64,000 nt of DNA, from positions 1-64,000 of the forward strand of contig JAKAVV010000014.1 of NCBI GenBank assembly GCA_021817145.1, read 5' to 3'. The position numbers and the translations under genes are program-made. The notes beneath the pieces are model-generated. The model ran no database searches. It saw nothing but the letters and a program-made list of their open reading frames with translations, and had not been told where the DNA came from. Source of the DNA: a bacterium. GTDB taxonomy: Bacteria; Vulcanimicrobiota; JABDET01. Positions 1 through 64,000 of the stretch are shown here, one piece after another. Positions within the stretch are counted from its first letter, which is position 1; every line of letters starts with the position of its first letter.

Positions 1-17
1 GAACATGGGCTATCGTT

Positions 18-1157
18 ATGAATGTCGATGTGCCCCAAGACAATATTGTTATAAGCGGCAATGATTCGACTGATAGTAATGTAGTTGCGCTTTCTAATAA
101 TCAAAATGCTGGATTAGACGATTACAAAGCTGGAACATACCCTTCATCCAGCGCACCGGGCAAAACCCAATCGAATTCATACAGTGCCCCACCCAAGGAT
201 ACATCCAGAAGAGAGAAACCGCCAGAAGACCGCGCCAATAGCCCTGCAGAAAGACCTAAAACTTTTTCGAAAGGAATATTTTTATTTTTTAAAAGTCCCA
301 AAGTAGTTGTTCGTTTAAGTTTTATTTTATTCGTTATAATATCCCTGTTTTTCTTTTTAGAACACCAACCCTTAAAAAAGAGTAAAAAATTGCATCTTCA
401 GTTTCCTCATAATAAGCTGTCATCTGGAGCTCTGGGAAATCAAACACAAATGCCAAACACTGCTAGAGAACAAAGACAAATATTAAATGTTGTTAAAGAA
501 TATTATGATCTCCTTGATAAACATAGATACGCAGCTGCCTATCATTTGAGAAATCCACAGGAAGACAATATATATCCTTACAGCGCTTTTTATAAAACTT
601 GGGCAGTGAATCCGCAAAACCTATATATTCAATTGCAAAACGATCAAGTTTATTCTTATAATACTAGCTCGTCAGTAGTGTCTGTTTTGTTAAAATCTCA
701 GGATCTTGTTCAAATTCCATTTCCTTCCCTTCAGACAGCAATTTACAGGGGCGCTGTATCCTTAATCAAGTTGAATCATCAGTGGTATATCAATACAGAG
801 CATATTCATGAAGTAAAAGTCATCCAGGTTAAGAAATTGTCTTCTTTGAGTCAACCATTCGGTTTATCTAAACTTCACAAGAAAATTCATGTTTCAAAAA
901 CAACTAATTCTCAATTATTTATCGTGCAAGTAGGATTGTTTCAAAGCTTAATACATGCTGATAAATTTCATAAAAAACTGGATGCAAATGGGTACAACAG
1001 CTCCATATCCAGAGCGCAAATCAATGGAACCCGTGTTTATCAGGTTTGGATAGGACCTTTCCACGAAAAAGAATTGGCGAGGGATATTTCTCATGCCTTA
1101 ATCCTTCTTGGATACAAAAACGCCACTGTAAGGATAAGCCTTGCTCCTCGACAATGA
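18..1157 (+). CDS. SPOR-domain membrane-anchored protein
   Basis: About 95 polar, Ser/Asn/Pro-rich residues precede one hydrophobic segment (about residues 96-114), so this is probably a single-pass inner-membrane protein with a periplasmic C-terminus. Residues about 150-270 look like an NTF2/SnoaL-type fold that I can only suggest. The last ~80 residues resemble a SPOR domain (FIVQVGLF, then YQVWIGPF with regular beta-alpha spacing). SPOR domains bind denuded peptidoglycan, usually at division sites. The frame is open to the window edge with no stop before position 18, so the true start may lie upstream and the N-terminus shown may be incomplete. The SPOR call is fairly sure; the middle domain is inference. 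Confidence 0.7.
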   Translation: MNVDVPQDNIVISGNDSTDSNVVALSNNQNAGLDDYKAGTYPSSSAPGKTQSNSYSAPPKDTSRREKPPEDRANSPAERPKTFSKGIFLFFKSPKVVVRLSFILFVIISLFFFLEHQPLKKSKKLHLQFPHNKLSSGALGNQTQMPNTAREQRQILNVVKEYYDLLDKHRYAAAYHLRNPQEDNIYPYSAFYKTWAVNPQNLYIQLQNDQVYSYNTSSSVVSVLLKSQDLVQIPFPSLQTAIYRGAVSLIKLNHQWYINTEHIHEVKVIQVKKLSSLSQPFGLSKLHKKIHVSKTTNSQLFIVQVGLFQSLIHADKFHKKLDANGYNSSISRAQINGTRVYQVWIGPFHEKELARDISHALILLGYKNATVRISLAPRQ

Positions 1158-1318
1158 TGTGTTTTGCTTCTGAAGAAAAGGGGTGTAACAGAATGAAAAG
1201 ATGATTTTAAAATATGTCAAAACTTTCAGGAGATGAAATCTTGGAAAAGCAGTCCATTCTCTTAAATCCGAGAGACTTAACTCGCCATCAAATGATTGAA
1301 CGTTGTTTACGAGGTAAA

Positions 1319-1525
1319 CTATTCTGCTTTTCCGATTTCACCAATAATCCAGTAACAGTTCTCAATGGTCTCCACAGACACTGACGATCCTTTATCATAA
1401 GAGTTTAAAAAGCCACGGATGGCTCCTCGAGTGTAATCGATCCTACCTTCTTGTAGAATTTTTCCATCTGGTTTCGATATTGAAACAAAAGTATATTCTT
1501 TATGTAAATCTAATGCACAATATAC
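1319..1525 (-). pseudogene. IS110-family transposase remnant (N-terminal part)
   Basis: A 68-residue reading frame with no good start codon begins VYCALDLHKEY, contains KPDGKILQEGRIDY and ends near SVETIENCYWIIGEIGKAE. This matches the N-terminal DEDD (RuvC-like) domain of IS110-family transposases: the first Asp lies in the (G/A)-(I/L)-D-(L/V)-H-K motif, and the E-x-x-x-x-x-Y-W motif follows. The frame stops at 1319-1321 and the rest of the roughly 300-400-aa protein, including the Ser recombinase-like C-terminus, is missing. An ATG one base out of frame at 1527-1529, preceded by GGGGGAG, suggests the original start was lost to a frameshift. IS110 elements lack terminal inverted repeats, so the ends cannot be fixed. 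Confidence 0.6.
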
Positions 1526-1663
1526 TCATCAGCTCCCCCTACTTAAATTCGGCTGGGGGTGGACGCTTTCATAATATCATCAACAACCACTTCACCTGAT
1601 ACGCTCCCACTGCAATTGAACAGTTGCGCCAATTGCTGGCACGGTGATGGGGTCGAAGGATCG

Positions 1664-1687
1664 GGGGGAGAGCGATCGCCCTCCCCC
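1664..1687 (-). repeat. 24-nt near-perfect palindrome around GCGATCGC
   Basis: GGGGGAG, one base, GCGATCGC, one base, CTCCCCC. As RNA from the minus strand the single off-palindrome pair becomes a G-U wobble, giving a 10-bp stem with a GATC loop. From the plus strand it is an A-C mismatch. It lies about 15-40 nt downstream of the minus-strand zinc-ribbon gene, so it may act as a 3' hairpin or terminator for that gene, although no U-tract follows. The core octamer equals the HIP1 motif of cyanobacteria, but only one copy was noticed here. Confidence 0.5.
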
Positions 1688-1701
1688 TCTAAATTGCGGT
1701 T

Positions 1702-1857
1702 TTACCGCTGATCCTCAAGAAGTTTTGGCTCTTGACCAGGCACTTCTACGTACGCCAGACTCAGGATTCCGTAGAAATCGCAATCCAAGTTGACGCAGTA
1801 GAGAAACTTGTCCTTGGTTGGGAGCATTTCTCTGCTGCATTTTGTACAAATAAACAT
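1702..1857 (-). CDS. 51-aa zinc-ribbon protein
   Basis: A 51-residue ORF begins MFICTKCSREML and carries two cysteine knuckles, CTKC (residues 4-7) and C-x4-C (residues 21-26), the layout of a small zinc ribbon. The start is supported by AAGGAAG about 9 nt upstream. Two small inverted repeats follow the stop codon: GCGGT/ACCGC overlapping it and the GCGATCGC hairpin further on. There is no neighbour on the same strand within 200 bases, so it is probably its own transcription unit. Function unknown; regulator, RNA-binding protein or metal-binding orphan are all possible. Confidence 0.55.
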   Translation of the reverse strand: MFICTKCSREMLPTKDKFLYCVNLDCDFYGILSLAYVEVPGQEPKLLEDQR

Positions 1858-2044
1858 AATGGTTCACTTCCTTTGGAATAAAAAATTGATTTAAAGCTTT
1901 CTTTAAATCTATTCCAATGTAATAATACTATCAAAATAGCAAAAATTTACGGATTTCGAGATTTTTTTTTGAGGAATTTCGTAAGATGACTGAGGAGTGC
2001 ATATTATAGGGTCCATCAGCGCATTGAATCAGCATTTTCAATAC

Positions 2045-2212
2045 TCAAACTCCCTTAGCCAGCTCTTCTTGTAATACGAAACTCTCTGGATGCTGTCTTT
2101 CCGATAGAAGTTTCAGCAAATTTTTAAAAGCTTCAAATGCAGGAATATTCTCCCTTATCATCTCACAATGATACTGCTTTGGGAATAAATGGGAGGGCAG
2201 GATGACCGACAT
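2045..2212 (-). CDS. possible 55-aa ORF or gene remnant
   Basis: A 55-residue frame starts MSVILPSHLFPKQYH and continues as a charged, amphipathic helix-like stretch (ENIPAFEAFKNLLKLL) to LAKGV. The composition looks protein-like and the C-terminal 38 residues could begin at an internal ATG. The proposed start ATG lies inside the palindromic repeat at 2196-2249, with GGAG only three bases before it. The frame may therefore be the tail of an older gene whose start was overwritten by the repeat. No family recognised; may be non-coding. Confidence 0.25.
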   Translation of the reverse strand: MSVILPSHLFPKQYHCEMIRENIPAFEAFKNLLKLLSERQHPESFVLQEELAKGV

Positions 2213-2249
2213 CTGCTCCAAACAAGAATTGGCATGGATGCCAATTCTT
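2196..2249. repeat. palindromic repeat, copy A
   Basis: This copy ends in a perfect 12-bp inverted repeat with a 2-nt spacer (AAGAATTGGCAT / ATGCCAATTCTT, 2224-2249), preceded by about 28 bases (GGCAGGATGACCGAC...) that recur near 37470. A run of 22 bases at 2217-2238 is identical to 11738-11759 inside a coding region. Compared with the copy at 37470 the arms differ but keep pairing (TTG/CAA against CTC/GAG), and the hairpin length (26 nt) and GGATG near the tip are conserved. That is the pattern expected of a structured, dispersed element. Confidence 0.7.
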
Positions 2250-2271
2250 ATAAATGACTCGATTCGCCCTC

Positions 2272-2300
2272 TTGCTTTTTAAATAAAAATTAGTTATACT
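2272..2300 (+). promoter_or_regulatory. sigma-70-type promoter for the 45-aa zinc-ribbon gene
   Basis: TTGCTT (2272-2277) and TATACT (2295-2300) are separated by exactly 17 bases. They lie 20 bases before the ATG at 2321, with an AGGATAGGAT ribosome-binding stretch between. Confidence 0.55.
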
Positions 2301-2320
2301 ATAAGGATAGGATAAAAATC

Positions 2321-2458
2321 ATGATTTCTTGTTTAAGATGTAAAGGGGTTGTGCGAGAGATTCGGGAATGGGATCTTCCTTTTGCGATCAGAGAGTTTTT
2401 CTGCCTAAATTGCGGTATTCGTTTTTGGGTTAAGTTTCTGATGATTCATCCGAATTAA
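2321..2458 (+). CDS. 45-aa zinc-ribbon protein
   Basis: A 45-residue ORF begins MISCLRCKGVV, with a second knuckle CLNC (residues 28-31) near the C-terminus. Two CxxC pairs about 21 residues apart are the signature of a minimal zinc ribbon. It has a good promoter (TTGCTT-17-TATACT) and an AGGATAGGAT sequence before the ATG. It ends by overlapping the stop of the convergent Nudix gene by 4 bases. It is unrelated in sequence to the 51-aa zinc ribbon 500 bases away apart from the cysteine pattern. Function unknown; such proteins are often nucleic-acid-binding or metal-binding accessory factors. Confidence 0.6.
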   Translation: MISCLRCKGVVREIREWDLPFAIREFFCLNCGIRFWVKFLMIHPN

Positions 2459-2919
2459 GAAATGACATCCGTGTCAATCCTTGTTTTTAAGCTTTTCTTG
2501 GCTTTTTTAAGGATCTCTTTTTCATTTTCATATTTCAGCATTTGAATCGCTTTATCAATAGGATACCACCTGGCTGTATCCACTTCTTTGTCTCGTTTGC
2601 CAGGTTTTTCATTTTCCCACGGCATCAGGTAAAAATGAACGATCCGATGAATATATTCATCATCAATTTTCGAGTAAAAGCGAAAATGGATCTGATCGAT
2701 CTTTTCAAGGATTTTCGCGGAGAAACCAGTTTCTTCTTTGACTTCTCGAAGAGCGGTTTCTTCAGGGGTTTCTCCTGGTTCCACTCTTCCCCTTGGCAGA
2801 GCCCATACTTTCATCCCTTTTTTAGCGATCAGGCAAACTTGAATCTCTCCATTTTCAGAGCGATAAAGAACTCCTCCAGAAGATACTAAAGTAAATTCTT
2901 CATTTCCATTGGAAGGCAT
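2455..2919 (-). CDS. Nudix hydrolase
   Basis: This 154-aa protein carries a complete Nudix box, G-x5-E-x7-REV-x-EE-x-GF, at residues 44-66. Glu59, Glu62 and Glu63 are the usual metal ligands. The family hydrolyses nucleoside diphosphates linked to another moiety. The short length, the single domain and the start SSGGVLYR resemble bacterial Ap4A/(di)adenosine polyphosphate or MutT-like enzymes, but the substrate cannot be fixed from sequence. It is divergent from hpnC with a 112-base shared upstream region. Confidence 0.85.
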   Translation of the reverse strand: MPSNGNEEFTLVSSGGVLYRSENGEIQVCLIAKKGMKVWALPRGRVEPGETPEETALREVKEETGFSAKILEKIDQIHFRFYSKIDDEYIHRIVHFYLMPWENEKPGKRDKEVDTARWYPIDKAIQMLKYENEKEILKKAKKSLKTRIDTDVIS

Positions 2920-3031
2920 GCTAGAAAAATTCCATTAATTTTCCCCCTATCCTTGTATAAAGCAGGATCCCTGCCAATTTGTTTCTTGAAAGGGGAAATC
3001 GGAGTAAAAAGTAGAAATTAGCATCTATATT

Positions 3032-3889
3032 ATGACTGAAAATAAAGAGGCATTTGCTTACTGCGAAAAACTGGCTCGATCCCACTACGAAAATTTTACG
3101 GTTGGAAGCCTTTTTGTGCCTAAAATTTTAAGACGTCATTTATACAGTGTTTACGCTTTCTGCCGCTGGTCAGACGATCTGGGAGATGAGACAGGGGATC
3201 CTGTGCGCGCGTACCGCCTTTTAGAGGACTGGGAAAATCAATTAAATGCCTGTTATGAAGGGAAAGCGTCACACCCGATTTATCAAGCTCTCCAGGAAAC
3301 GATTTCAGAATTTCATTTGCCTAAAGATCCATTTTGGAGATTAATTCAAGCTTTTAAACAAGATCAAATAAAAACACGTTATCAAACATTCACAGAACTT
3401 CTGGAATACTGCCAGAATTCTGCTAATCCTGTCGGGCATCTGGTTTTATATCTTTTTGGATATCAAGATAAAAAACGCCAGGAATTATCCGATATGACCT
3501 GCACAGCTCTTCAGTTAGCCAATTTCTGGCAGGATGTGGCAGTGGATTTGTTAAAAGGAAGAATCTATATCCCGAGAGAAGATATGGAACGATTTGGCGT
3601 TTTAGAATCTGATCTTCATCTTAATCAAGGAACAAAGAACTTTAAAGAATTGATGGCTTTTGAAGTGGATAGAACCAGAGATATGTTTTTAAAAGGATTG
3701 GAACTGGTCAAACTGGTTAAAGGAGTCCTCAAAATTGATTTGAAAGCTTTTACAAAAGGGGGACTTGCTGTTTTAGATGGAATTCAAAAAATGGATTATG
3801 ACGTCCTTCTAAAAAGACCAGTGGTGTCTAGAAGATTAAAATTAAAGATTTTAATTGAGGCTTTAGCCTCTCTTCCTTTTTCAGCATGA
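3032..3889 (+). CDS. hpnC: HpnC-like squalene synthase (hydroxysqualene synthase)
   Basis: A 285-aa trans-isoprenyl diphosphate synthase of the squalene/phytoene synthase superfamily. The first aspartate-rich motif is DDLGDE (48-53) and the second is QDVAVD (167-172). The N-terminal ARSHYENF followed by the VYAF.R..DD block is typical of HpnC, which converts presqualene diphosphate to hydroxysqualene in the three-enzyme route to squalene. It heads an operon in which the next two genes overlap by 4 bases each (ATGA), giving the standard hpnC-hpnD-hpnE order. The membrane hopanoid or squalene role is inferred; no squalene-hopene cyclase is in the window. Confidence 0.88.
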   Translation: MTENKEAFAYCEKLARSHYENFTVGSLFVPKILRRHLYSVYAFCRWSDDLGDETGDPVRAYRLLEDWENQLNACYEGKASHPIYQALQETISEFHLPKDPFWRLIQAFKQDQIKTRYQTFTELLEYCQNSANPVGHLVLYLFGYQDKKRQELSDMTCTALQLANFWQDVAVDLLKGRIYIPREDMERFGVLESDLHLNQGTKNFKELMAFEVDRTRDMFLKGLELVKLVKGVLKIDLKAFTKGGLAVLDGIQKMDYDVLLKRPVVSRRLKLKILIEALASLPFSA

Positions 3890-4761
3890 AAGATAAATTG
3901 CTGCAGTCGTATCGCTATTGCAAAAAAATTGCTCGGAAAAAAGCGGGGAACTTTTATTACGCATTTTTACTGCTGCCTAAACAGAAGAGATCTTCTTTAT
4001 ATGCGGTTTACTCTTTTATGCGCCGCTGCGACGACCTTGTCGATGATCCTTCGAAAGTCTCGCTTGAGCAGAAAAAAGAAGTGTTAAATCAGTGGAGAGA
4101 AATGACTAAAAAAGCTTTTGAAACAGGAAATTTCGAGCATCCGATCTTTCCCGCGCTTCTGGATAGTATTCAAAGATTTTCAATCCCGCACTCTTACTTT
4201 TTTGAGTTGATGAACGGGGTTGAAATGGATTTAGAAAAAAATCGTTACGATAAATTCGAGGATCTGTATCAGTACTGCTACCGCGTCGCTTCTATTGTTG
4301 GATTGGTTTGCATTCATATTTTTGGATTTAAAGATAAAAAAGCTCTGGAATATGCTGAATCCGTCGGAATCGCCTTTCAGTTAACAAATATTTTACGGGA
4401 TATTCGAGAGGACGAGCGGTTAGGAAGAATTTATATTCCTCTTGAAGATTTAAAACGATTTCGATGTTCAGAAAGTTCTCTAAAAGAAGGGATTGTGGAT
4501 GAGCGATTTCGGAAGCTGCTTCATTTTGAATTTGAAAGGGCAAGAGATTATTATGCTCAAGGCGAGAAATTGTCCGCGCTCATTAATCAAGACAGTCAAA
4601 GGGCTTTAATGGCTTTGATCGGAATTTATAAAGGGCTTCTGGAAAAAATAAATCGCCAGGAGAACCAGGTTTTTGAGAAGAGAATTCATCTTTCTTTGTT
4701 TGAAAAATTAAAAATTGTGTTTAAAGCCTGGAGAAAGTCCGAATTTATCGAGGCTGCATGA
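3886..4761 (+). CDS. hpnD: HpnD-like presqualene diphosphate synthase
   Basis: A 291-aa paralogue of the preceding gene, with aspartate-rich motifs DDLVDD (49-54) and RDIRED (171-176). HpnD condenses two farnesyl diphosphates to presqualene diphosphate, the first step of the HpnCDE pathway. The second motif with Asp172/Asp176, followed by LGRIYIP, is the canonical form for synthases that perform this condensation. It starts in a 4-base ATGA overlap with hpnC, so translation is coupled. Assignment of C versus D rests on motif style and gene order and is fairly secure. Confidence 0.88.
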   Translation: MKDKLLQSYRYCKKIARKKAGNFYYAFLLLPKQKRSSLYAVYSFMRRCDDLVDDPSKVSLEQKKEVLNQWREMTKKAFETGNFEHPIFPALLDSIQRFSIPHSYFFELMNGVEMDLEKNRYDKFEDLYQYCYRVASIVGLVCIHIFGFKDKKALEYAESVGIAFQLTNILRDIREDERLGRIYIPLEDLKRFRCSESSLKEGIVDERFRKLLHFEFERARDYYAQGEKLSALINQDSQRALMALIGIYKGLLEKINRQENQVFEKRIHLSLFEKLKIVFKAWRKSEFIEAA

Positions 4762-6086
4762 AACCTTCTGTTTTAATTTTAGGAGGTGGACTTTCAGGTA
4801 TTGCAGCAGCCACAATTCTTGCCCGCGAAGGTTATTCTGTTCAACTGGTAGAGCGACATCGTTATTTAGGGGGAAGAGCTTCTGGATTCCGTGATGGAGA
4901 AGATTGGATTGACAACTGTCAGCATGTTGTTTTAGGATGCTGCTCCGCTTTTCTGGATCTATTTGAAAAATTAAAAATAAAGAGGTTGATTGCTTTTCAC
5001 TCTTCTATCCCTTTTTTAGCCAATGGGAAAACAACGGTTTTAGCTCCTTCTAAACTTCCCTCTCCTTTCCATTTTTTGCCTCGATTTTTAACGGCTCCGT
5101 TGTTTTCACCTCAAGAAAAATGGAGTATTTTATCTCTTTTTGCGCGGCTGTCTTTTGCCCGGAATAACCCGGAAGTTCTGGATAAAATCAATATGATGGA
5201 TTGGCTCAAAAAAATGAAACAGCCTTTTTCTGTCATTGAGCGATTCTGGAAAATCATCCTGATTTCGAGTTTAAATGAAACCCTTGAAAATATGTCTGCA
5301 AAGTACGGAGTCATGGTTTTGGAAAAAGCTTTTCTTCAATCTCCTGATTCTGCTGCTGTTGGGCTTCCCTCTGTTCCTTTAATTTCTCTTTATGAAGAAG
5401 CGGAAAAAACTCTTTTGGGGGATTTAGGAGTAAAAAAAATAAAAGGGACAGTTAAACAGATCGTTTTATCTGAAGATAAACCTGCTGTCATTTTAGATGA
5501 TGAAACAAAATTGACAGCAGATGATTTGATCTCAGCCCTTCCGTTTTATAATCTTTTTCCCGTTTTACCGCTGAATCTTCAAGAGGATCGGCTTTTTTCA
5601 AATTTTAAAAAACTGGAAACAACACCTATCTTAGGAATTCATTTCTGGTTTGATCAGAAAATAACAGAGGAGCGTTTTGGCGCTTTTCCTGGTTCTCCTG
5701 TTCATTGGTTTTTTGCAAATTCTTTTGACCAACGCTTTTATTATGTGCAGCTTGTTATCAGCGCTGCTTATGAGTTTTTAAAAGCGAACAATTCGGATAT
5801 CATTGAAATGGGGATTCAAGAGCTCCATAAGTATTTGCCGGATTCGAAAAAAGCAAAGCTTGTAAAATCTCTTCTGGTTCGAGAAACAAGAGCCACTTTT
5901 TCGATAAAGCCTGATACAGATCCACTTCGCCCTTCTCAAAAAACTAAAATTCCTCACTTTTTTTTGGCTGGAGATTGGACTGATACTGGCTGGCCTGCAA
6001 CGATGGAGGGGGCTGTTCAGAGTGGATATCGGTGCGCAGAATTTATTTTGGAACAAAAAGGATTTCAGAAAAAAATCCTGAAATAA
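4758..6086 (+). CDS. hpnE: HpnE-like hydroxysqualene dehydroxylase (FAD amine-oxidase family)
   Basis: The 442-aa protein starts with a dinucleotide-binding fold (LILGGGLSGIAAA at residues 5-17, ending in an acidic residue at LVERH, then GGRASGF). It ends with the flavin-contact motif FLAGDWTDTGWPATMEGA, typical of the phytoene desaturase/amine oxidase superfamily. In hpnCDE clusters the enzyme reduces hydroxysqualene to squalene with FADH2. It overlaps hpnD by 4 bases. The length matches the family, and all three genes needed for squalene synthesis are intact and adjacent. Confidence 0.88.
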   Translation: MKPSVLILGGGLSGIAAATILAREGYSVQLVERHRYLGGRASGFRDGEDWIDNCQHVVLGCCSAFLDLFEKLKIKRLIAFHSSIPFLANGKTTVLAPSKLPSPFHFLPRFLTAPLFSPQEKWSILSLFARLSFARNNPEVLDKINMMDWLKKMKQPFSVIERFWKIILISSLNETLENMSAKYGVMVLEKAFLQSPDSAAVGLPSVPLISLYEEAEKTLLGDLGVKKIKGTVKQIVLSEDKPAVILDDETKLTADDLISALPFYNLFPVLPLNLQEDRLFSNFKKLETTPILGIHFWFDQKITEERFGAFPGSPVHWFFANSFDQRFYYVQLVISAAYEFLKANNSDIIEMGIQELHKYLPDSKKAKLVKSLLVRETRATFSIKPDTDPLRPSQKTKIPHFFLAGDWTDTGWPATMEGAVQSGYRCAEFILEQKGFQKKILK

Positions 6087-6096
6087 GAGAAATATT

Positions 6097-6621
6097 ATGC
6101 AAAAAACTCCATCTCTGCAATTTTCAGTTATGTGTTTGGATCTTCTGGAAGAGGAACAGAGGCCGCCAACTCTGCAGTATCTTTTTTATGAGCTTCCTTT
6201 TCCTCAACTTCCTTTCCGTATGGATAAATTTCATGTGATTAATGCCTGGGCAAATGGAAGCGGAAACTTTTCTCAATCTGTAAAAATTCTCGACCCGACC
6301 AGAACTAAAACTTTTGTCGAAACAGGAGAACAGACATTTTCTCTTGAGGATACTTATACTCCTCAATTGATGATTAATGTGTTTGCTGAACTGGAATTTC
6401 AAGAAGAAGGACATTATTGGGTCCAAAATTATTTGAATAATCAGTTAGTCCTTGAATATCCGCTTACAATTCGTTTATTAGAAGGGGGAAAAGTCCAGCC
6501 TCAAAAGCCAGATCAGCAGGCTGCGCAGCAGCCGGTTCAGCAGCCTCAAAAGCTGCCTGCTCAAAAGCCGACCCCTTCATCCGGACCCACTTTTATTGAT
6601 GAGTGGAATATTCCGCAGTGA
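6097..6621 (+). CDS. DUF6941-like protein with Pro/Gln-rich tail
   Basis: A 174-aa protein whose first ~135 residues form a beta-rich domain (VMCLDLLEEEQRPP, FHVINAWANG, FQEEGHYWVQNYLNN). It resembles small cytoplasmic proteins I associate with DUF6941, usually of unknown function. The last ~35 residues are a QPQKPDQQAAQQPVQQP-type low-complexity tail. There is no signal peptide or transmembrane segment. It follows hpnE by 10 bases and precedes the ACT protein by 19, so it is probably co-transcribed. The family call is from memory of pattern and not certain. Confidence 0.55.
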   Translation: MQKTPSLQFSVMCLDLLEEEQRPPTLQYLFYELPFPQLPFRMDKFHVINAWANGSGNFSQSVKILDPTRTKTFVETGEQTFSLEDTYTPQLMINVFAELEFQEEGHYWVQNYLNNQLVLEYPLTIRLLEGGKVQPQKPDQQAAQQPVQQPQKLPAQKPTPSSGPTFIDEWNIPQ

Positions 6622-6640
6622 AACTTTTTGAGGGTTTTTA

Positions 6641-6973
6641 ATGTCTGCTGCAGAATTATGGTACCTGGAGTGCAAAGTTTTAAAGGATCGCCCCGGTGTT
6701 TTAGGGGAAATTGCTTCTTTATTGGGAAGACACCGAGTTAATATCCTGGCTGTTACAACAGGAATTGAAGAGGTTGATCCCCATAAAGTTAAACCCAGTC
6801 TTCTTCGTTTTCTGCTTCAAGTTACAGAAGACAGTCAATTTGGGATCGTTCGGAATTCTCTCCCTGAAATAGAAGAACTTGAGGTTAATGCTCTTAGAAA
6901 ACCCACTTCTTTAGATATGGTTTCTTTAAAATACGGGCTTGAGGCTGTCATTTCAGCTGCTCGAGATATGTAA
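6641..6973 (+). CDS. ACT-domain regulatory protein
   Basis: 110 residues with the ACT core visible at LKDRPGVLGEIASLLG (residues 14-29), followed by RVNILAVTTGIEE. ACT domains bind amino acids or other small ligands and usually dimerise. Here the protein has a short helical extension (SLKYGLEAVISAARDM) instead of a catalytic domain, so it is a stand-alone sensor or regulator. It sits at the end of the hpnCDE transcription unit with a GAGGG ribosome-binding site, but a link to squalene synthesis is only positional. Confidence 0.65.
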   Translation: MSAAELWYLECKVLKDRPGVLGEIASLLGRHRVNILAVTTGIEEVDPHKVKPSLLRFLLQVTEDSQFGIVRNSLPEIEELEVNALRKPTSLDMVSLKYGLEAVISAARDM

Positions 6974-7034
6974 TTTCTATCGTTTTTTCGCTGCGAAAAG
7001 TTAACAAAATTTTAACATTTTCCTCTTCAAACTC

Positions 7035-7064
7035 TTGGCTAAATGATCCATTTTATGTTATAAT
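7035..7064 (+). promoter_or_regulatory. sigma-70-type promoter for the Ala/Gln-rich protein
   Basis: TTGGCT (7035-7040) and a consensus TATAAT (7059-7064) are separated by 18 bases. The ATG follows 18 bases later behind TGGAGAAA. Confidence 0.6.
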
Positions 7065-7081
7065 GAACTCTGGAGAAAATA

Positions 7082-8272
7082 ATGGGAATAAACCCAACCA
7101 GTTCATCTAATATTAATAATACAGCTTTAAATGCAGCCAATACTGCAGCTCAAGCCGCGCAGAAGACAATAGCAGCGGAAACAACCAGCGCAAACAAAGC
7201 TGCTAAAGATGCATTTCAGCAAGATAGTTCCGCAGTTAAACAAGAGCTGGGCAGCCAAAGGGCAGGTTCTACCAAAAAGCGAAAAAGCGCCAGTCTCAGA
7301 CAAAGCTCTGGCACTGCTGAAACAATTGACAATGCTTTGAAATCTGCTTCACAGGAAGAAGCTCAAGGAGCAGGATCCTTGCAAGGGAGTGAAATAACTC
7401 CTGATAAAACTTCGCAGATCTTGCAGACCTATCAGGATAATCTGGGATCCCAAATTGCTGAATCCTGGCTGTCGCAGCAAAATATTAATATTCCTCATGA
7501 AAAGATTGCGGATGCTTTGTCTCAAGCAAGAGCTTCTGGTTCCTCCACTCCAGTTGAAGATGCTGCCAATGCTTTAAATATAGATCCTGCTCTTTTACAG
7601 GGCTCTCTTGGCACAGCCTCTGTTCTTGCCAATACTTCTTTAAATCCTGCAGTTCAGAAAGCGGCAAAAGAGTTGGGAGTACCCCCTCTTCGTCTTGCTG
7701 ATGCTTATATTGGAGCTAGCCAAGGGAATTCTCAGAATGCGGACGCTGACCCTAATTTTACCAATTTGCATAAAGCTTTAGCCAGTCAATTAAACATGAC
7801 TCCTGAGGAATTAAACTCGAAAGTTAGCCCTGATACTTTGAAAAGCGCTTCTCAAGCAGCTTTAAACACGATTCCAAATGTTCAAACAGATCCTGCTGCA
7901 GGAACAGGCGCCTCTTCTTCAGCAGCAGCCTCTTCTTCAGGTGGAGGTGGATCAGCCCCTCCGCCAGGGAGCAGTTCTCCATCACAGCCTTCTGATCCAA
8001 GCTCTGATCCTGTGGCAGCTCTTAATGCGCAAGGAGCAAAACAGCAGCAAATGCTGGCAGTTGCCCAGCAGGCGCAGCAGAATCAACAGCAAATGATGAA
8101 CACCCTTGTCCAGATGGCTCAGAGTGAAAGGCAGAATATGGCGCAAATCCTGTCAACCATTGTAACAACCAGCCAGGAGATTTATAAGATGATGAATAAA
8201 TTGTTTGCTTCCATGTTCAGCAATACCTTAAGTGTTGGACAGGCATGGATGAGCGCTTTAAGCGGCGGATAA
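7082..8272 (+). CDS. Ala/Ser/Gln-rich low-complexity protein, function unknown
   Basis: The 396-aa protein is dominated by Ala, Ser, Asn and Gln, with a KKRKSAS basic patch near residue 65-70 and a Gly/Ser/Pro-rich linker around residues 270-305. A Gln-rich helical tail contains QQQMLAVAQQAQQNQQQMM. There is no signal peptide or obvious transmembrane segment. The C-terminal ~90 residues (repeated M, Q and hydrophobics) could form a coiled coil. A strong promoter and good Shine-Dalgarno suggest abundant expression. The composition recalls structural, secreted-effector or phasin-like proteins, but I recognise no family. Confidence 0.65.
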   Translation: MGINPTSSSNINNTALNAANTAAQAAQKTIAAETTSANKAAKDAFQQDSSAVKQELGSQRAGSTKKRKSASLRQSSGTAETIDNALKSASQEEAQGAGSLQGSEITPDKTSQILQTYQDNLGSQIAESWLSQQNINIPHEKIADALSQARASGSSTPVEDAANALNIDPALLQGSLGTASVLANTSLNPAVQKAAKELGVPPLRLADAYIGASQGNSQNADADPNFTNLHKALASQLNMTPEELNSKVSPDTLKSASQAALNTIPNVQTDPAAGTGASSSAAASSSGGGGSAPPPGSSSPSQPSDPSSDPVAALNAQGAKQQQMLAVAQQAQQNQQQMMNTLVQMAQSERQNMAQILSTIVTTSQEIYKMMNKLFASMFSNTLSVGQAWMSALSGG

Positions 8273-8276
8273 ACCG

Positions 8277-9770
8277 CTAATCAATCCCCTGGGCTTTTTG
8301 GAGTTTCCCGCTGTAATCCACATAAATGGTTTTCCACTCAGTATAAGTATCAAGCATGGTTTGCCCTGCTTCTCTATGTCCATTTCCAGTGTCTTTTGTT
8401 CCGCCGAAAGGTAGATGCACTTCTGCTCCAATGGTGGAAGAATTGATATAAACGATCCCTGTTTCCAGTTCTCTCATGGCTTTAAAAGCTTTGTTCACAT
8501 CTTGAGTGTAGATAGAGCTGGATAATCCATATCTGACTTGATTGGCTGCATGAAACGCTTCTTCCATGTTTTCAACAGGAATGATCGCTGTAACTGGACC
8601 AAAGATCTCTTCTTGAGCGATCACTGCAGAAGGTTTAACATCTCCAAAAAGAGTAGGGGAGTAAAAATTTCCTTTAGCTAAATCCCCTTCATTGAAAGGA
8701 GAACCTCCAGTTAAAAGTTTTGCTTCTTTTTTCCCAATTTCGACATATTCATGGATTTTCTTCATACGGGTCTCATTAATCACAGGGCCTACATCAGTTG
8801 TGGGAAGGAGTCCGTCTCCAAGTCTTAATTTTTTTGTTCTCTCTAACAGCTTTTCAGTATAATCTTTCACCACTTTTTTATGCACGATTAATCTGCTGGA
8901 TGCTGTGCATCGCTGTCCTGATGTGCCAAAAGCCCCCCATACAGCTCCATCAACCGCTAAGTCTAAATTTGCGTCATCCATGACTAAAATACAGTTTTTC
9001 CCCCCGAGTTCCAGAGAAACTCTTTTAAATTTTTCTGCTGATTTCAAAGCCACTTCTTTCCCGACTTGTGCGGATCCGGTAAAAGAGATAAGCTGAATAT
9101 CGGGATGATTTAAAACAGCCATTCCCGCTTCTTCGCCAGAACCGTGAATTAAATTTAAAACCCCATCTGGAAGACCGGCTTCAACCAGGACTTCAACCAG
9201 TTTTGCGGCGCAGAGAGGGGTATCACTGGCTGGTTTAAAAACAATGGTATTTCCGCAGACAAGGGCAGGAGCCATTTTCCACATTGGAATTGCCATTGGA
9301 AAATTCCACGGAGTGATTAATCCGCAGACCCCCACAGGTGTCCGAACAGACATGGCAAACTTGTCAGGAAGTTCAGAAGGGGTTGTCTGCCCAAACAGTC
9401 TTCTCCCTTCGCCTGCAGCATAGAAAATCAGATCAATTGCTTCTTGAACATCTCCACGGGCTTCTTTTAAAACTTTTCCCATTTCTCTTGTCATTAATTT
9501 TGCGAATTCTTCTTTTTTTTGCATTAACATTTGCCCTGCTTTAAACAAAATTTCAGCCCTTATGGGAGCAGGGGTTAATCTCCAGGAGTGAAATGCTTTT
9601 CTGGCTGCTTGAACTGCGGCATCCACGTCTTCTTTAGAAGATTTTGGGAAAATTCCGATAATATCGTCTCTATTAGCCGGGTTCCGATCTTCAAAAGTTC
9701 TTCCCTCTTTTGATTGAACCCATTTCCCTCCAATGTAATTTTTGTAAGTTTCAGTGGCTGCAAGTGGCAT
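8277..9770 (-). CDS. Aldehyde dehydrogenase family protein
   Basis: 497 residues from the ATG at 9770, which has an ideal GAGGAGGAAG ribosome-binding site; the frame is open for 29 more codons upstream without one. NAD(P)-dependent ALDH motifs: [10 protein letters not shown] (153-162), catalytic Glu254 in LELGG, and nucleophile Cys288 in GTSGQRC. The C-terminal [16 protein letters not shown] and [11 protein letters not shown] resemble the semialdehyde dehydrogenase group (alpha-ketoglutarate semialdehyde or alpha-aminoadipate semialdehyde types). It oxidises an aldehyde to the acid; the exact substrate is open. It stands alone, convergent with the Ala/Gln-rich gene four bases away. Confidence 0.88.
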
Positions 9771-9918
9771 AACTTCCTCCTCTGTTTGGGTTTGCATTGA
9801 CGGACAAACTATCCGTCCCCTTATGATTTTGCGAAGAATTGTTCGCGATAAAGACACATAAATCCTTGTTCCAGAGATCTAGCATTTTCCGCTGATTTTA
9901 AGGAATTCCTCTTTATTG

Positions 9919-11004
9919 TTAATATTGGCGCATATTTTGCATCTTATGTTTTATCATCCTAATAATTTTTAAATAAGGGACAGGGATTGGATGCGGATTA
10001 TTCTCATAATCTATCCAGGAATACCCCTTGACATCAGGATTGTTTTTAACTTCTACAGCAAAGGGGTAAAGCGTTAATTTGAAATGGCTTAGAAGATGTT
10101 TGATAGGGGGTAGGCTAATTGTTTTGCTTAAAACTTCCAGATAAAATTTTTCTACCATATTTTGAAACTGTTCCCCGGCTTCGGATTGTTTTGCAATTGA
10201 CGCAGAAGGCAAATCCCACAATCCCTCCCATAATCCTTTCTCTTCTCTTTTTCTTAATAAAATTTTCCCTTGACACACAGCCCCTAATACAGCCCAAATT
10301 TTATGCGGAATTTCCTTTTTAGATGCCTTTTTAGGATATTCTGAAATTTTTTCCTTGTGGAATGCTCGACAAAACTCTTTAACAGGGCAGATCCTGCAGG
10401 ATGGATTTTCAGGGGCGCAAATAAGAGCTCCTAGTTCCATGACAGCTTGATTAAAGAGAGACGGGTCAAATTTTGGGATAAATTTACTCAAAAATTTTAG
10501 AATTTTCCGTTTTCCCGCAGAAGGAAGCTCTTCCAGCAGGAGAATTCGAGAGAAAACTCTCCAGACATTTCCATCTGCAACTGGAACTGGTTCTCCAAAA
10601 GCAATGCTGGCAACTGCTCCTGCTGTATAATCCCCGATTCCAGGCAGTTTCATCAAGTCTTTATGATGACTTGGCAGTTCCCCTCCATATTTTTCCCTTA
10701 CTTCTTTTGCTGTGTCATGCAGATGGCGAGCTCTAGAATAATACCCAAGCCCTTCCCATGTTTTTAAAACTTTTTCGAGTGGAGCTGCAGCAAGAGTTCC
10801 CAGGCTTGGAAACTCTTTTAAAAATCTTTCATAATAAGGAATAACAGACGTGACCTGAGTTTGCTGCAGCATGACCTCTGAAATCCAGATAGAATACGGA
10901 TCTTTTATTTTTCTCCACGGGAGGCTTCTTTTATTCTCTGCATACCAGCTCAATAGAGAGTTGAAGAAAGAACTCCAATTGGTTGAGGTTTTAATCACTG
11001 CCAT
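9919..11004 (-). CDS. mutY: A/G-specific adenine DNA glycosylase MutY
   Basis: The 361-aa protein has all MutY landmarks. Catalytic Glu43 lies in SEVMLQQTQV, the helix-hairpin-helix LPGIGDYTAG at 120-129, and catalytic Asp144 in PVADGNVWR. A [4Fe-4S] cluster motif C-x6-C-x2-C-x5-C uses Cys196, 203, 206 and 212. The last ~130 residues form the NUDIX-like domain that reads 8-oxoguanine. It removes adenine mispaired with 8-oxoG. Its start overlaps the end of the upstream LolA-like gene by 14 bases, so they are coupled. Confidence 0.92.
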   Translation of the reverse strand: MAVIKTSTNWSSFFNSLLSWYAENKRSLPWRKIKDPYSIWISEVMLQQTQVTSVIPYYERFLKEFPSLGTLAAAPLEKVLKTWEGLGYYSRARHLHDTAKEVREKYGGELPSHHKDLMKLPGIGDYTAGAVASIAFGEPVPVADGNVWRVFSRILLLEELPSAGKRKILKFLSKFIPKFDPSLFNQAVMELGALICAPENPSCRICPVKEFCRAFHKEKISEYPKKASKKEIPHKIWAVLGAVCQGKILLRKREEKGLWEGLWDLPSASIAKQSEAGEQFQNMVEKFYLEVLSKTISLPPIKHLLSHFKLTLYPFAVEVKNNPDVKGYSWIDYENNPHPIPVPYLKIIRMIKHKMQNMRQY

Positions 11005-11626
11005 TGATCCGGTAATCTCTAAACTCCGCCCTTACCGCTGCTTCTAGATCGGCATTCGGATCATTCAGATCTGCTTTTGCCTCTCGAGTAAGATAATAAT
11101 GATGAATAAAATCGTATTTGCGATAAACTGTGATATGCATTCCATCCCGATATAGAATCATTTCTTTTGGTATGGTATAATTGACTGTAGAGATCCATAG
11201 AAAGACTGTTTTAAGCGGACCAACTTTTGCCACAGGAATCAATTTAATAAAATAGCATGACGTTTTATTGATTTTTTGGATTTTAGAAGACTCAATTTTG
11301 TAATCTGTTCCATAGTTTTGAGGCAGTCCTGATGGATTAATAGAGGATTTTAGCCCTTTATTTATGAGTTTTGAAAAAAAAGCGGGAATACTGCGAAAGG
11401 AAATTTCGACATGGCTTTCAGGAGTATAACGATACACTGCCTTTAACACAAAAGAGAAGCCCAGATTTTTCAGCAGAATATGAAATTTGACATCTGCTTT
11501 TAGTTTTTTGATTCCTGCAAGAGATTCTTCTGCCCGAATAAGAGCTGTGGAAGGAGCAGCTTCTTTGGCATACGCTGAACTTGCAAAAATCAGCAGCGCT
11601 ATAAGAGTAAAAATAGTTTGTTTCAT
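10991..11626 (-). CDS. Secreted LolA-like periplasmic protein
   Basis: The 211-aa protein has a clear signal peptide (MKQTIFTLIALLIFASSAYA, cleavage after AYA). The mature part starts with a helix (LIRAEESLAGIKKLKAD), then beta strands with alternating hydrophobics (VEISFRS, YTIPKEMILY, GMHITVYRKY). This is the pattern of the LolA/LolB lipoprotein-carrier fold and of outer-membrane lipoprotein-sorting-like proteins. The role in lipoprotein transfer is inference. It overlaps mutY and diverges from the YedF-like gene 19 bases away. Confidence 0.5.
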   Translation of the reverse strand: MKQTIFTLIALLIFASSAYAKEAAPSTALIRAEESLAGIKKLKADVKFHILLKNLGFSFVLKAVYRYTPESHVEISFRSIPAFFSKLINKGLKSSINPSGLPQNYGTDYKIESSKIQKINKTSCYFIKLIPVAKVGPLKTVFLWISTVNYTIPKEMILYRDGMHITVYRKYDFIHHYYLTREAKADLNDPNADLEAAVRAEFRDYRINGSD

Positions 11627-11645
11627 ATTTACTTCCCGGTCCTAA

Positions 11646-12245
11646 ATGAGTGATAAAGGAGTTCATTCTTTATCGTGGAAAAACCTTTATTACGGATGTT
11701 ACGGATTGGATTGGAGGTCAGGAAGTCCGATCACCTTTCCAAACAAGAATTGGCATGGAGCCTTATTACGAGAAACATGGCGCGGAGGCGCTTTATATCA
11801 GATGAAAGAAAATATGACTTTTGCCGAAAAAGATTTAGCGGGGCTTTTAAGATCTCTGCAAACTCTCCCTTCCCCAATAAAAGAAGATTTTCAATCGGGC
11901 TCAGATCTGGTCATATTGATCACTAGTCCGACCTTTGGAAATGGGACAGAACATCTTGGGAAGATTTTAATGAAGTTTTTCTTGAAAAGTTTATCAGCAA
12001 CTCCATTAAAACCAAAGATGCTCATTCTTTTAAATGATGCTGTTTTAATGGCTTGTGAAAACACAGAATATTCGGAAATGATATCCAGTTTTACGATTCT
12101 GCAAGAGCAGGGAATTAAAATTTTAATTGAAGGAACAAGTGTGGATTATCATCAAGTTGAAGACAAAATAAAATGCGGACAGGTTGTCAGCATGCTGAGT
12201 ATATGCGGAGAAATTTTAAGCTCAGGAAGGGTATTAACCCTTTAA
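11646..12245 (+). CDS. YedF-like DsrE-domain protein (N-terminus altered)
   Basis: Residues about 80-199 resemble the C-terminal DsrE-like half of the selenium-metabolism protein YedF (SPTFGNGTEHLGKILMKFFL, then LNDAVLMACE and EGTSVDYHQVEDKI). The TusA-like N-terminal half of YedF is absent. The CGTC cysteines of the family are replaced by EGTS, so sulfur relay through them is not possible. The first ~52 codons include a decayed copy of the dispersed palindromic repeat (11720-11770), read as FPNKNWHGA. The functional start may be the ATG at 11802 or 11814 rather than 11646. It is 3 bases before the HtrA gene. Confidence 0.6.
   Translation: MSDKGVHSLSWKNLYYGCYGLDWRSGSPITFPNKNWHGALLRETWRGGALYQMKENMTFAEKDLAGLLRSLQTLPSPIKEDFQSGSDLVILITSPTFGNGTEHLGKILMKFFLKSLSATPLKPKMLILLNDAVLMACENTEYSEMISSFTILQEQGIKILIEGTSVDYHQVEDKIKCGQVVSMLSICGEILSSGRVLTL
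11719..11770. repeat. palindromic repeat, copy B (decayed, inside a coding frame)
   Basis: 22 bases at 11738-11759 are identical to 2217-2238 and the preceding ~20 bases also align (CAGGAAGTCCGAT against CAGGATGACCGAC). The 3' hairpin arm is shortened, so the stem no longer closes. The element is read in frame within the YedF-like ORF. Confidence 0.6.
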
Positions 12246-12248
12246 CCT

Positions 12249-13298
12249 ATGAATTTTAAAAAAGTTTTTTTAAAAACTTTATATTTATTAAGTTTTTGTC
12301 TTGTTATTACCGCCGCTTTTTTATTGGGGAATGTTAATGGTAAAGGGCAGGATCGATTCCCGTCTTATGAAGAATCCGTTATTGAAGCCGTAAAACAAGT
12401 AAAACCCGCTGTTGTCGGAATCAAAACTTATGGCGGTTACTATACTCATTATCCTCTTGAAATCGGATCAGGGGTTATTTTCAGATCCGATGGGTATATT
12501 TTAACCAATGCTCATGTTCTTCTCAGGGCTAATAAAATAATGGTTACTCTTGCCAGCGGGAAAACGTATACAGCAGCCCTTGTTGCTCCTGCCCAGCAGT
12601 ACGATCTGGCTGTTTTAAAAATTCCAGCCTCTCATTTGCCTTATGCTCGATTTGGCAATTCCAGCGATTTGGAATTAGGTCAAACAGCCATTGCCATTGG
12701 GAATCCTCTTAATTTTGGATGGACTGTCACGGTTGGGGTTGTCAGCGCTTTAAATCGAGATGTTTTAGCAGGCCATAAACCTTATCGTCATTTAATTCAA
12801 ACAGATGCAGCGATTAATCCGGGGAATTCAGGCGGCCCTTTAATTAATACTCTTGGGAATGTGATCGGGATTAATACTCTTGTCTGGGAAGGGAGAGGTT
12901 CTATGAAAGCCCAGGGGCTTGGATTTGCGATCCCTTCCAATACTGTGATAAAGGTTGCGGATGAACTTTTGCATGAAGGGTATCTCCCTCAATTTAAATC
13001 AAAGGTAAGACTTGGAATTTCAGCTTATGATTTAACTCCAGGACTTGCCATGCAGGAAAATCTTAGAGTTGTGAAAGGGGTCGTTGTAGAAACTGTTGAA
13101 CCTGGAAGCCCTGCCCAAAAAGGGGGGATTCTTCCAGGGGATGTTATTACAAAGATTGATGGACACAGAATTTTAGGAGTTCATGAGTTAATTTCTTATA
13201 TTAAAAGGGAAAAACCTGATACGATTATTTTGATTGTTGTATGGAGAAACGGAATTAAGAGAACATTAAGGGTTAAATTAGAACCTTCCGGTCAGTAA
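12249..13298 (+). CDS. HtrA/DegP-family serine protease with one PDZ domain
   Basis: This 349-aa protein has a hydrophobic N-terminus (residues 8-27, signal anchor or signal peptide), a trypsin-like S1C protease domain with triad His89 (TNAHV), Asp119 (QYDLAVLKI) and Ser194 (NPGNSGGPL), and one PDZ domain at about 255-345 (GSPAQKGGILPGDVI). It should work in the periplasm as a quality-control protease or chaperone for misfolded envelope proteins. One PDZ instead of two places it with DegS-like or short HtrA forms. It starts 3 bases after the YedF-like gene and is followed by argS. Confidence 0.9.
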   Translation: MNFKKVFLKTLYLLSFCLVITAAFLLGNVNGKGQDRFPSYEESVIEAVKQVKPAVVGIKTYGGYYTHYPLEIGSGVIFRSDGYILTNAHVLLRANKIMVTLASGKTYTAALVAPAQQYDLAVLKIPASHLPYARFGNSSDLELGQTAIAIGNPLNFGWTVTVGVVSALNRDVLAGHKPYRHLIQTDAAINPGNSGGPLINTLGNVIGINTLVWEGRGSMKAQGLGFAIPSNTVIKVADELLHEGYLPQFKSKVRLGISAYDLTPGLAMQENLRVVKGVVVETVEPGSPAQKGGILPGDVITKIDGHRILGVHELISYIKREKPDTIILIVVWRNGIKRTLRVKLEPSGQ

Positions 13299-13334
13299 AC
13301 AATAAATCATAAAAATCCGCAGCGTGGAGAAAAA

Positions 13335-15146
13335 ATGATTGAAAGATTAAGAAAACTTACGGTTGAGGCTATTGCCGCAGTTTGCAAAAACAAGGAGTTT
13401 AATCTGGATTTTATTCCTGAATTTTCAATTGAACAGCCAAAAGAGGATGAATACGGAGATTTTTCAACAAATGCAGCTATGGTTTTGACAAAAAAATTGA
13501 AAATTCAACCTATTTTGATTGCGAATGCTCTGGTTGATCATTTCCCTGATAAAGAAAAGTTTTTCAAAAAAATAGAAGTGGTAAAACCTGGATTCATCAA
13601 TTTTTTTCTTTCAGATTCTTTTTTCCATGAATCTCTTCAGAAAATGAGCTCCTGGACCATTCCATCTTCATCGGTTGAGAAAAACAGCTCGGAAAAAATT
13701 TTGCTTGAGTTTGTCAGCGCCAATCCAACAGGTCCATTAAATGTGGTTAATGCCAGAGCAGCTGCTGTCGGGGACACCCTGGCAAAACTTTTCAATGCTG
13801 TTGGTTTGCGCGCTGATCGAGAATTTTATGTAAATGATGAAGGAACCCAGATAGAGCATCTAGCTTATTCTGTGCAGTCGCGCTATTTGCAGCTGACTGG
13901 TTCTGAAATCCCTCAGGGATATAAGATGCATGGGATTTTCTGGATCCCTGCAGATTGGAGTTTAGAAAAGTCTGAGGATTTATACCAGGGAGAGTACTTG
14001 ATCGAGTTAGCTGAAAAGATTCGGGATGGGTTTAGAACCCCACTTTTCAGGGATGAAGGGATCAGAGTTTATGGGAATGAGATTTTTTCTCCTGAAAGAA
14101 TCCATTTCCTTGAAGCAGGATTTGGAAACAAACTGTTCGAGATCATTCCCAGTGAAAAAGAAAGGATCAAATTTTTAGGCTGTGTCTCTGTTATTTATAA
14201 TGTTAATTTACAGAAAGAGGTTTTAAAACGATTTCGACTCGAATTTCAAAACTGGTTTTTCCAGAGCCAGTTAGGGGAAAAGGTTAGTCAAAGCATTGAA
14301 CAATTAAAAAAAAATGGGCATGTCTATGAACAGGATGGAGCGGTCTGGTTTCGATCCACCGCTTTTCAAGATGACAAAGACAGAGTTTTAATTCGTCAGG
14401 ATGGAACTCCTACTTATTTTGCCGTGGACATTGCTTACCATGCTTATAAAAAAGAAAGAGGATATGACAAACTTATTGATTTTTTAGGACCTGATCATCA
14501 CGGCTATATTGCCCGCACAAAAGCAGCTGTTCAAGCCCTTGGCTTTCCTCCTGATTCTATCGAGATTTACTTGATTCAACTGGTTACTCTGCTTTCTGGC
14601 GGAAAACCTCTCCGCATGTCTAAAAGGGCGGGGGAATTCATCACCATGAATGAACTTTTGGATGATGTGGGAATTGATGCTGCGCGCTGGTATTTTTTAG
14701 TCCGACATAGAGACACCCATCTGGATTTTGATCTGGATCTGGCAAAACTGCAGTCCGAGGAAAACCCGCTGTATTATACCCAATACGCTTATGCAAGAAT
14801 TTGCAGTTTAATGCAGACAGCAGAAGGGGAGGGGATAAAGCTTCTCTCTGCTGATGCAGTGGATTTATCCCAGCTTCAGCATCAAGCGGAAAAAGGATTG
14901 ATAAAAAAGATGGCACAGTTTCCTTCACTTGTGGAAATGGCTGCTGATCTCCGTGAACCGAACCATCTTCCTCGTTATGCTGTTGAGCTTGCCCGAACTT
15001 TTCATTCTTTTTACACAGAATGCCGTGTTTTAGGAGTTCCTGACAGGAAATTAACAGATGCCAGGCTTTTTCTGGTTTCTGTATGCAGACAAATTTTAAA
15101 ATCTACCCTTGATTTAATGGGGATTGAAGCTCCTGAAAAAATGTAA
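13335..15146 (+). CDS. argS: Arginyl-tRNA synthetase
   Basis: A 603-aa class I synthetase: N-terminal additional domain (residues 1-90), the ANPTGPL catalytic entry at 129-135, DFLGPDHHGYI in the nucleotide-binding fold, a KMSKS-type loop written RMSKRAGEF, and a C-terminal anticodon-binding helical domain (YTQYAYARI). The HIGH signature, usually HVGH in ArgRS, reads NVVN at 136-139, so both histidines are asparagine. The rest of the active site looks normal and this is the only argS in the window, so it is probably functional. It is preceded by a GTGGAG Shine-Dalgarno. Confidence 0.92.
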   Translation: MIERLRKLTVEAIAAVCKNKEFNLDFIPEFSIEQPKEDEYGDFSTNAAMVLTKKLKIQPILIANALVDHFPDKEKFFKKIEVVKPGFINFFLSDSFFHESLQKMSSWTIPSSSVEKNSSEKILLEFVSANPTGPLNVVNARAAAVGDTLAKLFNAVGLRADREFYVNDEGTQIEHLAYSVQSRYLQLTGSEIPQGYKMHGIFWIPADWSLEKSEDLYQGEYLIELAEKIRDGFRTPLFRDEGIRVYGNEIFSPERIHFLEAGFGNKLFEIIPSEKERIKFLGCVSVIYNVNLQKEVLKRFRLEFQNWFFQSQLGEKVSQSIEQLKKNGHVYEQDGAVWFRSTAFQDDKDRVLIRQDGTPTYFAVDIAYHAYKKERGYDKLIDFLGPDHHGYIARTKAAVQALGFPPDSIEIYLIQLVTLLSGGKPLRMSKRAGEFITMNELLDDVGIDAARWYFLVRHRDTHLDFDLDLAKLQSEENPLYYTQYAYARICSLMQTAEGEGIKLLSADAVDLSQLQHQAEKGLIKKMAQFPSLVEMAADLREPNHLPRYAVELARTFHSFYTECRVLGVPDRKLTDARLFLVSVCRQILKSTLDLMGIEAPEKM

Positions 15147-15199
15147 GTTGAATATGTATTTACCCTCTGGCTAAAACCTGTTGTGAGCGCTGTCCGAGC

Positions 15200-15595
15200 T
15201 TAATTGACCAGTTTTGATAAGGCGTCAAGGGATGCCTGGCTTCCTTTCACCCTTTCTTTTACAATGGCGCCAAATTCGGAAAGCCACTCGTCAGGCTGCA
15301 TTTCTTCTGTTTTAAGAGCAATCCCTTTTACCACATGAGTTCTGATAAAGCGAAGAGGTCCTGAACCTGGATCTTCAATCCCGTATTGGCGCTCACCTGT
15401 AGATAGGGTGATTTTTTCTATTTTTTTGTTTGAAAAAAAACCGCGTTTTTTAATTTTCGTTTCAGCAGGCAGGATCTCTTCAAGCCAAGCTGCCAGCCTC
15501 TCTAAAAAAAGCCTTTGATCCTGCCCATACTGTTTTAAAAGAGCTGCAGAGATCCCAAGTTTTGCCCATTCTTGATCTTCAATATTTCCGCTCAT
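15200..15595 (-). CDS. Conserved-looking hypothetical protein
   Basis: A 131-aa soluble protein with no signal peptide. Visible features are an N-terminal helical region (EWAKLGISAALLKQYGQDQRLFLERLAAWLEEIL), a basic KKRGFFSNKK segment and a beta-rich middle (ITLSTGERQYGIEDPGSG). I do not recognise a family. It lies 23 bases downstream of the duplicated YbjQ gene on the same strand and is very likely co-transcribed with it, so it may be its partner. The gene is convergent with argS. Confidence 0.55.
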   Translation of the reverse strand: MSGNIEDQEWAKLGISAALLKQYGQDQRLFLERLAAWLEEILPAETKIKKRGFFSNKKIEKITLSTGERQYGIEDPGSGPLRFIRTHVVKGIALKTEEMQPDEWLSEFGAIVKERVKGSQASLDALSKLVN

Positions 15596-15618
15596 AAATT
15601 TTTAAGCGCAAAATAAAA

Positions 15619-16446
15619 TTATTGATTGACTGTTAAAACCAGGGAAGGGGTCGTAATCTGACCGGCAGCTTCTCTTTTTTTAATAGCGGTTCCAACGGCA
15701 AAATATTCAATAATGCGCGGATCCCATCCATGATTATGTTCCGAAATATCGGCTCCAATGATCCCTTCAGCTTGTTTGGCTTCCGCTTCTGCAGACATGC
15801 GGGACTGCGCCAGCTCGCGGGCTTCGTAAATACCTTGGGTATATTGGGGTATCTCGATATTTTTACCCATGTTCCCCCATGCCTGGCGGATGCCAATGGA
15901 AGCCACATGATAAACGCAGTTTCCCATGACAAGGGAAACTGGCATATAACCCGCGCGGAGGAGTGTCCAGAAATCTTGACCGCTTAAATCCGATGTAAAG
16001 GGACGGTTGTCATTTGTGCGGTAATGATCTCCGCTTGTATGTTTGATAGCGGTTCCAACGGCTAAAACCTCCAGTAAACTTTCTTCCATTTGAAGGCGTT
16101 TAAGTTCAAACCGAACCCCAACAATTCCATCTGCCCCAAGGGCGTCTGCTTCTTCTTCCATTCGAGTGATGGCAAGCTCGCGAGCTTGATAAGTGGCTTG
16201 AGTTAAAACTTGCAGCTCCTGATTTTGAAAATTTTTCTGCCATTGAAATCCCATGTGATACACCGAACTTCCCATAACAAGTCCCAAAGGAGCAAATCCT
16301 GCCTCGCGAACCAGCAAAAATTCATTGACAGAAAGGTCGCTTGTAAAAAGTTTTTCCTGCGCTCCTGTGCCCCTCATTTTAGCAAGACGCTCTCGAGCAG
16401 CTTCTGGTAAATCAGTTTGCGTGCCTGGTGTGTAGGACATAATCAT
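15619..16446 (-). CDS. Tandem YbjQ-like (UPF0145) domain protein
   Basis: The 275-aa protein contains two copies of a roughly 110-residue unit. Each opens with FTSDLS, then E/DF..L..AG..P..LVMG..VYH, and later has A.tR...EA...GA..iiGv and the ending (V)GTAIK. This is the heavy-metal-binding YbjQ/UPF0145 fold, normally a single domain of about 105 aa that assembles into pentamers. A fused duplication suggests an altered ring geometry. Function of the family is unknown. The start ATG at 16446 has GGGGGAAAT upstream. Confidence 0.7.
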   Translation of the reverse strand: MIMSYTPGTQTDLPEAARERLAKMRGTGAQEKLFTSDLSVNEFLLVREAGFAPLGLVMGSSVYHMGFQWQKNFQNQELQVLTQATYQARELAITRMEEEADALGADGIVGVRFELKRLQMEESLLEVLAVGTAIKHTSGDHYRTNDNRPFTSDLSGQDFWTLLRAGYMPVSLVMGNCVYHVASIGIRQAWGNMGKNIEIPQYTQGIYEARELAQSRMSAEAEAKQAEGIIGADISEHNHGWDPRIIEYFAVGTAIKKREAAGQITTPSLVLTVNQ

Positions 16447-16538
16447 TTCCCCCTTTTTTGCTTTAATGGTAATTAGGTGTATCCGTAAATAGCGTATTCA
16501 GTGAACAGCCAGCTTTTCCCTCTAAGAAGTTTAAACTT

Positions 16539-16566
16539 GTAATTCCCACGCAAAAATTCCCTTATT
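16539..16566. repeat. 14-bp repeat pair at the left flank of the accessory island
   Basis: Two adjacent 14-base units, GTAATTCCCACGCA and AAAATTCCCTTATT. The first shares GTAATTCCCA with the three 14-base units at 28831-28872 on the other side of the GC-rich island. Confidence 0.4.
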
Positions 16567-16591
16567 TTGCTTCTAAAGAAATTGAACTTTT

Positions 16592-16732
16592 ATGGAGGAT
16601 AAAAATGCTGTCCGTCATCCTGAACTTGGATATCATCCCTCAGCTTATCAGATGATAAAGGAAGAAGAAGCAGAACCAAAAGTTATAAAGGGAAGCAGCA
16701 TAAAAAAAAGAAAAAATCATCAAGAAGTCTAA
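16592..16732 (+). CDS. possible 46-aa protein
   Basis: The ORF reads MEDKNAVRHPELGYHPSAY, then an acidic run (KEEEAEPK) and a basic Lys-rich tail (IKKRKNHQEV). No strong Shine-Dalgarno is visible; AAAGAAATTGA lies before the ATG. It is AT-rich like the core genome, not the island downstream, and lies just outside the GC-rich block. It matches nothing I recognise. Length and charge would fit a small nucleic-acid-binding or regulatory protein, but it could be a chance ORF. Confidence 0.3.
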   Translation: MEDKNAVRHPELGYHPSAYQMIKEEEAEPKVIKGSSIKKRKNHQEV

Positions 16733-16777
16733 CTTTTATTAAAGCAAGACAAGAGTAACCCACACAATGGAGGACAA

Positions 16778-16948
16778 ATGAGCATAGAGGCAGAGATTCT
16801 CAACTCCTTTATCGAAGCGCTCGAATCCACGGACGGCTTCCCGAAAAATCTAATTGTATCCGTCAAAGACCGCATATCTCGGGAGGAATTCAAGGAAGAA
16901 GACATCCTGGAAGCCATCCTCAGCGAGGTGAACAATGGCAAGCATTGA
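16778..16948 (+). CDS. 56-aa protein overlapping the SMC-like ATPase gene
   Basis: The ORF runs MSIEAEILNSFIEALESTDG to EVNNGKH, a short acidic, mostly helical protein, behind a clear TGGAGGACAA ribosome-binding site. Its last 14 bases overlap the start of the ATPase gene, and its own GAGGTGAAC codons provide the ATPase's Shine-Dalgarno, so the two are translationally coupled. GC content is that of the island. It is likely the first gene of the island operon and may be a small subunit or regulator of the ATPase. No family recognised. Confidence 0.6.
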   Translation: MSIEAEILNSFIEALESTDGFPKNLIVSVKDRISREEFKEEDILEAILSEVNNGKH

Positions 16949-19325
16949 GTCGCTCGGGATAAAGGCGTGTAGAGGTGTCCGCGAATGTGAATTGCCCCTC
17001 AACGGAAAGAGTGTTGTCCTGCTCGGAGAAAACGGGACAGGTAAGAGCTCTATAGTTGATGCTCTGGAATTTTTCTTTACGGGAAAGATACAACACCTGG
17101 AAGGGGTCCAGGGACTTGACACCAAGATGCACGGCCCACACGTAGCTTTTGAAGCGAAAGACCTATCCGTGGAGGTAACTATTGACCCGGGAAAGGTCAG
17201 ATTAAGTCGTTCTCTGGCGGAAGGCCCACAAATTCCTGAAAAACTCAAGCCATACCTGGACGAAGCAGCAGGAGGTCGGTTCGTCCTCCGCAGAGGGCGT
17301 CTTCTCGATTTCATAGCAGAACAACCAGCAAATAAGTACAAAGCATTGGCAGATCTGATAGGGTTAGATAGGCTGGAGGACTGCGAGTTGTCATTCATGC
17401 ACGCAAGGGACAAGCTTAAAGGAGAAGCAGAGGCGATGCAGGCCGCAATTGAAAAAATCCTCCAGGCCGCAACAACAAAAATGGGAAAAACGATCAATTT
17501 GGAACAAGACCTGTTGCCGACCTTAAATGAAAAACTTAAGGGAGCAAATCTGGATCCCATAATGGATTTGACCGCATACAAGGCATACAAAGAAAACCTT
17601 CTTAAACAGACGAAGACCGCCAACGAAGCCCAGGCACTCAAGTTTAAGAAACAAATTGATTTCCTGGAGCAACTTGACATCACACCAGAGACCTTGCAAA
17701 AATCCGAAGAGATATCCAAGAAGATTCAGGACCTGATCAAAGTCCGAGAGCGCCTCGAAGAGCTGTCGCTGATAAATCTGCTTAAGGCCGGTCAAAAAGT
17801 TGTTGCCGATACAGCTCCAAAAATCTGTCCACTCTGCGAGCAGGCAGTTGACTATCCCAGCCTTCTTGAGAGGATTCGGCACCGCCTGACAAGGCTTCAG
17901 GAACTTTCCAAAACGGCGTCCCAACTGCAGACTGCAATTGAGTTCCTCATATCCACAACTGACGAAACGGCGAAAGGAATTGCAAAAGTATCAAAGTCTC
18001 TTGACTATCCCAAGTCAGATGAGCGCAAGATAGAACTGGAAAAGATCAATAAGAAGCTTTCGGAGTTCATCGAAAACGCTCGAACAGTTGCAAAACTTGA
18101 AACCACCCTCGACGTTTCAATTCTCAACGAGCAAAAGGCGTCCCTGAACAAGGTAAAGACAGCAATCCAAACCGAATTAAAAAGCCATTTGTCACGGTTT
18201 GAAATTACCGAAAAAGATCGCCTGCTTTTGGACACAGCCTCTCTTGTTGACTTTGTGCAAGAAACATCAACTGAACTCAGAGGCAAGCAGAAAAACCTCC
18301 TCCTGTTTCAAAAGGCTGCCTCCTTCGCCGAGACGCTGTATAACAAATTCTCCGAGGTGAAGAAGGCCAAGATAAAAAAGATCTATGAAGATATTTCCTC
18401 TGACGCCCAGAGATTTTACGGCATCCTTCATCCCGGCGAGAAGATCAGCAACATCTCTCTGGAAATCAAAAACGAAAAGAGGGCAAGCGCAACAATCAAA
18501 ATGGATTTCTATAACCAAGCTGGTGTGGACCCCAGAAGTTTCGCTAGTGAAGGCCATCTTGATTCGCTTGGAATTTGTCTGTTCCTCGCTTTCGTTAAGA
18601 AATTCAACAAGAATTGCAACCTGCTTGTGCTTGATGATGTTGTGACCTCGATTGATGCGGGGCACAGAATAAAGATCTGCCAACTCCTCCTCTCCGAATT
18701 TTCTGACAGGCAACTCCTTATTACGACTCACGACGAACTGTGGGCCGAAGAGTTACGTTCATACCAGAGAACTTACGGTGTGGATGGTAAGTTCAAGAAT
18801 TTGAGAATCATCCGCTGGTCCATGGAAGAAGGACCAGTGATAGCGCTTTCCAAACCACGCTGGGAAAAAATTCAGGAACATGTCAAGAATCAGAGCAAAC
18901 AAGAGGCCGCAAACCAGGGGCGCATTTATCTTGAATGGATCCTTAAGGAGATTTGCCTCCGCACATTCGCGAAAGTAATCTTAAAAAGAAACTCAGATTA
19001 CATGGCTGCAGATCTTTTGAAACCTGCCAAGGACAGGCTGGTTGAACTGGCTCCCGAGAGAAAATTGGACATCGAAGTAGCCTTCAAGCACCTCGAAGCA
19101 ACAGCCATCATGGGAAATATACTTTCCCATAACAATCCGATGGCGGATAAAGTCTCCATAAACGAGGTAAAAGAGTTTTGTGATGCCGTCCGTGGTATCT
19201 ACAATCTGTTCAGTTGCCTTAACTGCGGGCAACTTCTTGACTATCTTCAACAAATTCACACTATCAGGTGCGTTAACGAAAAGTGCGTCACCTTACAATC
19301 TTTGCAGATGCATCGAAAAACATGA
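16935..19325 (+). CDS. SMC/RecF-like AAA ATPase with Cys motif
   Basis: This 796-aa protein has an ABC/SMC-type split ATPase: Walker A GENGTGKS (31-38), a long helical middle region with CPLC at 298-301 (possible Rad50-type zinc hook), then the signature helix SEGHLDSLG, Walker B LLVLDDVV and the His-switch ITTHD around residues 537-600. The C-terminal ~190 residues are an extra helical domain ending in a CLNC...C-x4-C zinc-binding pattern (about 759-782). Such RecF/SMC-like ATPases act in DNA repair and in anti-phage or anti-plasmid systems. It is the first large gene of the GC-rich island and is coupled to the 56-aa gene. Confidence 0.75.
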   Translation: MASIESLGIKACRGVRECELPLNGKSVVLLGENGTGKSSIVDALEFFFTGKIQHLEGVQGLDTKMHGPHVAFEAKDLSVEVTIDPGKVRLSRSLAEGPQIPEKLKPYLDEAAGGRFVLRRGRLLDFIAEQPANKYKALADLIGLDRLEDCELSFMHARDKLKGEAEAMQAAIEKILQAATTKMGKTINLEQDLLPTLNEKLKGANLDPIMDLTAYKAYKENLLKQTKTANEAQALKFKKQIDFLEQLDITPETLQKSEEISKKIQDLIKVRERLEELSLINLLKAGQKVVADTAPKICPLCEQAVDYPSLLERIRHRLTRLQELSKTASQLQTAIEFLISTTDETAKGIAKVSKSLDYPKSDERKIELEKINKKLSEFIENARTVAKLETTLDVSILNEQKASLNKVKTAIQTELKSHLSRFEITEKDRLLLDTASLVDFVQETSTELRGKQKNLLLFQKAASFAETLYNKFSEVKKAKIKKIYEDISSDAQRFYGILHPGEKISNISLEIKNEKRASATIKMDFYNQAGVDPRSFASEGHLDSLGICLFLAFVKKFNKNCNLLVLDDVVTSIDAGHRIKICQLLLSEFSDRQLLITTHDELWAEELRSYQRTYGVDGKFKNLRIIRWSMEEGPVIALSKPRWEKIQEHVKNQSKQEAANQGRIYLEWILKEICLRTFAKVILKRNSDYMAADLLKPAKDRLVELAPERKLDIEVAFKHLEATAIMGNILSHNNPMADKVSINEVKEFCDAVRGIYNLFSCLNCGQLLDYLQQIHTIRCVNEKCVTLQSLQMHRKT

Positions 19326-19429
19326 AAAGAGGCTAACGACTTGCTCATTAATGTATTCCGGAGATCGCGAAAAAATTCAAAGGTTTCCACTCGTTCGATG
19401 ATTTTTCTCGAAGGACCAAGATTGATCGC

Positions 19430-22318
19430 ATGACCATTACTGCCTACCACGCCAAATACTTTGCCCACGAGCTGACCAAGCGCTGCGCATCGGACAACGT
19501 GGAAAAGTTCGCAGGGGCGTTAACGGACGCCCAGGTGGATCTCAACCCACACCAGATTGAGGCTGCCTTATTTGCTTTCCGTTCCCCGCTTTCAAGGGGG
19601 GCGATCCTGGCTGACGAGGTAGGGCTAGGCAAGACCATTGAAGCAGGAATCATTTTAACGCAGAAGTGGGCTGAGCGCAAACGCTGCCTGCTTGTCATCT
19701 GCCCGGCAAATCTCAGGAAGCAGTGGAGCCAGGAGCTTGCCGACAAGTTCTTTCTTCCTTCAGCCATTTTGGAAACCCGCACGTTTAATGAAGAAATCAA
19801 GCGGGGAAACCTGAATCCGTTTCAGCAGGAGGCAGTTGTTATCTGCTCCTATCATTTTGCCCGCTCAAAGGAGGGTTACATTCGTCAAATCCCCTGGAAT
19901 ATGGTGGCCATTGACGAAGCGCACCATCTCCGGAATGTTTACAAGTCAAGCAGCAAAATTGCCCAGGCTGTCAAACAAGCCATCACTCCCTTTGATAAAG
20001 TTCTCCTGACCGCAACCCCTTTGCAGAATTCCCTTTTGGAACTTTTCGGACTTGTGAGCGTCATTGATGAGTTCACTTTTGGCGACCTGAAAAGTTTTAA
20101 AGACCAGTTCACACGGCTGATTGATAATGGCCAGTTTGCCGACTTGAAGGAACGCCTCCAGCCCATCTGCAAGCGTACCCTCCGCAACCAGGTGACCGAA
20201 TACGTTAAATATACCAGCCGCCACGCGCTGGTGCAGGAATTCTTTCACACGCCAGAAGAGCAGCGTCTTTATGATCTCGTTTCGGATTATCTGCAAAAAC
20301 CCAACCTTTATGCACTTCCTACAGGCCAGAGAAAACTGATGACACTCATCCTCCGCAAGCTTTTGGCCTCATCAACCTATGCTATATCAGGAACCCTGGA
20401 CAGCCTGGCTAGAAGGCTAGAAGCAGTAGTGGAGGTTTCTGAAGCCGTTCAAGCCAAGCCCGATGAGGTGAATGAAGATTATGAGCAGTTTTCAGAACTG
20501 GAAGAGGAATGGGCGGAAGAGGATGAAGGTGAGGAAGATATTGGTGAAACCAGGAGGCTTACTGATGAGCAGCTTCAGGAACTCCGCGAAGAGGCGGCCA
20601 TGCTCCGGGAGTTCCAGTCCCTGGCTAAATCCATCGTGAAAAATTCCAAGGGAGAGGTGCTTTTAACCGCCCTTCGCCGCGGATTTGCAGTAGCCGCAGC
20701 AGCGCAAAAAATGCAAGGGTCAGCCACACTCCAGCAAAAAGCGGTCATTTTCACCGAATCCCGCCGAACGCAGGATTATCTTTTCCGGATTCTTGATCAA
20801 ACGGAATTCTCTGGGAAAGTAGTCCTGTTCAATGGATCAAATACCGATCCTAAGTCTAACGAAATCTATCAGCAGTGGCTGGAGCGCAATAAAGGTACAG
20901 ATCGGGTAACCGGTTCACCCACCGCTGATAAGCGGGCATCTTTAGTGGAATATTTCAGGGACGATGCAGTAATTATGATCGCCACAGAAGCGGCAGCAGA
21001 AGGGATCAACCTGCAATTTTGCAACCTGGTGGTCAACTATGACTTGCCGTGGAATCCACAGCGGATTGAGCAGCGCATTGGCCGCTGCCACCGTTACGGG
21101 CAAAAATTCGACGTGGTGGTGGTCAACTTTCTCAACAAGAATAATGCGGCTGACCAGCGGGTGTATCAGCTCCTTGATGAAAAATTTCGCCTGTTTAACG
21201 GCGTTTTCGGCGCCAGTGATGAAGTGCTGGGTGCCATTGAATCAGGTGTGGATTTTGAGAAACGGATTGCGGACATTTACCAGAAATGCCGCACCCCGCA
21301 GCAGATCGCATTTGAGTTTGACCAGCTTCAACACGAACTGGAGTCAGACATTGACGAAAAACGCCGAGAGGCAAGGGAAAAGCTTCTGAACAATTTTGAT
21401 CAGGAAGTGGTGGAGAAAGTCCGCGTCAACAGCCTGGATTGCCTGGGACGTTTCGAAAACTGGCTCTGGCAGGTTTCCCGGTTCTTTCTTGCCCCTTATG
21501 CCCGTTTCGAAGCCGATAACCATGCTTTTACCCTGGAGCGAAACCCATTCCCTGGGGAGCAAATCCACCCAGGACCTTACCGGCTGGGGAAAAACATCCT
21601 GGATGCTAACACCTACCGCATCGGTCATCCCCTTGCACAGCGAATCCTTGGGCAATGCCGTTCCCTTCAACTGAAGCCGCAGGAGCTCAGGTTTGATTAT
21701 GACAAAAGCGGGCGAAAGATTACAGTCCTGGAGCCGCTTGTGGGACAAAGCGGCTGGCTAATGTGTCAACTGGCAACGATCACCTCCTTTGAAACCGAGG
21801 ATCATATCCTCTGGGCTGGGATAACTGATGATGGGAAAACCCTGGACGATACCCAATGTCGCCGCCTGTTTGATCTGCCTGCTGAAGTATCAAAGCCTAT
21901 CTTGATGGAAGAACCAGACCAGGGGATAATGGAAGCAAAACTGGAAACGGAACGACAGCAGATCAGCGAACAGCTGACCCAGAAAAACGGTATTTATTTT
22001 GACATGGAAATGGACAAACTTGACCACTGGGCAGAGGATCGCCGCGTCTCGCTTAAAGCAAAATTGGAGGAGATAGACCTCCAGATCCGCGAAATGAAGA
22101 AAGAAGCGAGGCTGGCCCCAAACCTGCCTGCCAAGCTGGAACTGCAGCGGAAGCTGCGGCAGCTGGAGGGGAGACGCACGGAGGCATGGAAAGAATTCGA
22201 TCAAGCTAACCGCGAGGTTGAGCAGCAAAAAGATTGGCTGCTGGATGAAATCAGTAAACGCCTGAAGCAGCAGACAGAAACTGAAACGCTCTTCACCCTG
22301 CGCTGGCATCTAGCATGA
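19430..22318 (+). CDS. SNF2/RapA-type DNA helicase-translocase
   Basis: This 962-aa superfamily 2 protein shows Walker A ADEVGLGKTIEAG (61-73), DEAH box IDEAHHLRN (161-169), motif III LLTATPLQNS and, about residues 520-560, motifs V/VI (EGINLQFCNLVVNYD, QRIGRCHRYGQ). An acidic insert lies near residues 340-370, and a charged coiled-coil C-terminus runs about 815-945. SNF2 translocases of this form occur in RapA, in DISARM (DrmD) and near other restriction systems, where they move along duplex DNA. The frame reads protein-like for ~25 codons before the ATG but has no normal start there. Confidence 0.82.
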   Translation: MTITAYHAKYFAHELTKRCASDNVEKFAGALTDAQVDLNPHQIEAALFAFRSPLSRGAILADEVGLGKTIEAGIILTQKWAERKRCLLVICPANLRKQWSQELADKFFLPSAILETRTFNEEIKRGNLNPFQQEAVVICSYHFARSKEGYIRQIPWNMVAIDEAHHLRNVYKSSSKIAQAVKQAITPFDKVLLTATPLQNSLLELFGLVSVIDEFTFGDLKSFKDQFTRLIDNGQFADLKERLQPICKRTLRNQVTEYVKYTSRHALVQEFFHTPEEQRLYDLVSDYLQKPNLYALPTGQRKLMTLILRKLLASSTYAISGTLDSLARRLEAVVEVSEAVQAKPDEVNEDYEQFSELEEEWAEEDEGEEDIGETRRLTDEQLQELREEAAMLREFQSLAKSIVKNSKGEVLLTALRRGFAVAAAAQKMQGSATLQQKAVIFTESRRTQDYLFRILDQTEFSGKVVLFNGSNTDPKSNEIYQQWLERNKGTDRVTGSPTADKRASLVEYFRDDAVIMIATEAAAEGINLQFCNLVVNYDLPWNPQRIEQRIGRCHRYGQKFDVVVVNFLNKNNAADQRVYQLLDEKFRLFNGVFGASDEVLGAIESGVDFEKRIADIYQKCRTPQQIAFEFDQLQHELESDIDEKRREAREKLLNNFDQEVVEKVRVNSLDCLGRFENWLWQVSRFFLAPYARFEADNHAFTLERNPFPGEQIHPGPYRLGKNILDANTYRIGHPLAQRILGQCRSLQLKPQELRFDYDKSGRKITVLEPLVGQSGWLMCQLATITSFETEDHILWAGITDDGKTLDDTQCRRLFDLPAEVSKPILMEEPDQGIMEAKLETERQQISEQLTQKNGIYFDMEMDKLDHWAEDRRVSLKAKLEEIDLQIREMKKEARLAPNLPAKLELQRKLRQLEGRRTEAWKEFDQANREVEQQKDWLLDEISKRLKQQTETETLFTLRWHLA

Positions 22319-22339
22319 CGCACATTCCATGAAGGACAC

Positions 22340-22368
22340 TTCGCCATTAAAGCAAAATCTTGTATAAT
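22340..22368 (+). promoter_or_regulatory. promoter for hicB
   Basis: A perfect TATAAT (22363-22368) lies 17 bases after a weak -35 (TTCGCC, 22340-22345) and 11 bases before the hicB ATG. The local sequence is AT-rich, unlike the helicase gene before it. HicB may bind here if autoregulation is kept, but no operator is evident. Confidence 0.45.
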
Positions 22369-22379
22369 AAAGGTAATCA

Positions 22380-22625
22380 ATGGAGAAAAGGAGTAGGGAT
22401 ATAAGACAGCTCAAGCTCATTGTTGAAAAACATCCGGATGGATACGTGGCTTATCCGCTAGGCTTTAAAGGGGTGGTCGTGGGAGAGGGGGACACATACG
22501 AAGAGGCTTTGGCAGATGTCAAATCAGCCATTCGCTTTCATATCGAAAGCTTTGGTCAAGAAGTGTTTGAGGTGGACTCTCCCGTTTTGGAAGCTTTCGT
22601 GGCTGAAACCGGAGGCGCCATATAG
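22380..22625 (+). CDS. hicB: HicB-family antitoxin
   Basis: The 81-aa protein has the HicB partial RNase H-like fold: DGYVAYPLGFKGVVVGEGDTYEEALADVKSAI (residues 20-51), then an Ile/Phe-rich helix. The short form lacks an obvious ribbon-helix-helix DNA-binding tail. HicB antitoxins normally neutralise HicA mRNA interferases. Here no intact hicA is adjacent; a 35-codon frame that may be a remnant follows immediately. It sits between the helicase and the methyltransferase genes, with its own promoter. Confidence 0.75.
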   Translation: MEKRSRDIRQLKLIVEKHPDGYVAYPLGFKGVVVGEGDTYEEALADVKSAIRFHIESFGQEVFEVDSPVLEAFVAETGGAI

Positions 22626-22732
22626 TGCCTAAATTCTCCGAACCATTTGCACCCAGTCTGGAATTTCACGGGATGATTTTTTGCGAGTGTATAAAGAAAC
22701 GTAAGACAGGGGGAGGTGAAATGTTCGCGTGA
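22625..22732 (+). pseudogene. possible hicA remnant
   Basis: A 35-codon frame starts with GTG, overlaps the hicB stop (TAGTG) and ends by overlapping the Mod start. It reads VPKFSEPFAP at first. In a neighbouring frame the DNA reads ISRDDFLRVYKET, which resembles the start of HicA toxins. I read this as a frameshifted, truncated hicA, but the evidence is a dozen residues only. It may instead be a coupling leader for Mod. Confidence 0.3.
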
Positions 22733-24621
22733 CGGATGCAAAGGTTAGTTATACGCAAGAGGTCGAAAAGCTTGATCTACGATCCCACGACATTACCGAG
22801 GACAAGATTGCCGCCCTGCGGGCCGCTTTCCCTGAGGCATTCACCGAAGGAGACAGGATTGATTTCGAGCGGCTGAAGCTGGCGCTCGGCGAAAGCGTGG
22901 ACGTGGGCAAGGAACGCTATGGCATGAATTGGCCAGGAAAAGCAGAGTGTTTCCGAACCATCCAACAGCCAAGTCTCGGCACGCTTCGTCCTTGTCCGGA
23001 AGAATCGGTGGAATGGGACACCACTGAAAACCTCATTATCGAGGGAGATAATCTCGAAGTCCTCAAGCTCCTCCAGAAAGCCTATCTGGGCAAGGTGAAG
23101 ATGATTTACATCGACCCTCCTTACAATACCGGCAACGATTTCATTTATCCAGACGATTACACGGAAAGCCTGCAAACCTACCTGGAATACACCGGACAGG
23201 TGGACAGCCAGGGAAAGAAATTTTCCACCAACACGGAGACCGATGGCCGCTTCCATTCCAAATGGCTGAACATGATGTATCCCCGCTTGTATCTTGCGAG
23301 AAATCTGCTGCGGGAAGATGGCTTGATATTCATAACTATAGATGATTGCGAGGTGGACAACCTCCGAAAGTGTTGTTCGGAAGTGTTTGGGGAAGAAAAC
23401 TTCGTCGCGCAGATCGAATGGCAGAAGCGCTACACGAGGAGTAACAACACAGATGAATTTACGTCAGTAATTGATCACATCGTAGTCTTTCGAAAGTCGG
23501 ACAAATTCAAACCTCAACTCATTGAACGTGAGGAAGAAGCAAACGCTCGCTACCAGAATCCTGACAACGACCCCCGCGGCCCATGGAAGGCCATACCATT
23601 CCTAAACCCACTCTCACCCGAAGAGCGACCAAATCTTGTTTATGACATCACCCACCCCAGCGGACGAGTAATTAAACCCCAAAAAAAAGCTTGGCGTTCT
23701 GAGGAATGCGTTTGGAAACGACTCGTTGCAGAAAACCGAGTCTGGTGGGGTAGAGATGGCTACAGCGACACTCCGAGCATCAAACGATTCCTGTCTGAAG
23801 TGCGTCAAGGCATGACTCCGATAAACTTCTGGGACTACGAATTTGCGGGTCACACCGACGCAGCGAATCAAGAACTAAAAGAGATTTTCGGTGATAAAGT
23901 ATTCGACACGCCTAAGCCCATTCGTCTAGTGAAACGAATGATGCAGCTGGCGGCCCCAAGTGAAGAAAATTGCATCGTCCTTGATTTCTTTGCTGGTTCC
24001 GGAACTGTGGCCCACGCCGTCCTCGATCTGAACAAACAAGACGGAGGTGAAAGAAAATTCATTCTCGTTCAACTGCCAGAGTTTACCGGACGCCAAGACT
24101 ACGTGACAATCGCAGATATTTGTAAAGAGCGTGTCCGCCGCGTCATCGAGAAGATGAACGGAGAAGAAGCCGGGAAGTTACCCTTCGGGAACGCGACGAA
24201 ACCCGACCGAGGATTTCGCGTTTACAAATTAGCAGAATCCAACTTCAAACCCTGGGACGCGAAGGTAATACACGATTCCGAGGTCTTGACAAAGCAGCTT
24301 GAACTTCATATCGATCATGTCAGCACCGGCCGCTCCGATGGGGACATCATTTATGAAATTCTGCTCAAGTGCGGCTTCCAGCTGACGTCCCCGGTGGAAA
24401 CAATCCAGCTTGCGAAAAAAATCGTGTACAGCGTGGCAAACGGAGAGCTTTTTATTTGCCTAGATCGAAAACTGAACATGGAACTCATTCGCGCGATGGC
24501 CGAGCGCAAGCCCGAGCGGGTCGTTTGCCTTGATGAAGGGTTCACTCGTAACGACCAGCTCAAAGCCAACGCAGCCCAGATCCTTCGCACGAAGGGAGTC
24601 TCTAGTTTTAAGACGATCTAA
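22729..24621 (+). CDS. mod: Type III restriction-modification methyltransferase subunit (Mod)
   Basis: A 630-aa beta-class N6-adenine methyltransferase. The catalytic DPPY (129-132, in YIDPPYNTGNDFIYPDDY) precedes the SAM-binding FAGSGT (about 421-426), with a ~250-residue central target-recognition domain. This order and size are typical of type III Mod, which gives sequence specificity to the Mod2Res complex. It starts with GTG behind GGGGGAGGTG. The Res subunit lies 1.2 kb downstream, with a PLD nuclease gene between them. The recognition-domain stretch (about 23.4-23.95 kb) looks less GC-rich than the flanks, as expected for a swapped TRD. Confidence 0.9.
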   Translation: MTDAKVSYTQEVEKLDLRSHDITEDKIAALRAAFPEAFTEGDRIDFERLKLALGESVDVGKERYGMNWPGKAECFRTIQQPSLGTLRPCPEESVEWDTTENLIIEGDNLEVLKLLQKAYLGKVKMIYIDPPYNTGNDFIYPDDYTESLQTYLEYTGQVDSQGKKFSTNTETDGRFHSKWLNMMYPRLYLARNLLREDGLIFITIDDCEVDNLRKCCSEVFGEENFVAQIEWQKRYTRSNNTDEFTSVIDHIVVFRKSDKFKPQLIEREEEANARYQNPDNDPRGPWKAIPFLNPLSPEERPNLVYDITHPSGRVIKPQKKAWRSEECVWKRLVAENRVWWGRDGYSDTPSIKRFLSEVRQGMTPINFWDYEFAGHTDAANQELKEIFGDKVFDTPKPIRLVKRMMQLAAPSEENCIVLDFFAGSGTVAHAVLDLNKQDGGERKFILVQLPEFTGRQDYVTIADICKERVRRVIEKMNGEEAGKLPFGNATKPDRGFRVYKLAESNFKPWDAKVIHDSEVLTKQLELHIDHVSTGRSDGDIIYEILLKCGFQLTSPVETIQLAKKIVYSVANGELFICLDRKLNMELIRAMAERKPERVVCLDEGFTRNDQLKANAAQILRTKGVSSFKTI

Positions 24622-24640
24622 CGTGCAAAATGGAGAGTAA

Positions 24641-25714
24641 TTGACTACTAGGGTAATCTTAGGTGGTGTAGGTGACGAGGAGCTCCTGGTGGGGCTCGAA
24701 CGCATATTGGTCGATGCTTCCGCGAAGGTCGTGGGCATTGCATCGGCTTTCGTCTCTTTGACAGGGGTTGAACTTGCCCGAGATGTACTCAAACGGGCCA
24801 GGATACGTGAATGCCGACTGATTACTGGCACTGACTATGCCATCACACATCCCGAAGGGCTCAAGCTCGCCAAGGAGCTAGGCTGGCAGGTTCGGATCGG
24901 GAGGAGTAACCAAGGTATCTTTCACCCAAAACTGGTTGTCGCTGGCCAAGCCTTCAGCACGAATGGAGCGATCCGCAATCCGAATTCGATTTACATTGGA
25001 TCTGCAAATCTGACAACTGGAGGGCTATGCAAGAATATTGAGTGCGGGCTTATGGGGAGCGAGCCTATCTGTGCAGGGGAAGCGGGCGAAGCATTTCGCC
25101 GGCTGTGGAAGAGCGGCTACCTGCTTACCAACAAGTGCCTGAGAGATTATTCATCCATTTTTGCAAACGCCAACCGACAGCGCCCAGTCAGAACCATGAA
25201 AGCACTATCTGTGATAGACGATGCCTCCGGTCCCTTTACTCTTAAACCTATATCAAAATTGCGTCAGATTATTCCTCCCAAACGAGCCGTCGTGAAGAGC
25301 GACTTCGCGGCATGCGTCTGGGCCGAACTTAGGTCGTTCACGGGTGAGTATGCCTTTCAAGTTGAATTTCCGCAAGCGGCAGGGCAGGTTCTGCGACGTT
25401 TCGTGCACGGGAAATTATCTTCCGATAACCGAGTAGACGTCCAGTGCGAAGACGAACAAATTCGGCAAATGACCTCTCGATACTATCCTGACAACGGCAT
25501 GTACCGCCTCAACATTCCCGTCAGCGTACCGAATGTCAACTGGGCGAGAGCGCATAAACAGGGTATCGCATTGGTTCAGCGGGGTGCCGAAGGGGGAGCG
25601 CCAATTTCTTTGAGAATTCTCATTCCCGGTGGCGAGCTGAACGAGGTTATTCATCGCTCAGTGGCAATGGGCACATGGGGGAAAACACGCACGCGGCTTT
25701 ACGGGTGGTTCTAG
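24641..25714 (+). CDS. PLD-fold restriction endonuclease, BfiI/NgoFVII-like
   Basis: A 357-aa protein with a single phospholipase D-type active site: His95-x-Lys97 (FHPKLV), then Asn123 in GSANLTTGG and Glu134. The N-to-E spacing of 11 equals that of the metal-independent restriction enzyme BfiI (N125, E136). Such enzymes dimerise to form one active site. Residues about 220-357 would be the B3-like DNA-recognition domain. The start is TTG at 24641 with GGAG six bases upstream. It lies between mod and res on the same strand, 19 bases after mod. DISARM DrmC is another PLD protein, but the rest of DISARM is absent. Confidence 0.75.
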   Translation: MTTRVILGGVGDEELLVGLERILVDASAKVVGIASAFVSLTGVELARDVLKRARIRECRLITGTDYAITHPEGLKLAKELGWQVRIGRSNQGIFHPKLVVAGQAFSTNGAIRNPNSIYIGSANLTTGGLCKNIECGLMGSEPICAGEAGEAFRRLWKSGYLLTNKCLRDYSSIFANANRQRPVRTMKALSVIDDASGPFTLKPISKLRQIIPPKRAVVKSDFAACVWAELRSFTGEYAFQVEFPQAAGQVLRRFVHGKLSSDNRVDVQCEDEQIRQMTSRYYPDNGMYRLNIPVSVPNVNWARAHKQGIALVQRGAEGGAPISLRILIPGGELNEVIHRSVAMGTWGKTRTRLYGWF

Positions 25715-25716
25715 TC

Positions 25717-25818
25717 ATGCGTAAGCTATGGCGAGTAAAACCACCAACCCCGGAATCGACTTTCCGCGCTGCAACCATGGAAGTAGATCCTAAGAGTGGT
25801 CGGGATGTCGCGACATGA
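25717..25818 (+). CDS. possible 33-aa ORF coupled to res
   Basis: The ORF reads MRKLWRVKPPTPESTF to GRDVAT and its TGA overlaps the res ATG (ATGA). It starts 2 bases after the PLD gene stop. Basic and short, with no recognised motif; it may simply be a translational bridge between the two genes. Confidence 0.25.
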   Translation: MRKLWRVKPPTPESTFRAATMEVDPKSGRDVAT

Positions 25819-28796
25819 AAATCCAATTCGATCCGAACCAACAATTTCAAATCGACGCGATGGCGGCCGTGACAGATTTATTCGACGGCCAACCCCAAGC
25901 AGCGCCTGAATACGCGGTCATCAATCTGGGTGACATGGGGGGGCTTTTTTCCGGCCAAGACCGGACTGAACTGGGTGTTGGCAATCGGCTGTTACTTTCT
26001 GAGGAGAAACTTCGTGAAAATACTCGCCTGGTACAGACTCGCAACGACACTGAGGTCACAGATCCAGCAATGCAGCTCGAAAGGTGGGTGCTCTTCGATT
26101 CTCACTTGAATGCCCCTCGTGCTTGTCCCCATTTCTCGATTGAAATGGAAACCGGGACAGGAAAGACTTACGTTTACCTCCGCACCATCTTTGAGCTATC
26201 CCACCGTTACGGGTTCCAGAAGTTCATCATCGTGGTTCCCAGTGTGGCGATCCGCGAAGGCGTGCTCAAAAACATCGAAATCACCTCGGAACACTTCCGT
26301 TCCCTTTACAATAACCTTCCTTTTGAACACTTCGTTTATGACGCCAAGAAGGTGAACCGCCTCCGCCAGTTTGCGGTGAGCAACACCCTACAAATCCTGA
26401 TCATCAACATTGATGCCTTCCGGAAAAATTTTACCGGAACGGAGGAAGAACGAAAAAGCAACGTGATTTACAAGGAAAGCGACAAGCTTTCCGGCCACCA
26501 GCCCATCGAGTTTGTGCAGGCAACCCGTCCCATCGTGATTATTGACGAGCCGCAAAGCGTGGACAGCACGGAAAAAGCGCAGGAAGCCATCAAAGCCCTG
26601 AACCCGCTTTGCACCCTGCGCTATTCCGCCACCCACAAGAACCCGTACAACCTGGTTTACCGTCTTGATCCTATTCGAGCTTTTGAGCTAAAGTTGGTCA
26701 AACAGATCGTGGTGGCAAGCGCACATGGAAATGACAGCGGAAATGATGCGTTTGTCCGGGTTGAGCAAATTGACAACAAAAGGGGGATTAAAGCAAAGCT
26801 TCGTATCCATGTTCAAACAGACAGCGGACCGAAGGAAAAGTCGTTTACGGTGAAAGGAGCAGGTACAGATCTTTTTTCTCTTTCCAATGAGCGAGCCTCA
26901 TACAAGGATGGCTTTGAAGTCGCCGAGATTAATGCGGAACCAGGAAACGAATACATCCGTTTCAGCAATGGTTGGACCCTGAGGATCGGGGAATCTATTG
27001 GTGGGATGCAAGGGGACATCTGGAGGGTGCAGATCAAGAACACAGTGAAAAAGCATCTCGAAAAAGAGCTGCAGCTTCGCGGAAGAGGAATCAAGGTGCT
27101 TACCCTCTTCTTCATTGACCGGGTCGCCAATTACCGCGATTACGATGAGTCAGGTCAACCCGTCAAGGGAAAGTTTGCCCAGAATTTCGAGGCTGCGCTT
27201 GAAGAACTGGCAAAAAATCCCCGTTATAAAGAGCTGGAATGGCTTAAACTGCCGGTTGAAAGGCTCCACAACGGATATTTTGCTAGAGATAAAAAAGGAA
27301 TCTTCAAGGACACCCGGGGAGATACCCAGGCTGATGACGATGCCTATAACCTCATTATGAAGGAAAAGGAACGCCTCCTTTCTCTGGATGAGCCGCTGCG
27401 CTTTATCTTCAGCCATTCGGCTTTACGGGAAGGATGGGACAACCCCAATGTTTTTCAGATTTGCACATTAAACGAGACAAGAAGTGCAATCAAAAAGCGT
27501 CAGGAAATCGGGCGGGGCCTCCGCCTTCCGGTGGATCAGAATGGTTTCCGGGTCTTTGACGAATCCGTGAACCAGTTGTATCTCATGGCAAACGAGAGCT
27601 ATGAGGATTTTGCCAAAGCCTTGCAAACCGAGTACGAGGAGGAATGCGGGGTAACCTTTGGCAAGGTGCCGATCACCGCCCTTGCCAGGCTGGTTTGGAT
27701 CGTAAATGGAAAAGAAGAACCCATTGGCGCAGAGGCTGCTGAGGCAATCCACCATGCCCTGGTCGAGCAGAATATGCTTGACACTGATGGCCGGATTCAG
27801 CCCTCCTTCGATCCAAAGCGGAAAGATTTCAAACTGGATCTGCCTGCCGAGCTTCAAAACTTAATCCCATCTGTTACAGATCTCCTGGCTTCTTATCAGA
27901 TGGAACGCCATATCCGGAAGGAAAAGGATATCCGGGTGAGCCGCCTGATCAAGGATCTCAACCTTGACCCGGAATTCAAAGCACTGTGGGATCGCATCAA
28001 GCCAAAAACAACCTACCGCGTAGAGTTTTCAACCGAGGAACTGGTAAGAAGCGCCCTTGCTGAGCTGAAACGAATGGAGAAGATCGAACCGCTTAAGATT
28101 TCCTTGAGGACAGGCGCGGTTACTGTAACCAAAGCTGGCATCGAGACAAGGGCGGTCAGCATGGCAGAAGAAAGAGGAAGCTATGACAGCCACCCGATAC
28201 CAGACCTGTTAGCCTACCTGCAGGACCAAACAGAGCTTACCCGTTCCACCCTGGTTAACATCCTAAAAAAATCAGAAAGGCTGGATGAATTCTTTAATGA
28301 TCCGCAGCGTTTTCTGGATCGGGTTGCCGGAATTATTAACAATGCCCTCAACCGGATGATTGTGGATGGGATTAAGTATGAGCGTATTATCGGGGCGGGA
28401 ACAGATGCCGAATGGGAAATGATGCGGTTCAAAAACGAAGAGCTGATTAACTATCTCAACGCCCTGCCGGTAAAAAAATCGGTTTACGATTACGTGGTTT
28501 ACGATTCTGAGGTGGAACGGGAATTTGCTGAAAAGCTGGATCAAAGGGATGACATCAAGCTCTTTGTTAAACTGCCAAACTGGTTCAAGATCGAAACACC
28601 GGTTGGGGAGTATAATCCTGATTGGGCTATTGTTAAGCATAACGACGAAACCGTGTACATGGTTAGGGAAACTAAAGGGACGAAAGATTTCATGCAACTG
28701 CGGAATTCGGAAAGGGATAAGGTATTTTGCGGCCAGCGTCACTTCGAAGCCCTGAACGTGTCATTTAAGGTGGTAACCTCTGCGGATGACGTGTAA
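25815..28796 (+). CDS. res: Type III restriction enzyme subunit Res
   Basis: This 993-aa protein opens with the family's FDPNQQFQIDAM, has Walker A TGTGKTYV (113-120) and a DEPQ box (VIIDEPQSV, about 241-249). Superfamily 2 motifs near residues 570 (EIGRGLRLP) follow. The C-terminus carries a PD-(D/E)xK nuclease: YNPDWAIV then RETKGT (about 933-955). Res uses ATP for long-range sliding and cuts when two inverted sites are bound by Mod. All motifs are intact. It is separated from mod by the PLD nuclease, an unusual arrangement. Confidence 0.92.
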   Translation: MKIQFDPNQQFQIDAMAAVTDLFDGQPQAAPEYAVINLGDMGGLFSGQDRTELGVGNRLLLSEEKLRENTRLVQTRNDTEVTDPAMQLERWVLFDSHLNAPRACPHFSIEMETGTGKTYVYLRTIFELSHRYGFQKFIIVVPSVAIREGVLKNIEITSEHFRSLYNNLPFEHFVYDAKKVNRLRQFAVSNTLQILIINIDAFRKNFTGTEEERKSNVIYKESDKLSGHQPIEFVQATRPIVIIDEPQSVDSTEKAQEAIKALNPLCTLRYSATHKNPYNLVYRLDPIRAFELKLVKQIVVASAHGNDSGNDAFVRVEQIDNKRGIKAKLRIHVQTDSGPKEKSFTVKGAGTDLFSLSNERASYKDGFEVAEINAEPGNEYIRFSNGWTLRIGESIGGMQGDIWRVQIKNTVKKHLEKELQLRGRGIKVLTLFFIDRVANYRDYDESGQPVKGKFAQNFEAALEELAKNPRYKELEWLKLPVERLHNGYFARDKKGIFKDTRGDTQADDDAYNLIMKEKERLLSLDEPLRFIFSHSALREGWDNPNVFQICTLNETRSAIKKRQEIGRGLRLPVDQNGFRVFDESVNQLYLMANESYEDFAKALQTEYEEECGVTFGKVPITALARLVWIVNGKEEPIGAEAAEAIHHALVEQNMLDTDGRIQPSFDPKRKDFKLDLPAELQNLIPSVTDLLASYQMERHIRKEKDIRVSRLIKDLNLDPEFKALWDRIKPKTTYRVEFSTEELVRSALAELKRMEKIEPLKISLRTGAVTVTKAGIETRAVSMAEERGSYDSHPIPDLLAYLQDQTELTRSTLVNILKKSERLDEFFNDPQRFLDRVAGIINNALNRMIVDGIKYERIIGAGTDAEWEMMRFKNEELINYLNALPVKKSVYDYVVYDSEVEREFAEKLDQRDDIKLFVKLPNWFKIETPVGEYNPDWAIVKHNDETVYMVRETKGTKDFMQLRNSERDKVFCGQRHFEALNVSFKVVTSADDV

Positions 28797-28830
28797 CTTC
28801 TTACTAAAAAAATTTTGCTTAATTTAGTCT

Positions 28831-28882
28831 GTTATTCCCAAGCTGTAATTCCCAAGATGTAATTCCCAAGAAGGAAATTCCG
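28831..28882. repeat. three-and-a-half 14-bp tandem repeats
   Basis: Units GTTATTCCCAAGCT, GTAATTCCCAAGAT and GTAATTCCCAAGAA are followed by a partial GGAAATTCCGC. They lie in the gap between res and ftsK, that is, at the right edge of the GC-rich island. Similar 14-base units occur at 16539-16566 on the left edge. Confidence 0.65.
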
Positions 28883-28883
28883 C

Positions 28884-31112
28884 ATGAACGCTGAATTAGA
28901 AAAACTTGGGAGCAGTGGGGTGAAAAAAGGGACCAGATATAGATTTAAAGTTAAAAAAAATAAACCAGAAATCAGCAGGCTGACAGAGATAGTTTCTGTT
29001 CTGCTCTGCGGTTTTTCTATCTATTTAACCCTTGTGTTTTTTACCCCTTGGAGCGGAGTCTTCGGTGAACACATAAAATTGGTTTTGGTTCAGTGGTTTG
29101 GATCAACCTCCTATATTATAGAACTAATCCCTTTGATGGTGGCTGTATTTTTAATGAGCCCTGATTATAAGCCTTTCTGGCATTATCTGGTTTATTTGAC
29201 TGTTTGGTTTTTGAGTTTGTCGTTTCTCTTTGATTTGATCAATAGGGGAGGGAATTCCGCTTTTCTCGTGTGGCCCTTTTTAAAGTTTTTAGGAGAAGGG
29301 GGAACTCTTGTTTTTGCCGCAACCCTTCTTCTTATTACTATGCTCTTAATTACTAAAATTTCCTTGAAGAGTATTGGGTCTGAATTTCAAAGTACTGCTG
29401 AATTTTTGGCAAAATCTTTCAAAAGAGTTTTATCTTTTTTCCGATCCATCCTGAAATCAGAGAAGGGGAGCAAACGGATTTCTGCAAAAAAATTGAGTTC
29501 TGTCCAAGCTTCCTCATCGCAAATTCTAGAGAAAACAGATGACGAGGATGAGGATGAGGATGAATCAGATAATGTTACTTCGGACAATGGCAGTTTAGAG
29601 AGCGGGCGCTCAGAAGAGCTGCTGTTAACACAGCAGACACTTCCTTCTTTTCAGCCTGAGTCATCTGATCCTGAAATTCTTCTTGCTGATTCTGCTGGAG
29701 AGACTGAAAATTTACGAGGGTACCGTCTTCCTGATTTAAGCCTGCTGGAAGAAGCTGAGCCAAAACGAGACAGTGGTCCTCGAATCGAGCCTGCTGATTA
29801 CAGCGCTCTTCTTGAAGAGACTCTTTTAAGTTTTGGAATTGAAGCCAGCGTGATTCATGTTGAAAGAGGTCCAAGTGTTACGCGATATGAACTGCAGCCA
29901 GCAAAAGGGGTAAAGGTCAGTAAAATCGTCTCATTAGCGGATGATTTAGCCCTTGCTCTGGCTGCCATGAGTCTTCGAATAGAAGCCCCGATTCCTGGAA
30001 AAAGCGCGATCGGGATCGAAATTCCGAATAGTTCAGTGGCAATTGTTTATTTTAAAGACATGGCAGCCACAACCTTATTTAAGGAATCCCCTTTAAAAAC
30101 AATTCTTGCCCTTGGCAGAGATATTGCAGGGCAGCCTATTTTTACCGAATTAAAAAGAATGCCTCATCTTTTAATTGCTGGAGCTACAGGATCTGGCAAA
30201 ACAGTTTGCATTAATACTTTAATTGCCAGTATCTTATTAAAAGCCACCCCTCTTGAGGTTCAGTTTGTTATGATTGATCCAAAACGGGTTGAATTAACCA
30301 TCTATGACGGGATCCCGCATTTAATCCAGGAAGTGGTAACAGATCCCAAACAAGCGGCAAAAGTTCTGTTAGACGTTCTGGCTATTATGGATGAGAGATA
30401 CAATATTTTTAAAGAAGCGCGCGTTCGAAATTTGGAAGAATACAATAAAGCAAATCCAGAAAATTCACTCCCTTATATTGTGGTTTTAATTGATGAATTA
30501 GCGGATCTCATGATGCTGGCAGCGGCTCTGGTAGAAGCTAGTATTGCTCGATTAACAGCTTTAGCTCGAGCTGCTGGAATTCATCTGATTGTCGCGACAC
30601 AGAGGCCAAGTGTAGATGTCATTACTGGAATTATTAAAGCGAATATTCCCTCTCGTATTGCTTTTGCGGTATCCAGTATTGCGGATTCCAGAACAATCCT
30701 GGACACTGGAGGTTCTGAAAAGCTTTTAGGAAGAGGGGATATGTTGTTTGCTCCCATTGATGCCATGAAACCAGTGCGGCTGCAGGGGGCTCTTGTGAGT
30801 TTAAAAGAAATTGAAGCTCTGGTTTCTTTTTGGAGCCAGCAGCCATCCCCTGAAAATTTAGTGCAGCTGCCTCAAAATTCAAATCAAAATCTTGAACCAG
30901 AAGCTTCTGATGATGAAGATGAGCTGTATCAAGAAGCAAAAGAGATTATTTTAAGAACAGGACAGGCAAGTGTTTCAACTCTTCAAAGAAAATTGAAGAT
31001 TGGATATGCCAGAGCTGGCAGATTAATGGATATCATGGAGAAAAATGGGGTGGTTGGACCTGCTGATGGATCTAAACCTCGCAAAATTTTAGTCACCAAC
31101 CCTTATCATTAA
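28884..31112 (+). CDS. ftsK: FtsK/SpoIIIE DNA translocase
   Basis: The 742-aa protein has about four N-terminal membrane segments (residues 34-160), an acidic linker (DDEDEDEDESD, about 215-230), and the RecA-like motor with Walker A GATGSGKT and Walker B VVLIDELADL. The C-terminal ~65 residues form the winged-helix gamma domain (EIILRTGQASVSTLQRKLKIGYARA). It pumps chromosome DNA at the division septum and reads KOPS-like sites. It marks the return to AT-rich core sequence after the island. Confidence 0.92.
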   Translation: MNAELEKLGSSGVKKGTRYRFKVKKNKPEISRLTEIVSVLLCGFSIYLTLVFFTPWSGVFGEHIKLVLVQWFGSTSYIIELIPLMVAVFLMSPDYKPFWHYLVYLTVWFLSLSFLFDLINRGGNSAFLVWPFLKFLGEGGTLVFAATLLLITMLLITKISLKSIGSEFQSTAEFLAKSFKRVLSFFRSILKSEKGSKRISAKKLSSVQASSSQILEKTDDEDEDEDESDNVTSDNGSLESGRSEELLLTQQTLPSFQPESSDPEILLADSAGETENLRGYRLPDLSLLEEAEPKRDSGPRIEPADYSALLEETLLSFGIEASVIHVERGPSVTRYELQPAKGVKVSKIVSLADDLALALAAMSLRIEAPIPGKSAIGIEIPNSSVAIVYFKDMAATTLFKESPLKTILALGRDIAGQPIFTELKRMPHLLIAGATGSGKTVCINTLIASILLKATPLEVQFVMIDPKRVELTIYDGIPHLIQEVVTDPKQAAKVLLDVLAIMDERYNIFKEARVRNLEEYNKANPENSLPYIVVLIDELADLMMLAAALVEASIARLTALARAAGIHLIVATQRPSVDVITGIIKANIPSRIAFAVSSIADSRTILDTGGSEKLLGRGDMLFAPIDAMKPVRLQGALVSLKEIEALVSFWSQQPSPENLVQLPQNSNQNLEPEASDDEDELYQEAKEIILRTGQASVSTLQRKLKIGYARAGRLMDIMEKNGVVGPADGSKPRKILVTNPYH

Positions 31113-31126
31113 AATCGCTTTATAGA

Positions 31127-32053
31127 ATGACCTTTCCTTTAATCGTAATTTCAGGACCAACTTCTGTCGGAAAAACCGGAATTGCGACTGCTCTTGCAAA
31201 GCGATTGGATGCCGAGATCGTTTCTGCTGATTCAAGGCAGATTTATCAGGAAATGAGCATTGGGACAGCAAAACCAACCCTTGAAGAACAGCAGGGGATT
31301 CCCCATCATTTAATTGATTTTGTCAAGCCTGACCAATCTTTTACTCTGGCTGATTATGTGGAATGCGCCTGGAAAGCAGTACAGGGGATTCACAGAAAGA
31401 AAAAGATTCCAATCATGGTTGGAAGTTCAGGGCTTTATATAAGGGCTGTTACTCGTGGATATTTTTTCCCAGAAGCCCCTCCTGATGAAAAACTGCGGGC
31501 TGAATTGGAAGAAAGGTTAAAAAAGGAAGGAACATCCCTTTTCTATGAAAAACTCTGTCAGATCGATCCTGAAGGATCGAAGAGTTTAGATAAAAACAAT
31601 CCGAGAAGATTGATTCGATTTTATGAAATCTATGTTCAGACAGGGTTTCCTCCTTCCCATTTCTGGAAAATGAGAGATCCAAGGGGAAGCGAATTGAGAA
31701 CTCTGCAGTTTGTTTTTACTCGAGACCGCGAAAAACTTCGAAAAAGAATTGCAGAAAGAGTAGATGAGCAGGAGAAACTGGGACTTATTGAAGAAGTTGG
31801 GAATCTTTTAAAAAAATATCCTAAAACTTTAAAAGCATTCCAGACCCATGGATATCAAGAAGTTTTTCCTTATCTTGAAGGGGAATGCTCCTGGGAAGAA
31901 TCAAAAGAAAAGATCATCCATCATACTTATCAATATGCTCACAGACAAATTATTTGGCATAGAAAAGAAAAAGGGGTTTTTTGGGAAGAAGCAGAACCTT
32001 TTGGTGATTGGGATGTGATAGCAGAAAAGATCAGCAGAAAAATAAAAATATGA
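31127..32053 (+). CDS. miaA: tRNA dimethylallyltransferase MiaA
   Basis: 308 aa; P-loop GPTSVGKT (7-14), SADSRQIYQEMSIGTAKP and HHLIDFVKPD, all diagnostic of MiaA. It transfers the dimethylallyl group to A37 of tRNAs that read UNN codons. The gene is followed by hfq, the classic miaA-hfq order. It starts with ATG 14 bases after ftsK. Confidence 0.94.
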   Translation: MTFPLIVISGPTSVGKTGIATALAKRLDAEIVSADSRQIYQEMSIGTAKPTLEEQQGIPHHLIDFVKPDQSFTLADYVECAWKAVQGIHRKKKIPIMVGSSGLYIRAVTRGYFFPEAPPDEKLRAELEERLKKEGTSLFYEKLCQIDPEGSKSLDKNNPRRLIRFYEIYVQTGFPPSHFWKMRDPRGSELRTLQFVFTRDREKLRKRIAERVDEQEKLGLIEEVGNLLKKYPKTLKAFQTHGYQEVFPYLEGECSWEESKEKIIHHTYQYAHRQIIWHRKEKGVFWEEAEPFGDWDVIAEKISRKIKI

Positions 32054-32106
32054 TAAAAGCCATCTCATGACATACATAAAAACAAAGGGCTAGCGAGGAG
32101 GAGACT

Positions 32107-32382
32107 ATGGGAAAAGGTCAACTGAATTTTCAGGATTATTTTTTAAATCAAGCCAAGAAAGAAAAAGTGGGAGTTACTGTTTATCTGGTTAATGGGGTTC
32201 AGCTAAAAGGAATGGTCAGAGGATTTGATAATTTTACTCTTTTTCTCGAAAACGAAGGGAAGATACAACTGGTTTATAAACATGCGATTACCACTGTTTC
32301 TCCTTTAAAACCACTGAATGTAAATGTTTTTGAAGAAGCATGGCAGGAAACGCAGCCCCAATTAGAGCTTGTCAAGGAGTAA
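32107..32382 (+). CDS. hfq: RNA chaperone Hfq
   Basis: 91 aa with the Sm1 motif ([19 protein letters not shown]) and the Sm2 YKHAITTV. Hexameric Hfq stabilises small RNA-mRNA pairs. Strong Shine-Dalgarno GCGAGGAGGAG before ATG. It is immediately downstream of miaA and upstream of dapF. Confidence 0.95.
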
Positions 32383-32387
32383 GGTTC

Positions 32388-33281
32388 ATGATATTTTATA
32401 AAATGCACGGCACAGGGAATGATTTTGTTATTATTGAAAATCTAAAAGAAGAAGAATTAAATTATTCTGTCCTGGCAAAAACTTTCTGCAATCGGCATTT
32501 CGGAATAGGAGCAGATGGTTTGATTGTTCTTCTTCCATCCCGTGAAGCCGACTTTAAAATGAAGATTTTTAATGGAGATGGCAGTGAAGCAGAAATGTGT
32601 GGGAATGGGATTCGCTGCCTTGCCCGGCATATTTATGAAAAAGGATATGCTTCAACTGAAAAATTTAGAATTGAAACCCGAGCAGGAATCATTGTGCCGG
32701 AGTGCGCCGTTGTGAACGGAAAAGTAGAAAAGGTGCGAGTGGATATGGGACGCCCTCGATATGGAGATCTGCATCCAAAAGCTGGAGAATTTTTAACCCT
32801 TTCCGCTCAGAATCTTATGATAAAGCTGAAACTGGATGATAATGCTAAAGGAGTAGAAGGGGGTACTGTTTCTATGGGAAATCCCCATTATGTCATTTTT
32901 AAAGAAAAGGGGGATCCCTGGAATTTGGAAGAACATGGAAAGCTGCTTTCTCTTCATCCTGAGCATCCACATCAAAGCAACGTCGAGTTTGTAGAGATTT
33001 TAGGACCTTCTAGACTGAGGGTTAAAGTTTGGGAAAGAGGGGTTGGCCCAACACAAGCCTGTGGGACTGGAGCTTGTGCTGTTATGGCTGCTGCGAGAAT
33101 ACTGAAAGGGATGCCTGAAAAAATCGAAGTAGAGATGCCAGGAGGACTTCTGGAAATAGAATGGGATGGGAAGGGAGCAATCTACATGTCAGGGGCCGCT
33201 CGTTATGTTTTTGAGGGGAAAGTTTCAGATGAACTGCTGCCTGAGGACATGAAATCGCATTTAGATAAAGTTACTTGTTGA
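32388..33281 (+). CDS. dapF: Diaminopimelate epimerase DapF
   Basis: 297 aa from the ATG at 32388 (AAGGAG upstream); an in-frame ATG 48 bases earlier lies inside hfq and adds an unconserved stretch. Motifs: FYKMHGTGNDFV at the N-terminus and the two catalytic cysteines in EMCGNGIRC and ACGTGAC. It interconverts LL- and meso-diaminopimelate for lysine and peptidoglycan synthesis. It follows hfq by five bases. Confidence 0.93.
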   Translation: MIFYKMHGTGNDFVIIENLKEEELNYSVLAKTFCNRHFGIGADGLIVLLPSREADFKMKIFNGDGSEAEMCGNGIRCLARHIYEKGYASTEKFRIETRAGIIVPECAVVNGKVEKVRVDMGRPRYGDLHPKAGEFLTLSAQNLMIKLKLDDNAKGVEGGTVSMGNPHYVIFKEKGDPWNLEEHGKLLSLHPEHPHQSNVEFVEILGPSRLRVKVWERGVGPTQACGTGACAVMAAARILKGMPEKIEVEMPGGLLEIEWDGKGAIYMSGAARYVFEGKVSDELLPEDMKSHLDKVTC

Positions 33282-33290
33282 AAGTTGAGG

Positions 33291-34181
33291 ATGATTGAAA
33301 AGATGAGGAAATGTTTCATCATTATTTTTCTTGCTTTAATAGGAGCGGTTTTTCAACCAACACCTGCCTTAGCAAAGAGTTTGCAATCTACAATGGATAG
33401 AGGGATGAGAGCGTATTATCAAAAAAATTGGATAAAAGCCGCTCATCTGTTCCGAAAAGTTCTTTATAAAAATCCTGATAATTCTCTAGCCATGGTTGCT
33501 TATGTGGTTTCAAAAGCGTGGGTTGGGGATCTCAGACACAAAGTTGAGCAGCTGGAAGATCGCCTGGTGGATTATCCGGATGATCAAAATGCAGACGTTC
33601 GCCTTGCTTTTTTTGAGTACGCTTATGCTGAAATAAGGGGGAAAAGCTTTTCTAGAGCTTTAAACGAATTTCGTCTTGCCGCTAGAATGGGCCAATCTTC
33701 TATTGTTCATACAGGAATAGGCATTATTTATTTCAATCAAGGGCATCTGGATCTAGCTCAAAGGCAGCTTGCTTTTGCGATGCAGATCAATCCCAAAGAC
33801 GTTTTGGCTTATGAATATATGGGAAGGATTCTGCTGCAATTCAATCATCAGCCTAAACTGGCATTGAATTATTTTAAGCAAGAAGTTAAATTATCCCCTT
33901 TTTATCCGGATGCTCATTATTACCTTGCGCGAACATACCAAAAGATTGGGGAGGCCCTTGATGCTGAAATTCAATATCAAAAAACGATCCATCTCGATCC
34001 ATTAGGAGTTGGTGAAGGGTTTAATGCCCGAATTTCACTTGGAGATCTCTATGTTCAAACCGCTCAATTTAATAAGGCTAAAGAGATCTATCAAAAAGCT
34101 CTGGAATTGTATCCTGACAGCCCTATCATTAGAAAGCGGCTGACTCAACTTCAAAAACAAGAAAAGAACAAAGTTAAATGA
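33291..34181 (+). CDS. Secreted TPR-repeat protein
   Basis: Just over 295 aa. There are in-frame starts at 33285 (TTG), 33291 (ATG) and 33303 (ATG, reading MRKCFIIIFLALIGAVF). A signal peptide ends near ALAKS. The mature protein is built from TPR-like helix pairs (YQKNWIKAAHLFRKVLYKNPDN, FNQGHLDLAQRQLAFAMQINP, FNKAKEIYQKALELYPDSP), so it is likely a periplasmic protein-protein interaction scaffold. It follows dapF by a few bases. Confidence 0.8.
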   Translation: MIEKMRKCFIIIFLALIGAVFQPTPALAKSLQSTMDRGMRAYYQKNWIKAAHLFRKVLYKNPDNSLAMVAYVVSKAWVGDLRHKVEQLEDRLVDYPDDQNADVRLAFFEYAYAEIRGKSFSRALNEFRLAARMGQSSIVHTGIGIIYFNQGHLDLAQRQLAFAMQINPKDVLAYEYMGRILLQFNHQPKLALNYFKQEVKLSPFYPDAHYYLARTYQKIGEALDAEIQYQKTIHLDPLGVGEGFNARISLGDLYVQTAQFNKAKEIYQKALELYPDSPIIRKRLTQLQKQEKNKVK

Positions 34182-34261
34182 GCGGCTTAAAGGTTTGTTT
34201 TTTCTTGTGTCGAAGAACACTGTAAAATAAAAGTGAATGAATTTATTGTGAGTAATAGGTG

Positions 34262-34804
34262 ATGACAGATAAGATGCGGCGGATGAAAGTTGATAAACTT
34301 GGAATTGATTTGTTAACACATGATCCTGTTGTTATTTTAAAAGATGTTGAAGGGAAACGGTACCTCCCTATTTTAATTGGACCCTTTGAAGCCACTGCTA
34401 TTGCTCTTGCTTTAGAAGGAACCCCTGTGCCGCGTCCGCTTTCTCATGATTTGATGCGTTCGATTATTCAAGCCCTAAAAGCAAAAGTGGCAAGAATTGT
34501 TATCCATGATCTTCAAGAAAACACTTTTTATGCGAAAGTCGTATTAGAATCTAATGGCGGAAACCTGGAAATTGATGCTCGCCCTTCAGATTCCATTGCC
34601 CTTGCTTTAAGAACCAATGCCCCTATCTTTGTTTCGGAAAGGATTGTGCTTGAAGAAGCATTGGCTGACAAAGAGGCCGCAGAGGAAGATCAAAAAAAGT
34701 TCAAGCGATTTATTGAGAATTTGAAACCGAGCGATTTCTTGAAGGATTACCCTAAAAAGCGACCTGAACCCCCTCCTGAAGAAGGAAAAGAGAAAAAGGA
34801 TTAA
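34262..34804 (+). CDS. DUF151 bifunctional-nuclease-family protein
   Basis: 180 aa. The first ~135 residues match the DUF151 fold (YLPILIGPFEATAIALAL, RPLSHDLMRSII, DARPSDSIALALR). Plant and bacterial members of this family have been reported as bifunctional DNase/RNase. The C-terminal ~45 residues are charged and Pro-rich (KRPEPPPEEGKEKKD). An alternative ATG lies at 34274 and a GTG at 34259. It precedes mtnP. Confidence 0.85.
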   Translation: MTDKMRRMKVDKLGIDLLTHDPVVILKDVEGKRYLPILIGPFEATAIALALEGTPVPRPLSHDLMRSIIQALKAKVARIVIHDLQENTFYAKVVLESNGGNLEIDARPSDSIALALRTNAPIFVSERIVLEEALADKEAAEEDQKKFKRFIENLKPSDFLKDYPKKRPEPPPEEGKEKKD

Positions 34805-34820
34805 CAGCTTAAAGAGTAGG

Positions 34821-35618
34821 ATGATGAATTTGGAAGCGAAAATTGGAGTTTTTGGAGGATCAGGCCTTTATTCTTTCCTGGACAAAGTCGAAGAAGTAAA
34901 AATAGAAACTCCTTATGGAGCTCCCAGCGATCGGATCGCGCTTGGAACGATTTATGGGAAAAAAGTCGCTTTTTTACCAAGGCATGGAAAAGATCACAGT
35001 CTTCCTCCTCATAAAATTCCTTATAAAGCGAATCTCTGGGCAATGAAAACTCTGGGGGTTCGAAAGATTATTGGACCTTGCGCAGCAGGAGCTCTTCAAT
35101 CTCATTTAAAACTGGGGGAATTTGTTATCTGCGATCAGTTTGTGGATAGAACCAGCGGCAGACAGGACACGTTTTATGATGGTCCAGTTACAACTCATGT
35201 TTCTGCAGCTGATCCTTATTGTCCAAAATTGAGAGAACTGGCTTCACGATCCTGTGAAGAATTGGGGATTCCACATCGAGACAAAGGAACTGTTGTTGTC
35301 ATACAAGGACCTCGTTTTTCTACAAGAAGTGAAAGCAAATGGTTTGCTTCTCAGGGATGGGAAGTCATTAATATGACGCAGTACCCAGAAGCCATTCTGG
35401 CTCGAGAGTTAGAAATCTGTTATGCTAATATTTCTTTGTTGACAGATTATGATGTTGGAACAGAAGGAGTGAAACCTGTCAGTCATGAGGAAGTGATTCA
35501 TGTTTTTAATGAGAATAATGATAAAGTTAAGAAGTTAATTTTTAAAATGATTGAAGAAATGAACCCGGATGAATCCTGCGCCTGTCATGAAGCTTTAAGA
35601 AACGCGCGTTTTGGATAA
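34821..35618 (+). CDS. mtnP: S-methyl-5'-thioadenosine phosphorylase
   Basis: 265 aa; the purine nucleoside phosphorylase class II fold, with GVFGGSGLYSF at the N-terminus, LPRHGKDHSLPPHKIPYKAN and the GPCAAGAL/TEGVKPVSHEE blocks typical of MTAP. It splits methylthioadenosine from polyamine and SAM metabolism into adenine and methylthioribose-1-phosphate. A methylthioinosine phosphorylase role is a possible alternative. Confidence 0.9.
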   Translation: MMNLEAKIGVFGGSGLYSFLDKVEEVKIETPYGAPSDRIALGTIYGKKVAFLPRHGKDHSLPPHKIPYKANLWAMKTLGVRKIIGPCAAGALQSHLKLGEFVICDQFVDRTSGRQDTFYDGPVTTHVSAADPYCPKLRELASRSCEELGIPHRDKGTVVVIQGPRFSTRSESKWFASQGWEVINMTQYPEAILARELEICYANISLLTDYDVGTEGVKPVSHEEVIHVFNENNDKVKKLIFKMIEEMNPDESCACHEALRNARFG

Positions 35619-35632
35619 ATCAGGGGCTCTTT

Positions 35633-36481
35633 TTAAGATTTTAATTTCCAGAGTAAATTTTCAATCACCAGTCTGAAGTTCCCAGAATGATTTAAGTACT
35701 CTTGAGCTTCCTGAACAGCATCAATCTTTTTTTGGATTTCATGGAAAGTCAATTTTTCAGCTGCGTCTTTCTCTGATGCATCAAATTTCTTCAGCATGAT
35801 TCCATCTTCCCACCCGGATTTAATGACAAGAGTATCTCTGAAAAAGGTCATTAGAAATCTAAAAAGAATTTCTTTGTTTTCCTGGTAATCTTCTAATAAT
35901 GCCGTTTTTTCGAAAACTTCAAAATGGCTGCCTGAGAATTTTAAAAAATTTTCAGGGATTTCTTTTATGAACTTATTCCAGGATAGATCTCTTTTGTCTT
36001 CGGATTGATCCGATGGCTGAATAGAAACCCACTGGCATCTGGAAGCAAGGGTGGGAAGAATACTGGTTGGGCTGGGAGCTGTTAAAATGAAAACAATTCC
36101 AGGGTCAGGTTCTTCTAAAATTTTCAGCAGACTCTGTCCTGCCTCTTCTGTGAAAACCTGGCTCTTATAGAGAATGAAAACTTTCCATTCTCCTTCAAGA
36201 GGGCCATACCTGGCTTCTGATTTTAAATTTCGAATTTGAGAAATTTTAATCTTCTCCCCTTCCGGATAAATCTCTCGAAAATCAGGATGATTTCCGGATT
36301 TAATCTTTCGGCAGGAGACGCAAATTCCGCATCCTTTTTTTTCGCGGCACAAAAGGGCTGCGGCAAACTGTTTTGCTCTGTCTTCTTTTTGAGAATTTTC
36401 TGCGCCGAAAAACAAATACGCATGCGCTGGTTTATTCGTTAAAAGAATCTGATTTAGAAAATCTTCTCCAATGGAATTCAA
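35633..36481 (-). CDS. holB: DNA polymerase III delta-prime subunit HolB
   Basis: 282 aa clamp-loader subunit with a RecA-like fold. The P-loop region is degenerate (FFGAENSQKED, no GKT), as is usual for delta-prime. A zinc-binding segment CREKKGCGICVSC is present, and the SRC motif (TLASRCQWVSI) supplies the arginine finger to the neighbouring gamma subunit. It is followed by the hydrolase gene upstream on the same strand (four bases away). Confidence 0.88.
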   Translation of the reverse strand: MNSIGEDFLNQILLTNKPAHAYLFFGAENSQKEDRAKQFAAALLCREKKGCGICVSCRKIKSGNHPDFREIYPEGEKIKISQIRNLKSEARYGPLEGEWKVFILYKSQVFTEEAGQSLLKILEEPDPGIVFILTAPSPTSILPTLASRCQWVSIQPSDQSEDKRDLSWNKFIKEIPENFLKFSGSHFEVFEKTALLEDYQENKEILFRFLMTFFRDTLVIKSGWEDGIMLKKFDASEKDAAEKLTFHEIQKKIDAVQEAQEYLNHSGNFRLVIENLLWKLKS

Positions 36482-36484
36482 TGA

Positions 36485-37381
36485 TTATTCCATTTTGACG
36501 ATTTGTTCACTCATTCCTTCAGGTATAGGGGTGCCTGTCAAAATTTCCCCAATTTTTGCATGAACTACAGGAGAAAATTTAAATTCTGCGTGGATATACT
36601 CTTTCCCGTGGATAAAATAATTTTCTGCGTTTGGAAGTTTGGCGCTCCATGATGGAACAAGTCCATCCCCTTTCAACCATTTTCCAGGGATTCCAGGAAA
36701 ACGTTTTCCTTTTAGGTGTTGAATATCGGATCCTGCAAGAACAGTTAGGGTTTGAGTTTTCTTTTTCTCTGATTCAAGATTCTCAGGTGAGTTTAATTTC
36801 TTAAAATAACGATTGGTATGCCATTTTCTAAAATGGAAATCAGGCCTGAAATCTAGAATTGCTTTTTGAGTTTCAGGATTTAGAGCATACCCTCTAACAG
36901 AAGGGAGCGAAATATGGATAAACTTTTGGATTTTAGCGAAGGGCCATAACAGACCGATCCCAATAGGAATCCCGTGATTTGGCGGGACCAGAAGAATGAG
37001 GTTCCCAATATGGTCTCCTCCTTTTCTCAAATATTCTCGTGTTTCAATGGCTCCCTTGCACTCAGCAACAATATCAACTTTGTCCGATCCTGCTGCTTCT
37101 CTAATACTGTCAATGGCAGCTTTTATTTCTTCCGCGTTCTGCTCAAAACTTCCAAACTCTCTAGAGTAGTGCAGAGAAGCCATATTGCCACTTTTCTTTT
37201 TAAAATTTTCAACAAATTTTTCTCGATTTCCAATCTCAAAATCTCCAACATAACGATTGTTGTTCCCCTTATGAAGGTATCTGGCAATTGAAAGCAGTCC
37301 ATGTTTTTGGCTCGTGCCGCCCGGAATTAAGAGCAGAGGATTTGATAAATGAGGAATTGTTTGAATTTGACTGCTTCCCAT
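36485..37381 (-). CDS. Lipase-like alpha/beta hydrolase with Cys nucleophile
   Basis: 298 aa from ATG 37381; a GTG start at 37399 is also open. The oxyanion region LLLIPGGTS and the strand-elbow VDIVAECKGAIETREYL resemble bacterial lipases (LipA has VDIVAHSMGG), but the nucleophile position is Cys, not Ser. A late His in VVHAKIGEI could complete the triad. No signal peptide. Probable ester or thioester hydrolase; substrate unknown. It is upstream of holB on the minus strand and four bases separate them. Confidence 0.6.
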   Translation of the reverse strand: MGSSQIQTIPHLSNPLLLIPGGTSQKHGLLSIARYLHKGNNNRYVGDFEIGNREKFVENFKKKSGNMASLHYSREFGSFEQNAEEIKAAIDSIREAAGSDKVDIVAECKGAIETREYLRKGGDHIGNLILLVPPNHGIPIGIGLLWPFAKIQKFIHISLPSVRGYALNPETQKAILDFRPDFHFRKWHTNRYFKKLNSPENLESEKKKTQTLTVLAGSDIQHLKGKRFPGIPGKWLKGDGLVPSWSAKLPNAENYFIHGKEYIHAEFKFSPVVHAKIGEILTGTPIPEGMSEQIVKME

Positions 37382-37469
37382 ATCTTTATGATACAACACA
37401 AATAGAAGAGCTGCAAGATCCTGTGGCAGAGGTATGGTTAAAAAAGTGTTAATTTCGGGTTAGATTTGA

Positions 37470-37527
37470 GGCAGGGATGCCGAACTCCTCTCGAAACAAG
37501 AACTCACAGGATGTAGAGTTCTTCTTT
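37470..37527. repeat. palindromic repeat, copy C
   Basis: The hairpin AAGAACTC / GAGTTCTT (37499-37524, 26 nt with GGATG near the tip) is preceded by GGCAGGGATGCCGAAC, aligning over more than 50 bases with copy A at 2196-2249. Stem bases differ from copy A, yet the 8 outer pairs are kept. It lies between rluD and the hydrolase gene, in 155 bases with no gene. Confidence 0.65.
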
Positions 37528-37536
37528 CGGGTTATC

Positions 37537-38448
37537 CTATCCCGATCTTAAGAGTATCAGCGTTTTTTGAAAGTCGTCAGGGAGCTGGGCTTCAAATTTT
37601 ACAGGTTGAAAAGTTATGGGATGAGCTAATTGAATTTTCCAGGCATGCAGCATTTGCCTTGCAGCAAGATCATCTTTTTTACTCCCATACAAAGAATCTC
37701 CTATTATCGGATATCCCATATTGGATAAGTGCACTCGAATTTGATGGGTTCTTCCAGTCTCAATCCGACATTCAAGATAGGTATGGTTTTTAAATCGCTC
37801 TAGCACTTTAAATCGGGTAACTGCATCTCTGCCATTGGACGAAACAACCGCCATTTTTTTGCGGTCTTTTGGGTGTCTGCCAATTGGTTGATCAATAATC
37901 CCTTCATTTTGGGAAATCCGACCATGAACAATCACAGCATAATCTTTCTTAATTTCTCGACTTTTTAACTGTTTTGACAGCTGAAGATGAGCTTTATCGC
38001 TTTTTGCGATAAGGAGCAGTCCACTGGTATTTTTATCCAGGCGGTGAACAATCCCTGGTCTTAGAGGATAAATGCTGGAAAGCTGGTTAAAATGGTAAAT
38101 AAGAGCATTAACTAATGTTCCCTCCCAATGACCTGCAGCAGGATGAACCACCAAACCTGCTGGTTTATTAATAACAAGAAGGTCTTTGTCTTCATAAAGT
38201 ATATCCAGAGGAATTGCTTCTGGTTTTAATTCAGAAGATTCTGGCTCAGGAAGGGCGATTTCTAGTTTTTCCCCTCCCTTTAATAAAATCCCAGCTTTTT
38301 CAGCAGTGCCGCCGTTTATAAAGATTTTATTATCGCTTAAGAGGTTTTTAATTTTCGCCCTGGTTAATCCTGATTCTCTGCTTAGAAAGAGATCCAGACG
38401 TTCAGGGTTTCTACCTTTTTGAAAAAAATAACTCACACTGTCAGACAT
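37537..38448 (-). CDS. rluD: RluD-family 23S rRNA pseudouridine synthase
   Basis: 303 aa from ATG 38448 (a TTG start six bases upstream is possible). N-terminal S4 RNA-binding domain (RLDLFLSRESGLTRAKIKNLL), then the catalytic core with HRLDKNTSGLLL (catalytic Asp) and GRTHQIRVHL. The family converts U1911/1915/1917 or U955/2504/2580 of 23S rRNA; which site cannot be told from sequence. Next gene upstream is lgt. Confidence 0.9.
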   Translation of the reverse strand: MSDSVSYFFQKGRNPERLDLFLSRESGLTRAKIKNLLSDNKIFINGGTAEKAGILLKGGEKLEIALPEPESSELKPEAIPLDILYEDKDLLVINKPAGLVVHPAAGHWEGTLVNALIYHFNQLSSIYPLRPGIVHRLDKNTSGLLLIAKSDKAHLQLSKQLKSREIKKDYAVIVHGRISQNEGIIDQPIGRHPKDRKKMAVVSSNGRDAVTRFKVLERFKNHTYLECRIETGRTHQIRVHLSNMGYPIIGDSLYGSKKDDLAARQMLHAWKIQLAHPITFQPVKFEAQLPDDFQKTLILLRSG

Positions 38449-38489
38449 AGTCAAAATATTTCCAGATAAGCAAGTAACTTTTAACTTAT

Positions 38490-39320
38490 TTATTTTGCAT
38501 TTTCAGGGGCGAATGTATTTTTAGTGTCTGTTAAACTTTCCGCAGAACTTCTTCGTAAATAAACCAGAAATCCGACAGCAGCCAGGATAGTGGCTAAACA
38601 AATCCACTGCACCAGTGTCAATGGTCCTTCCTGAAGTCTATCCGCTCTCCAGAATTCAACAATAAAGCGAGCGATGCTGACCAAAATAGCTCCCCATAAA
38701 AAAGTGGTTCCTGGTTTTGTATTTTTAAATCGAGTAAACAAAATTGCAGCAGCGATTAAATCAAGAACCAGTTCAAACAATTGAGTTGGAAGGCGATGCC
38801 CATGGTAAGTTGGATTCCCAATGAAAACAAAAGCGATGGGAAGATGGGATCGAACTCCAACACAGCAGCCATTGAAAAAACATCCAATTCTTCCAAGCCC
38901 CATTCCAACGGCTAGAGCAGGGGCAATGACATCTCCCACTTTCCAGAAATTCAATTTTTTCTTTCTGACAAACCAGACCCCAGCCAGGAAACCTAAAATC
39001 AATCCTCCTGAAATGCTGAGCCCACCTTGTCTCAAATTAAAAATTTCCCAGAAATGTTTAATATAACTGTAATGGCGGTGATAAACAGGTTCTAAAATAA
39101 ACAAAAGGCGAGATCCAACAATACCCGCAAATAAAATCAGGAAACACAGATCACTCATGGTTTCAGGGGAGATCCCGGCTTTTTTTGCTCTTACGAGAAT
39201 GATCCAAAAAGCGATTGCAAAAGCAATGCTTAAAGCAACTCCATAAGTATAAACATCAAATCCGGGAAAGAAGAAATGTCCTAAGGCAAAAGCGGGTATC
39301 CGAAATAAAATAGGATGCAT
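38490..39320 (-). CDS. lgt: Prolipoprotein diacylglyceryl transferase Lgt
   Basis: 276 aa polytopic inner-membrane protein with the Lgt signature GRIGCFFNGCC near residue 145 and about seven membrane segments. It attaches diacylglycerol to the lipobox Cys of lipoproteins. Downstream order on the minus strand is rluD. Confidence 0.92.
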   Translation of the reverse strand: MHPILFRIPAFALGHFFFPGFDVYTYGVALSIAFAIAFWIILVRAKKAGISPETMSDLCFLILFAGIVGSRLLFILEPVYHRHYSYIKHFWEIFNLRQGGLSISGGLILGFLAGVWFVRKKKLNFWKVGDVIAPALAVGMGLGRIGCFFNGCCVGVRSHLPIAFVFIGNPTYHGHRLPTQLFELVLDLIAAAILFTRFKNTKPGTTFLWGAILVSIARFIVEFWRADRLQEGPLTLVQWICLATILAAVGFLVYLRRSSAESLTDTKNTFAPENAK

Positions 39321-39323
39321 GTC

Positions 39324-39896
39324 TTACTCCTCTTCAAAAATTTTAAAAATATTAAGGGTGAATCCAGGAAGTTCGGGGTCTAAAGAAATGTTCTTTGGAT
39401 TCACCAGTACTTGAGTTTCAACCCCTGGACGGTATAACTCAACAATGCGTTCATAAGGATCCATGAAAATCGCAATTCGAGCTCCATTCGCGATATAAAT
39501 CTTCATTTTTTCTTGAAGTTCATCTTTAAACTGGCTGTAAGATCGGATTTCAAAAACAGCATCCGGACATAAGGGTAAGAATCTGCGGAGTTTTTCTCGA
39601 GATAATGTGTTCAATCGAGATTTTAGTGTCCAAGAAGCATCTGGCACGAACAATCTTCCATCAGGCAATCTGAAACCTGCAGAAGATGGAAAGGCTCTTC
39701 CTGATCCATTTTGTTCTGCCCATTGATAGATTTGAACAAAGAGCCCTCCTTCCTTAAATGCGGATTCTCCACCAGAAGGAGTCACAATAAGTTCTCCTTC
39801 TGAGTCCAATTCAAGCTGATATCCTGGATTAAGATCTGAAAGTTTAAGAATATCTTCATCACTAATAGGTTTCAAAGGCTTGAGAGTAATCGCCAT
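39324..39896 (-). CDS. Uma2-family putative endonuclease (DUF820)
   Basis: 190 aa with the PD-(D/E)xK-like core of the Uma2 family (VPDASWTLKSR, CPDAVFEIRSYSQ, KMKIYIANGA, IAIFMDPYERIVELYRPG). Usually found as orphan genes in cyanobacteria and mixed-content genomes; activity not established. It ends three bases before the lgt start and reads in the same direction, so it is probably co-transcribed with lgt. Confidence 0.8.
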   Translation of the reverse strand: MAITLKPLKPISDEDILKLSDLNPGYQLELDSEGELIVTPSGGESAFKEGGLFVQIYQWAEQNGSGRAFPSSAGFRLPDGRLFVPDASWTLKSRLNTLSREKLRRFLPLCPDAVFEIRSYSQFKDELQEKMKIYIANGARIAIFMDPYERIVELYRPGVETQVLVNPKNISLDPELPGFTLNIFKIFEEE

Positions 39897-40026
39897 ATTC
39901 GTTCACTAACAGTTTGTTATTCTTTAAAAACAGAGGGAATCCTTTAATTGGAGGGGTTATCCATCATGACTTTGAGGGAATTATTTCCTCGCCCTTCATT
40001 TTTCACCCTCTAACGCAGAAGAGCGC

Positions 40027-40055
40027 TTGACAAATATAGTGTGTGTCGTGAATAA
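40027..40055 (+). promoter_or_regulatory. promoter ahead of the GspF/pilin cluster
   Basis: A consensus -35 TTGACA (40027-40032) with a weak -10 GAATAA 17 bases later, followed by AAGGAAGGAAGGAG and the start at 40079. Confidence 0.45.
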
Positions 40056-40078
40056 GGAAGGAAGGAGTGTTTTTTTCT

Positions 40079-41392
40079 ATGGTTTACTGGTTCAGGAGGA
40101 AAGAAGAGTTAAATTGTTTTAGGTATTATGCCTTGGATAAAAATGATCAGGCAGCAGAGGGGATTATCCGGGCTCCTACTTTTGAGCAAGCTTATCAGAT
40201 TCTTGACAAAAAATTTCCTTCTTTGATTCGGGTAGAACCTGCTTCTCCAGATGAAATCCCTGAAGAAGTGGTTGTGGCTCAATTTAAAAGGATTTACTGG
40301 AAAATTCCGGTTCTGCCAGAAATTTTTTTTAGTAAAAAAAACCAGATTTGGAAAGGAAAAATCCCGCAGCAAATCTCCGTTTTTTTTGCCAGGCAAATGG
40401 CTCTGATCCTTCATGCTGGACTCCCTTTTCTCCAGGGCTTAACCCTGCTTGAAGAAACATCAGAACCTCATCTGGCTTCTATCTTGAAAGAAATAAAAAG
40501 TGGAATTAAAAAAGGGCTTTCTTTTTCACAGTGTCTGCATAGGCATCCTAATCTTTTCCCTCAAGCTTGCACTGCCATGATTGAAAGCGGAGAAGCTTCT
40601 GGAAAATTAGAAAGAAGTTTTCTGGAAATCGCAGAGTTACTGGAAAACCAACTTTTTATAAAACGGAAGATCACCGCCAGTCTCTCTTATCCGGCCACCC
40701 TGGTTGTTGTGAGTGTTTTACTCCTTTCTTTTTTGGTTAATGATGTGCTGCCTCAAGGATTAAAAATCTATCAGAGATACAAGTTCAAACTTCCATTTTT
40801 AACTCGATTCCTTTTGTTTGTGATTGAAATTTTGCACTCTCAATCTTTTCATGCTATTTTTTTCCTCTGCCTGGCAGCGGCAGGAGTTGGAATTTTCTTT
40901 TTTTCGCTTTATCCATCAGCAAAAAAAGTGATGGATGTCTGTAAATTAAAAGTTCCGATCCTCAATGATTTAGCATTAAAAATTTACACTGCAAGGACTC
41001 TTTTTGCCCTCTCTTTTTTAATAGACAGCGGAATCCCATTTGTGGAATCCTGTCAGTTAGCCGGCAGAACCTCCGGAAATATCGTTTTTCAAGAACGGTT
41101 TAATCAAGTGGAAAAATATCTAAAGGACGGAGAAAAAATTGCTGATTCATTTAAAGCTCTGGGTTTGTTTCCAAGAATGATTCTGGATCTTATTGCCACA
41201 GGAGAAACTTCAGGAAAAATCTCGGAATTATTAAAAAAAGCCGCAGAATATTATGAAACGCAAATCCAGTATCAACTGGAAACTCTCATTCGGATTTTAG
41301 AACCCTGCCTGTTAATTGGCATGTCTTTTATTGTTTTATTCATTGCTTTAGCCGTGTTTCTTCCAGTCTTCACCCTGGTTCAACATATGTAA
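40079..41392 (+). CDS. Type II secretion/type IV pilus inner-membrane protein (GspF/PilC-like)
   Basis: 437 aa from ATG 40079 with AAGGAAGGAG upstream (a GTG at 40067 is possible). Two GspF cytoplasmic helical domains are seen (FFARQMALILHAGLPFLQGL and later LIDSGIPFVESCQLAG), each followed by membrane segments; IESGEASGKL and IATGETSGKI are the paired family motifs. It recruits the assembly ATPase for pseudopili or pili. The ATPase and secretin are not adjacent. Confidence 0.88.
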   Translation: MVYWFRRKEELNCFRYYALDKNDQAAEGIIRAPTFEQAYQILDKKFPSLIRVEPASPDEIPEEVVVAQFKRIYWKIPVLPEIFFSKKNQIWKGKIPQQISVFFARQMALILHAGLPFLQGLTLLEETSEPHLASILKEIKSGIKKGLSFSQCLHRHPNLFPQACTAMIESGEASGKLERSFLEIAELLENQLFIKRKITASLSYPATLVVVSVLLLSFLVNDVLPQGLKIYQRYKFKLPFLTRFLLFVIEILHSQSFHAIFFLCLAAAGVGIFFFSLYPSAKKVMDVCKLKVPILNDLALKIYTARTLFALSFLIDSGIPFVESCQLAGRTSGNIVFQERFNQVEKYLKDGEKIADSFKALGLFPRMILDLIATGETSGKISELLKKAAEYYETQIQYQLETLIRILEPCLLIGMSFIVLFIALAVFLPVFTLVQHM

Positions 41393-41435
41393 TTTCAATA
41401 TATGTAATTTTGAAAAGGAGGGATGATTTAAATTT

Positions 41436-41918
41436 ATGGAAAAAGCGGGCGCCTTGAACCCTGGTTTCGAGAAAGGATTTTCTTTAATTGAAGTGATAAC
41501 AGCGGTGGCTGTGTTAAGTATTGGGCTATTAGCTGTTTTTGGGGTGTTTGTTTATACTCTGAAAGGGGATGAACATGCTGACAAAATGGGGGAGGCTGTC
41601 GCAGCGGATCAATCCCTTCTTAATCTGGTCCGAGAATCTTGTGAAACATCGTTTAACAGCTGCATCTCAGGGGGTCTTAATTTTTCAGAGAAACCGCTGA
41701 CAAATTCTCCGTATGCTTCCTATTTCTCTAATCCTGCGGATGCCTCTTTTTTGGCAGCAGTCAATACTCAGGGATTGAACATCATCACAGGTGGAAACTG
41801 CAGCGGCCCAACAAGCCCAAGCTATCAATGTATTGTAGTTATCACTGTAGCGATTTCGTGGAAAAGAAAAGGAGGGGAAAGCCATGTTACCCTTGTGGCA
41901 TATCAGGGGATCCTATAA
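41436..41918 (+). CDS. Prepilin-like protein (PilV/GspI type)
   Basis: 160 aa; a class III signal, EKG|FSLIEV (cleavage after Gly14, Glu at +5), then a hydrophobic helix. C-terminal region contains paired cysteines (CETSFNSC, CSGPTSPSYQC). A minor pseudopilin. It precedes the second pilin-like gene, which overlaps it by 35 bases. Confidence 0.8.
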   Translation: MEKAGALNPGFEKGFSLIEVITAVAVLSIGLLAVFGVFVYTLKGDEHADKMGEAVAADQSLLNLVRESCETSFNSCISGGLNFSEKPLTNSPYASYFSNPADASFLAAVNTQGLNIITGGNCSGPTSPSYQCIVVITVAISWKRKGGESHVTLVAYQGIL

Positions 41919-42483
41919 AAAATTGATATCCACTCCACTTCCCCTTTACAATAATCCCAAAAATCATTCCGGTTTTACTTTAATTGAGGTTTTAATCGCA
42001 ACCGGCATTGCCGCCCTTTTAGGCACAATTATTCTGGCTATTTATTTTTCCAGTCTTCAGGCTTATCGAAGAGGAGAAGCCAAAAATCAAACCAGTGTAA
42101 AGGCTCAGTTGGCTCTTCAGCAGATCGGCAGGGTTTTGGCGCAAGCCTGTTCATGTGGGACAGGATCTGCGATTATTGGCAGCAGCTCAAATAGTGTGAC
42201 ATTTAATGTTATTTGCGGAAACCCTGCATTTCCTTCTGGAGTTGATCCATCCTGCCCATCTGGAAGCTATAATCAGTTGACTTTGACTTTTTTGAATGGA
42301 CAGGTTCTTTTGTCATCTTCATCTTCATCTTCAACCGAAAAAATCGCGGATTCAATTTCAAATGTGCAGTTTTCCGAATCAAACAACAATACTTTGACTG
42401 TCACTGTTTCACAAAAGGGGGTGATTCCTGGTGGCAATACGAACGAAAATTCGCAAATACAGCAAGTTTTCTTTTTCCATTAA
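41884..42483 (+). CDS. Prepilin-like protein (PilW/GspJ type)
   Basis: 199 aa with a prepilin peptidase site HSG|FTLIEV (Gly30, Glu35) after a 30-residue leader. The long leader is unusual but matches PilW-type pilins. Beta-rich C-terminal domain with a Ser-run. It overlaps the previous and following pilin genes. Confidence 0.75.
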   Translation: MLPLWHIRGSYKKLISTPLPLYNNPKNHSGFTLIEVLIATGIAALLGTIILAIYFSSLQAYRRGEAKNQTSVKAQLALQQIGRVLAQACSCGTGSAIIGSSSNSVTFNVICGNPAFPSGVDPSCPSGSYNQLTLTFLNGQVLLSSSSSSSTEKIADSISNVQFSESNNNTLTVTVSQKGVIPGGNTNENSQIQQVFFFH

Positions 42484-42883
42484 CCCGAATGGAAGCATTC
42501 TTCTGATTGCTATTGCCATTATGGTTGTTCTGTTTTTTATCACAACAGCTCTTTTATCTCTTGCTCAAACCCATTCATTTATGGTTTTACGAGTGGCAAA
42601 AGAAGCCACGGCTTCTAATGCTGCAGATGCCGGAATTCAACAAGCCATGGTCTGGCTTTATGCTGAGGAACTAAACGGCACTCCGTATGATTGTCCCCCT
42701 CCATCCACTTCCCCCCCTTCACCTATTGGTCCTTTAAATTATACTTATTCCATTTATACAGTCTCCTGTTCACCATCCATCACTTACAAAATTGAATCAA
42801 CAGGTTATTCTGGTTCTCCTCAAAACTCAGGTACTGTTACTAAAAGAATAAGCGCTGTCATTCAGCAGCAGGCTTCACCTTAA
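42431..42883 (+). CDS. PilX-like minor pilin
   Basis: 150 aa, start GTG at 42431, overlapping the previous gene by 53 bases. The N-terminus GSILLIAIAIMVVLFFITTALLSLA is a single hydrophobic helix, as in PilX_N proteins, without a clear GF cleavage site; later EATASNAADAGIQQAM is the PilX-type helix. It completes a three-gene minor pilin set that primes pilus assembly. Confidence 0.7.
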   Translation: MAIRTKIRKYSKFSFSINPNGSILLIAIAIMVVLFFITTALLSLAQTHSFMVLRVAKEATASNAADAGIQQAMVWLYAEELNGTPYDCPPPSTSPPSPIGPLNYTYSIYTVSCSPSITYKIESTGYSGSPQNSGTVTKRISAVIQQQASP

Positions 42884-42931
42884 TGAGGATAATCTTTCCT
42901 GAAAACGATTTAAATTAATTCCTCAAGACGA

Positions 42932-42961
42932 TTGACAGGCTGCCCCTCCCAGGTGTAAAAT
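42932..42961 (+). promoter_or_regulatory. promoter for the Ser/Pro-rich secreted protein
   Basis: TTGACA (42932-42937) and TAAAAT (42956-42961) are separated by 18 bases, upstream of the ATG at 43017. Confidence 0.5.
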
Positions 42962-43016
42962 GAAACTGTAGAATGAAAATAAGGTGTATAATGAAAATAG
43001 AAAAAGGGGAAAGAAA

Positions 43017-43484
43017 ATGAAGAAAAAGATTGAAAATAAATTCATCTGGAGCATAAAAATTTTGGGATTAGTGATCTTTTTCGCATTCCTGAACCCTCGC
43101 AATAGCAACAGTATGGGCAATCCGCCTCCCCCACCTCCTGGTACAAGTCACGGGTGTACCCCTATGAACACAGATTGGGGGATTCCTCCTTTGTTTGGAA
43201 CTTCCAGTACTACCCAGTGCACTTCAAATTCTGGTAACACAACCAGCTGTCTTGTCATCTTATTTTTTTCCTTTTGCGGGAATTCTTCAAGCAATAGTCA
43301 AACTGCTAGCAACCCTCCCAGCACCCCACCTTCTGCTTCCAGCCCATCATCTTCTGCTGGCAGCTCTTCCAGCCCATCATCTTCGGAGACGCTCGCCTCC
43401 AAGGAGCTGACGGAACCAGTGGCTTCCAGCTCACCACCTTCTTACAGTAAGAAATTTCACATTATTTCCTGGAAAGAGAAATAA
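43017..43484 (+). CDS. Secreted Ser/Pro-rich protein
   Basis: 155 aa from ATG 43017 with GGGGAAAG upstream. An N-terminal hydrophobic helix (IWSIKILGLVIFFAFL) is followed by a Pro-rich segment, four cysteines (CTP, CTS, CLV, CGN), and a long low-complexity Ser/Pro stretch (residues ~100-140). Possibly a surface or secreted protein linked to the neighbouring pilin genes. It has no family I recognise. Confidence 0.6.
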   Translation: MKKKIENKFIWSIKILGLVIFFAFLNPRNSNSMGNPPPPPPGTSHGCTPMNTDWGIPPLFGTSSTTQCTSNSGNTTSCLVILFFSFCGNSSSNSQTASNPPSTPPSASSPSSSAGSSSSPSSSETLASKELTEPVASSSPPSYSKKFHIISWKEK

Positions 43485-43554
43485 CTCGATTTTCAGGTTT
43501 CATGCCATCAAATCTTCGCGAAGATAAATTCGGCGATTTACAAGGGTGATGTTT

Positions 43555-44694
43555 TTATTGAAGGGGTGTGAATAATTGTTTTTTCTTAAAGTAAAATTTT
43601 ATTATTTCCGCAATTCTTTTTGAAGCTTTTCCATCTCCATAAGGATTTGTAATCCTGCTCATTTTTTCATAAGCCTTCTTGTTTTTAAGTAAGTTAGCGG
43701 CTTCTAAGAAAATCTTTTTAGTATCGGTTCCAACCAGTTTAGCTGCGCCGGCTTTTACACCCTCTGGTCTTTCTGTTGTTTTTCTCATTACCAGAACAGG
43801 TTTCCCTAAAGAGGGGGCTTCCTCTTGTATTCCTCCTGAATCTGTTAAAATAAGATAAGCTTTTGACTGCAAGTAAATTAAAGTTGGATAATCCACTGGC
43901 TCGAGCAGAAAAATCCTCTCTTTTTTATCAAGCTTACGATAAACCGTTTCCCTGACTTTTGGATTTTTATGAACTGAAAAAATGAGATGGACATTGGGAA
44001 AAATTCTCACTAGTTTATCAAGAGCATCACAGATATTTTCCATGGGTTTTCCTAAATTTTCTCTCCGGTGAGTTTCAACTAAAATAATTTTTGCCGAAGA
44101 CGGGATTTTCTTTAGAACAGGATGGGCATGTTTTTCTATGACTTTCAAAATGCTTTGAAGAGCGTCCACGATCGTATTTCCTGTTAAAAAAATCTTTTTT
44201 TCAGGAACTCCGCAGGAAATTAGATTTTTTTTTGCCAATGCTGTGGGAGCAAAATGAAGATCGGCAAGAACTGTTGTTAACCTTCTATTCATTTCTTCAG
44301 GAAAGGGATTGTATTTGTCATCTGTTCTTAAACCTGCCTCCACATGTCCAACTGGAATTTGGTGGTAAAAGGCGGATAAAGCGGCGGCAAAACAGGTGGT
44401 CGTGTCACCCTGAACTAAAATTAAATCTGGCTTTTCTTTAACGAGAAGTTTCTCAAGTCCTGAAAGAGATCGAGTCGTAATTTGAAATAAAGTTTGGTTA
44501 TTTGACATGATATTGAGATCCGCATCCGGTTTAATTTTAAACAAATCCAGCACTTGATCCAGCATTTGACGGTGCTGTCCAGTTACAGCGACTCTAGAGC
44601 AAATTCCAGCGGTTTTCTGAAATTCTTTAATGACAGGGGCTAATTTGATGGCTTCAGGTCTTGTTCCAAAAACGGTTAATACTTTTGGGGTCAT
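43555..44694 (-). CDS. wecB: UDP-N-acetylglucosamine 2-epimerase
   Basis: 379 aa non-hydrolysing epimerase: TVFGTRPEAIKLAPVI at the N-terminus, GHVEAGLRT, HRRENLG and LTDSGGIQEEAPSLGKPVLVMR. It makes UDP-ManNAc for surface polysaccharide. Its start overlaps the lpdA stop by 4 bases on the minus strand. Confidence 0.93.
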   Translation of the reverse strand: MTPKVLTVFGTRPEAIKLAPVIKEFQKTAGICSRVAVTGQHRQMLDQVLDLFKIKPDADLNIMSNNQTLFQITTRSLSGLEKLLVKEKPDLILVQGDTTTCFAAALSAFYHQIPVGHVEAGLRTDDKYNPFPEEMNRRLTTVLADLHFAPTALAKKNLISCGVPEKKIFLTGNTIVDALQSILKVIEKHAHPVLKKIPSSAKIILVETHRRENLGKPMENICDALDKLVRIFPNVHLIFSVHKNPKVRETVYRKLDKKERIFLLEPVDYPTLIYLQSKAYLILTDSGGIQEEAPSLGKPVLVMRKTTERPEGVKAGAAKLVGTDTKKIFLEAANLLKNKKAYEKMSRITNPYGDGKASKRIAEIIKFYFKKKQLFTPLQ

Positions 44695-46109
44695 ACAGCA
44701 GAAACGACATTTTTGGGCAGGTTTTGAATATGCACTGCTTCACCAATTGTCTGTTTAAACGCTTCCATTAACCCTTCAGACAAGGTTGGATGAGGGTGAA
44801 TGGTAGAAGCCGCATCCAGGGCAAAAGCTCCCATCTCAATGGCTAATGCCCCTTCACTGATCAGTTCACTTGCCTCAGGGCAAACCAGATGGGCACCTAA
44901 AACTTCCTGCGTTTTTCTGCTGACTATCACTTTTATCAATCCATCTGTTTCATCCATGGTTAGCGCTCTGCCAGAAGCTCCTAAAGGATACCGTCCCACA
45001 ATCACTTCTTCTTGCTCTTTTGCCTGTTTTTCAGTTAATCCAACAGAAGCAATTTCGGGATCTGTAAAAATTGCGGATGGAAGGGCTTGATAATCTAGAG
45101 ATCTGGGAAGCCCGCTTATCACTTCAGCTGCAATTTCACCTTCTTTAAATGCTTTATGAGCTAGAAAGGGGGGACCTTTGATATCTCCAATGGCAAAAAT
45201 ATGAGGAAGATTTGTTCTTCCTTGATGATCCGTCAAAATAAACCCTCTGGCATCGGTTTTAATCCCAATTTTATTCAATCCCAATCCTTCTGTATTTGGT
45301 TTAAATCCAACAGAAATTAAGATGGTCTGAGCCATTATCTTTTTCTCCCCTTCAGGAGTTTCAATAACGATCTCAAATCCATCATTTTTTTTCTTATGGC
45401 TGATCACTTTGCTTTTTAAGAAAATTTCAGTCCCTGCCTTTTTTAAATTCCTTTCTACATAACGGACCATTTCAGGATCGGTTCCAGGGAGCAGCTGATC
45501 CATTAATTCCACAACCAGCAGCTTGCTGCCTAATTTTTGGAATGCTGTCCCTAATTCTAGTCCAATCACACCTCCTCCAATGACAAGGAGGCTTTCCGGA
45601 ATTTTATCCAAATCAAGAGCCTGTTTAGAGGTAATAATCCCTTTTTCTTCTAGAGAAAAACCAGGAAGCAGGGTAGGGGAGCCCCCTGCTGCAAGAAGGA
45701 TATGCTCGGCGCTTATTCTAGTTTTGGATTTTCCATCAAAAATTTCAATTTCATGATCCGTTTCAAAAGCAGCTTGTCCTGTCAGTATTTCAACCTGAAC
45801 ATTTTTACATAAAGTGGCAATCCCGCTGGTTAAACGATGCACAACCTGGTTTTTCCAATTTTGAAACACAGTCATATCAGCAGAAAGCCCTGAGACTTTT
45901 AACCCTATTTTTTCAGCCTTTTTTGTTTTGTGGAAGAGATTTGCTAAATAAATCAGAGCTTTTGAGGGAATACATCCAAAATTTAAACAAGTTCCTCCGA
46001 TCTTTTCACGATCCACAAGAAGCGTTTTTTTCCCTAACTGCCCTAATCGAATGGCAGCCACATATCCTGCTGGTCCCCCTCCAATAACAATAACGTCTTT
46101 TGAATTCAC
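44691..46109 (-). CDS. lpdA: Dihydrolipoyl dehydrogenase (E3)
   Basis: 472 aa flavoprotein disulfide reductase: redox Cys pair in GGTCLNFGCIPSKAL, FAD and NAD Rossmann motifs (GGGPAGYVAA, GGGVIGLELG), and His-Glu in the C-terminal interface (IHPHPTLSE). E3 reoxidises dihydrolipoamide in 2-oxoacid dehydrogenases. It directly follows the E1-alpha gene (4-base overlap) with no E1-beta or E2 gene between. Confidence 0.93.
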   Translation of the reverse strand: MNSKDVIVIGGGPAGYVAAIRLGQLGKKTLLVDREKIGGTCLNFGCIPSKALIYLANLFHKTKKAEKIGLKVSGLSADMTVFQNWKNQVVHRLTSGIATLCKNVQVEILTGQAAFETDHEIEIFDGKSKTRISAEHILLAAGGSPTLLPGFSLEEKGIITSKQALDLDKIPESLLVIGGGVIGLELGTAFQKLGSKLLVVELMDQLLPGTDPEMVRYVERNLKKAGTEIFLKSKVISHKKKNDGFEIVIETPEGEKKIMAQTILISVGFKPNTEGLGLNKIGIKTDARGFILTDHQGRTNLPHIFAIGDIKGPPFLAHKAFKEGEIAAEVISGLPRSLDYQALPSAIFTDPEIASVGLTEKQAKEQEEVIVGRYPLGASGRALTMDETDGLIKVIVSRKTQEVLGAHLVCPEASELISEGALAIEMGAFALDAASTIHPHPTLSEGLMEAFKQTIGEAVHIQNLPKNVVSAV

Positions 46110-47179
46110 TTTAAAGCTGCTTCCTGTTCAACTAAATTCCACGGTTTTTCCGAATAAGTATCTTCAAAAAGGGTTTCAAGTCCAGGAATAGAAAGAGATT
46201 CAGCTTGATGGATGGCATCCTGAATCTCCTGGGTTATGTTTTGTTCAATTTTTTCTTCCATTGTCTGATCCCATAATTTTTCGTTTTCGAGAAATTTTCT
46301 CATTCTTAGAATCGGATCCTTTTTTTCCCATTCAATGACCAAAGTTTCGTCTCGATAAAGTTTTGGATCATCAGAAGTGGTATGAGGACCCATCCGGAAT
46401 GTGACAGCTTCAATAAAAGTTGGTCCCATGCCATTCCTTGCTTTTTGGACTGCTTCTTTTGAGGCTTGATAACAGGCTAAACAATCGTTTCCATCCACTC
46501 GAATTCCAGGAACTCCATAAGCAGAGGCTTTTACTGCCAGAGTAGGAGAAGAAGTCTGTTTTTCGAAAGGGACTGAGATTGCCCATTGATTGTTTTGACA
46601 GAAAAAAACAACTGGCGCCTGATAAACTCCGGCAAAATTCATGGCAGCATGAAAATCAGAGGTGCTGGTGGCTCCATCTCCTAAATAAGCCATCATAACC
46701 AAGTTTTTTTTTAAGTACTTTGAAGCATACCCTGCTCCAACTGCATGTGGGAGCTGTGTGGCTATACAGGAAGACCATGCCACATGATGAAAAGATTTGC
46801 TCGAAAAATGACAAGGCATTTGATGTCCTTTATGCAGATCTCCTGTATTCCCAAATATCTGGCAAATGAACTGCTCTAAAGGAAATCCTCGGTAAAGGAG
46901 AGCCCCTCCCTGCCTCAGCGCGGGAAAAATCCAATCTTTAGAATCAAGGGGCTGCGCGGATCCAATAACAGCAGCTTCTTCTCCAAAAGAAGGTCCATAA
47001 AATCCGATTCTCCCTTGTCTCTGCAGTCCCATCATTTTTTCATCCAGAAGCCGAATTTTTTTCATGCCCTGATACATCTTTAATAAAACGTCAGGAGATG
47101 GACAGGAAAAATTCGCGGTTTTTACTCCATTTTCGTCTAAAATTTGAAAAACCGCGGGAGAAGCTTTTAATGCTGACAT
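46106..47179 (-). CDS. pdhA: Pyruvate/2-oxoacid dehydrogenase E1 alpha subunit
   Basis: 357 aa; TPP-binding motif GDGATSTSDFHAAMNFA ... CQNNQW, and the phosphorylation-loop-like region YRDE. Alpha subunit of the alpha2beta2-type E1. The beta subunit and E2 are not adjacent, only E3. It is upstream of lpdA and downstream of a TPR gene three bases away on the minus strand. Confidence 0.9.
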   Translation of the reverse strand: MSALKASPAVFQILDENGVKTANFSCPSPDVLLKMYQGMKKIRLLDEKMMGLQRQGRIGFYGPSFGEEAAVIGSAQPLDSKDWIFPALRQGGALLYRGFPLEQFICQIFGNTGDLHKGHQMPCHFSSKSFHHVAWSSCIATQLPHAVGAGYASKYLKKNLVMMAYLGDGATSTSDFHAAMNFAGVYQAPVVFFCQNNQWAISVPFEKQTSSPTLAVKASAYGVPGIRVDGNDCLACYQASKEAVQKARNGMGPTFIEAVTFRMGPHTTSDDPKLYRDETLVIEWEKKDPILRMRKFLENEKLWDQTMEEKIEQNITQEIQDAIHQAESLSIPGLETLFEDTYSEKPWNLVEQEAALK

Positions 47180-47181
47180 TA

Positions 47182-47838
47182 TTATTGAAGAGTTTCAGAC
47201 AATTTAGATTTTGCGAATCCCAGATTTATTAACCCGTCCGCAAAACCTTGATTTAAATCAACTGTTTTTTGAAATGACTCAACTGCTTTATCCCACATTT
47301 CTTTTTGACGGTAGGCAAGCCCGAGATTGTAATATGCCACCCAGTCGTTGGGATTTAAGGAAAGAGCTTTTTGATAAGATTCAATGGCTTTGTCATAATC
47401 TTTTTTATCATAATAAATATATCCTAAATTTAAGTAGGCATCCACATATTTAGGATCGAGCTGAAGAATTTTATTAAAAGCTTTTAGGGCTTCATCATGC
47501 ATTCCTTTTTGGCGATGCGCGATTCCTATGTAATAGTGGACATTTGGATCATTCTGATTTGTTTCAAGGGCTTTATTTAAATGCTTAAGAGCTTCGTCGT
47601 AATTTTTTTTCTCAATGTGTAAAAATCCTAGATTAGCGTAAGCATCAACCAGATTTGGATCGAGTTGAATCGCTTGTGAAAATGAATTGATCGCTTCATC
47701 AGAATTTCCTATCTGCCAGTGAACAACCCCTAAATTAAAATGCGCAAGCGGTTCTTTTGGATTGAGCGCCAAAGCTTTCTTAAAGTGAGCGACCGCATCA
47801 TTTAAAAGTTCTTTTTTCCCAGCTGCTGCCATAGCCAT
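47182..47838 (-). CDS. TPR-repeat protein
   Basis: 218 aa built almost wholly of about six canonical TPR units (AHFNLGVVHWQIGNSDEAIN, AYANLGFLHIEKKNYDEALK, VHYYIGIAHRQKGMHDEALK). No signal peptide. A protein-interaction scaffold. Lies between a 731-aa gene and pdhA, all on the minus strand. Confidence 0.85.
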   Translation of the reverse strand: MAMAAAGKKELLNDAVAHFKKALALNPKEPLAHFNLGVVHWQIGNSDEAINSFSQAIQLDPNLVDAYANLGFLHIEKKNYDEALKHLNKALETNQNDPNVHYYIGIAHRQKGMHDEALKAFNKILQLDPKYVDAYLNLGYIYYDKKDYDKAIESYQKALSLNPNDWVAYYNLGLAYRQKEMWDKAVESFQKTVDLNQGFADGLINLGFAKSKLSETLQ

Positions 47839-47850
47839 GTATCCCCTCCA

Positions 47851-50046
47851 TTATATTTTAAGACCATAAATTTTTCTTTGAATCTCAAGTTTAATTCCTG
47901 GCTTTAAAATAGCCCCCTGAATTTGCAATTTATTCAGTTTTTTTAAAATTTCCAAATCGTCAGGTTTCCCTTTTAAAGCTTTTTCTAGCATTTCGGCTGC
48001 TCCTTGCAGTTCCCCTGCTTCTATCAGAGCCATGGCGCCTTCAAGATATCCATGGACAGCTTCTTCCGTGTTTCCTTCTAACATTAACTCATCAGAATTT
48101 TTATCTAGTTCTAAAGCAAATAAATAGAGGGGATGTTCACCACTGTCAATTTTATCCAGAATAGATTCTTTCACAGGGGAAATTTCAGGCATTTTGAAAA
48201 ATTTAAATGATTTGGCAAGAACAGGGAATTGCATTTGCAATTGGATTGGGGCTTTTTTATTCATTTTTGAATAGAATAGAGGAGCAATGGCTTTTTCTTT
48301 TAACTTAAAAGCTCCCTTTCTCCACAATATTCCTGGAAGATAGGGAATGACAGGGGGGAGAATTGATTTGATTCTCAGTTCTGCAGAAAGTGAGAGTTGC
48401 TTTATAGGGATTTGGAGGAGTTTTTTATGTTTAGACCTGAGGAGAAAGAGAACCTCTATTTTCCCTACTCCTTGTGAAACACATATTGTTTTATCTATGA
48501 TGTAATTTTTTGTTGGATGGTTTTCTTTCGGATTCGCTCTTCTTGTTCGCAGAAGTCTGGAAGAGTATGGAAAAATCTGATAAAATTTAGGCGATTTTAT
48601 CAAAAATCCAATGGCTTGATAAGAGGGGGGGGACAGTCTAAAAACCGCAGGGTGTGGAGATGCAAAGATTTTCGATGAAGGTGCCCCTTGATAAAGGAAA
48701 ATTTTTTCAGTTTTTTTATATGGCAAATTTAGAAATGGGCTTATTTCTCTGCGAATCATCGGATGGTTTGTCGAAATTTGCGTTCTTTGATGGGGCGGGG
48801 GTCCTGGTTTTATAATTTTTCTGGCAGGGGAATACGCGGCTTTTAATGGAAAAGGTTTCAAATTTAAAAAAATGGGTTTTACAGGATAGAGGACTGGATT
48901 CGCAAAATCATTCAAACGAGATATCAATTTTGTCTGATTGGGTTGGACATATAAGATGGCTATCTCTTTTAACCGCTTTTGCCGTAATAAGAATTTTGTT
49001 AACGGCTTTTCAACCAATTTTGCTTCTTGAATGGAGAATCTGTTTTTAAAAATATTTTGGATTAAAACAGGGATGGGGTCATAAGAGGTGGCTTTAAATT
49101 TTGCGATACTGACTTTGGAAGGGGAGGGGAGAAGGGCTGAAAACTCTTTTAGGCCGGATCTTAGTTTAGGAGGCTTGTTGAAAAAAGAGAGATTGAATTT
49201 TCCCATTACCTGCATCTGTTTTTTGGGAAATGTAAAATAAGTGTTGATAACAGCGGTTCTACCCGGTTGAGTGAGGTTTTGTTTCATAAGGCGTAAGGTT
49301 GGAATAATAGGATGAAAATTTTTCCATTTTGCAGCAGCTTCTAATTTCATCATTGGGATCGGATTAATTGCTGCTGAGATGATTTCGCGCATTTTAATAG
49401 ATGAGTTGACAGATCGCGAAATAAAGGATGGAGAAGGCATTTTATTTTTTTGATAGAGTTTAACCTTAGGCTGCTCTTTTGCCAGAGCTGATTGAGACAC
49501 GGTAAATTTTGGTTTTTTTTGTGAAAATGATAATTGTTCAGGTTTATTTTTCCCTATCAGCTTTAACGTTACATGAAATCCTGGCAGAGCTGTTTGCTGA
49601 ATATTTTTACACTCGGCAGGTATGAAAAATGGTGAAGATGCAAAAGTGGAGGCAGGTTCTTTAAAAGAAACGTAAGGGAAAGAGAGCAGAACAGGTGGAA
49701 TTGGAACAAGACTTTCTTTTTGAACTTCCTTTTTCTTGTGTTTAAGTTCAACAGGCTGAGGAGCTTCTGGTTCAGGGAAAAATCCTCCTGTTTTTATGTA
49801 TTGGTAACCTTTCTGATAATATAAGAAAGATTTTCTATCCCCTTGTCTTAAAAATATCTGACTTGCCATTTCATAAGCCTCAAGAGTGTTGGGGGAAACC
49901 TCGATAATTTTTAGAGAAATAGTCAAAGCTTCCTGAATTTTTTCGTCTGCTTTCTTTTTATCTTTTTTAAGAAGAACCTCTCCTTCTCGAAATAAATCTC
50001 GAGCTTGCTTTAAAAACGCAGAAACCTCTTTTTTATCCATTACCAT
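47851..50046 (-). CDS. 731-aa protein with TPR-like ends and a repetitive hydrophobic/Pro middle
   Basis: The N-terminal ~85 residues (KKEVSAFLKQARDLFREGE) and C-terminal ~110 residues (EHPLYLFALELDKNSDELML) are TPR-like helical. The middle ~530 residues are an odd basic, Pro- and Phe-rich stretch (repeated K, P, F, I with almost no acidic residues; for example KPKFTVSQSALAKEQ). No signal peptide. No family recognised. It is upstream of the small TPR protein and probably its partner. Confidence 0.55.
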   Translation of the reverse strand: MVMDKKEVSAFLKQARDLFREGEVLLKKDKKKADEKIQEALTISLKIIEVSPNTLEAYEMASQIFLRQGDRKSFLYYQKGYQYIKTGGFFPEPEAPQPVELKHKKKEVQKESLVPIPPVLLSFPYVSFKEPASTFASSPFFIPAECKNIQQTALPGFHVTLKLIGKNKPEQLSFSQKKPKFTVSQSALAKEQPKVKLYQKNKMPSPSFISRSVNSSIKMREIISAAINPIPMMKLEAAAKWKNFHPIIPTLRLMKQNLTQPGRTAVINTYFTFPKKQMQVMGKFNLSFFNKPPKLRSGLKEFSALLPSPSKVSIAKFKATSYDPIPVLIQNIFKNRFSIQEAKLVEKPLTKFLLRQKRLKEIAILYVQPNQTKLISRLNDFANPVLYPVKPIFLNLKPFPLKAAYSPARKIIKPGPPPHQRTQISTNHPMIRREISPFLNLPYKKTEKIFLYQGAPSSKIFASPHPAVFRLSPPSYQAIGFLIKSPKFYQIFPYSSRLLRTRRANPKENHPTKNYIIDKTICVSQGVGKIEVLFLLRSKHKKLLQIPIKQLSLSAELRIKSILPPVIPYLPGILWRKGAFKLKEKAIAPLFYSKMNKKAPIQLQMQFPVLAKSFKFFKMPEISPVKESILDKIDSGEHPLYLFALELDKNSDELMLEGNTEEAVHGYLEGAMALIEAGELQGAAEMLEKALKGKPDDLEILKKLNKLQIQGAILKPGIKLEIQRKIYGLKI

Positions 50047-50179
50047 GAATCATTCTCCGAGATTTATTTCTCAACCTTTCTCTTGCACAGGGACTGTCGC
50101 TGAGAAAAATTCCTCCTATTCTAAAAAATTGCTGCTGCTTGCAGGAATTTAATTTCTTTTTTCAAATATATAAGAAATT

Positions 50180-50587
50180 ATGGAAAAAGATTGGTACTTT
50201 GTAGATGCTGAAGGGAAAACTTTGGGAAGATTGGCAGTTCGGATTGCTCAAGTTCTCTCCGGAAAGCATAAACCTGTTTTTGTGCCTCATCAAGATGTAG
50301 GGGATTTCGTCGTTGTCACAAATGCCGAAAAAGTGATTGTAACGGGCAAAAAAGAAGAACAAAAAAAATATTATCGTCATTCGCAGTATCCTGGCGGATT
50401 GAAAGAGGTCTCTTTAAGAGAGATGAGGGCTAAACACCCTGAAAGATTGATTGAATTAGCTGTCAAAGGAATGCTTCCGCAAAATAAATTGCGAGATCGA
50501 AGATTAAAAAAACTCAAGATTTATATTGGAAGTCAGCATCCCCATCAAGCTCAAGATCCGAAACCACTGAAATTAGACAAAGTTTAG
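50180..50587 (+). CDS. rplM: 50S ribosomal protein L13
   Basis: 135 aa; KDWYFVDAEGKTLGRLA at the N-terminus, VVVTNAEKVIVTGKK, YYRHSQYPGGLK and GMLPQNKLRDRR, all L13 hallmarks. It is slightly short because the usual N-terminal ~10-residue extension is missing. Followed by rpsI, the standard pair. Confidence 0.95.
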   Translation: MEKDWYFVDAEGKTLGRLAVRIAQVLSGKHKPVFVPHQDVGDFVVVTNAEKVIVTGKKEEQKKYYRHSQYPGGLKEVSLREMRAKHPERLIELAVKGMLPQNKLRDRRLKKLKIYIGSQHPHQAQDPKPLKLDKV

Positions 50588-50596
50588 GAGGAAATT

Positions 50597-51010
50597 GTGA
50601 AAGCAAAATCATCGCCACAGCAAGCTCGATATTATGGCACAGGGAGAAGAAAAACCGCTGTAGCTCGCGTCTGGCTTACTCCTGGTGAAGGAAAAGTCCT
50701 GGTCAATGAAAAATCCGCCGAAGTTTATTTTGGCAAGAGAAATATGTTTGTTGCTATGCTGAAAGAACCATTTACTGCTACTGGAACAGAAGGGCAGTAT
50801 AATGTTACAGCCAGTATTCAAGGAGGCGGTTTATCTGGACAGGTTGGCGCTGTTAGACATGGAATTTCCAGAGCTCTGCTTTCCGCGAATCCTGAATTTC
50901 GCAAACCTCTTCGACAGTCTGGCTTTTTAACTCGGGATCCACGAGTGAAAGAAAGAAAAAAGTACGGACGCAAACGAGCGCGGAAATCTTTCCAGTTCAG
51001 CAAGAGATAA
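50597..51010 (+). CDS. rpsI: 30S ribosomal protein S9
   Basis: 137 aa; starts with GTG behind [22 protein letters not shown] at the N-terminus and the C-terminal [18 protein letters not shown] tail that enters the P site. Paired with rplM. Confidence 0.95.
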
Positions 51011-51080
51011 GATTAATAGATTTCTTTTCTGTGTCCTATCCTCACAATCGTAAGGAAGTGTTAGAGATTTTTTCTTGCTG

Positions 51081-52067
51081 TCACTTTTTTCCGATTAAAA
51101 CGATTTTATCTCCAGGGGCAATCGGAAAAGATTTAGCGGGATTGATGATTAATTGATTCTCTCTTTTTATCCCAACAGCCAGTTCATCGCTATTCTCTTT
51201 AAAATACCGCATCACATCCCAGAACTCTTTGGTATTCATGCTTTGGGGGATTTCTTTTTCCATCAGTCCTTCTTTGAATTTTTCATCAAAGAGCTGGCTG
51301 AAAAATTTTGATGCCCCTTTAAATTGGATTGTTTTTACAAGGACTTTGCTTGAAAACGATCCGGAAGAGAAAACTTCATTGATTCCGATCTCTTTCAGCG
51401 CTTTTTCGATCTCTTTTTTGTGGATAAGAGCAATAATATATGTGTTTTTATAATTCGTTCTGATATTGACCCCTGAGATTAAAGAATTTGAATCATCCTC
51501 ATCAGAAATAATGCAGAGTTTTGCTTTATCCAGATGGGCTTGGGCTAAGATATTCTCATCTGTAACACTCCCTTTTATGAAAACTAGATTACTGCTGTCC
51601 ATAGGTGTTTTATCCAGATTAGCGATAAGGGTTACATTTTCTTTTGCATCCAAAATCTCTTTTAAAGAGGATTGGATAAAACCGCTGTATCCGATAATAA
51701 CAATATGATCATTTAAAAAATGGCTTTCCATCATTCCAAAGACCCTCCTTATTTTAAAATCTAATAACATAGCAGACACGGTGGCTAAAAATAAACCCAG
51801 AATTCCGATCCCAAGGATCATCAGGATCATGGCAATTACTCTGCCTGCATGATTGGTTGGGACAACATCCCCATATCCAACTGTTGTAGCAGTTGTGACT
51901 GCCCAGTAAAAAGCTTTAAAAAATGAGATTTTTTCGTAGTGGCTGAAAAGCCAGGAAAAAAGAAGAAGAACAAGAGTCAGAACAGAAGAAATCTGAAAAA
52001 AATAGGATTTGTGTTTAGAAGCAATGATTTTGAGTTTTCGGAAAGAGGTTAAGAGAAGATTAAACAT
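51081..52067 (-). CDS. Potassium channel with RCK (TrkA-N/C) domain
   Basis: 328 aa; one membrane helix, pore helix and selectivity filter TTVGYGD, second membrane helix, then an RCK/TrkA-N Rossmann domain (IVIIGYSGFIQSSL) and a C-terminal RCK_C region (INPAKSFPIAPGDKIVLIG). A two-helix K+ channel gated by nucleotide or ion. Next to it is the isoprenylcysteine-methyltransferase-like gene, 7 bases upstream. Confidence 0.88.
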   Translation of the reverse strand: MFNLLLTSFRKLKIIASKHKSYFFQISSVLTLVLLLFSWLFSHYEKISFFKAFYWAVTTATTVGYGDVVPTNHAGRVIAMILMILGIGILGLFLATVSAMLLDFKIRRVFGMMESHFLNDHIVIIGYSGFIQSSLKEILDAKENVTLIANLDKTPMDSSNLVFIKGSVTDENILAQAHLDKAKLCIISDEDDSNSLISGVNIRTNYKNTYIIALIHKKEIEKALKEIGINEVFSSGSFSSKVLVKTIQFKGASKFFSQLFDEKFKEGLMEKEIPQSMNTKEFWDVMRYFKENSDELAVGIKRENQLIINPAKSFPIAPGDKIVLIGKK

Positions 52068-52074
52068 GCTGCCT

Positions 52075-52674
52075 TTAAATTAGGAAAGGAAGGATTCGCT
52101 TCCTTCCTTTACAGAAAAAGGCATACTCCTCTCCGAACGTTTCCAGAAGAGCTTTTTCTTCCACTCGGATTCGATAAGTATAGACCAGGGCGATCATAAA
52201 CAGATTGAACAAAACAGCCCCCCAGGATTGAAAAGCAAAGCCGATCCCAAGATTTATGAACACCCCTCCAGTATAAGCCGGGTGGCGAACAAACTGATAA
52301 GGACCCTTTGTGATTAATTGATGTCCAGTTCGAATTTGAACAGTATAAGAGAATTGGACCCCTAAGGTTAAAATAGCCCACTGTCTGAGCAGCAGCCCTA
52401 GAATCATGAAACCGATCCCAAGGTTAAAAGACCAGGGAGGAAGAAGGGCTATTTTTGCGGCTCGAAAAAAATAGGAAGCAAAGATTGATATAAAGATTCC
52501 TAGATAAATGACCCATCTTGACCATCTATCTTTTTTTTGACTTTTCCCTCTTTTTTTCGCCTGCCAATTAATCCATGCCAGCTCAATCATTTCCAGCAGA
52601 AAAAAAAGATAGGTGACAATTGTAAAAAGATGCTGGTCAAATAGAGAAGGGAAAAAGATAGGTTGGTTCTGCAT
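52075..52674 (-). CDS. Isoprenylcysteine carboxyl methyltransferase-like membrane protein
   Basis: 199 aa with about five membrane segments and the ICMT/PEMT block GPYQFVRHPAYTGG, then EEKALLETFGEEYAFF. Such proteins methylate small lipids or unknown substrates in bacteria. On the minus strand upstream of the K+ channel; 7 bases apart. Confidence 0.75.
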   Translation of the reverse strand: MQNQPIFFPSLFDQHLFTIVTYLFFLLEMIELAWINWQAKKRGKSQKKDRWSRWVIYLGIFISIFASYFFRAAKIALLPPWSFNLGIGFMILGLLLRQWAILTLGVQFSYTVQIRTGHQLITKGPYQFVRHPAYTGGVFINLGIGFAFQSWGAVLFNLFMIALVYTYRIRVEEKALLETFGEEYAFFCKGRKRILPFLI

Positions 52675-52722
52675 TATATGTTTTATTTTACTTTTTCCTT
52701 GAATTTCCTTGACGCTTCAGAT

Positions 52723-52798
52723 TGGTGGCGCAGCGGGGATTTGAACTCCGGACACGCGGATTATGATTCCGCTGCTCTAACCACTGAGCTACTGCGCC
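52723..52798 (-). tRNA. tRNA with CAU anticodon (elongator Met, or Ile2 if lysidine-modified)
   Basis: 76 nt with encoded CCA. Acceptor GGCGCAG/CTGCGCC (7 bp), D-stem GCTC/GAGC, anticodon stem GCGGA/TCCGC with loop ATCATAA, T-loop TTCAAAT. G1-C72 pairs, so it is not initiator tRNA. The T stem CGGAG/CCCCG has one A-C mismatch. CAU can be Met elongator or tRNA-Ile2; the identity elements seen cannot decide. Confidence 0.9.
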
Positions 52799-52853
52799 AG
52801 TTTATTGATACGAGAAAAGTTTGGAATTTCCCCCTGAAGGAGGGATTTTTTTC

Positions 52854-53705
52854 TTAGGATGCTGGTTGAATCATTAAATTGTCAATCAGTCTGGTTTTTC
52901 CGATCCGAACAGCCAGAGCCAGCAGTACAGTTTCATCAATTTCGCGCACAGGGACCAGAGTTTCAGGATGAACGATTTCAACATATTCAATGGAAATAAG
53001 AGAGCTTTCTTGCAGCTTTTTGATTACAGCTGTTCGAATGACCTCAGGTTTTTTTTCTTTTTTTTCTACCAATTTTCCCCCTTCTAAAAGAGATTGATAC
53101 ACAAGAGGAGCGTGCTTCCTTTCTAGAGCAGATAAATATTGATTTCTGGAGCTGACTGCCAGTCCATCCGGTTCTCTGGCAGTGGGGCAGGGGAGAATTT
53201 CAACAGGGAGGTTTAAATCTGCAGCCATTTGTTTAATAATACGAAACTGCTGATAATCTTTCTCTCCAAAATAAGCTCGTGTTGGAATTACAATATGAAA
53301 GAGTTTCATGACAATGGTGGCTACCCCTTGAAAGTGTCCTGGGCGAAATTTACCGCACAGAGGGGCAGAAAGAGATTCAACAGTAATTTTTGTTTGATAT
53401 CCAAAAGGAAACATTTCGTTTGCTTCTGGAACAAAAAGGAAGTCGGCAGAAACAGATTCTAACAGTTTTTTATCTTGCGGCAGACTGCGGGGGTATTTCT
53501 GGTAATCTTCTGATGGGCCAAATTGGATTGGGTTTACAAAAATGCTGACTACAGCAGTATCATTTTCTTTCCTGCATTTTTGAATCAGAGATAAATGTCC
53601 TTGATGGAGCGCTCCCATGGTTGGAACGAATCCAATGGTATTTTTGGAGATCCGAAGTCCTGCGGATATTTCCTGCATTTCTTGAGGGCTTTGGATGATT
53701 TTCAT
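52854..53705 (-). CDS. panC: Pantothenate synthetase PanC
   Basis: 283 aa; the HIGH-like PTMGALHQGH (29-38) and the KMSKS-like region (DGLAVSSRN) of the cytidylyltransferase superfamily. Joins pantoate and beta-alanine. Part of a minus-strand DUF2520-panB-panC cluster. Confidence 0.93.
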   Translation of the reverse strand: MKIIQSPQEMQEISAGLRISKNTIGFVPTMGALHQGHLSLIQKCRKENDTAVVSIFVNPIQFGPSEDYQKYPRSLPQDKKLLESVSADFLFVPEANEMFPFGYQTKITVESLSAPLCGKFRPGHFQGVATIVMKLFHIVIPTRAYFGEKDYQQFRIIKQMAADLNLPVEILPCPTAREPDGLAVSSRNQYLSALERKHAPLVYQSLLEGGKLVEKKEKKPEVIRTAVIKKLQESSLISIEYVEIVHPETLVPVREIDETVLLALAVRIGKTRLIDNLMIQPAS

Positions 53706-53760
53706 GCGGACAATTTAGGCAGATAACAGGAAGCTCCTGCAGGTTTTTTTCTGTTTTTTA

Positions 53761-54555
53761 CTAAAAACTGTGCGCTTCATCAGGAAACTCGCCAGATTTC
53801 ACCTCTTGAATATATTGGCGAACTCCTTTTAAAGAGAGTTCCCGTAAATCAGCGAACTTTTTTGCAAATTTTGGATTAAAATCAGGGGTTAATCCAAGGC
53901 AGTCATAAAGCACCAGGATCTGGCCATCGCATTTTTCTCCTGCTCCTATTCCAATCGTAGGAATCTGTAAATTTTCGGTGATTTCTTCGGCAAGATTTTT
54001 AGGGACACATTCCAGAACAATCGAGAAGCACCCTGCTGATTCTAAAAGTTTTGCTTCTTTTAAAAGAAGTTTTGCCGCTTCTTCGGATTTTCCTTGAATT
54101 TTGTATCCGCCAAAAGCATGAATCGCCTGGGGAGTTAACCCTAAATGCCCCATAACAGGAATTCCGAAATTCACCAATTTCCGCACAAGAGGCTCAACAG
54201 AACTCCCCCCCTCCAGTTTCACTGCTTCTGCTCCGTTCTGCAGAAGTCTGCCTGCATTTTCTATCCCTTTTTCTTCACCGGTTTGAAAGGAAAGAAAAGG
54301 CATATCAGCCACAATCAAAGAGGTGGACACTCCTTTTGATACGGCTCGAGTATGGCGGATCATGTCTTCCATGGATACTGGGAGGGTTGTGGAATACCCT
54401 AAAACCACCATTCCAAGGGAGTCTCCAACTAAAACAATATCCACACCGGCTTCATCTAAAATGGTTGCAAAGGAGTAATCATAAGCGGTCAGAGCCGTTA
54501 TCTTTTCTTTCTTCTTCTTCTTTTCCAGTATTGTTTTAATGGTGATCTTGCTCAT
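53761..54555 (-). CDS. panB: 3-methyl-2-oxobutanoate hydroxymethyltransferase PanB
   Basis: 264 aa TIM barrel; TAYDYSFATILDEAGVDIVLVGDSLGMV, GGSSVEPLV and GHLGLTPQ motifs. Makes ketopantoate. It overlaps the DUF2520 gene by 4 bases. Confidence 0.93.
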   Translation of the reverse strand: MSKITIKTILEKKKKKEKITALTAYDYSFATILDEAGVDIVLVGDSLGMVVLGYSTTLPVSMEDMIRHTRAVSKGVSTSLIVADMPFLSFQTGEEKGIENAGRLLQNGAEAVKLEGGSSVEPLVRKLVNFGIPVMGHLGLTPQAIHAFGGYKIQGKSEEAAKLLLKEAKLLESAGCFSIVLECVPKNLAEEITENLQIPTIGIGAGEKCDGQILVLYDCLGLTPDFNPKFAKKFADLRELSLKGVRQYIQEVKSGEFPDEAHSF

Positions 54556-55370
54556 GATTTTAGCAGCTTTTTCAAAAGATTAGCTTCTTTTTGAGAAAGC
54601 CCTTTTTGAACAGCAATGGATAAAGTTTTCAAACTCAGAATTTTATAAACTTCCAATAAATTGGGGGCTCGTTTTTTCAATGCTTCAATCTGTTTTTTGA
54701 CGGTTGAAAAATCCCCTCTTTCAATAGGACCTGTCAATGCCCCTGGGATCCCTATTTTTTCGATATTTTCAATCGCGCTTTTTAAAAGGGGAATGAGGAA
54801 TAAGTGAGTGGCTTTAAAGCGACGATTTTTTTCAAGGATCCCCGTTTTTTGAATGAGATCAGATGCCATTGAAACAAGAGTGACTAAAAAATTGCTGGCA
54901 GCGCAGGCTGCTGTATGATATAAAATTTTATCTTTTCCTTGAATTTCTACCCATTCCCCTCCTAATTTTTTTATTAATTGTTTGGCAATTTTAATGGTTT
55001 GTTGATCCCCTTCAAAAACAAAGGGGATCCCTTGAAAATCAGAACATCTTCCTTTGGGGAAAGCAAAAGATTTTAAAGGATGAATTGAAAAAGCATAATA
55101 CCCTTTTGCTTTCAAAATTTTTGAAGACAGAGCTCCGCTGAAATGCGCCAGAGCGCTCCCTGGTTTAAGGGCTCTGCTGTGATGAATCGTTTTTGCGATT
55201 TCTTGGATGGCATCATCTTTTACCGCGATCAAAACGAGGTTGGTTTTGGGAAGGTCAGCCAGGAAATCCTCTCTCCCTCTTTTGTGAATAAAAGAGATTT
55301 TTCTTTCTCGCAAACAGGAGCTTAGAGATGTTCCAACTCTTCCTTTCCCAATTAAAAGAATGGGCCGCAT
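54552..55370 (-). CDS. Rossmann/DUF2520 protein (candidate ketopantoate reductase)
   Basis: 272 aa: N-terminal NADP-binding fold (PILLIGKGRVGTSLSS) and a C-terminal all-helical DUF2520 domain (YHTAACAASNFLVTLVSMA). It resembles 6-phosphogluconate-dehydrogenase-type reductases such as ketopantoate reductase or P5C reductase. In operon with panB (4-base overlap) and panC, exactly where PanE would be expected. That function is inference; no panE or ilvC is seen in this window. Confidence 0.78.
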   Translation of the reverse strand: MRPILLIGKGRVGTSLSSCLRERKISFIHKRGREDFLADLPKTNLVLIAVKDDAIQEIAKTIHHSRALKPGSALAHFSGALSSKILKAKGYYAFSIHPLKSFAFPKGRCSDFQGIPFVFEGDQQTIKIAKQLIKKLGGEWVEIQGKDKILYHTAACAASNFLVTLVSMASDLIQKTGILEKNRRFKATHLFLIPLLKSAIENIEKIGIPGALTGPIERGDFSTVKKQIEALKKRAPNLLEVYKILSLKTLSIAVQKGLSQKEANLLKKLLKS

Positions 55371-55427
55371 GGATTAAGTTTTTCAAGAAAAAAGGGGTTC
55401 ATCCTTTTGTATCGGATAATTCTCAGT

Positions 55428-56444
55428 ATGAAGAACTGGCCCCATCCAAAATTAAAAGGAAAAATCGAAAAAATAGAGGTTGAATTTCCGAGTCTGAAAG
55501 GGAATCGTTTAAAAGATCCATGGGTCAGATCCATTATTGTTTATTCTCCTCATGAAAATGACAGCAAACTTCCTGTGATTATTCTTCTTCCCCCTTTTTT
55601 AGGAACCAGCAGTGGGGCATTAAATCAGGATCCTTTATCTAAAAATCTTTTTGAGCAGGTAGATGCTCTGATATTAAAAGGGGTTCCCCCTTTTTTACTG
55701 GTTATTCCCGATGGGTTTACTTCTTATGGAGGGAGCCAGTACTTGAATTCTCCTGCCATTGGAAATTATGAAACCATGATAGTCCGTGATTTGGTTTACT
55801 GGATCCAGACGAAATTTAATTTTTCACCTCCTTTTGGACTGATGGGCCGCTCCAGCGGGGGATATGGAGCTGTAACCCTTGGAATGAAATATCCTGACCT
55901 GTTTTCAGCTGCTGCCTGTCACAGCGGAGATCTTTATTTTGAATGGTGTTATAAAAGGGATTTTCCTGCTGCTTATGAAGTCCTAAAGAAGCACCCTTCT
56001 ATTTCCGCGTTTCTTCGAGAGTTTTGGAAAAAAGAAAAACCGGACAGCCGAGATTTTACAACTTTGAATGTTATTGCTATGTCTGCCTGTTACAGCCCTA
56101 ATCTAAACAGCCCCTTGAAATTTGACCTGCCTTTTGATCTTAAGACTTCAGAGTTGAGGCGGGATATTTGGAAAAAATGGCTGAATCATGATCCTGTTTT
56201 TGGGGTTGAGAAATTTAAGGAAAACTTAAAAAAGTTGAAGCTTTTATTTTTAGACTGTGGAAACAAGGATGAGTATTTTCTACATCTAGGAGCCAGGATT
56301 TTTACCGAGAAACTTAAAAATTCAAAAATTTCTTACCATTATGAAGAGTATTCTGATGGGCACAGAGGAACTGGATATCGTTTTTCTGCATCCATCCCGC
56401 TTCTTGTTAAAGCGCTTTTGAAATCAAAGGCTGAGAAAACTTGA
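55428..56444 (+). CDS. Putative esterase (PF00756-type alpha/beta hydrolase)
   Basis: 338 aa from ATG 55428 (a TTG start at 55407 is possible). Nucleophile elbow GRSSGGYGA, acidic residue near DCGNKDEY and His in SDGHRGTGYR complete a Ser-Asp-His triad. Resembles esterase D/feruloyl-esterase type proteins. Cytoplasmic, no signal. Overlaps the following permease by 4 bases. Confidence 0.75.
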   Translation: MKNWPHPKLKGKIEKIEVEFPSLKGNRLKDPWVRSIIVYSPHENDSKLPVIILLPPFLGTSSGALNQDPLSKNLFEQVDALILKGVPPFLLVIPDGFTSYGGSQYLNSPAIGNYETMIVRDLVYWIQTKFNFSPPFGLMGRSSGGYGAVTLGMKYPDLFSAAACHSGDLYFEWCYKRDFPAAYEVLKKHPSISAFLREFWKKEKPDSRDFTTLNVIAMSACYSPNLNSPLKFDLPFDLKTSELRRDIWKKWLNHDPVFGVEKFKENLKKLKLLFLDCGNKDEYFLHLGARIFTEKLKNSKISYHYEEYSDGHRGTGYRFSASIPLLVKALLKSKAEKT

Positions 56445-57709
56445 TTTTTGACAAACTGAAGTTTCTTATTTCTTTAGGGGTTTTTTTTGTGACGTATTCG
56501 GGATTAATCCTTGCGGATCTCCCCTTTTTCCGCATGAAAAGACACAGGATTGCTCTTTTAGGAGCTTTTTTAACTCTTGCCGCCGGACTCCTTTCTTTGC
56601 GGCAAGCTTATCAGGCGGTTGATTTCCACACTATTTTTTTATTAATGGGGATCATGGTTCTTGTGGAAGCTCTTTATTTATCTGGTTTTTTTAAGCAGCT
56701 TTCTGAAGGCGCGGATCGGATCAGGATGACCCCTCTTCAATTTCTTGCGATCACGATTCTTGTTTCCGGGCTGTTTTCCGCTTTTTTAATTAATGATGTT
56801 GTTTGTCTGGCTTTAACCCCTTTTGTTATCCATATAGCCAATAAAATGAAGCTTAATCCTCTCCCTTATTTAATGGCTTTAGCAACAGCCTCCAATATTG
56901 GTTCTTCAGCCACTCTTACAGGAAACCCGCAGAATATTATTATTGCGGGAGTTTCTCATATTTCTTATTTGTACTTTATAGAAAGAGTGGGTCCGATCGC
57001 TCTGGTTGGATTAGGGATTGATTTTCTCTTGCTTGCTTTCATTTATAGAAAAGAGTTTAGGATCTCTGCTGAAATAAACTCAAATCCCAGCAAGATGATT
57101 CTTCATCCATCAAAAGTGGAAGAGCCAGTGGATCAAAGGATGATATGGAAAGGGGTCAGCATTACATTTTTAACCATTATTCTTTTTTTTACGGGGATTC
57201 CTCTTGTTTGGACAGCTTTAGGCGCAGGGATTTTGACCCTTTTTTTGTTTACGGGAAAAAGAATCGAAATTTTGAAACAAATGGACTGGAATCTGCTCCT
57301 GCTGTTCATCGGTTTATTTATTGTGATCAAAGGATTTGAACTTCATGTCTTAAAGGAATTGAAGACAGGAGGAATTCAAACTGCGATTCTAGCTTCTCTC
57401 CCGAAATTTACCGCTGCATCTGTGATTTTATCCAATCTGGTCAGCAATGTTCCGGCTGTTTTATTATTTAAACCTTTTGTTGAATCTGTTTTGCCTCCCG
57501 CCAGAACCATCCTCTGGATTGCGTTAGCCATGTCCAGCACTTTGGCAGGGAATCTCACTTTGATTGGCTCGATTGCCAATCTAATTGTCGCTGAAAAAGC
57601 GTCTCGGGAAAAGATAAACTTGAGTTTCTGGTATTATCTGAAAGGCGGATTTTTCATTACTCTTTTTACCGCTGCTTTTGGAACAGCCTGGCTTTATTTT
57701 GTGAAATAA
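56441..57709 (+). CDS. ArsB/NhaD-type anion or ion permease
   Basis: 422 aa with about ten membrane segments; NDVVCLALTPFVI, SNIGSSATLTGNPQNIIIA and SNVPAVLLFKPF are the two inverted-repeat signature regions of the DASS/ArsB/NhaD superfamily. Starts with TTG overlapping the esterase stop (TTGA). Substrate unknown. Confidence 0.82.
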   Translation: MIFDKLKFLISLGVFFVTYSGLILADLPFFRMKRHRIALLGAFLTLAAGLLSLRQAYQAVDFHTIFLLMGIMVLVEALYLSGFFKQLSEGADRIRMTPLQFLAITILVSGLFSAFLINDVVCLALTPFVIHIANKMKLNPLPYLMALATASNIGSSATLTGNPQNIIIAGVSHISYLYFIERVGPIALVGLGIDFLLLAFIYRKEFRISAEINSNPSKMILHPSKVEEPVDQRMIWKGVSITFLTIILFFTGIPLVWTALGAGILTLFLFTGKRIEILKQMDWNLLLLFIGLFIVIKGFELHVLKELKTGGIQTAILASLPKFTAASVILSNLVSNVPAVLLFKPFVESVLPPARTILWIALAMSSTLAGNLTLIGSIANLIVAEKASREKINLSFWYYLKGGFFITLFTAAFGTAWLYFVK

Positions 57710-57730
57710 TCGTTTACGACCCAGAAACTC

Positions 57731-58009
57731 TCAGGGAGTGAATGGTTTTAATACTTTAATGAAAGTCGCCACTAAAATTCCATCTTCATTCTTATAGACA
57801 ACCAGCACTTGATCTCCATTGCGAGGGAACTTATTCCCTTTTGTTTTCTCTCTGATTTGAAAAATCTTATAAGTGGTTCCATTTCGAACAGTAAAACTGT
57901 AATAAGTAGCCCCCATCACTTTTCCTGTGAAGGAATCAGCTTTTGCCTGCATCAGCAGCCCAAAGAAAAGTGAAACCGTTAAAACCAAAAGAATTGTTTT
58001 CTGTTTCAT
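57731..58009 (-). CDS. Small secreted protein, unknown
   Basis: 92 aa from ATG 58009 with GAGGAGGG upstream; signal peptide TILLVLTVSLFFGLLMQAKA, then a small OB-like beta-rich domain (FTGKVMGATYYSFTVRN, DQVLVVYKNEDGILVATFI). Unknown role. Confidence 0.65.
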   Translation of the reverse strand: MKQKTILLVLTVSLFFGLLMQAKADSFTGKVMGATYYSFTVRNGTTYKIFQIREKTKGNKFPRNGDQVLVVYKNEDGILVATFIKVLKPFTP

Positions 58010-58146
58010 GAAGCCCTCCTCTTGATGCAAAATGCGCCTTTAAATGTTCTGCCGTGTTTAAGATTCCCTGTGTTAAAAGGAATACCTCCAGGAAGGAGGA
58101 ATATTTCAGTTAGTCGTACAGTTTACTATTTTGGGAGGATAGATTC

Positions 58147-58959
58147 ATGTTAAAACGAGCTGTTTTCTTTATATTGACCTTTTTTTGCCTGTTCAGTGCT
58201 GTGTTTGCCAGCAGAATTGATTTTTATGTCAACAATCAGCCGTACAAAAAACCGATTTTGTTGAAGCGCGGCAAAATTTATATTCAGCTTCATCAGATTC
58301 TTCCTGTTTTAGGAATGAAAATGGTGGAGAAAGGAAGAGTTTTCTGCGCAGGTTGGGCTTATTCAAAAAATTTGTGCCCTCAAGAAACCTCTCAGACATT
58401 TTTGTTTGTTGCAGGGAAACCTGTTGAAAAAGGGGTTTTTATGCATCATGGGACTATCTGGATTTCGGTCCCTGAATTATCCTCTCTTTTAGGATTTTAT
58501 TATAATTACAGTTCAATAACTGATATTGGAGAATTGACTTCACCCCCTAATTTAGCAGAGATACGCGCAGCCAGCTCTTCTTCTGGTTCTAAATCAAGCA
58601 AGAAGACCCGCAAAAAGAGTTCCAAAAGAGAGAAACCTCCTGTTGTCGCAAGAATTGTTTCTTATTTGCCTGCTTTGATAACTGCCCAGCCTCCTATGTA
58701 TGTGGTGAGAACTACTTTTATGGTTACCAATGTCAGTAAAAAGCCAGTAAAAGGGGTTACCGCAACTCTAGTTTTTACTCGTGGCACAGGTAAAAGAGCT
58801 ATTTCTTCTACCCTTTTTCATGGGGGACCTCTCACTTATGATATTGGAACGTTAAGCCCAGGACAAACGGTAACAAAAATGAACCGCCAGATTACTTATA
58901 CTTTTATTGCAAGAAGCTGGACGCCTCGCATAAAACTTGACTGGCAAGGAAAAAAGTAA
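58147..58959 (+). CDS. Secreted protein with copper-amine-oxidase-like N-terminal repeat
   Basis: 270 aa; signal peptide ending VFAS, then a pair of short beta motifs (DFYVNNQPYKKPILLKRGKIYIQLHQI, WISVPELSSLLGFYYNY) resembling the Cu_amine_oxidN1 stalk domain, a basic Ser/Lys linker (KSSKKTRKKSSKREK), and a beta-sandwich C-terminus. Good Shine-Dalgarno GGGAGGAT. Likely an exported envelope protein. Confidence 0.65.
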   Translation: MLKRAVFFILTFFCLFSAVFASRIDFYVNNQPYKKPILLKRGKIYIQLHQILPVLGMKMVEKGRVFCAGWAYSKNLCPQETSQTFLFVAGKPVEKGVFMHHGTIWISVPELSSLLGFYYNYSSITDIGELTSPPNLAEIRAASSSSGSKSSKKTRKKSSKREKPPVVARIVSYLPALITAQPPMYVVRTTFMVTNVSKKPVKGVTATLVFTRGTGKRAISSTLFHGGPLTYDIGTLSPGQTVTKMNRQITYTFIARSWTPRIKLDWQGKK

Positions 58960-59023
58960 TTTTAAGCGAATTTCTCTATGACAGAGATTATAGGAAATTA
59001 AAAAAAAGGAGTGGGTATTTATT

Positions 59024-59545
59024 ATGGCGATTCGTGAAGTGCGAAAGCAAGGGGATCCTGTTCTAACAAAAAAAGCTAAACTGGTTGAGAAGTTTAACGA
59101 TCCTCTTCTTGAACAGTTAGTGGAAGATATGTTTGAAACCATGTATCAAGCTCCTGGAGTTGGTCTGGCAGCCCCTCAGGTTGGTATTTCAAAACGTGTT
59201 TTGGTAGCGGACTGTGGAGAGGAGTACGGTGGTCCTTATGTTTTAATTAACCCGAAAATCATCCATTCTGAAGGAACACAGATTGGAATTGAAGGGTGTT
59301 TGAGTTTTCCTAATCTTTATGGAGATGTTGAGCGGGCTTATAAAGTGATAGTAAAAGCGCAGAACTTAAAAGGAAAGTGGTTTAAAATTGAAGCCGAAAA
59401 ACTGTTGAGCCGCTGCTTTCAGCATGAAATCGATCATTTGGATGGGATTTTGTTTGTGGATAAAGCCACAAATCTAAGGGAACTTTCCCCTGAAGAATAT
59501 AAAAAAGAAAGGGCAGATAAAGAATCGCAGTTAGTTGTAAGTTGA
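59024..59545 (+). CDS. def: Peptide deformylase
   Basis: 173 aa; all three motifs: GVGLAAPQVG, EGCLSFP and HEIDHLDG; Cys and two His bind Fe/Ni. Removes formyl from nascent proteins. Begins the def-fmt-rsmB-rlmN operon, fmt overlapping by 4 bases. Confidence 0.95.
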   Translation: MAIREVRKQGDPVLTKKAKLVEKFNDPLLEQLVEDMFETMYQAPGVGLAAPQVGISKRVLVADCGEEYGGPYVLINPKIIHSEGTQIGIEGCLSFPNLYGDVERAYKVIVKAQNLKGKWFKIEAEKLLSRCFQHEIDHLDGILFVDKATNLRELSPEEYKKERADKESQLVVS

Positions 59546-60492
59546 TTGTTTTTGCATCCAGCCAATTTGCCATCCCTTCTCTGGATTTTTTTTTGAAGGA
59601 AGGGTGTCAAATGTTAATTGTTACTAAACCAGATAAACCTTCAGGCAGGGGAAAGCAGTTGAAACCCACCGCTGTAAAAAAATGGGGAGTTGAACATTTG
59701 ATTACAGTTTTAGAACCTGAACATTTAAAGGGAATTGAGTTTTTTAAAAAATTAAGTAAAGAAACTCCAGATTTGATTTACAGCGCTGCTTATGGCTCTT
59801 ATATTCCTCTTGAAATTTTAAAACTCCCTAAATTAGGAGCGGTTAATCTTCATCCCTCTCTGCTCCCTCTTTATCGAGGGGCAGCCCCTGTGCAAAGAGC
59901 TTTAATATCAGGCGCTGTTGAAACAGGGGTGACTCTTGCTTATATGACTGAAAAATGGGATCAAGGAGAAATTTTAGCCCAAAAAAAGTTTCCTATTTCA
60001 GAGGATGATGACGCAGGGACTCTCCTTGAAAAACTGGCAGCTGAAGGGGTTTCTCTTATAGAAGAAATTCTCCCAAGACTTCTGGAAGGAAAAGTCGCTT
60101 CGATTACACAGGATGATTCTAAAGCCACGTATGCTTCTGTTATTAAAAAAGAAGAAACCTGGATTCAATGGGAAAAATCAGCGGAAGAGGTAAAAAACCA
60201 AATTCGCGGACTTTCTCCTGAACCAGGCGCAAGAACTTTGTTTCAGGGGAAGCAGGTAAAAATTTTAAAAGCTAAAATTTGGGAAGAGAATAAACCGTTT
60301 GCATCCAATGCTGCGGGTAATGAGATTCAGCCCGGAGTTATTTACAGGATTGAATCCGATGGACCTGTTGTTTTTTGCGGGAGAGGTTCGCTTCTCCTTT
60401 TAAAAGTCCAGCCCGAAAGTCGGAATGTCTTAAATGGAAAGGATTTTGTTAATGGACAAAGAGTTCACGTTTCGCAGCAATTCGAAAATTAG
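59542..60492 (+). CDS. fmt: Methionyl-tRNA formyltransferase
   Basis: 316 aa starting with TTG (TTGA overlap with def). Catalytic block NLHPSLLPLYRGAAPVQRA and the C-terminal OB-like domain. The N-terminal GSQ-type strand is FASSQFAIPSLDF. Formylates initiator Met-tRNA. Confidence 0.93.
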   Translation: MIVFASSQFAIPSLDFFLKEGCQMLIVTKPDKPSGRGKQLKPTAVKKWGVEHLITVLEPEHLKGIEFFKKLSKETPDLIYSAAYGSYIPLEILKLPKLGAVNLHPSLLPLYRGAAPVQRALISGAVETGVTLAYMTEKWDQGEILAQKKFPISEDDDAGTLLEKLAAEGVSLIEEILPRLLEGKVASITQDDSKATYASVIKKEETWIQWEKSAEEVKNQIRGLSPEPGARTLFQGKQVKILKAKIWEENKPFASNAAGNEIQPGVIYRIESDGPVVFCGRGSLLLLKVQPESRNVLNGKDFVNGQRVHVSQQFEN

Positions 60493-61810
60493 TGTTCGAA
60501 AAGAGGCGCTGAAAACTTTAATATCCTGGGAAAAAGGAAAAGAAACTTTAGATTATTTTACTTCTCAAACTTTTGAATTTCTTCCTAAAGAACTGAGGGG
60601 TTTGTATTTAGAGATGGCAAAAGGGACAGTCAGACATCTTGGGTTTCTGGATTATAAATTGAAGGTACTAGTGGATTCCGATTATTTTTCCCTTCCTTCA
60701 CCGATTAGGAATCTGTTAAGATTGGGGGCTTATCAACTGGAATTTATGAATTTTCCAAAACCGTCTATTGTGAATTCTATGGTAGAGATCTCGAAATCAG
60801 AAGGGCACCAGGGAACAACGGCTCTGGTAAACGGCGTTTTAAGGAAGTTTGCTTCAAATCCCGCTATTCCTCTGCCAGAAAATCAGGCTGAAATTTTTAG
60901 CGTTTTATATTCTCACCCTTTGTGGCTTGTCGAAAAATGGCTGAAGAGATTCGGTTCTAAAGAAACAGAAGCTTTGTTAAAGTGGAATAATTCAATTGCT
61001 CCCTTAGAGGTTCGGGTTAATTCTCTGCGAATCACGAGAGAGAATTTTTTAAAGATTTGCGATTTAAAAGGAATTAAAACAAAAATTGGTCCCCTAGAAG
61101 GAGGAGTGATCCTTGAAAATGTCGGCGCAATTGATAAACTGCCTGGATATCCAGAAGGCTTTTTTTGGGCGCAGTCGTTTTCCGCTCAGCTGCCTGTTTT
61201 TTTTCTGAACCCCAAACCAGGAGAAAAGATTTTAGACATGTGCGCAGCCCCCGGGGGGAAATCGTGTCAAATAGCGGAGTTTATCCAGGATAAAGGGGAA
61301 GTCTCAGCCTTTGACAAGGCGCCTGAAAGAGTGAAAAAAATTGAAGAAAATAGAAGAAGACTTGGGTTTCATTCGATTCACCCTATTTTAGCGGATGCAA
61401 GGGAAGCAGGGGAACTTTTCCCTGAATCTTTTGATTCTATTCTGCTGGATGCCCCTTGCAGTTCTACAGGCTCATTAAGGAGAAAGCCAGATGCGAAATG
61501 GAGGAAATCTTCCTCTGATTTGGAACGATATTCTCTTCTTCAAACTGAACTTTTAAATTCCGCTGCTCTTGCTTTAAAACCTGGAGGAAAATTGGTCTAT
61601 TCTACCTGTTCTTTAGAAAGTGAAGAAAATGAGAACCAGGCGGAAAAGTTTTTAGCTTCTCATTCGAATTTTGTTTTAAAGGAACCTGGGCCGGATTTAC
61701 CTAACATTCTCTTTGGATTAAGCCAGGAGTATGGACTTGCCATTCTGCCGCAAAAGGTTCAGATGGATGGTTTTTTCGTGGCGGTTTTTGAAAAAATAGA
61801 AAATGATTAA
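60452..61810 (+). CDS. rsmB: 16S rRNA (cytosine-967-C5)-methyltransferase RsmB
   Basis: 452 aa from ATG 60452, overlapping fmt by 41 bases (an ATG at 60434 is also open). NusB-like N-terminal domain, SAM-binding CAAPGGKSCQIAE, catalytic Cys in DAPCSSTGSL and STCSLESEENE. Methylates C967. Confidence 0.92.
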   Translation: MDKEFTFRSNSKISVRKEALKTLISWEKGKETLDYFTSQTFEFLPKELRGLYLEMAKGTVRHLGFLDYKLKVLVDSDYFSLPSPIRNLLRLGAYQLEFMNFPKPSIVNSMVEISKSEGHQGTTALVNGVLRKFASNPAIPLPENQAEIFSVLYSHPLWLVEKWLKRFGSKETEALLKWNNSIAPLEVRVNSLRITRENFLKICDLKGIKTKIGPLEGGVILENVGAIDKLPGYPEGFFWAQSFSAQLPVFFLNPKPGEKILDMCAAPGGKSCQIAEFIQDKGEVSAFDKAPERVKKIEENRRRLGFHSIHPILADAREAGELFPESFDSILLDAPCSSTGSLRRKPDAKWRKSSSDLERYSLLQTELLNSAALALKPGGKLVYSTCSLESEENENQAEKFLASHSNFVLKEPGPDLPNILFGLSQEYGLAILPQKVQMDGFFVAVFEKIEND

Positions 61811-62843
61811 TTTAAAAGGACTTGAACAGCATGAACTGGAGTCTCTTGTGAAAGAAGAGGGGGAATCTTCTTACAGAGGCAAACAACTTTTTACCTGGAT
61901 TTACCAAAAAGGGGTTTTTAATTTTCAGGAAATGACAAATCTTTCCATGAGTTTGCGCGAGAAGTTCTCTTCTATTTGGGATATTCAAGAGATTAGAGTG
62001 ATTAAAACTCAGATTTCTGAGGAACGCGATACCACTAAATTCTTATTTCAGCTGTCTGATGGGGAAATGATTGAGGCTGTTCTCATGTATTTTGAGGATC
62101 GCCTGGCTGTTTGTCTTTCAACACAGGTAGGATGCGCTTTTAAATGCTCTTTCTGCGCTTCAGGATTAAAGGGATGGAAAAGAAATCTGGAACCCTGGGA
62201 AATCGTGGATCAATTTCTGCAGATTCAAAAAAGGGAAAAAGATCGAATTTCCAATATTGTTTTTATGGGGATCGGTGAACCTTTAAGCAATTATGATCAC
62301 ACATTAAAAGCGATAAAAATTTTGCATGATCCCATTGGAACTGGGATTGGAATGAGACATATCACGATTTCAACGGTTGGAATTGTTCCCATGATTAAAA
62401 AACTGGCTGAAGAAGGATCTCCTATTCGTCTGGCTGTTTCTCTTCATGCTCCTATTGATGAGCTCAGAGAAAAACTGCTGCCAATTGCCAAAAAATATAA
62501 GATTGCGGAATTGATGGATGCCTGCCGCTATTATCAGTCTAAGATTAGAAGGAGAATGAGTTTTGAATATACCTTGATTAAAGGCATAAATGACGATCTG
62601 GAGCTGGCAAAAAAACTTGCCTCTTTATTAAAAGGAATGATCGCCCATGTTAATTTGATCCCTCTGAACCCAATGTCTGAATTCCCTTATCATGCCCCTG
62701 ATTCTAAACAGGTAAAGGCTTTTCAAATGACATTAGAGAAGTTCGGGATTCCTGTAACTGTCAGGCAGGAACGGGGGCAGGATATACAAGCGGCCTGTGG
62801 ACAGCTGAGACTTCAAGTAGAAAAGGGGAAAATATGCGCTTAA
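61803..62843 (+). CDS. rlmN: Dual-specificity RNA methyltransferase RlmN
   Basis: 346 aa radical SAM enzyme: CAFKCSFCASG (CxxxCxxC), the N-terminal HhH region (YRGKQLFTWIYQKG) and the conserved late Cys (QAACGQL). Methylates A2503 of 23S rRNA and A37 of tRNAs. Overlaps rsmB by 8 bases. Confidence 0.94.
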   Translation: MINLKGLEQHELESLVKEEGESSYRGKQLFTWIYQKGVFNFQEMTNLSMSLREKFSSIWDIQEIRVIKTQISEERDTTKFLFQLSDGEMIEAVLMYFEDRLAVCLSTQVGCAFKCSFCASGLKGWKRNLEPWEIVDQFLQIQKREKDRISNIVFMGIGEPLSNYDHTLKAIKILHDPIGTGIGMRHITISTVGIVPMIKKLAEEGSPIRLAVSLHAPIDELREKLLPIAKKYKIAELMDACRYYQSKIRRRMSFEYTLIKGINDDLELAKKLASLLKGMIAHVNLIPLNPMSEFPYHAPDSKQVKAFQMTLEKFGIPVTVRQERGQDIQAACGQLRLQVEKGKICA

Positions 62844-63778
62844 TTTTAAAGATTTTTTTATGGGGAGCTGCTGTTATTATTGGAGGAATTCTTCTACTCT
62901 ATTTAGCTAATGCCCTTCTTGGAATTGGTGAAAAGGGAACAGCGATTGTTCCTGATTTAAAAGGGAAAACCGTGGATCAGGCGCAGAGGCTCTTGAGAAA
63001 AAGAGATCTGTCTTTTAGCATAGAAAGATGGGTGTTCAGCAGTAAAATACAAAAAGGGGAGATCATTAGCCAGAATTTGGATCCAGGGATGGGGGTAAAA
63101 GACGGGAGAGTGATTCAGGTTGTTGTATCACAAGGTCCTGATATGATTACTGTTCCAGATGTAAGAGGTTATGATTATCGGCAGGCAGAAGTCCAGCTTC
63201 AGGATGTCGAGCTGCAGCCTGGAACCATTTCATACACCTCAAGCACAGCCGCAAAAAAAGGTATTGTGGTCAGCCAGATGCCTTCCCCTGGACAGGTTTT
63301 AAGCAGAAATCAGGAGGTGAATTTAGTTGTTTCCTCTGGACCTCCTCCTGTGATTCAGATGCCTGAACTGGTTGGGGATACCCTTCGTTCCGCTCGACAG
63401 ATTTTGCATCATGCCAATTTGAAAACGGGACAGATCGGCTGGGAATGGGATCCTAAGGATCCTCCAGGAACCATTTTAAGCCAGAATCCCATGCCAAATC
63501 AGAAAGTGCAGCAAGGATCCATGGCTAGTATTGTCGTCAGCGCTGGAGCAAAATTGAATAATCTTCCTTTTACTCAAACTTATATTACGATCCATCTTCC
63601 TGATTTCACAGGGGAAAAAGAGGTTAAAGTTTGGGTCTCTGACGAACTCTCAAAATATTTGGCTTATAAAGGACGACATAATGGAGGTCAAGAAATTAGA
63701 CTGATGGTCAGTGGATTTGGAAATACAAGCGTAATTGTGATGCTTGGAAAAAAAGTTTTAAGTTCAGGAACTTTGTGA
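62834..63778 (+). CDS. Membrane protein with three PASTA domains
   Basis: 314 aa; one N-terminal membrane helix (residues 5-28), then PASTA domains at about 35-101, 102-168 and 170-235 (VPDLKGKTVDQAQRLL, VPDVRGYDYRQAEVQL, MPELVGDTLRSARQIL), and an ~80-residue beta domain at the end. No kinase domain. PASTA domains bind muropeptides or beta-lactams; a stand-alone PASTA protein could sense peptidoglycan. Follows rlmN with a 10-base overlap. Confidence 0.82.
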   Translation: MRLILKIFLWGAAVIIGGILLLYLANALLGIGEKGTAIVPDLKGKTVDQAQRLLRKRDLSFSIERWVFSSKIQKGEIISQNLDPGMGVKDGRVIQVVVSQGPDMITVPDVRGYDYRQAEVQLQDVELQPGTISYTSSTAAKKGIVVSQMPSPGQVLSRNQEVNLVVSSGPPPVIQMPELVGDTLRSARQILHHANLKTGQIGWEWDPKDPPGTILSQNPMPNQKVQQGSMASIVVSAGAKLNNLPFTQTYITIHLPDFTGEKEVKVWVSDELSKYLAYKGRHNGGQEIRLMVSGFGNTSVIVMLGKKVLSSGTL

Positions 63779-63787
63779 GGTGATAAA

Positions 63788-64000
63788 ATGGGAATATTAG
63801 TTAACAAAAATACACGAGTAATTGTTCAAGGAATTACGGGAAAAGAAGGACAATTTCACACAAAACAAATGCTTGATTACGGGACAAAAGTAGTTGGTGG
63901 AGTGACTCCAGGGAAAGGAGGAACTCGAGTTTTAGATCTTCCTGTTTTCAATTCAGTTCAGGAAGCGGTTTCAGCCACACAAGCCGATGCGTCTGTTATT
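63788..64000 (+). CDS. sucD: Succinyl-CoA synthetase alpha subunit (partial)
   Basis: The first 71 codons only, cut by the window end. Reads [34 protein letters not shown], the N-terminal CoA-binding Rossmann fold of SucD. Shine-Dalgarno GAGGTGATAAA. Links to the TCA cycle; the usual partner sucC is not upstream here. Confidence 0.92.

Follow-up and report, generated by a model that had tools for sequence, protein, structure and literature searches.

A lineage-specific, dispersed repeat with conserved hairpins and GGA loops resembling CsrA sites in a genome of the Vulcanimicrobiota

Small dispersed palindromes are common; what they do is a general question, and so is how new regulatory RNA sites originate. 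Rickettsial palindromic elements, for example, are in-gene repeats. Most REPs carry a GTAG or CGTC tag (PMC3733652). Hairpins of a different kind characterize the RNAs bound by CsrA and its relatives: CsrB has CAGGA(U/A/C)G motifs that recur in its hairpin loops, in vitro selection (SELEX) yielded RUACARGGAUGU with GGA in loops, most of the selected ligands having four or fewer contiguous pairs, and RsmE binds an ANGGAN hexaloop (PMC7652899). A study of repeats in the Beggiatoaceae weighed CsrA for its own TAACTGA repeat and then excluded it (PMC4679880); in the literature we found nothing direct on CsrA-type repeats as mobile elements.

The window analyzed here, a stretch of 64,000 nt, is contig 30 of a draft genome of 2.66 Mb in 42 contigs. 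A sequence-only reading of it had described a dispersed palindromic element in three copies (2196-2249, 11719-11770 and 37470-37527; here A, B and C), with 22 bases identical between A and B (TCCAAACAAGAATTGGCATGGA) and 26-nt hairpins in A (AAGAATTG-GCATGGATGC-CAATTCTT) and C (AAGAACTC-ACAGGATGTA-GAGTTCTT) whose arms change in pairs, from TTG/CAA to CTC/GAG. The copies, the identity, the hairpins and the paired changes are all present as described, and the element is real and structured, but those intervals are too short and cover only part of a unit: one hairpin had been recognized, while a second, shorter hairpin, a covarying long-range stem, constant GGA loops and a preference for TTA and stop codons had been missed. 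Aligned, the three copies share a start (GAGG...CAGG) and a core (CCAAACAAGAA), and their full extents are approximately 2175-2256, 11696-11777 and 37450-37530.

The repeat unit is about 73 nt long and consists of three helices, namely two hairpins and a long-range stem (P1), in the order TTATT-P1-(hairpin I)-P1'-(hairpin II)-TTA. Read 5' to 3', it runs TTA-TTTGGG-TTTGGATT-AGCGGTCAGGATGACCGCT-CACCTCT-CCAAA-C-AAGAAATGGCACGGATGTCATTTCTT-A; in P1, TTTGG pairs with CCAAA and encloses hairpin I, with hairpin II immediately 3'. P1 occurs in the source genome as TTTGG/CCAAA, TTACG/CGTAA, TTCGG/CCGAA and TTTCG/CGAAA, and in a sister genus as CTCTG/CAGAG, GTCGG/CCGAC and others. Single units fold into this structure (z-scores, -1.9 to -4.2). 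Just 5' of the P1 3' strand (for example at loci L069 and L071) the pyrimidine strand is constant (CACCTCTC / TTCCTCTC) and resembles the 16S anti-Shine-Dalgarno sequence. Pairing of the GGA loops with this CCUCU strand was considered and dropped on inspection, because it shows no covariation with P1 type; likewise, an integron attC-like site, suggested by the AAC/GTT triplets flanking P1, was rejected on inspection, neither the arm order nor the 5' triplet being right for one.

Within the window, copy A (2175-2256, + strand) is a full unit with P1, a hairpin I carrying CAGGATG and a hairpin II carrying CATGGATG; the latter hairpin (2220-2249, +) is an 11-bp stem, AAGAATTGGCA-TGGA-TGCCAATTCTT, with the P1 3' strand CCAAA directly 5' of it. 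Copy B (11696-11777, +) is broken: hairpin I is intact (AGGAAG) and P1 is a mosaic, TTACG with CCAAA, but hairpin II is truncated (GGCATGGAGCC, then lost) and has no 3' arm. Copy C (37450-37530, +), with P1 TTTCG/CGAAA, hairpin I GGCAGGGATGCC and hairpin II AAGAACTCACAGGATGTAGAGTTCTT, lies antisense between two - strand genes. A fourth copy, partial and comprising hairpin II (GACACGGATGTC), was found at 2450-2513 on the - strand (26.4 bits with model R1, described below; 27.7 bits and E 2e-5 with the held-out model R3, which matches 2450-2491, also on the - strand); a NUDIX gene (2455-2919, -) ends inside it, and both the stop codon and the final residues of that gene, KTRIDTDVIS, come from the copy. 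Elsewhere in the window, three tandem 14-nt repeats (approximately TGTAATTCCCAAGA) at 28830-28881 directly precede an ORF at 28884, and a single similar stretch occurs at 16538.

A blastn search of the whole genome seeded with copy A yielded 28 matches, among them exact 73-nt head-to-tail arrays. Model R1, built from the three-helix structure on 21 aligned units, gave 51 matches at E <= 0.01 in the source genome, which after removal of opposite-strand echoes correspond to 48 units at 31 places, some in head-to-tail arrays and most in intergenic spacers; the genome scan with a covariance model that the sequence-only reading had proposed thus revealed a large, strongly covarying family rather than few or no further copies. 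Model R3, built from 17 units of the source genome that all lie outside the window, recovers A, C and B at rough E-values of 3.3e-18, 1.6e-14 and 1.4e-8, respectively. With model R2, whose build includes the relatives' copies, five copies were found in a congener (G001) and eight in a genome of the sister genus (G002), and no copy was found in 146 other genomes of the phylum. The unit has no match in Rfam at gathering score, and a loose regular-expression search returned mostly noise. A weak match in an Omnitrophota contig proved to be a terminator-like hairpin and not a copy. Two weak matches in the congener, L099 and L100, were first set aside as coding noise and later counted, being probable copies: rescoring with R2 and R3 recovered L099, where the encoded protein has a lineage-specific insertion adjoining a TTATTCG site, and rescoring with R2 recovered L100 (the same as L068; G001 contig 12), where the C-terminus of a RidA-like gene is extended.

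Conservation of the structure is well supported, as all three helices covary strongly. Among the 21 units, 86% of the cells pair and 16 of the 26 pairs have changed on both sides, which no shuffle matched. The later alignments lean towards the model, having been fitted to it: across 37 distinct units, drawn from three genomes, compensation is seen in 21 of the 26 pairs, against 12.7 in shuffles (0 of 500 reach 21), and the covariation score is 0.392 against 0.152 (slid controls, 0.091 at most), while the relatives' copies score 0.556 against 0.174. Being long-range, P1 is the case with the least bias, and in the relatives' copies 91.5% of it is paired and five of its six pairs are compensated. 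The fold includes G-U pairs. Repair of quasi-palindromes by template switching yields perfect arms without function, and several copies are young and near-identical, such that one could suppose no selection on structure at all and loops that are merely inherited. Nevertheless, the stems are completely different between the genera, yet GGA is found in 16 of 16 sister-genus loops; the long-range P1, which encloses hairpin I, covaries as well; and the loop columns vary less than the adjoining stem columns (identity between copies is 77-100% for the GGA cores, and ranges from about 26% to 75% or higher for the stem columns). We therefore consider this account improbable.

The mobility of the repeat is also well supported. 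In the source genome, an element of about 71 nt lies antisense directly behind the rpsM stop codon, in the rpsM-rpsK spacer inside the ribosomal protein operon (L070:9208-9289, contig 17); in the congener the same spacer is empty and reads GGCGCTAAATAAT-AAAGGGGG. Similarly, an M23-peptidase-like gene has its TAA stop at the equivalent place in both genomes, and a two-unit array follows it only in the source genome. TTA(TT) is found at both ends of the element, and TTA(TT) is also the simplest reading of the target; the empty site itself contains TTA repeats, so a 3-bp target duplication is not readable there. By tallies based on the gene calls of a simple ORF picker, the stop codon of the neighboring gene is exactly the terminal codon of the element on the other strand at seven source-genome loci, with TTA in most, and in co-directional spacers 13 copies are antisense and 4-5 sense. 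Such a target accounts for insertion at TAA stop codons, which leaves the element antisense to the gene concerned, and likewise for the surplus of antisense copies between co-directional genes. Units in arrays are directly, not inversely, repeated. TTATT is re-created at the end of the element, where a further copy could then insert, and this is probably how the head-to-tail arrangement arises. A few copies have turned into coding sequence. One (L080:9968-10048; contig 1, about 26667-26747) lies in frame inside a predicted gene of 358 amino acids and is translated as YLGLDLRQGCRTPLQTRIGMEVNPY, and the C-terminal extension of the RidA-like gene at L100 seems to be read from a decayed antisense copy.

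The enzyme that moves the repeat was sought in the three carrier genomes (G000, G001 and G002), two of them drafts of 97-98% completeness and the third of only 67%. Profile PF01797 (RAYT/IS200 TnpA, Y1) had no match in any of the three, whereas 12 of 28 relatives were positive in the same search, and the GTAG and CGTC tags are not a feature of the units, occurring in 4 and 3 of 57, respectively. A RAYT associated with the repeat, for which the sequence-only reading had suggested looking, is accordingly not borne out. Dispersed intergenic palindromes, arrays and a preference for gene 3' ends would suit a REP/REPIN family whose RAYT was missed in a draft genome; given the absence of PF01797 from carriers of which two are nearly complete, the scarcity of both tags and the direct rather than inverse repetition of units, this is very unlikely. 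Still less credible is the suggestion of an RNA-mobilized unit spread by reverse transcription, with which the conserved RNA-like fold and its G-U pairs would agree: the three carriers have no match to the reverse transcriptase profile PF00078, and neither poly-A nor another retro signature was seen. We read the repeat as a non-autonomous mobile element whose mobilizing enzyme is no recognizable Y1 transposase or reverse transcriptase.

The tips of both hairpins stay A(N)GGA, the motif of CsrB repeats and CsrA sites, while the stems diverge. Hairpin I mostly has the loop CAGGAUG and hairpin II the loop CANGGAUG, and variation falls at the N positions. Among 45 distinct units of the source genome, A(N)GGA(N) is present in hairpin I of 39 and in hairpin II of 38, the failures being mostly truncated or decayed ends; GGA is found in 57 of the 62 loops of model-aligned copies, the share being about 85-92% depending on the set, and in the sister genus all 16 loops have it, on unrelated stems. 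The source genome carries two csrA genes, both of standard sequence, one adjoining flagellin genes and the other alignable with solved CsrA structures along almost its entire length, and the sister genus has one. By contrast, the congener lacks both csrA and fliW, and GGA survives in just 3 of its 10 loops (2 of 6 without L099 and L100; Fisher's test against the 57/62 model-aligned loops, p from about 2e-3 to 5e-5; against all source-genome loops, about 85%, p about 7e-4). This small natural experiment, which comprises five copies whose stems are decaying too, is suggestive of a link between loop decay and csrA loss. Three loci have neighborhoods that bear mention: one copy has a hairpin II loop, AGGAGG, about 11 nt 5' of the ATG of a gene resembling an HxlR-type regulator, and at this distance the CsrA motif doubles as a Shine-Dalgarno sequence; another (L072:10009-10090; contig 20, 55208-55289) lies antisense between flgL and fliW, the latter being the gene of a CsrA antagonist; and a two-unit array (L020:1541-1974, -) follows the gene of the large bacterial SRP RNA at a distance of about 15 nt and shares its strand. 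In the source genome csrA does not adjoin fliW, as it does in another genome of the phylum (G004).

Based on loop identity, gene content and the comparison with the congener, we judge the chances that CsrA binds the repeat to be evenly balanced, and we propose, with conviction and doubt in equal parts, that the best explanation is a non-autonomous mobile repeat carrying CsrA-type RNA sites. A + strand transcript would present two A(N)GGA(N) hairpin loops per unit, in the known form of a CsrA site, and copies could then serve as local or collective CsrA docking sites: a copy in an mRNA leader may place the gene under CsrA control, and arrays may titrate CsrA as CsrB-type RNAs do. Several observations weigh against CsrA binding. 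Most copies are antisense where both flanking genes are co-directional, and for this reason host mRNAs would carry UCC rather than GGA loops; hairpin II is often a very stable stem of 10-11 bp, against the mostly short stems of SELEX ligands; the decay in the congener concerns five copies; and hairpins with GGA loops show no general enrichment outside the family in the source genome. Loop constancy could also reflect recognition by the mobilizing enzyme. This is the main rival to CsrA binding, namely a purely selfish hairpin element like the miniatures of IS200/IS605, with GGA loops and stem shapes read as single-stranded DNA by that enzyme and CsrA uninvolved. A single-strand mechanism would suit the two subterminal hairpins, the lack of terminal inverted repeats, the short target of TTA type and the head-to-tail insertion; a lineage-limited burst with a few decayed copies in the congener would be expected of such an element, and a TTA target at TAA stops accounts for the antisense bias. 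No Y1 transposase was found in the three carriers, however, against 12 of 28 relatives in the same search, and the convergence of both hairpins on the CsrA motif, with variation where CsrA sites tolerate it, is left unaccounted for; we regard a purely selfish element as a serious possibility, if one somewhat short of an even chance.

Under CsrA binding, we tentatively hypothesize, with rather more doubt than confidence, that a mobile element has turned a CsrA recognition hairpin into a transposable module, with about 100 CsrA sites scattered at stop codons and in leaders, and that the loops decay after the host loses csrA. If so, transposition would be a route to a global post-transcriptional regulon or to a distributed CsrA sponge, and could rewire a global RNA-binding regulator. 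What gives the case its interest is a repeat whose CsrA recognition loop persists although the stems around it are rewritten, together with a csrA-less congener in which the loops have decayed; even without CsrA, this is a clear mobile hairpin family without a recognizable transposase.

Compared with known systems, the repeat is like the CsrA-sequestering RNAs CsrB/CsrC and RsmX/Y/Z in having repeated hairpins with CAGGAUG or ANGGA loops on variable stems, but each of those is one regulated sRNA gene, whereas the repeat is a mobile unit, about 73 nt long, that is dispersed over dozens of sites. With REP/BIME/REPIN elements and their RAYT (TnpA-REP) it shares small intergenic palindromes, arrays, a frequent position 3' of stop codons and a conserved structure; it differs in lacking a RAYT and the GTAG/CGTC tag, and in having two distinct hairpins per unit, direct repeats, a long-range stem and a TTA target. 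Rickettsial palindromic elements resemble those copies that form part of genes, in frame within them or at their ends, although their sequence is unrelated and the repeat is mostly intergenic. Miniature elements derived from IS200/IS605 likewise have two subterminal hairpins, no inverted ends, a short T-rich target and head-to-tail insertion; what sets the repeat apart from them is that no carrier genome has a TnpA-Y1 match and that its hairpin loops bear the CsrA motif.
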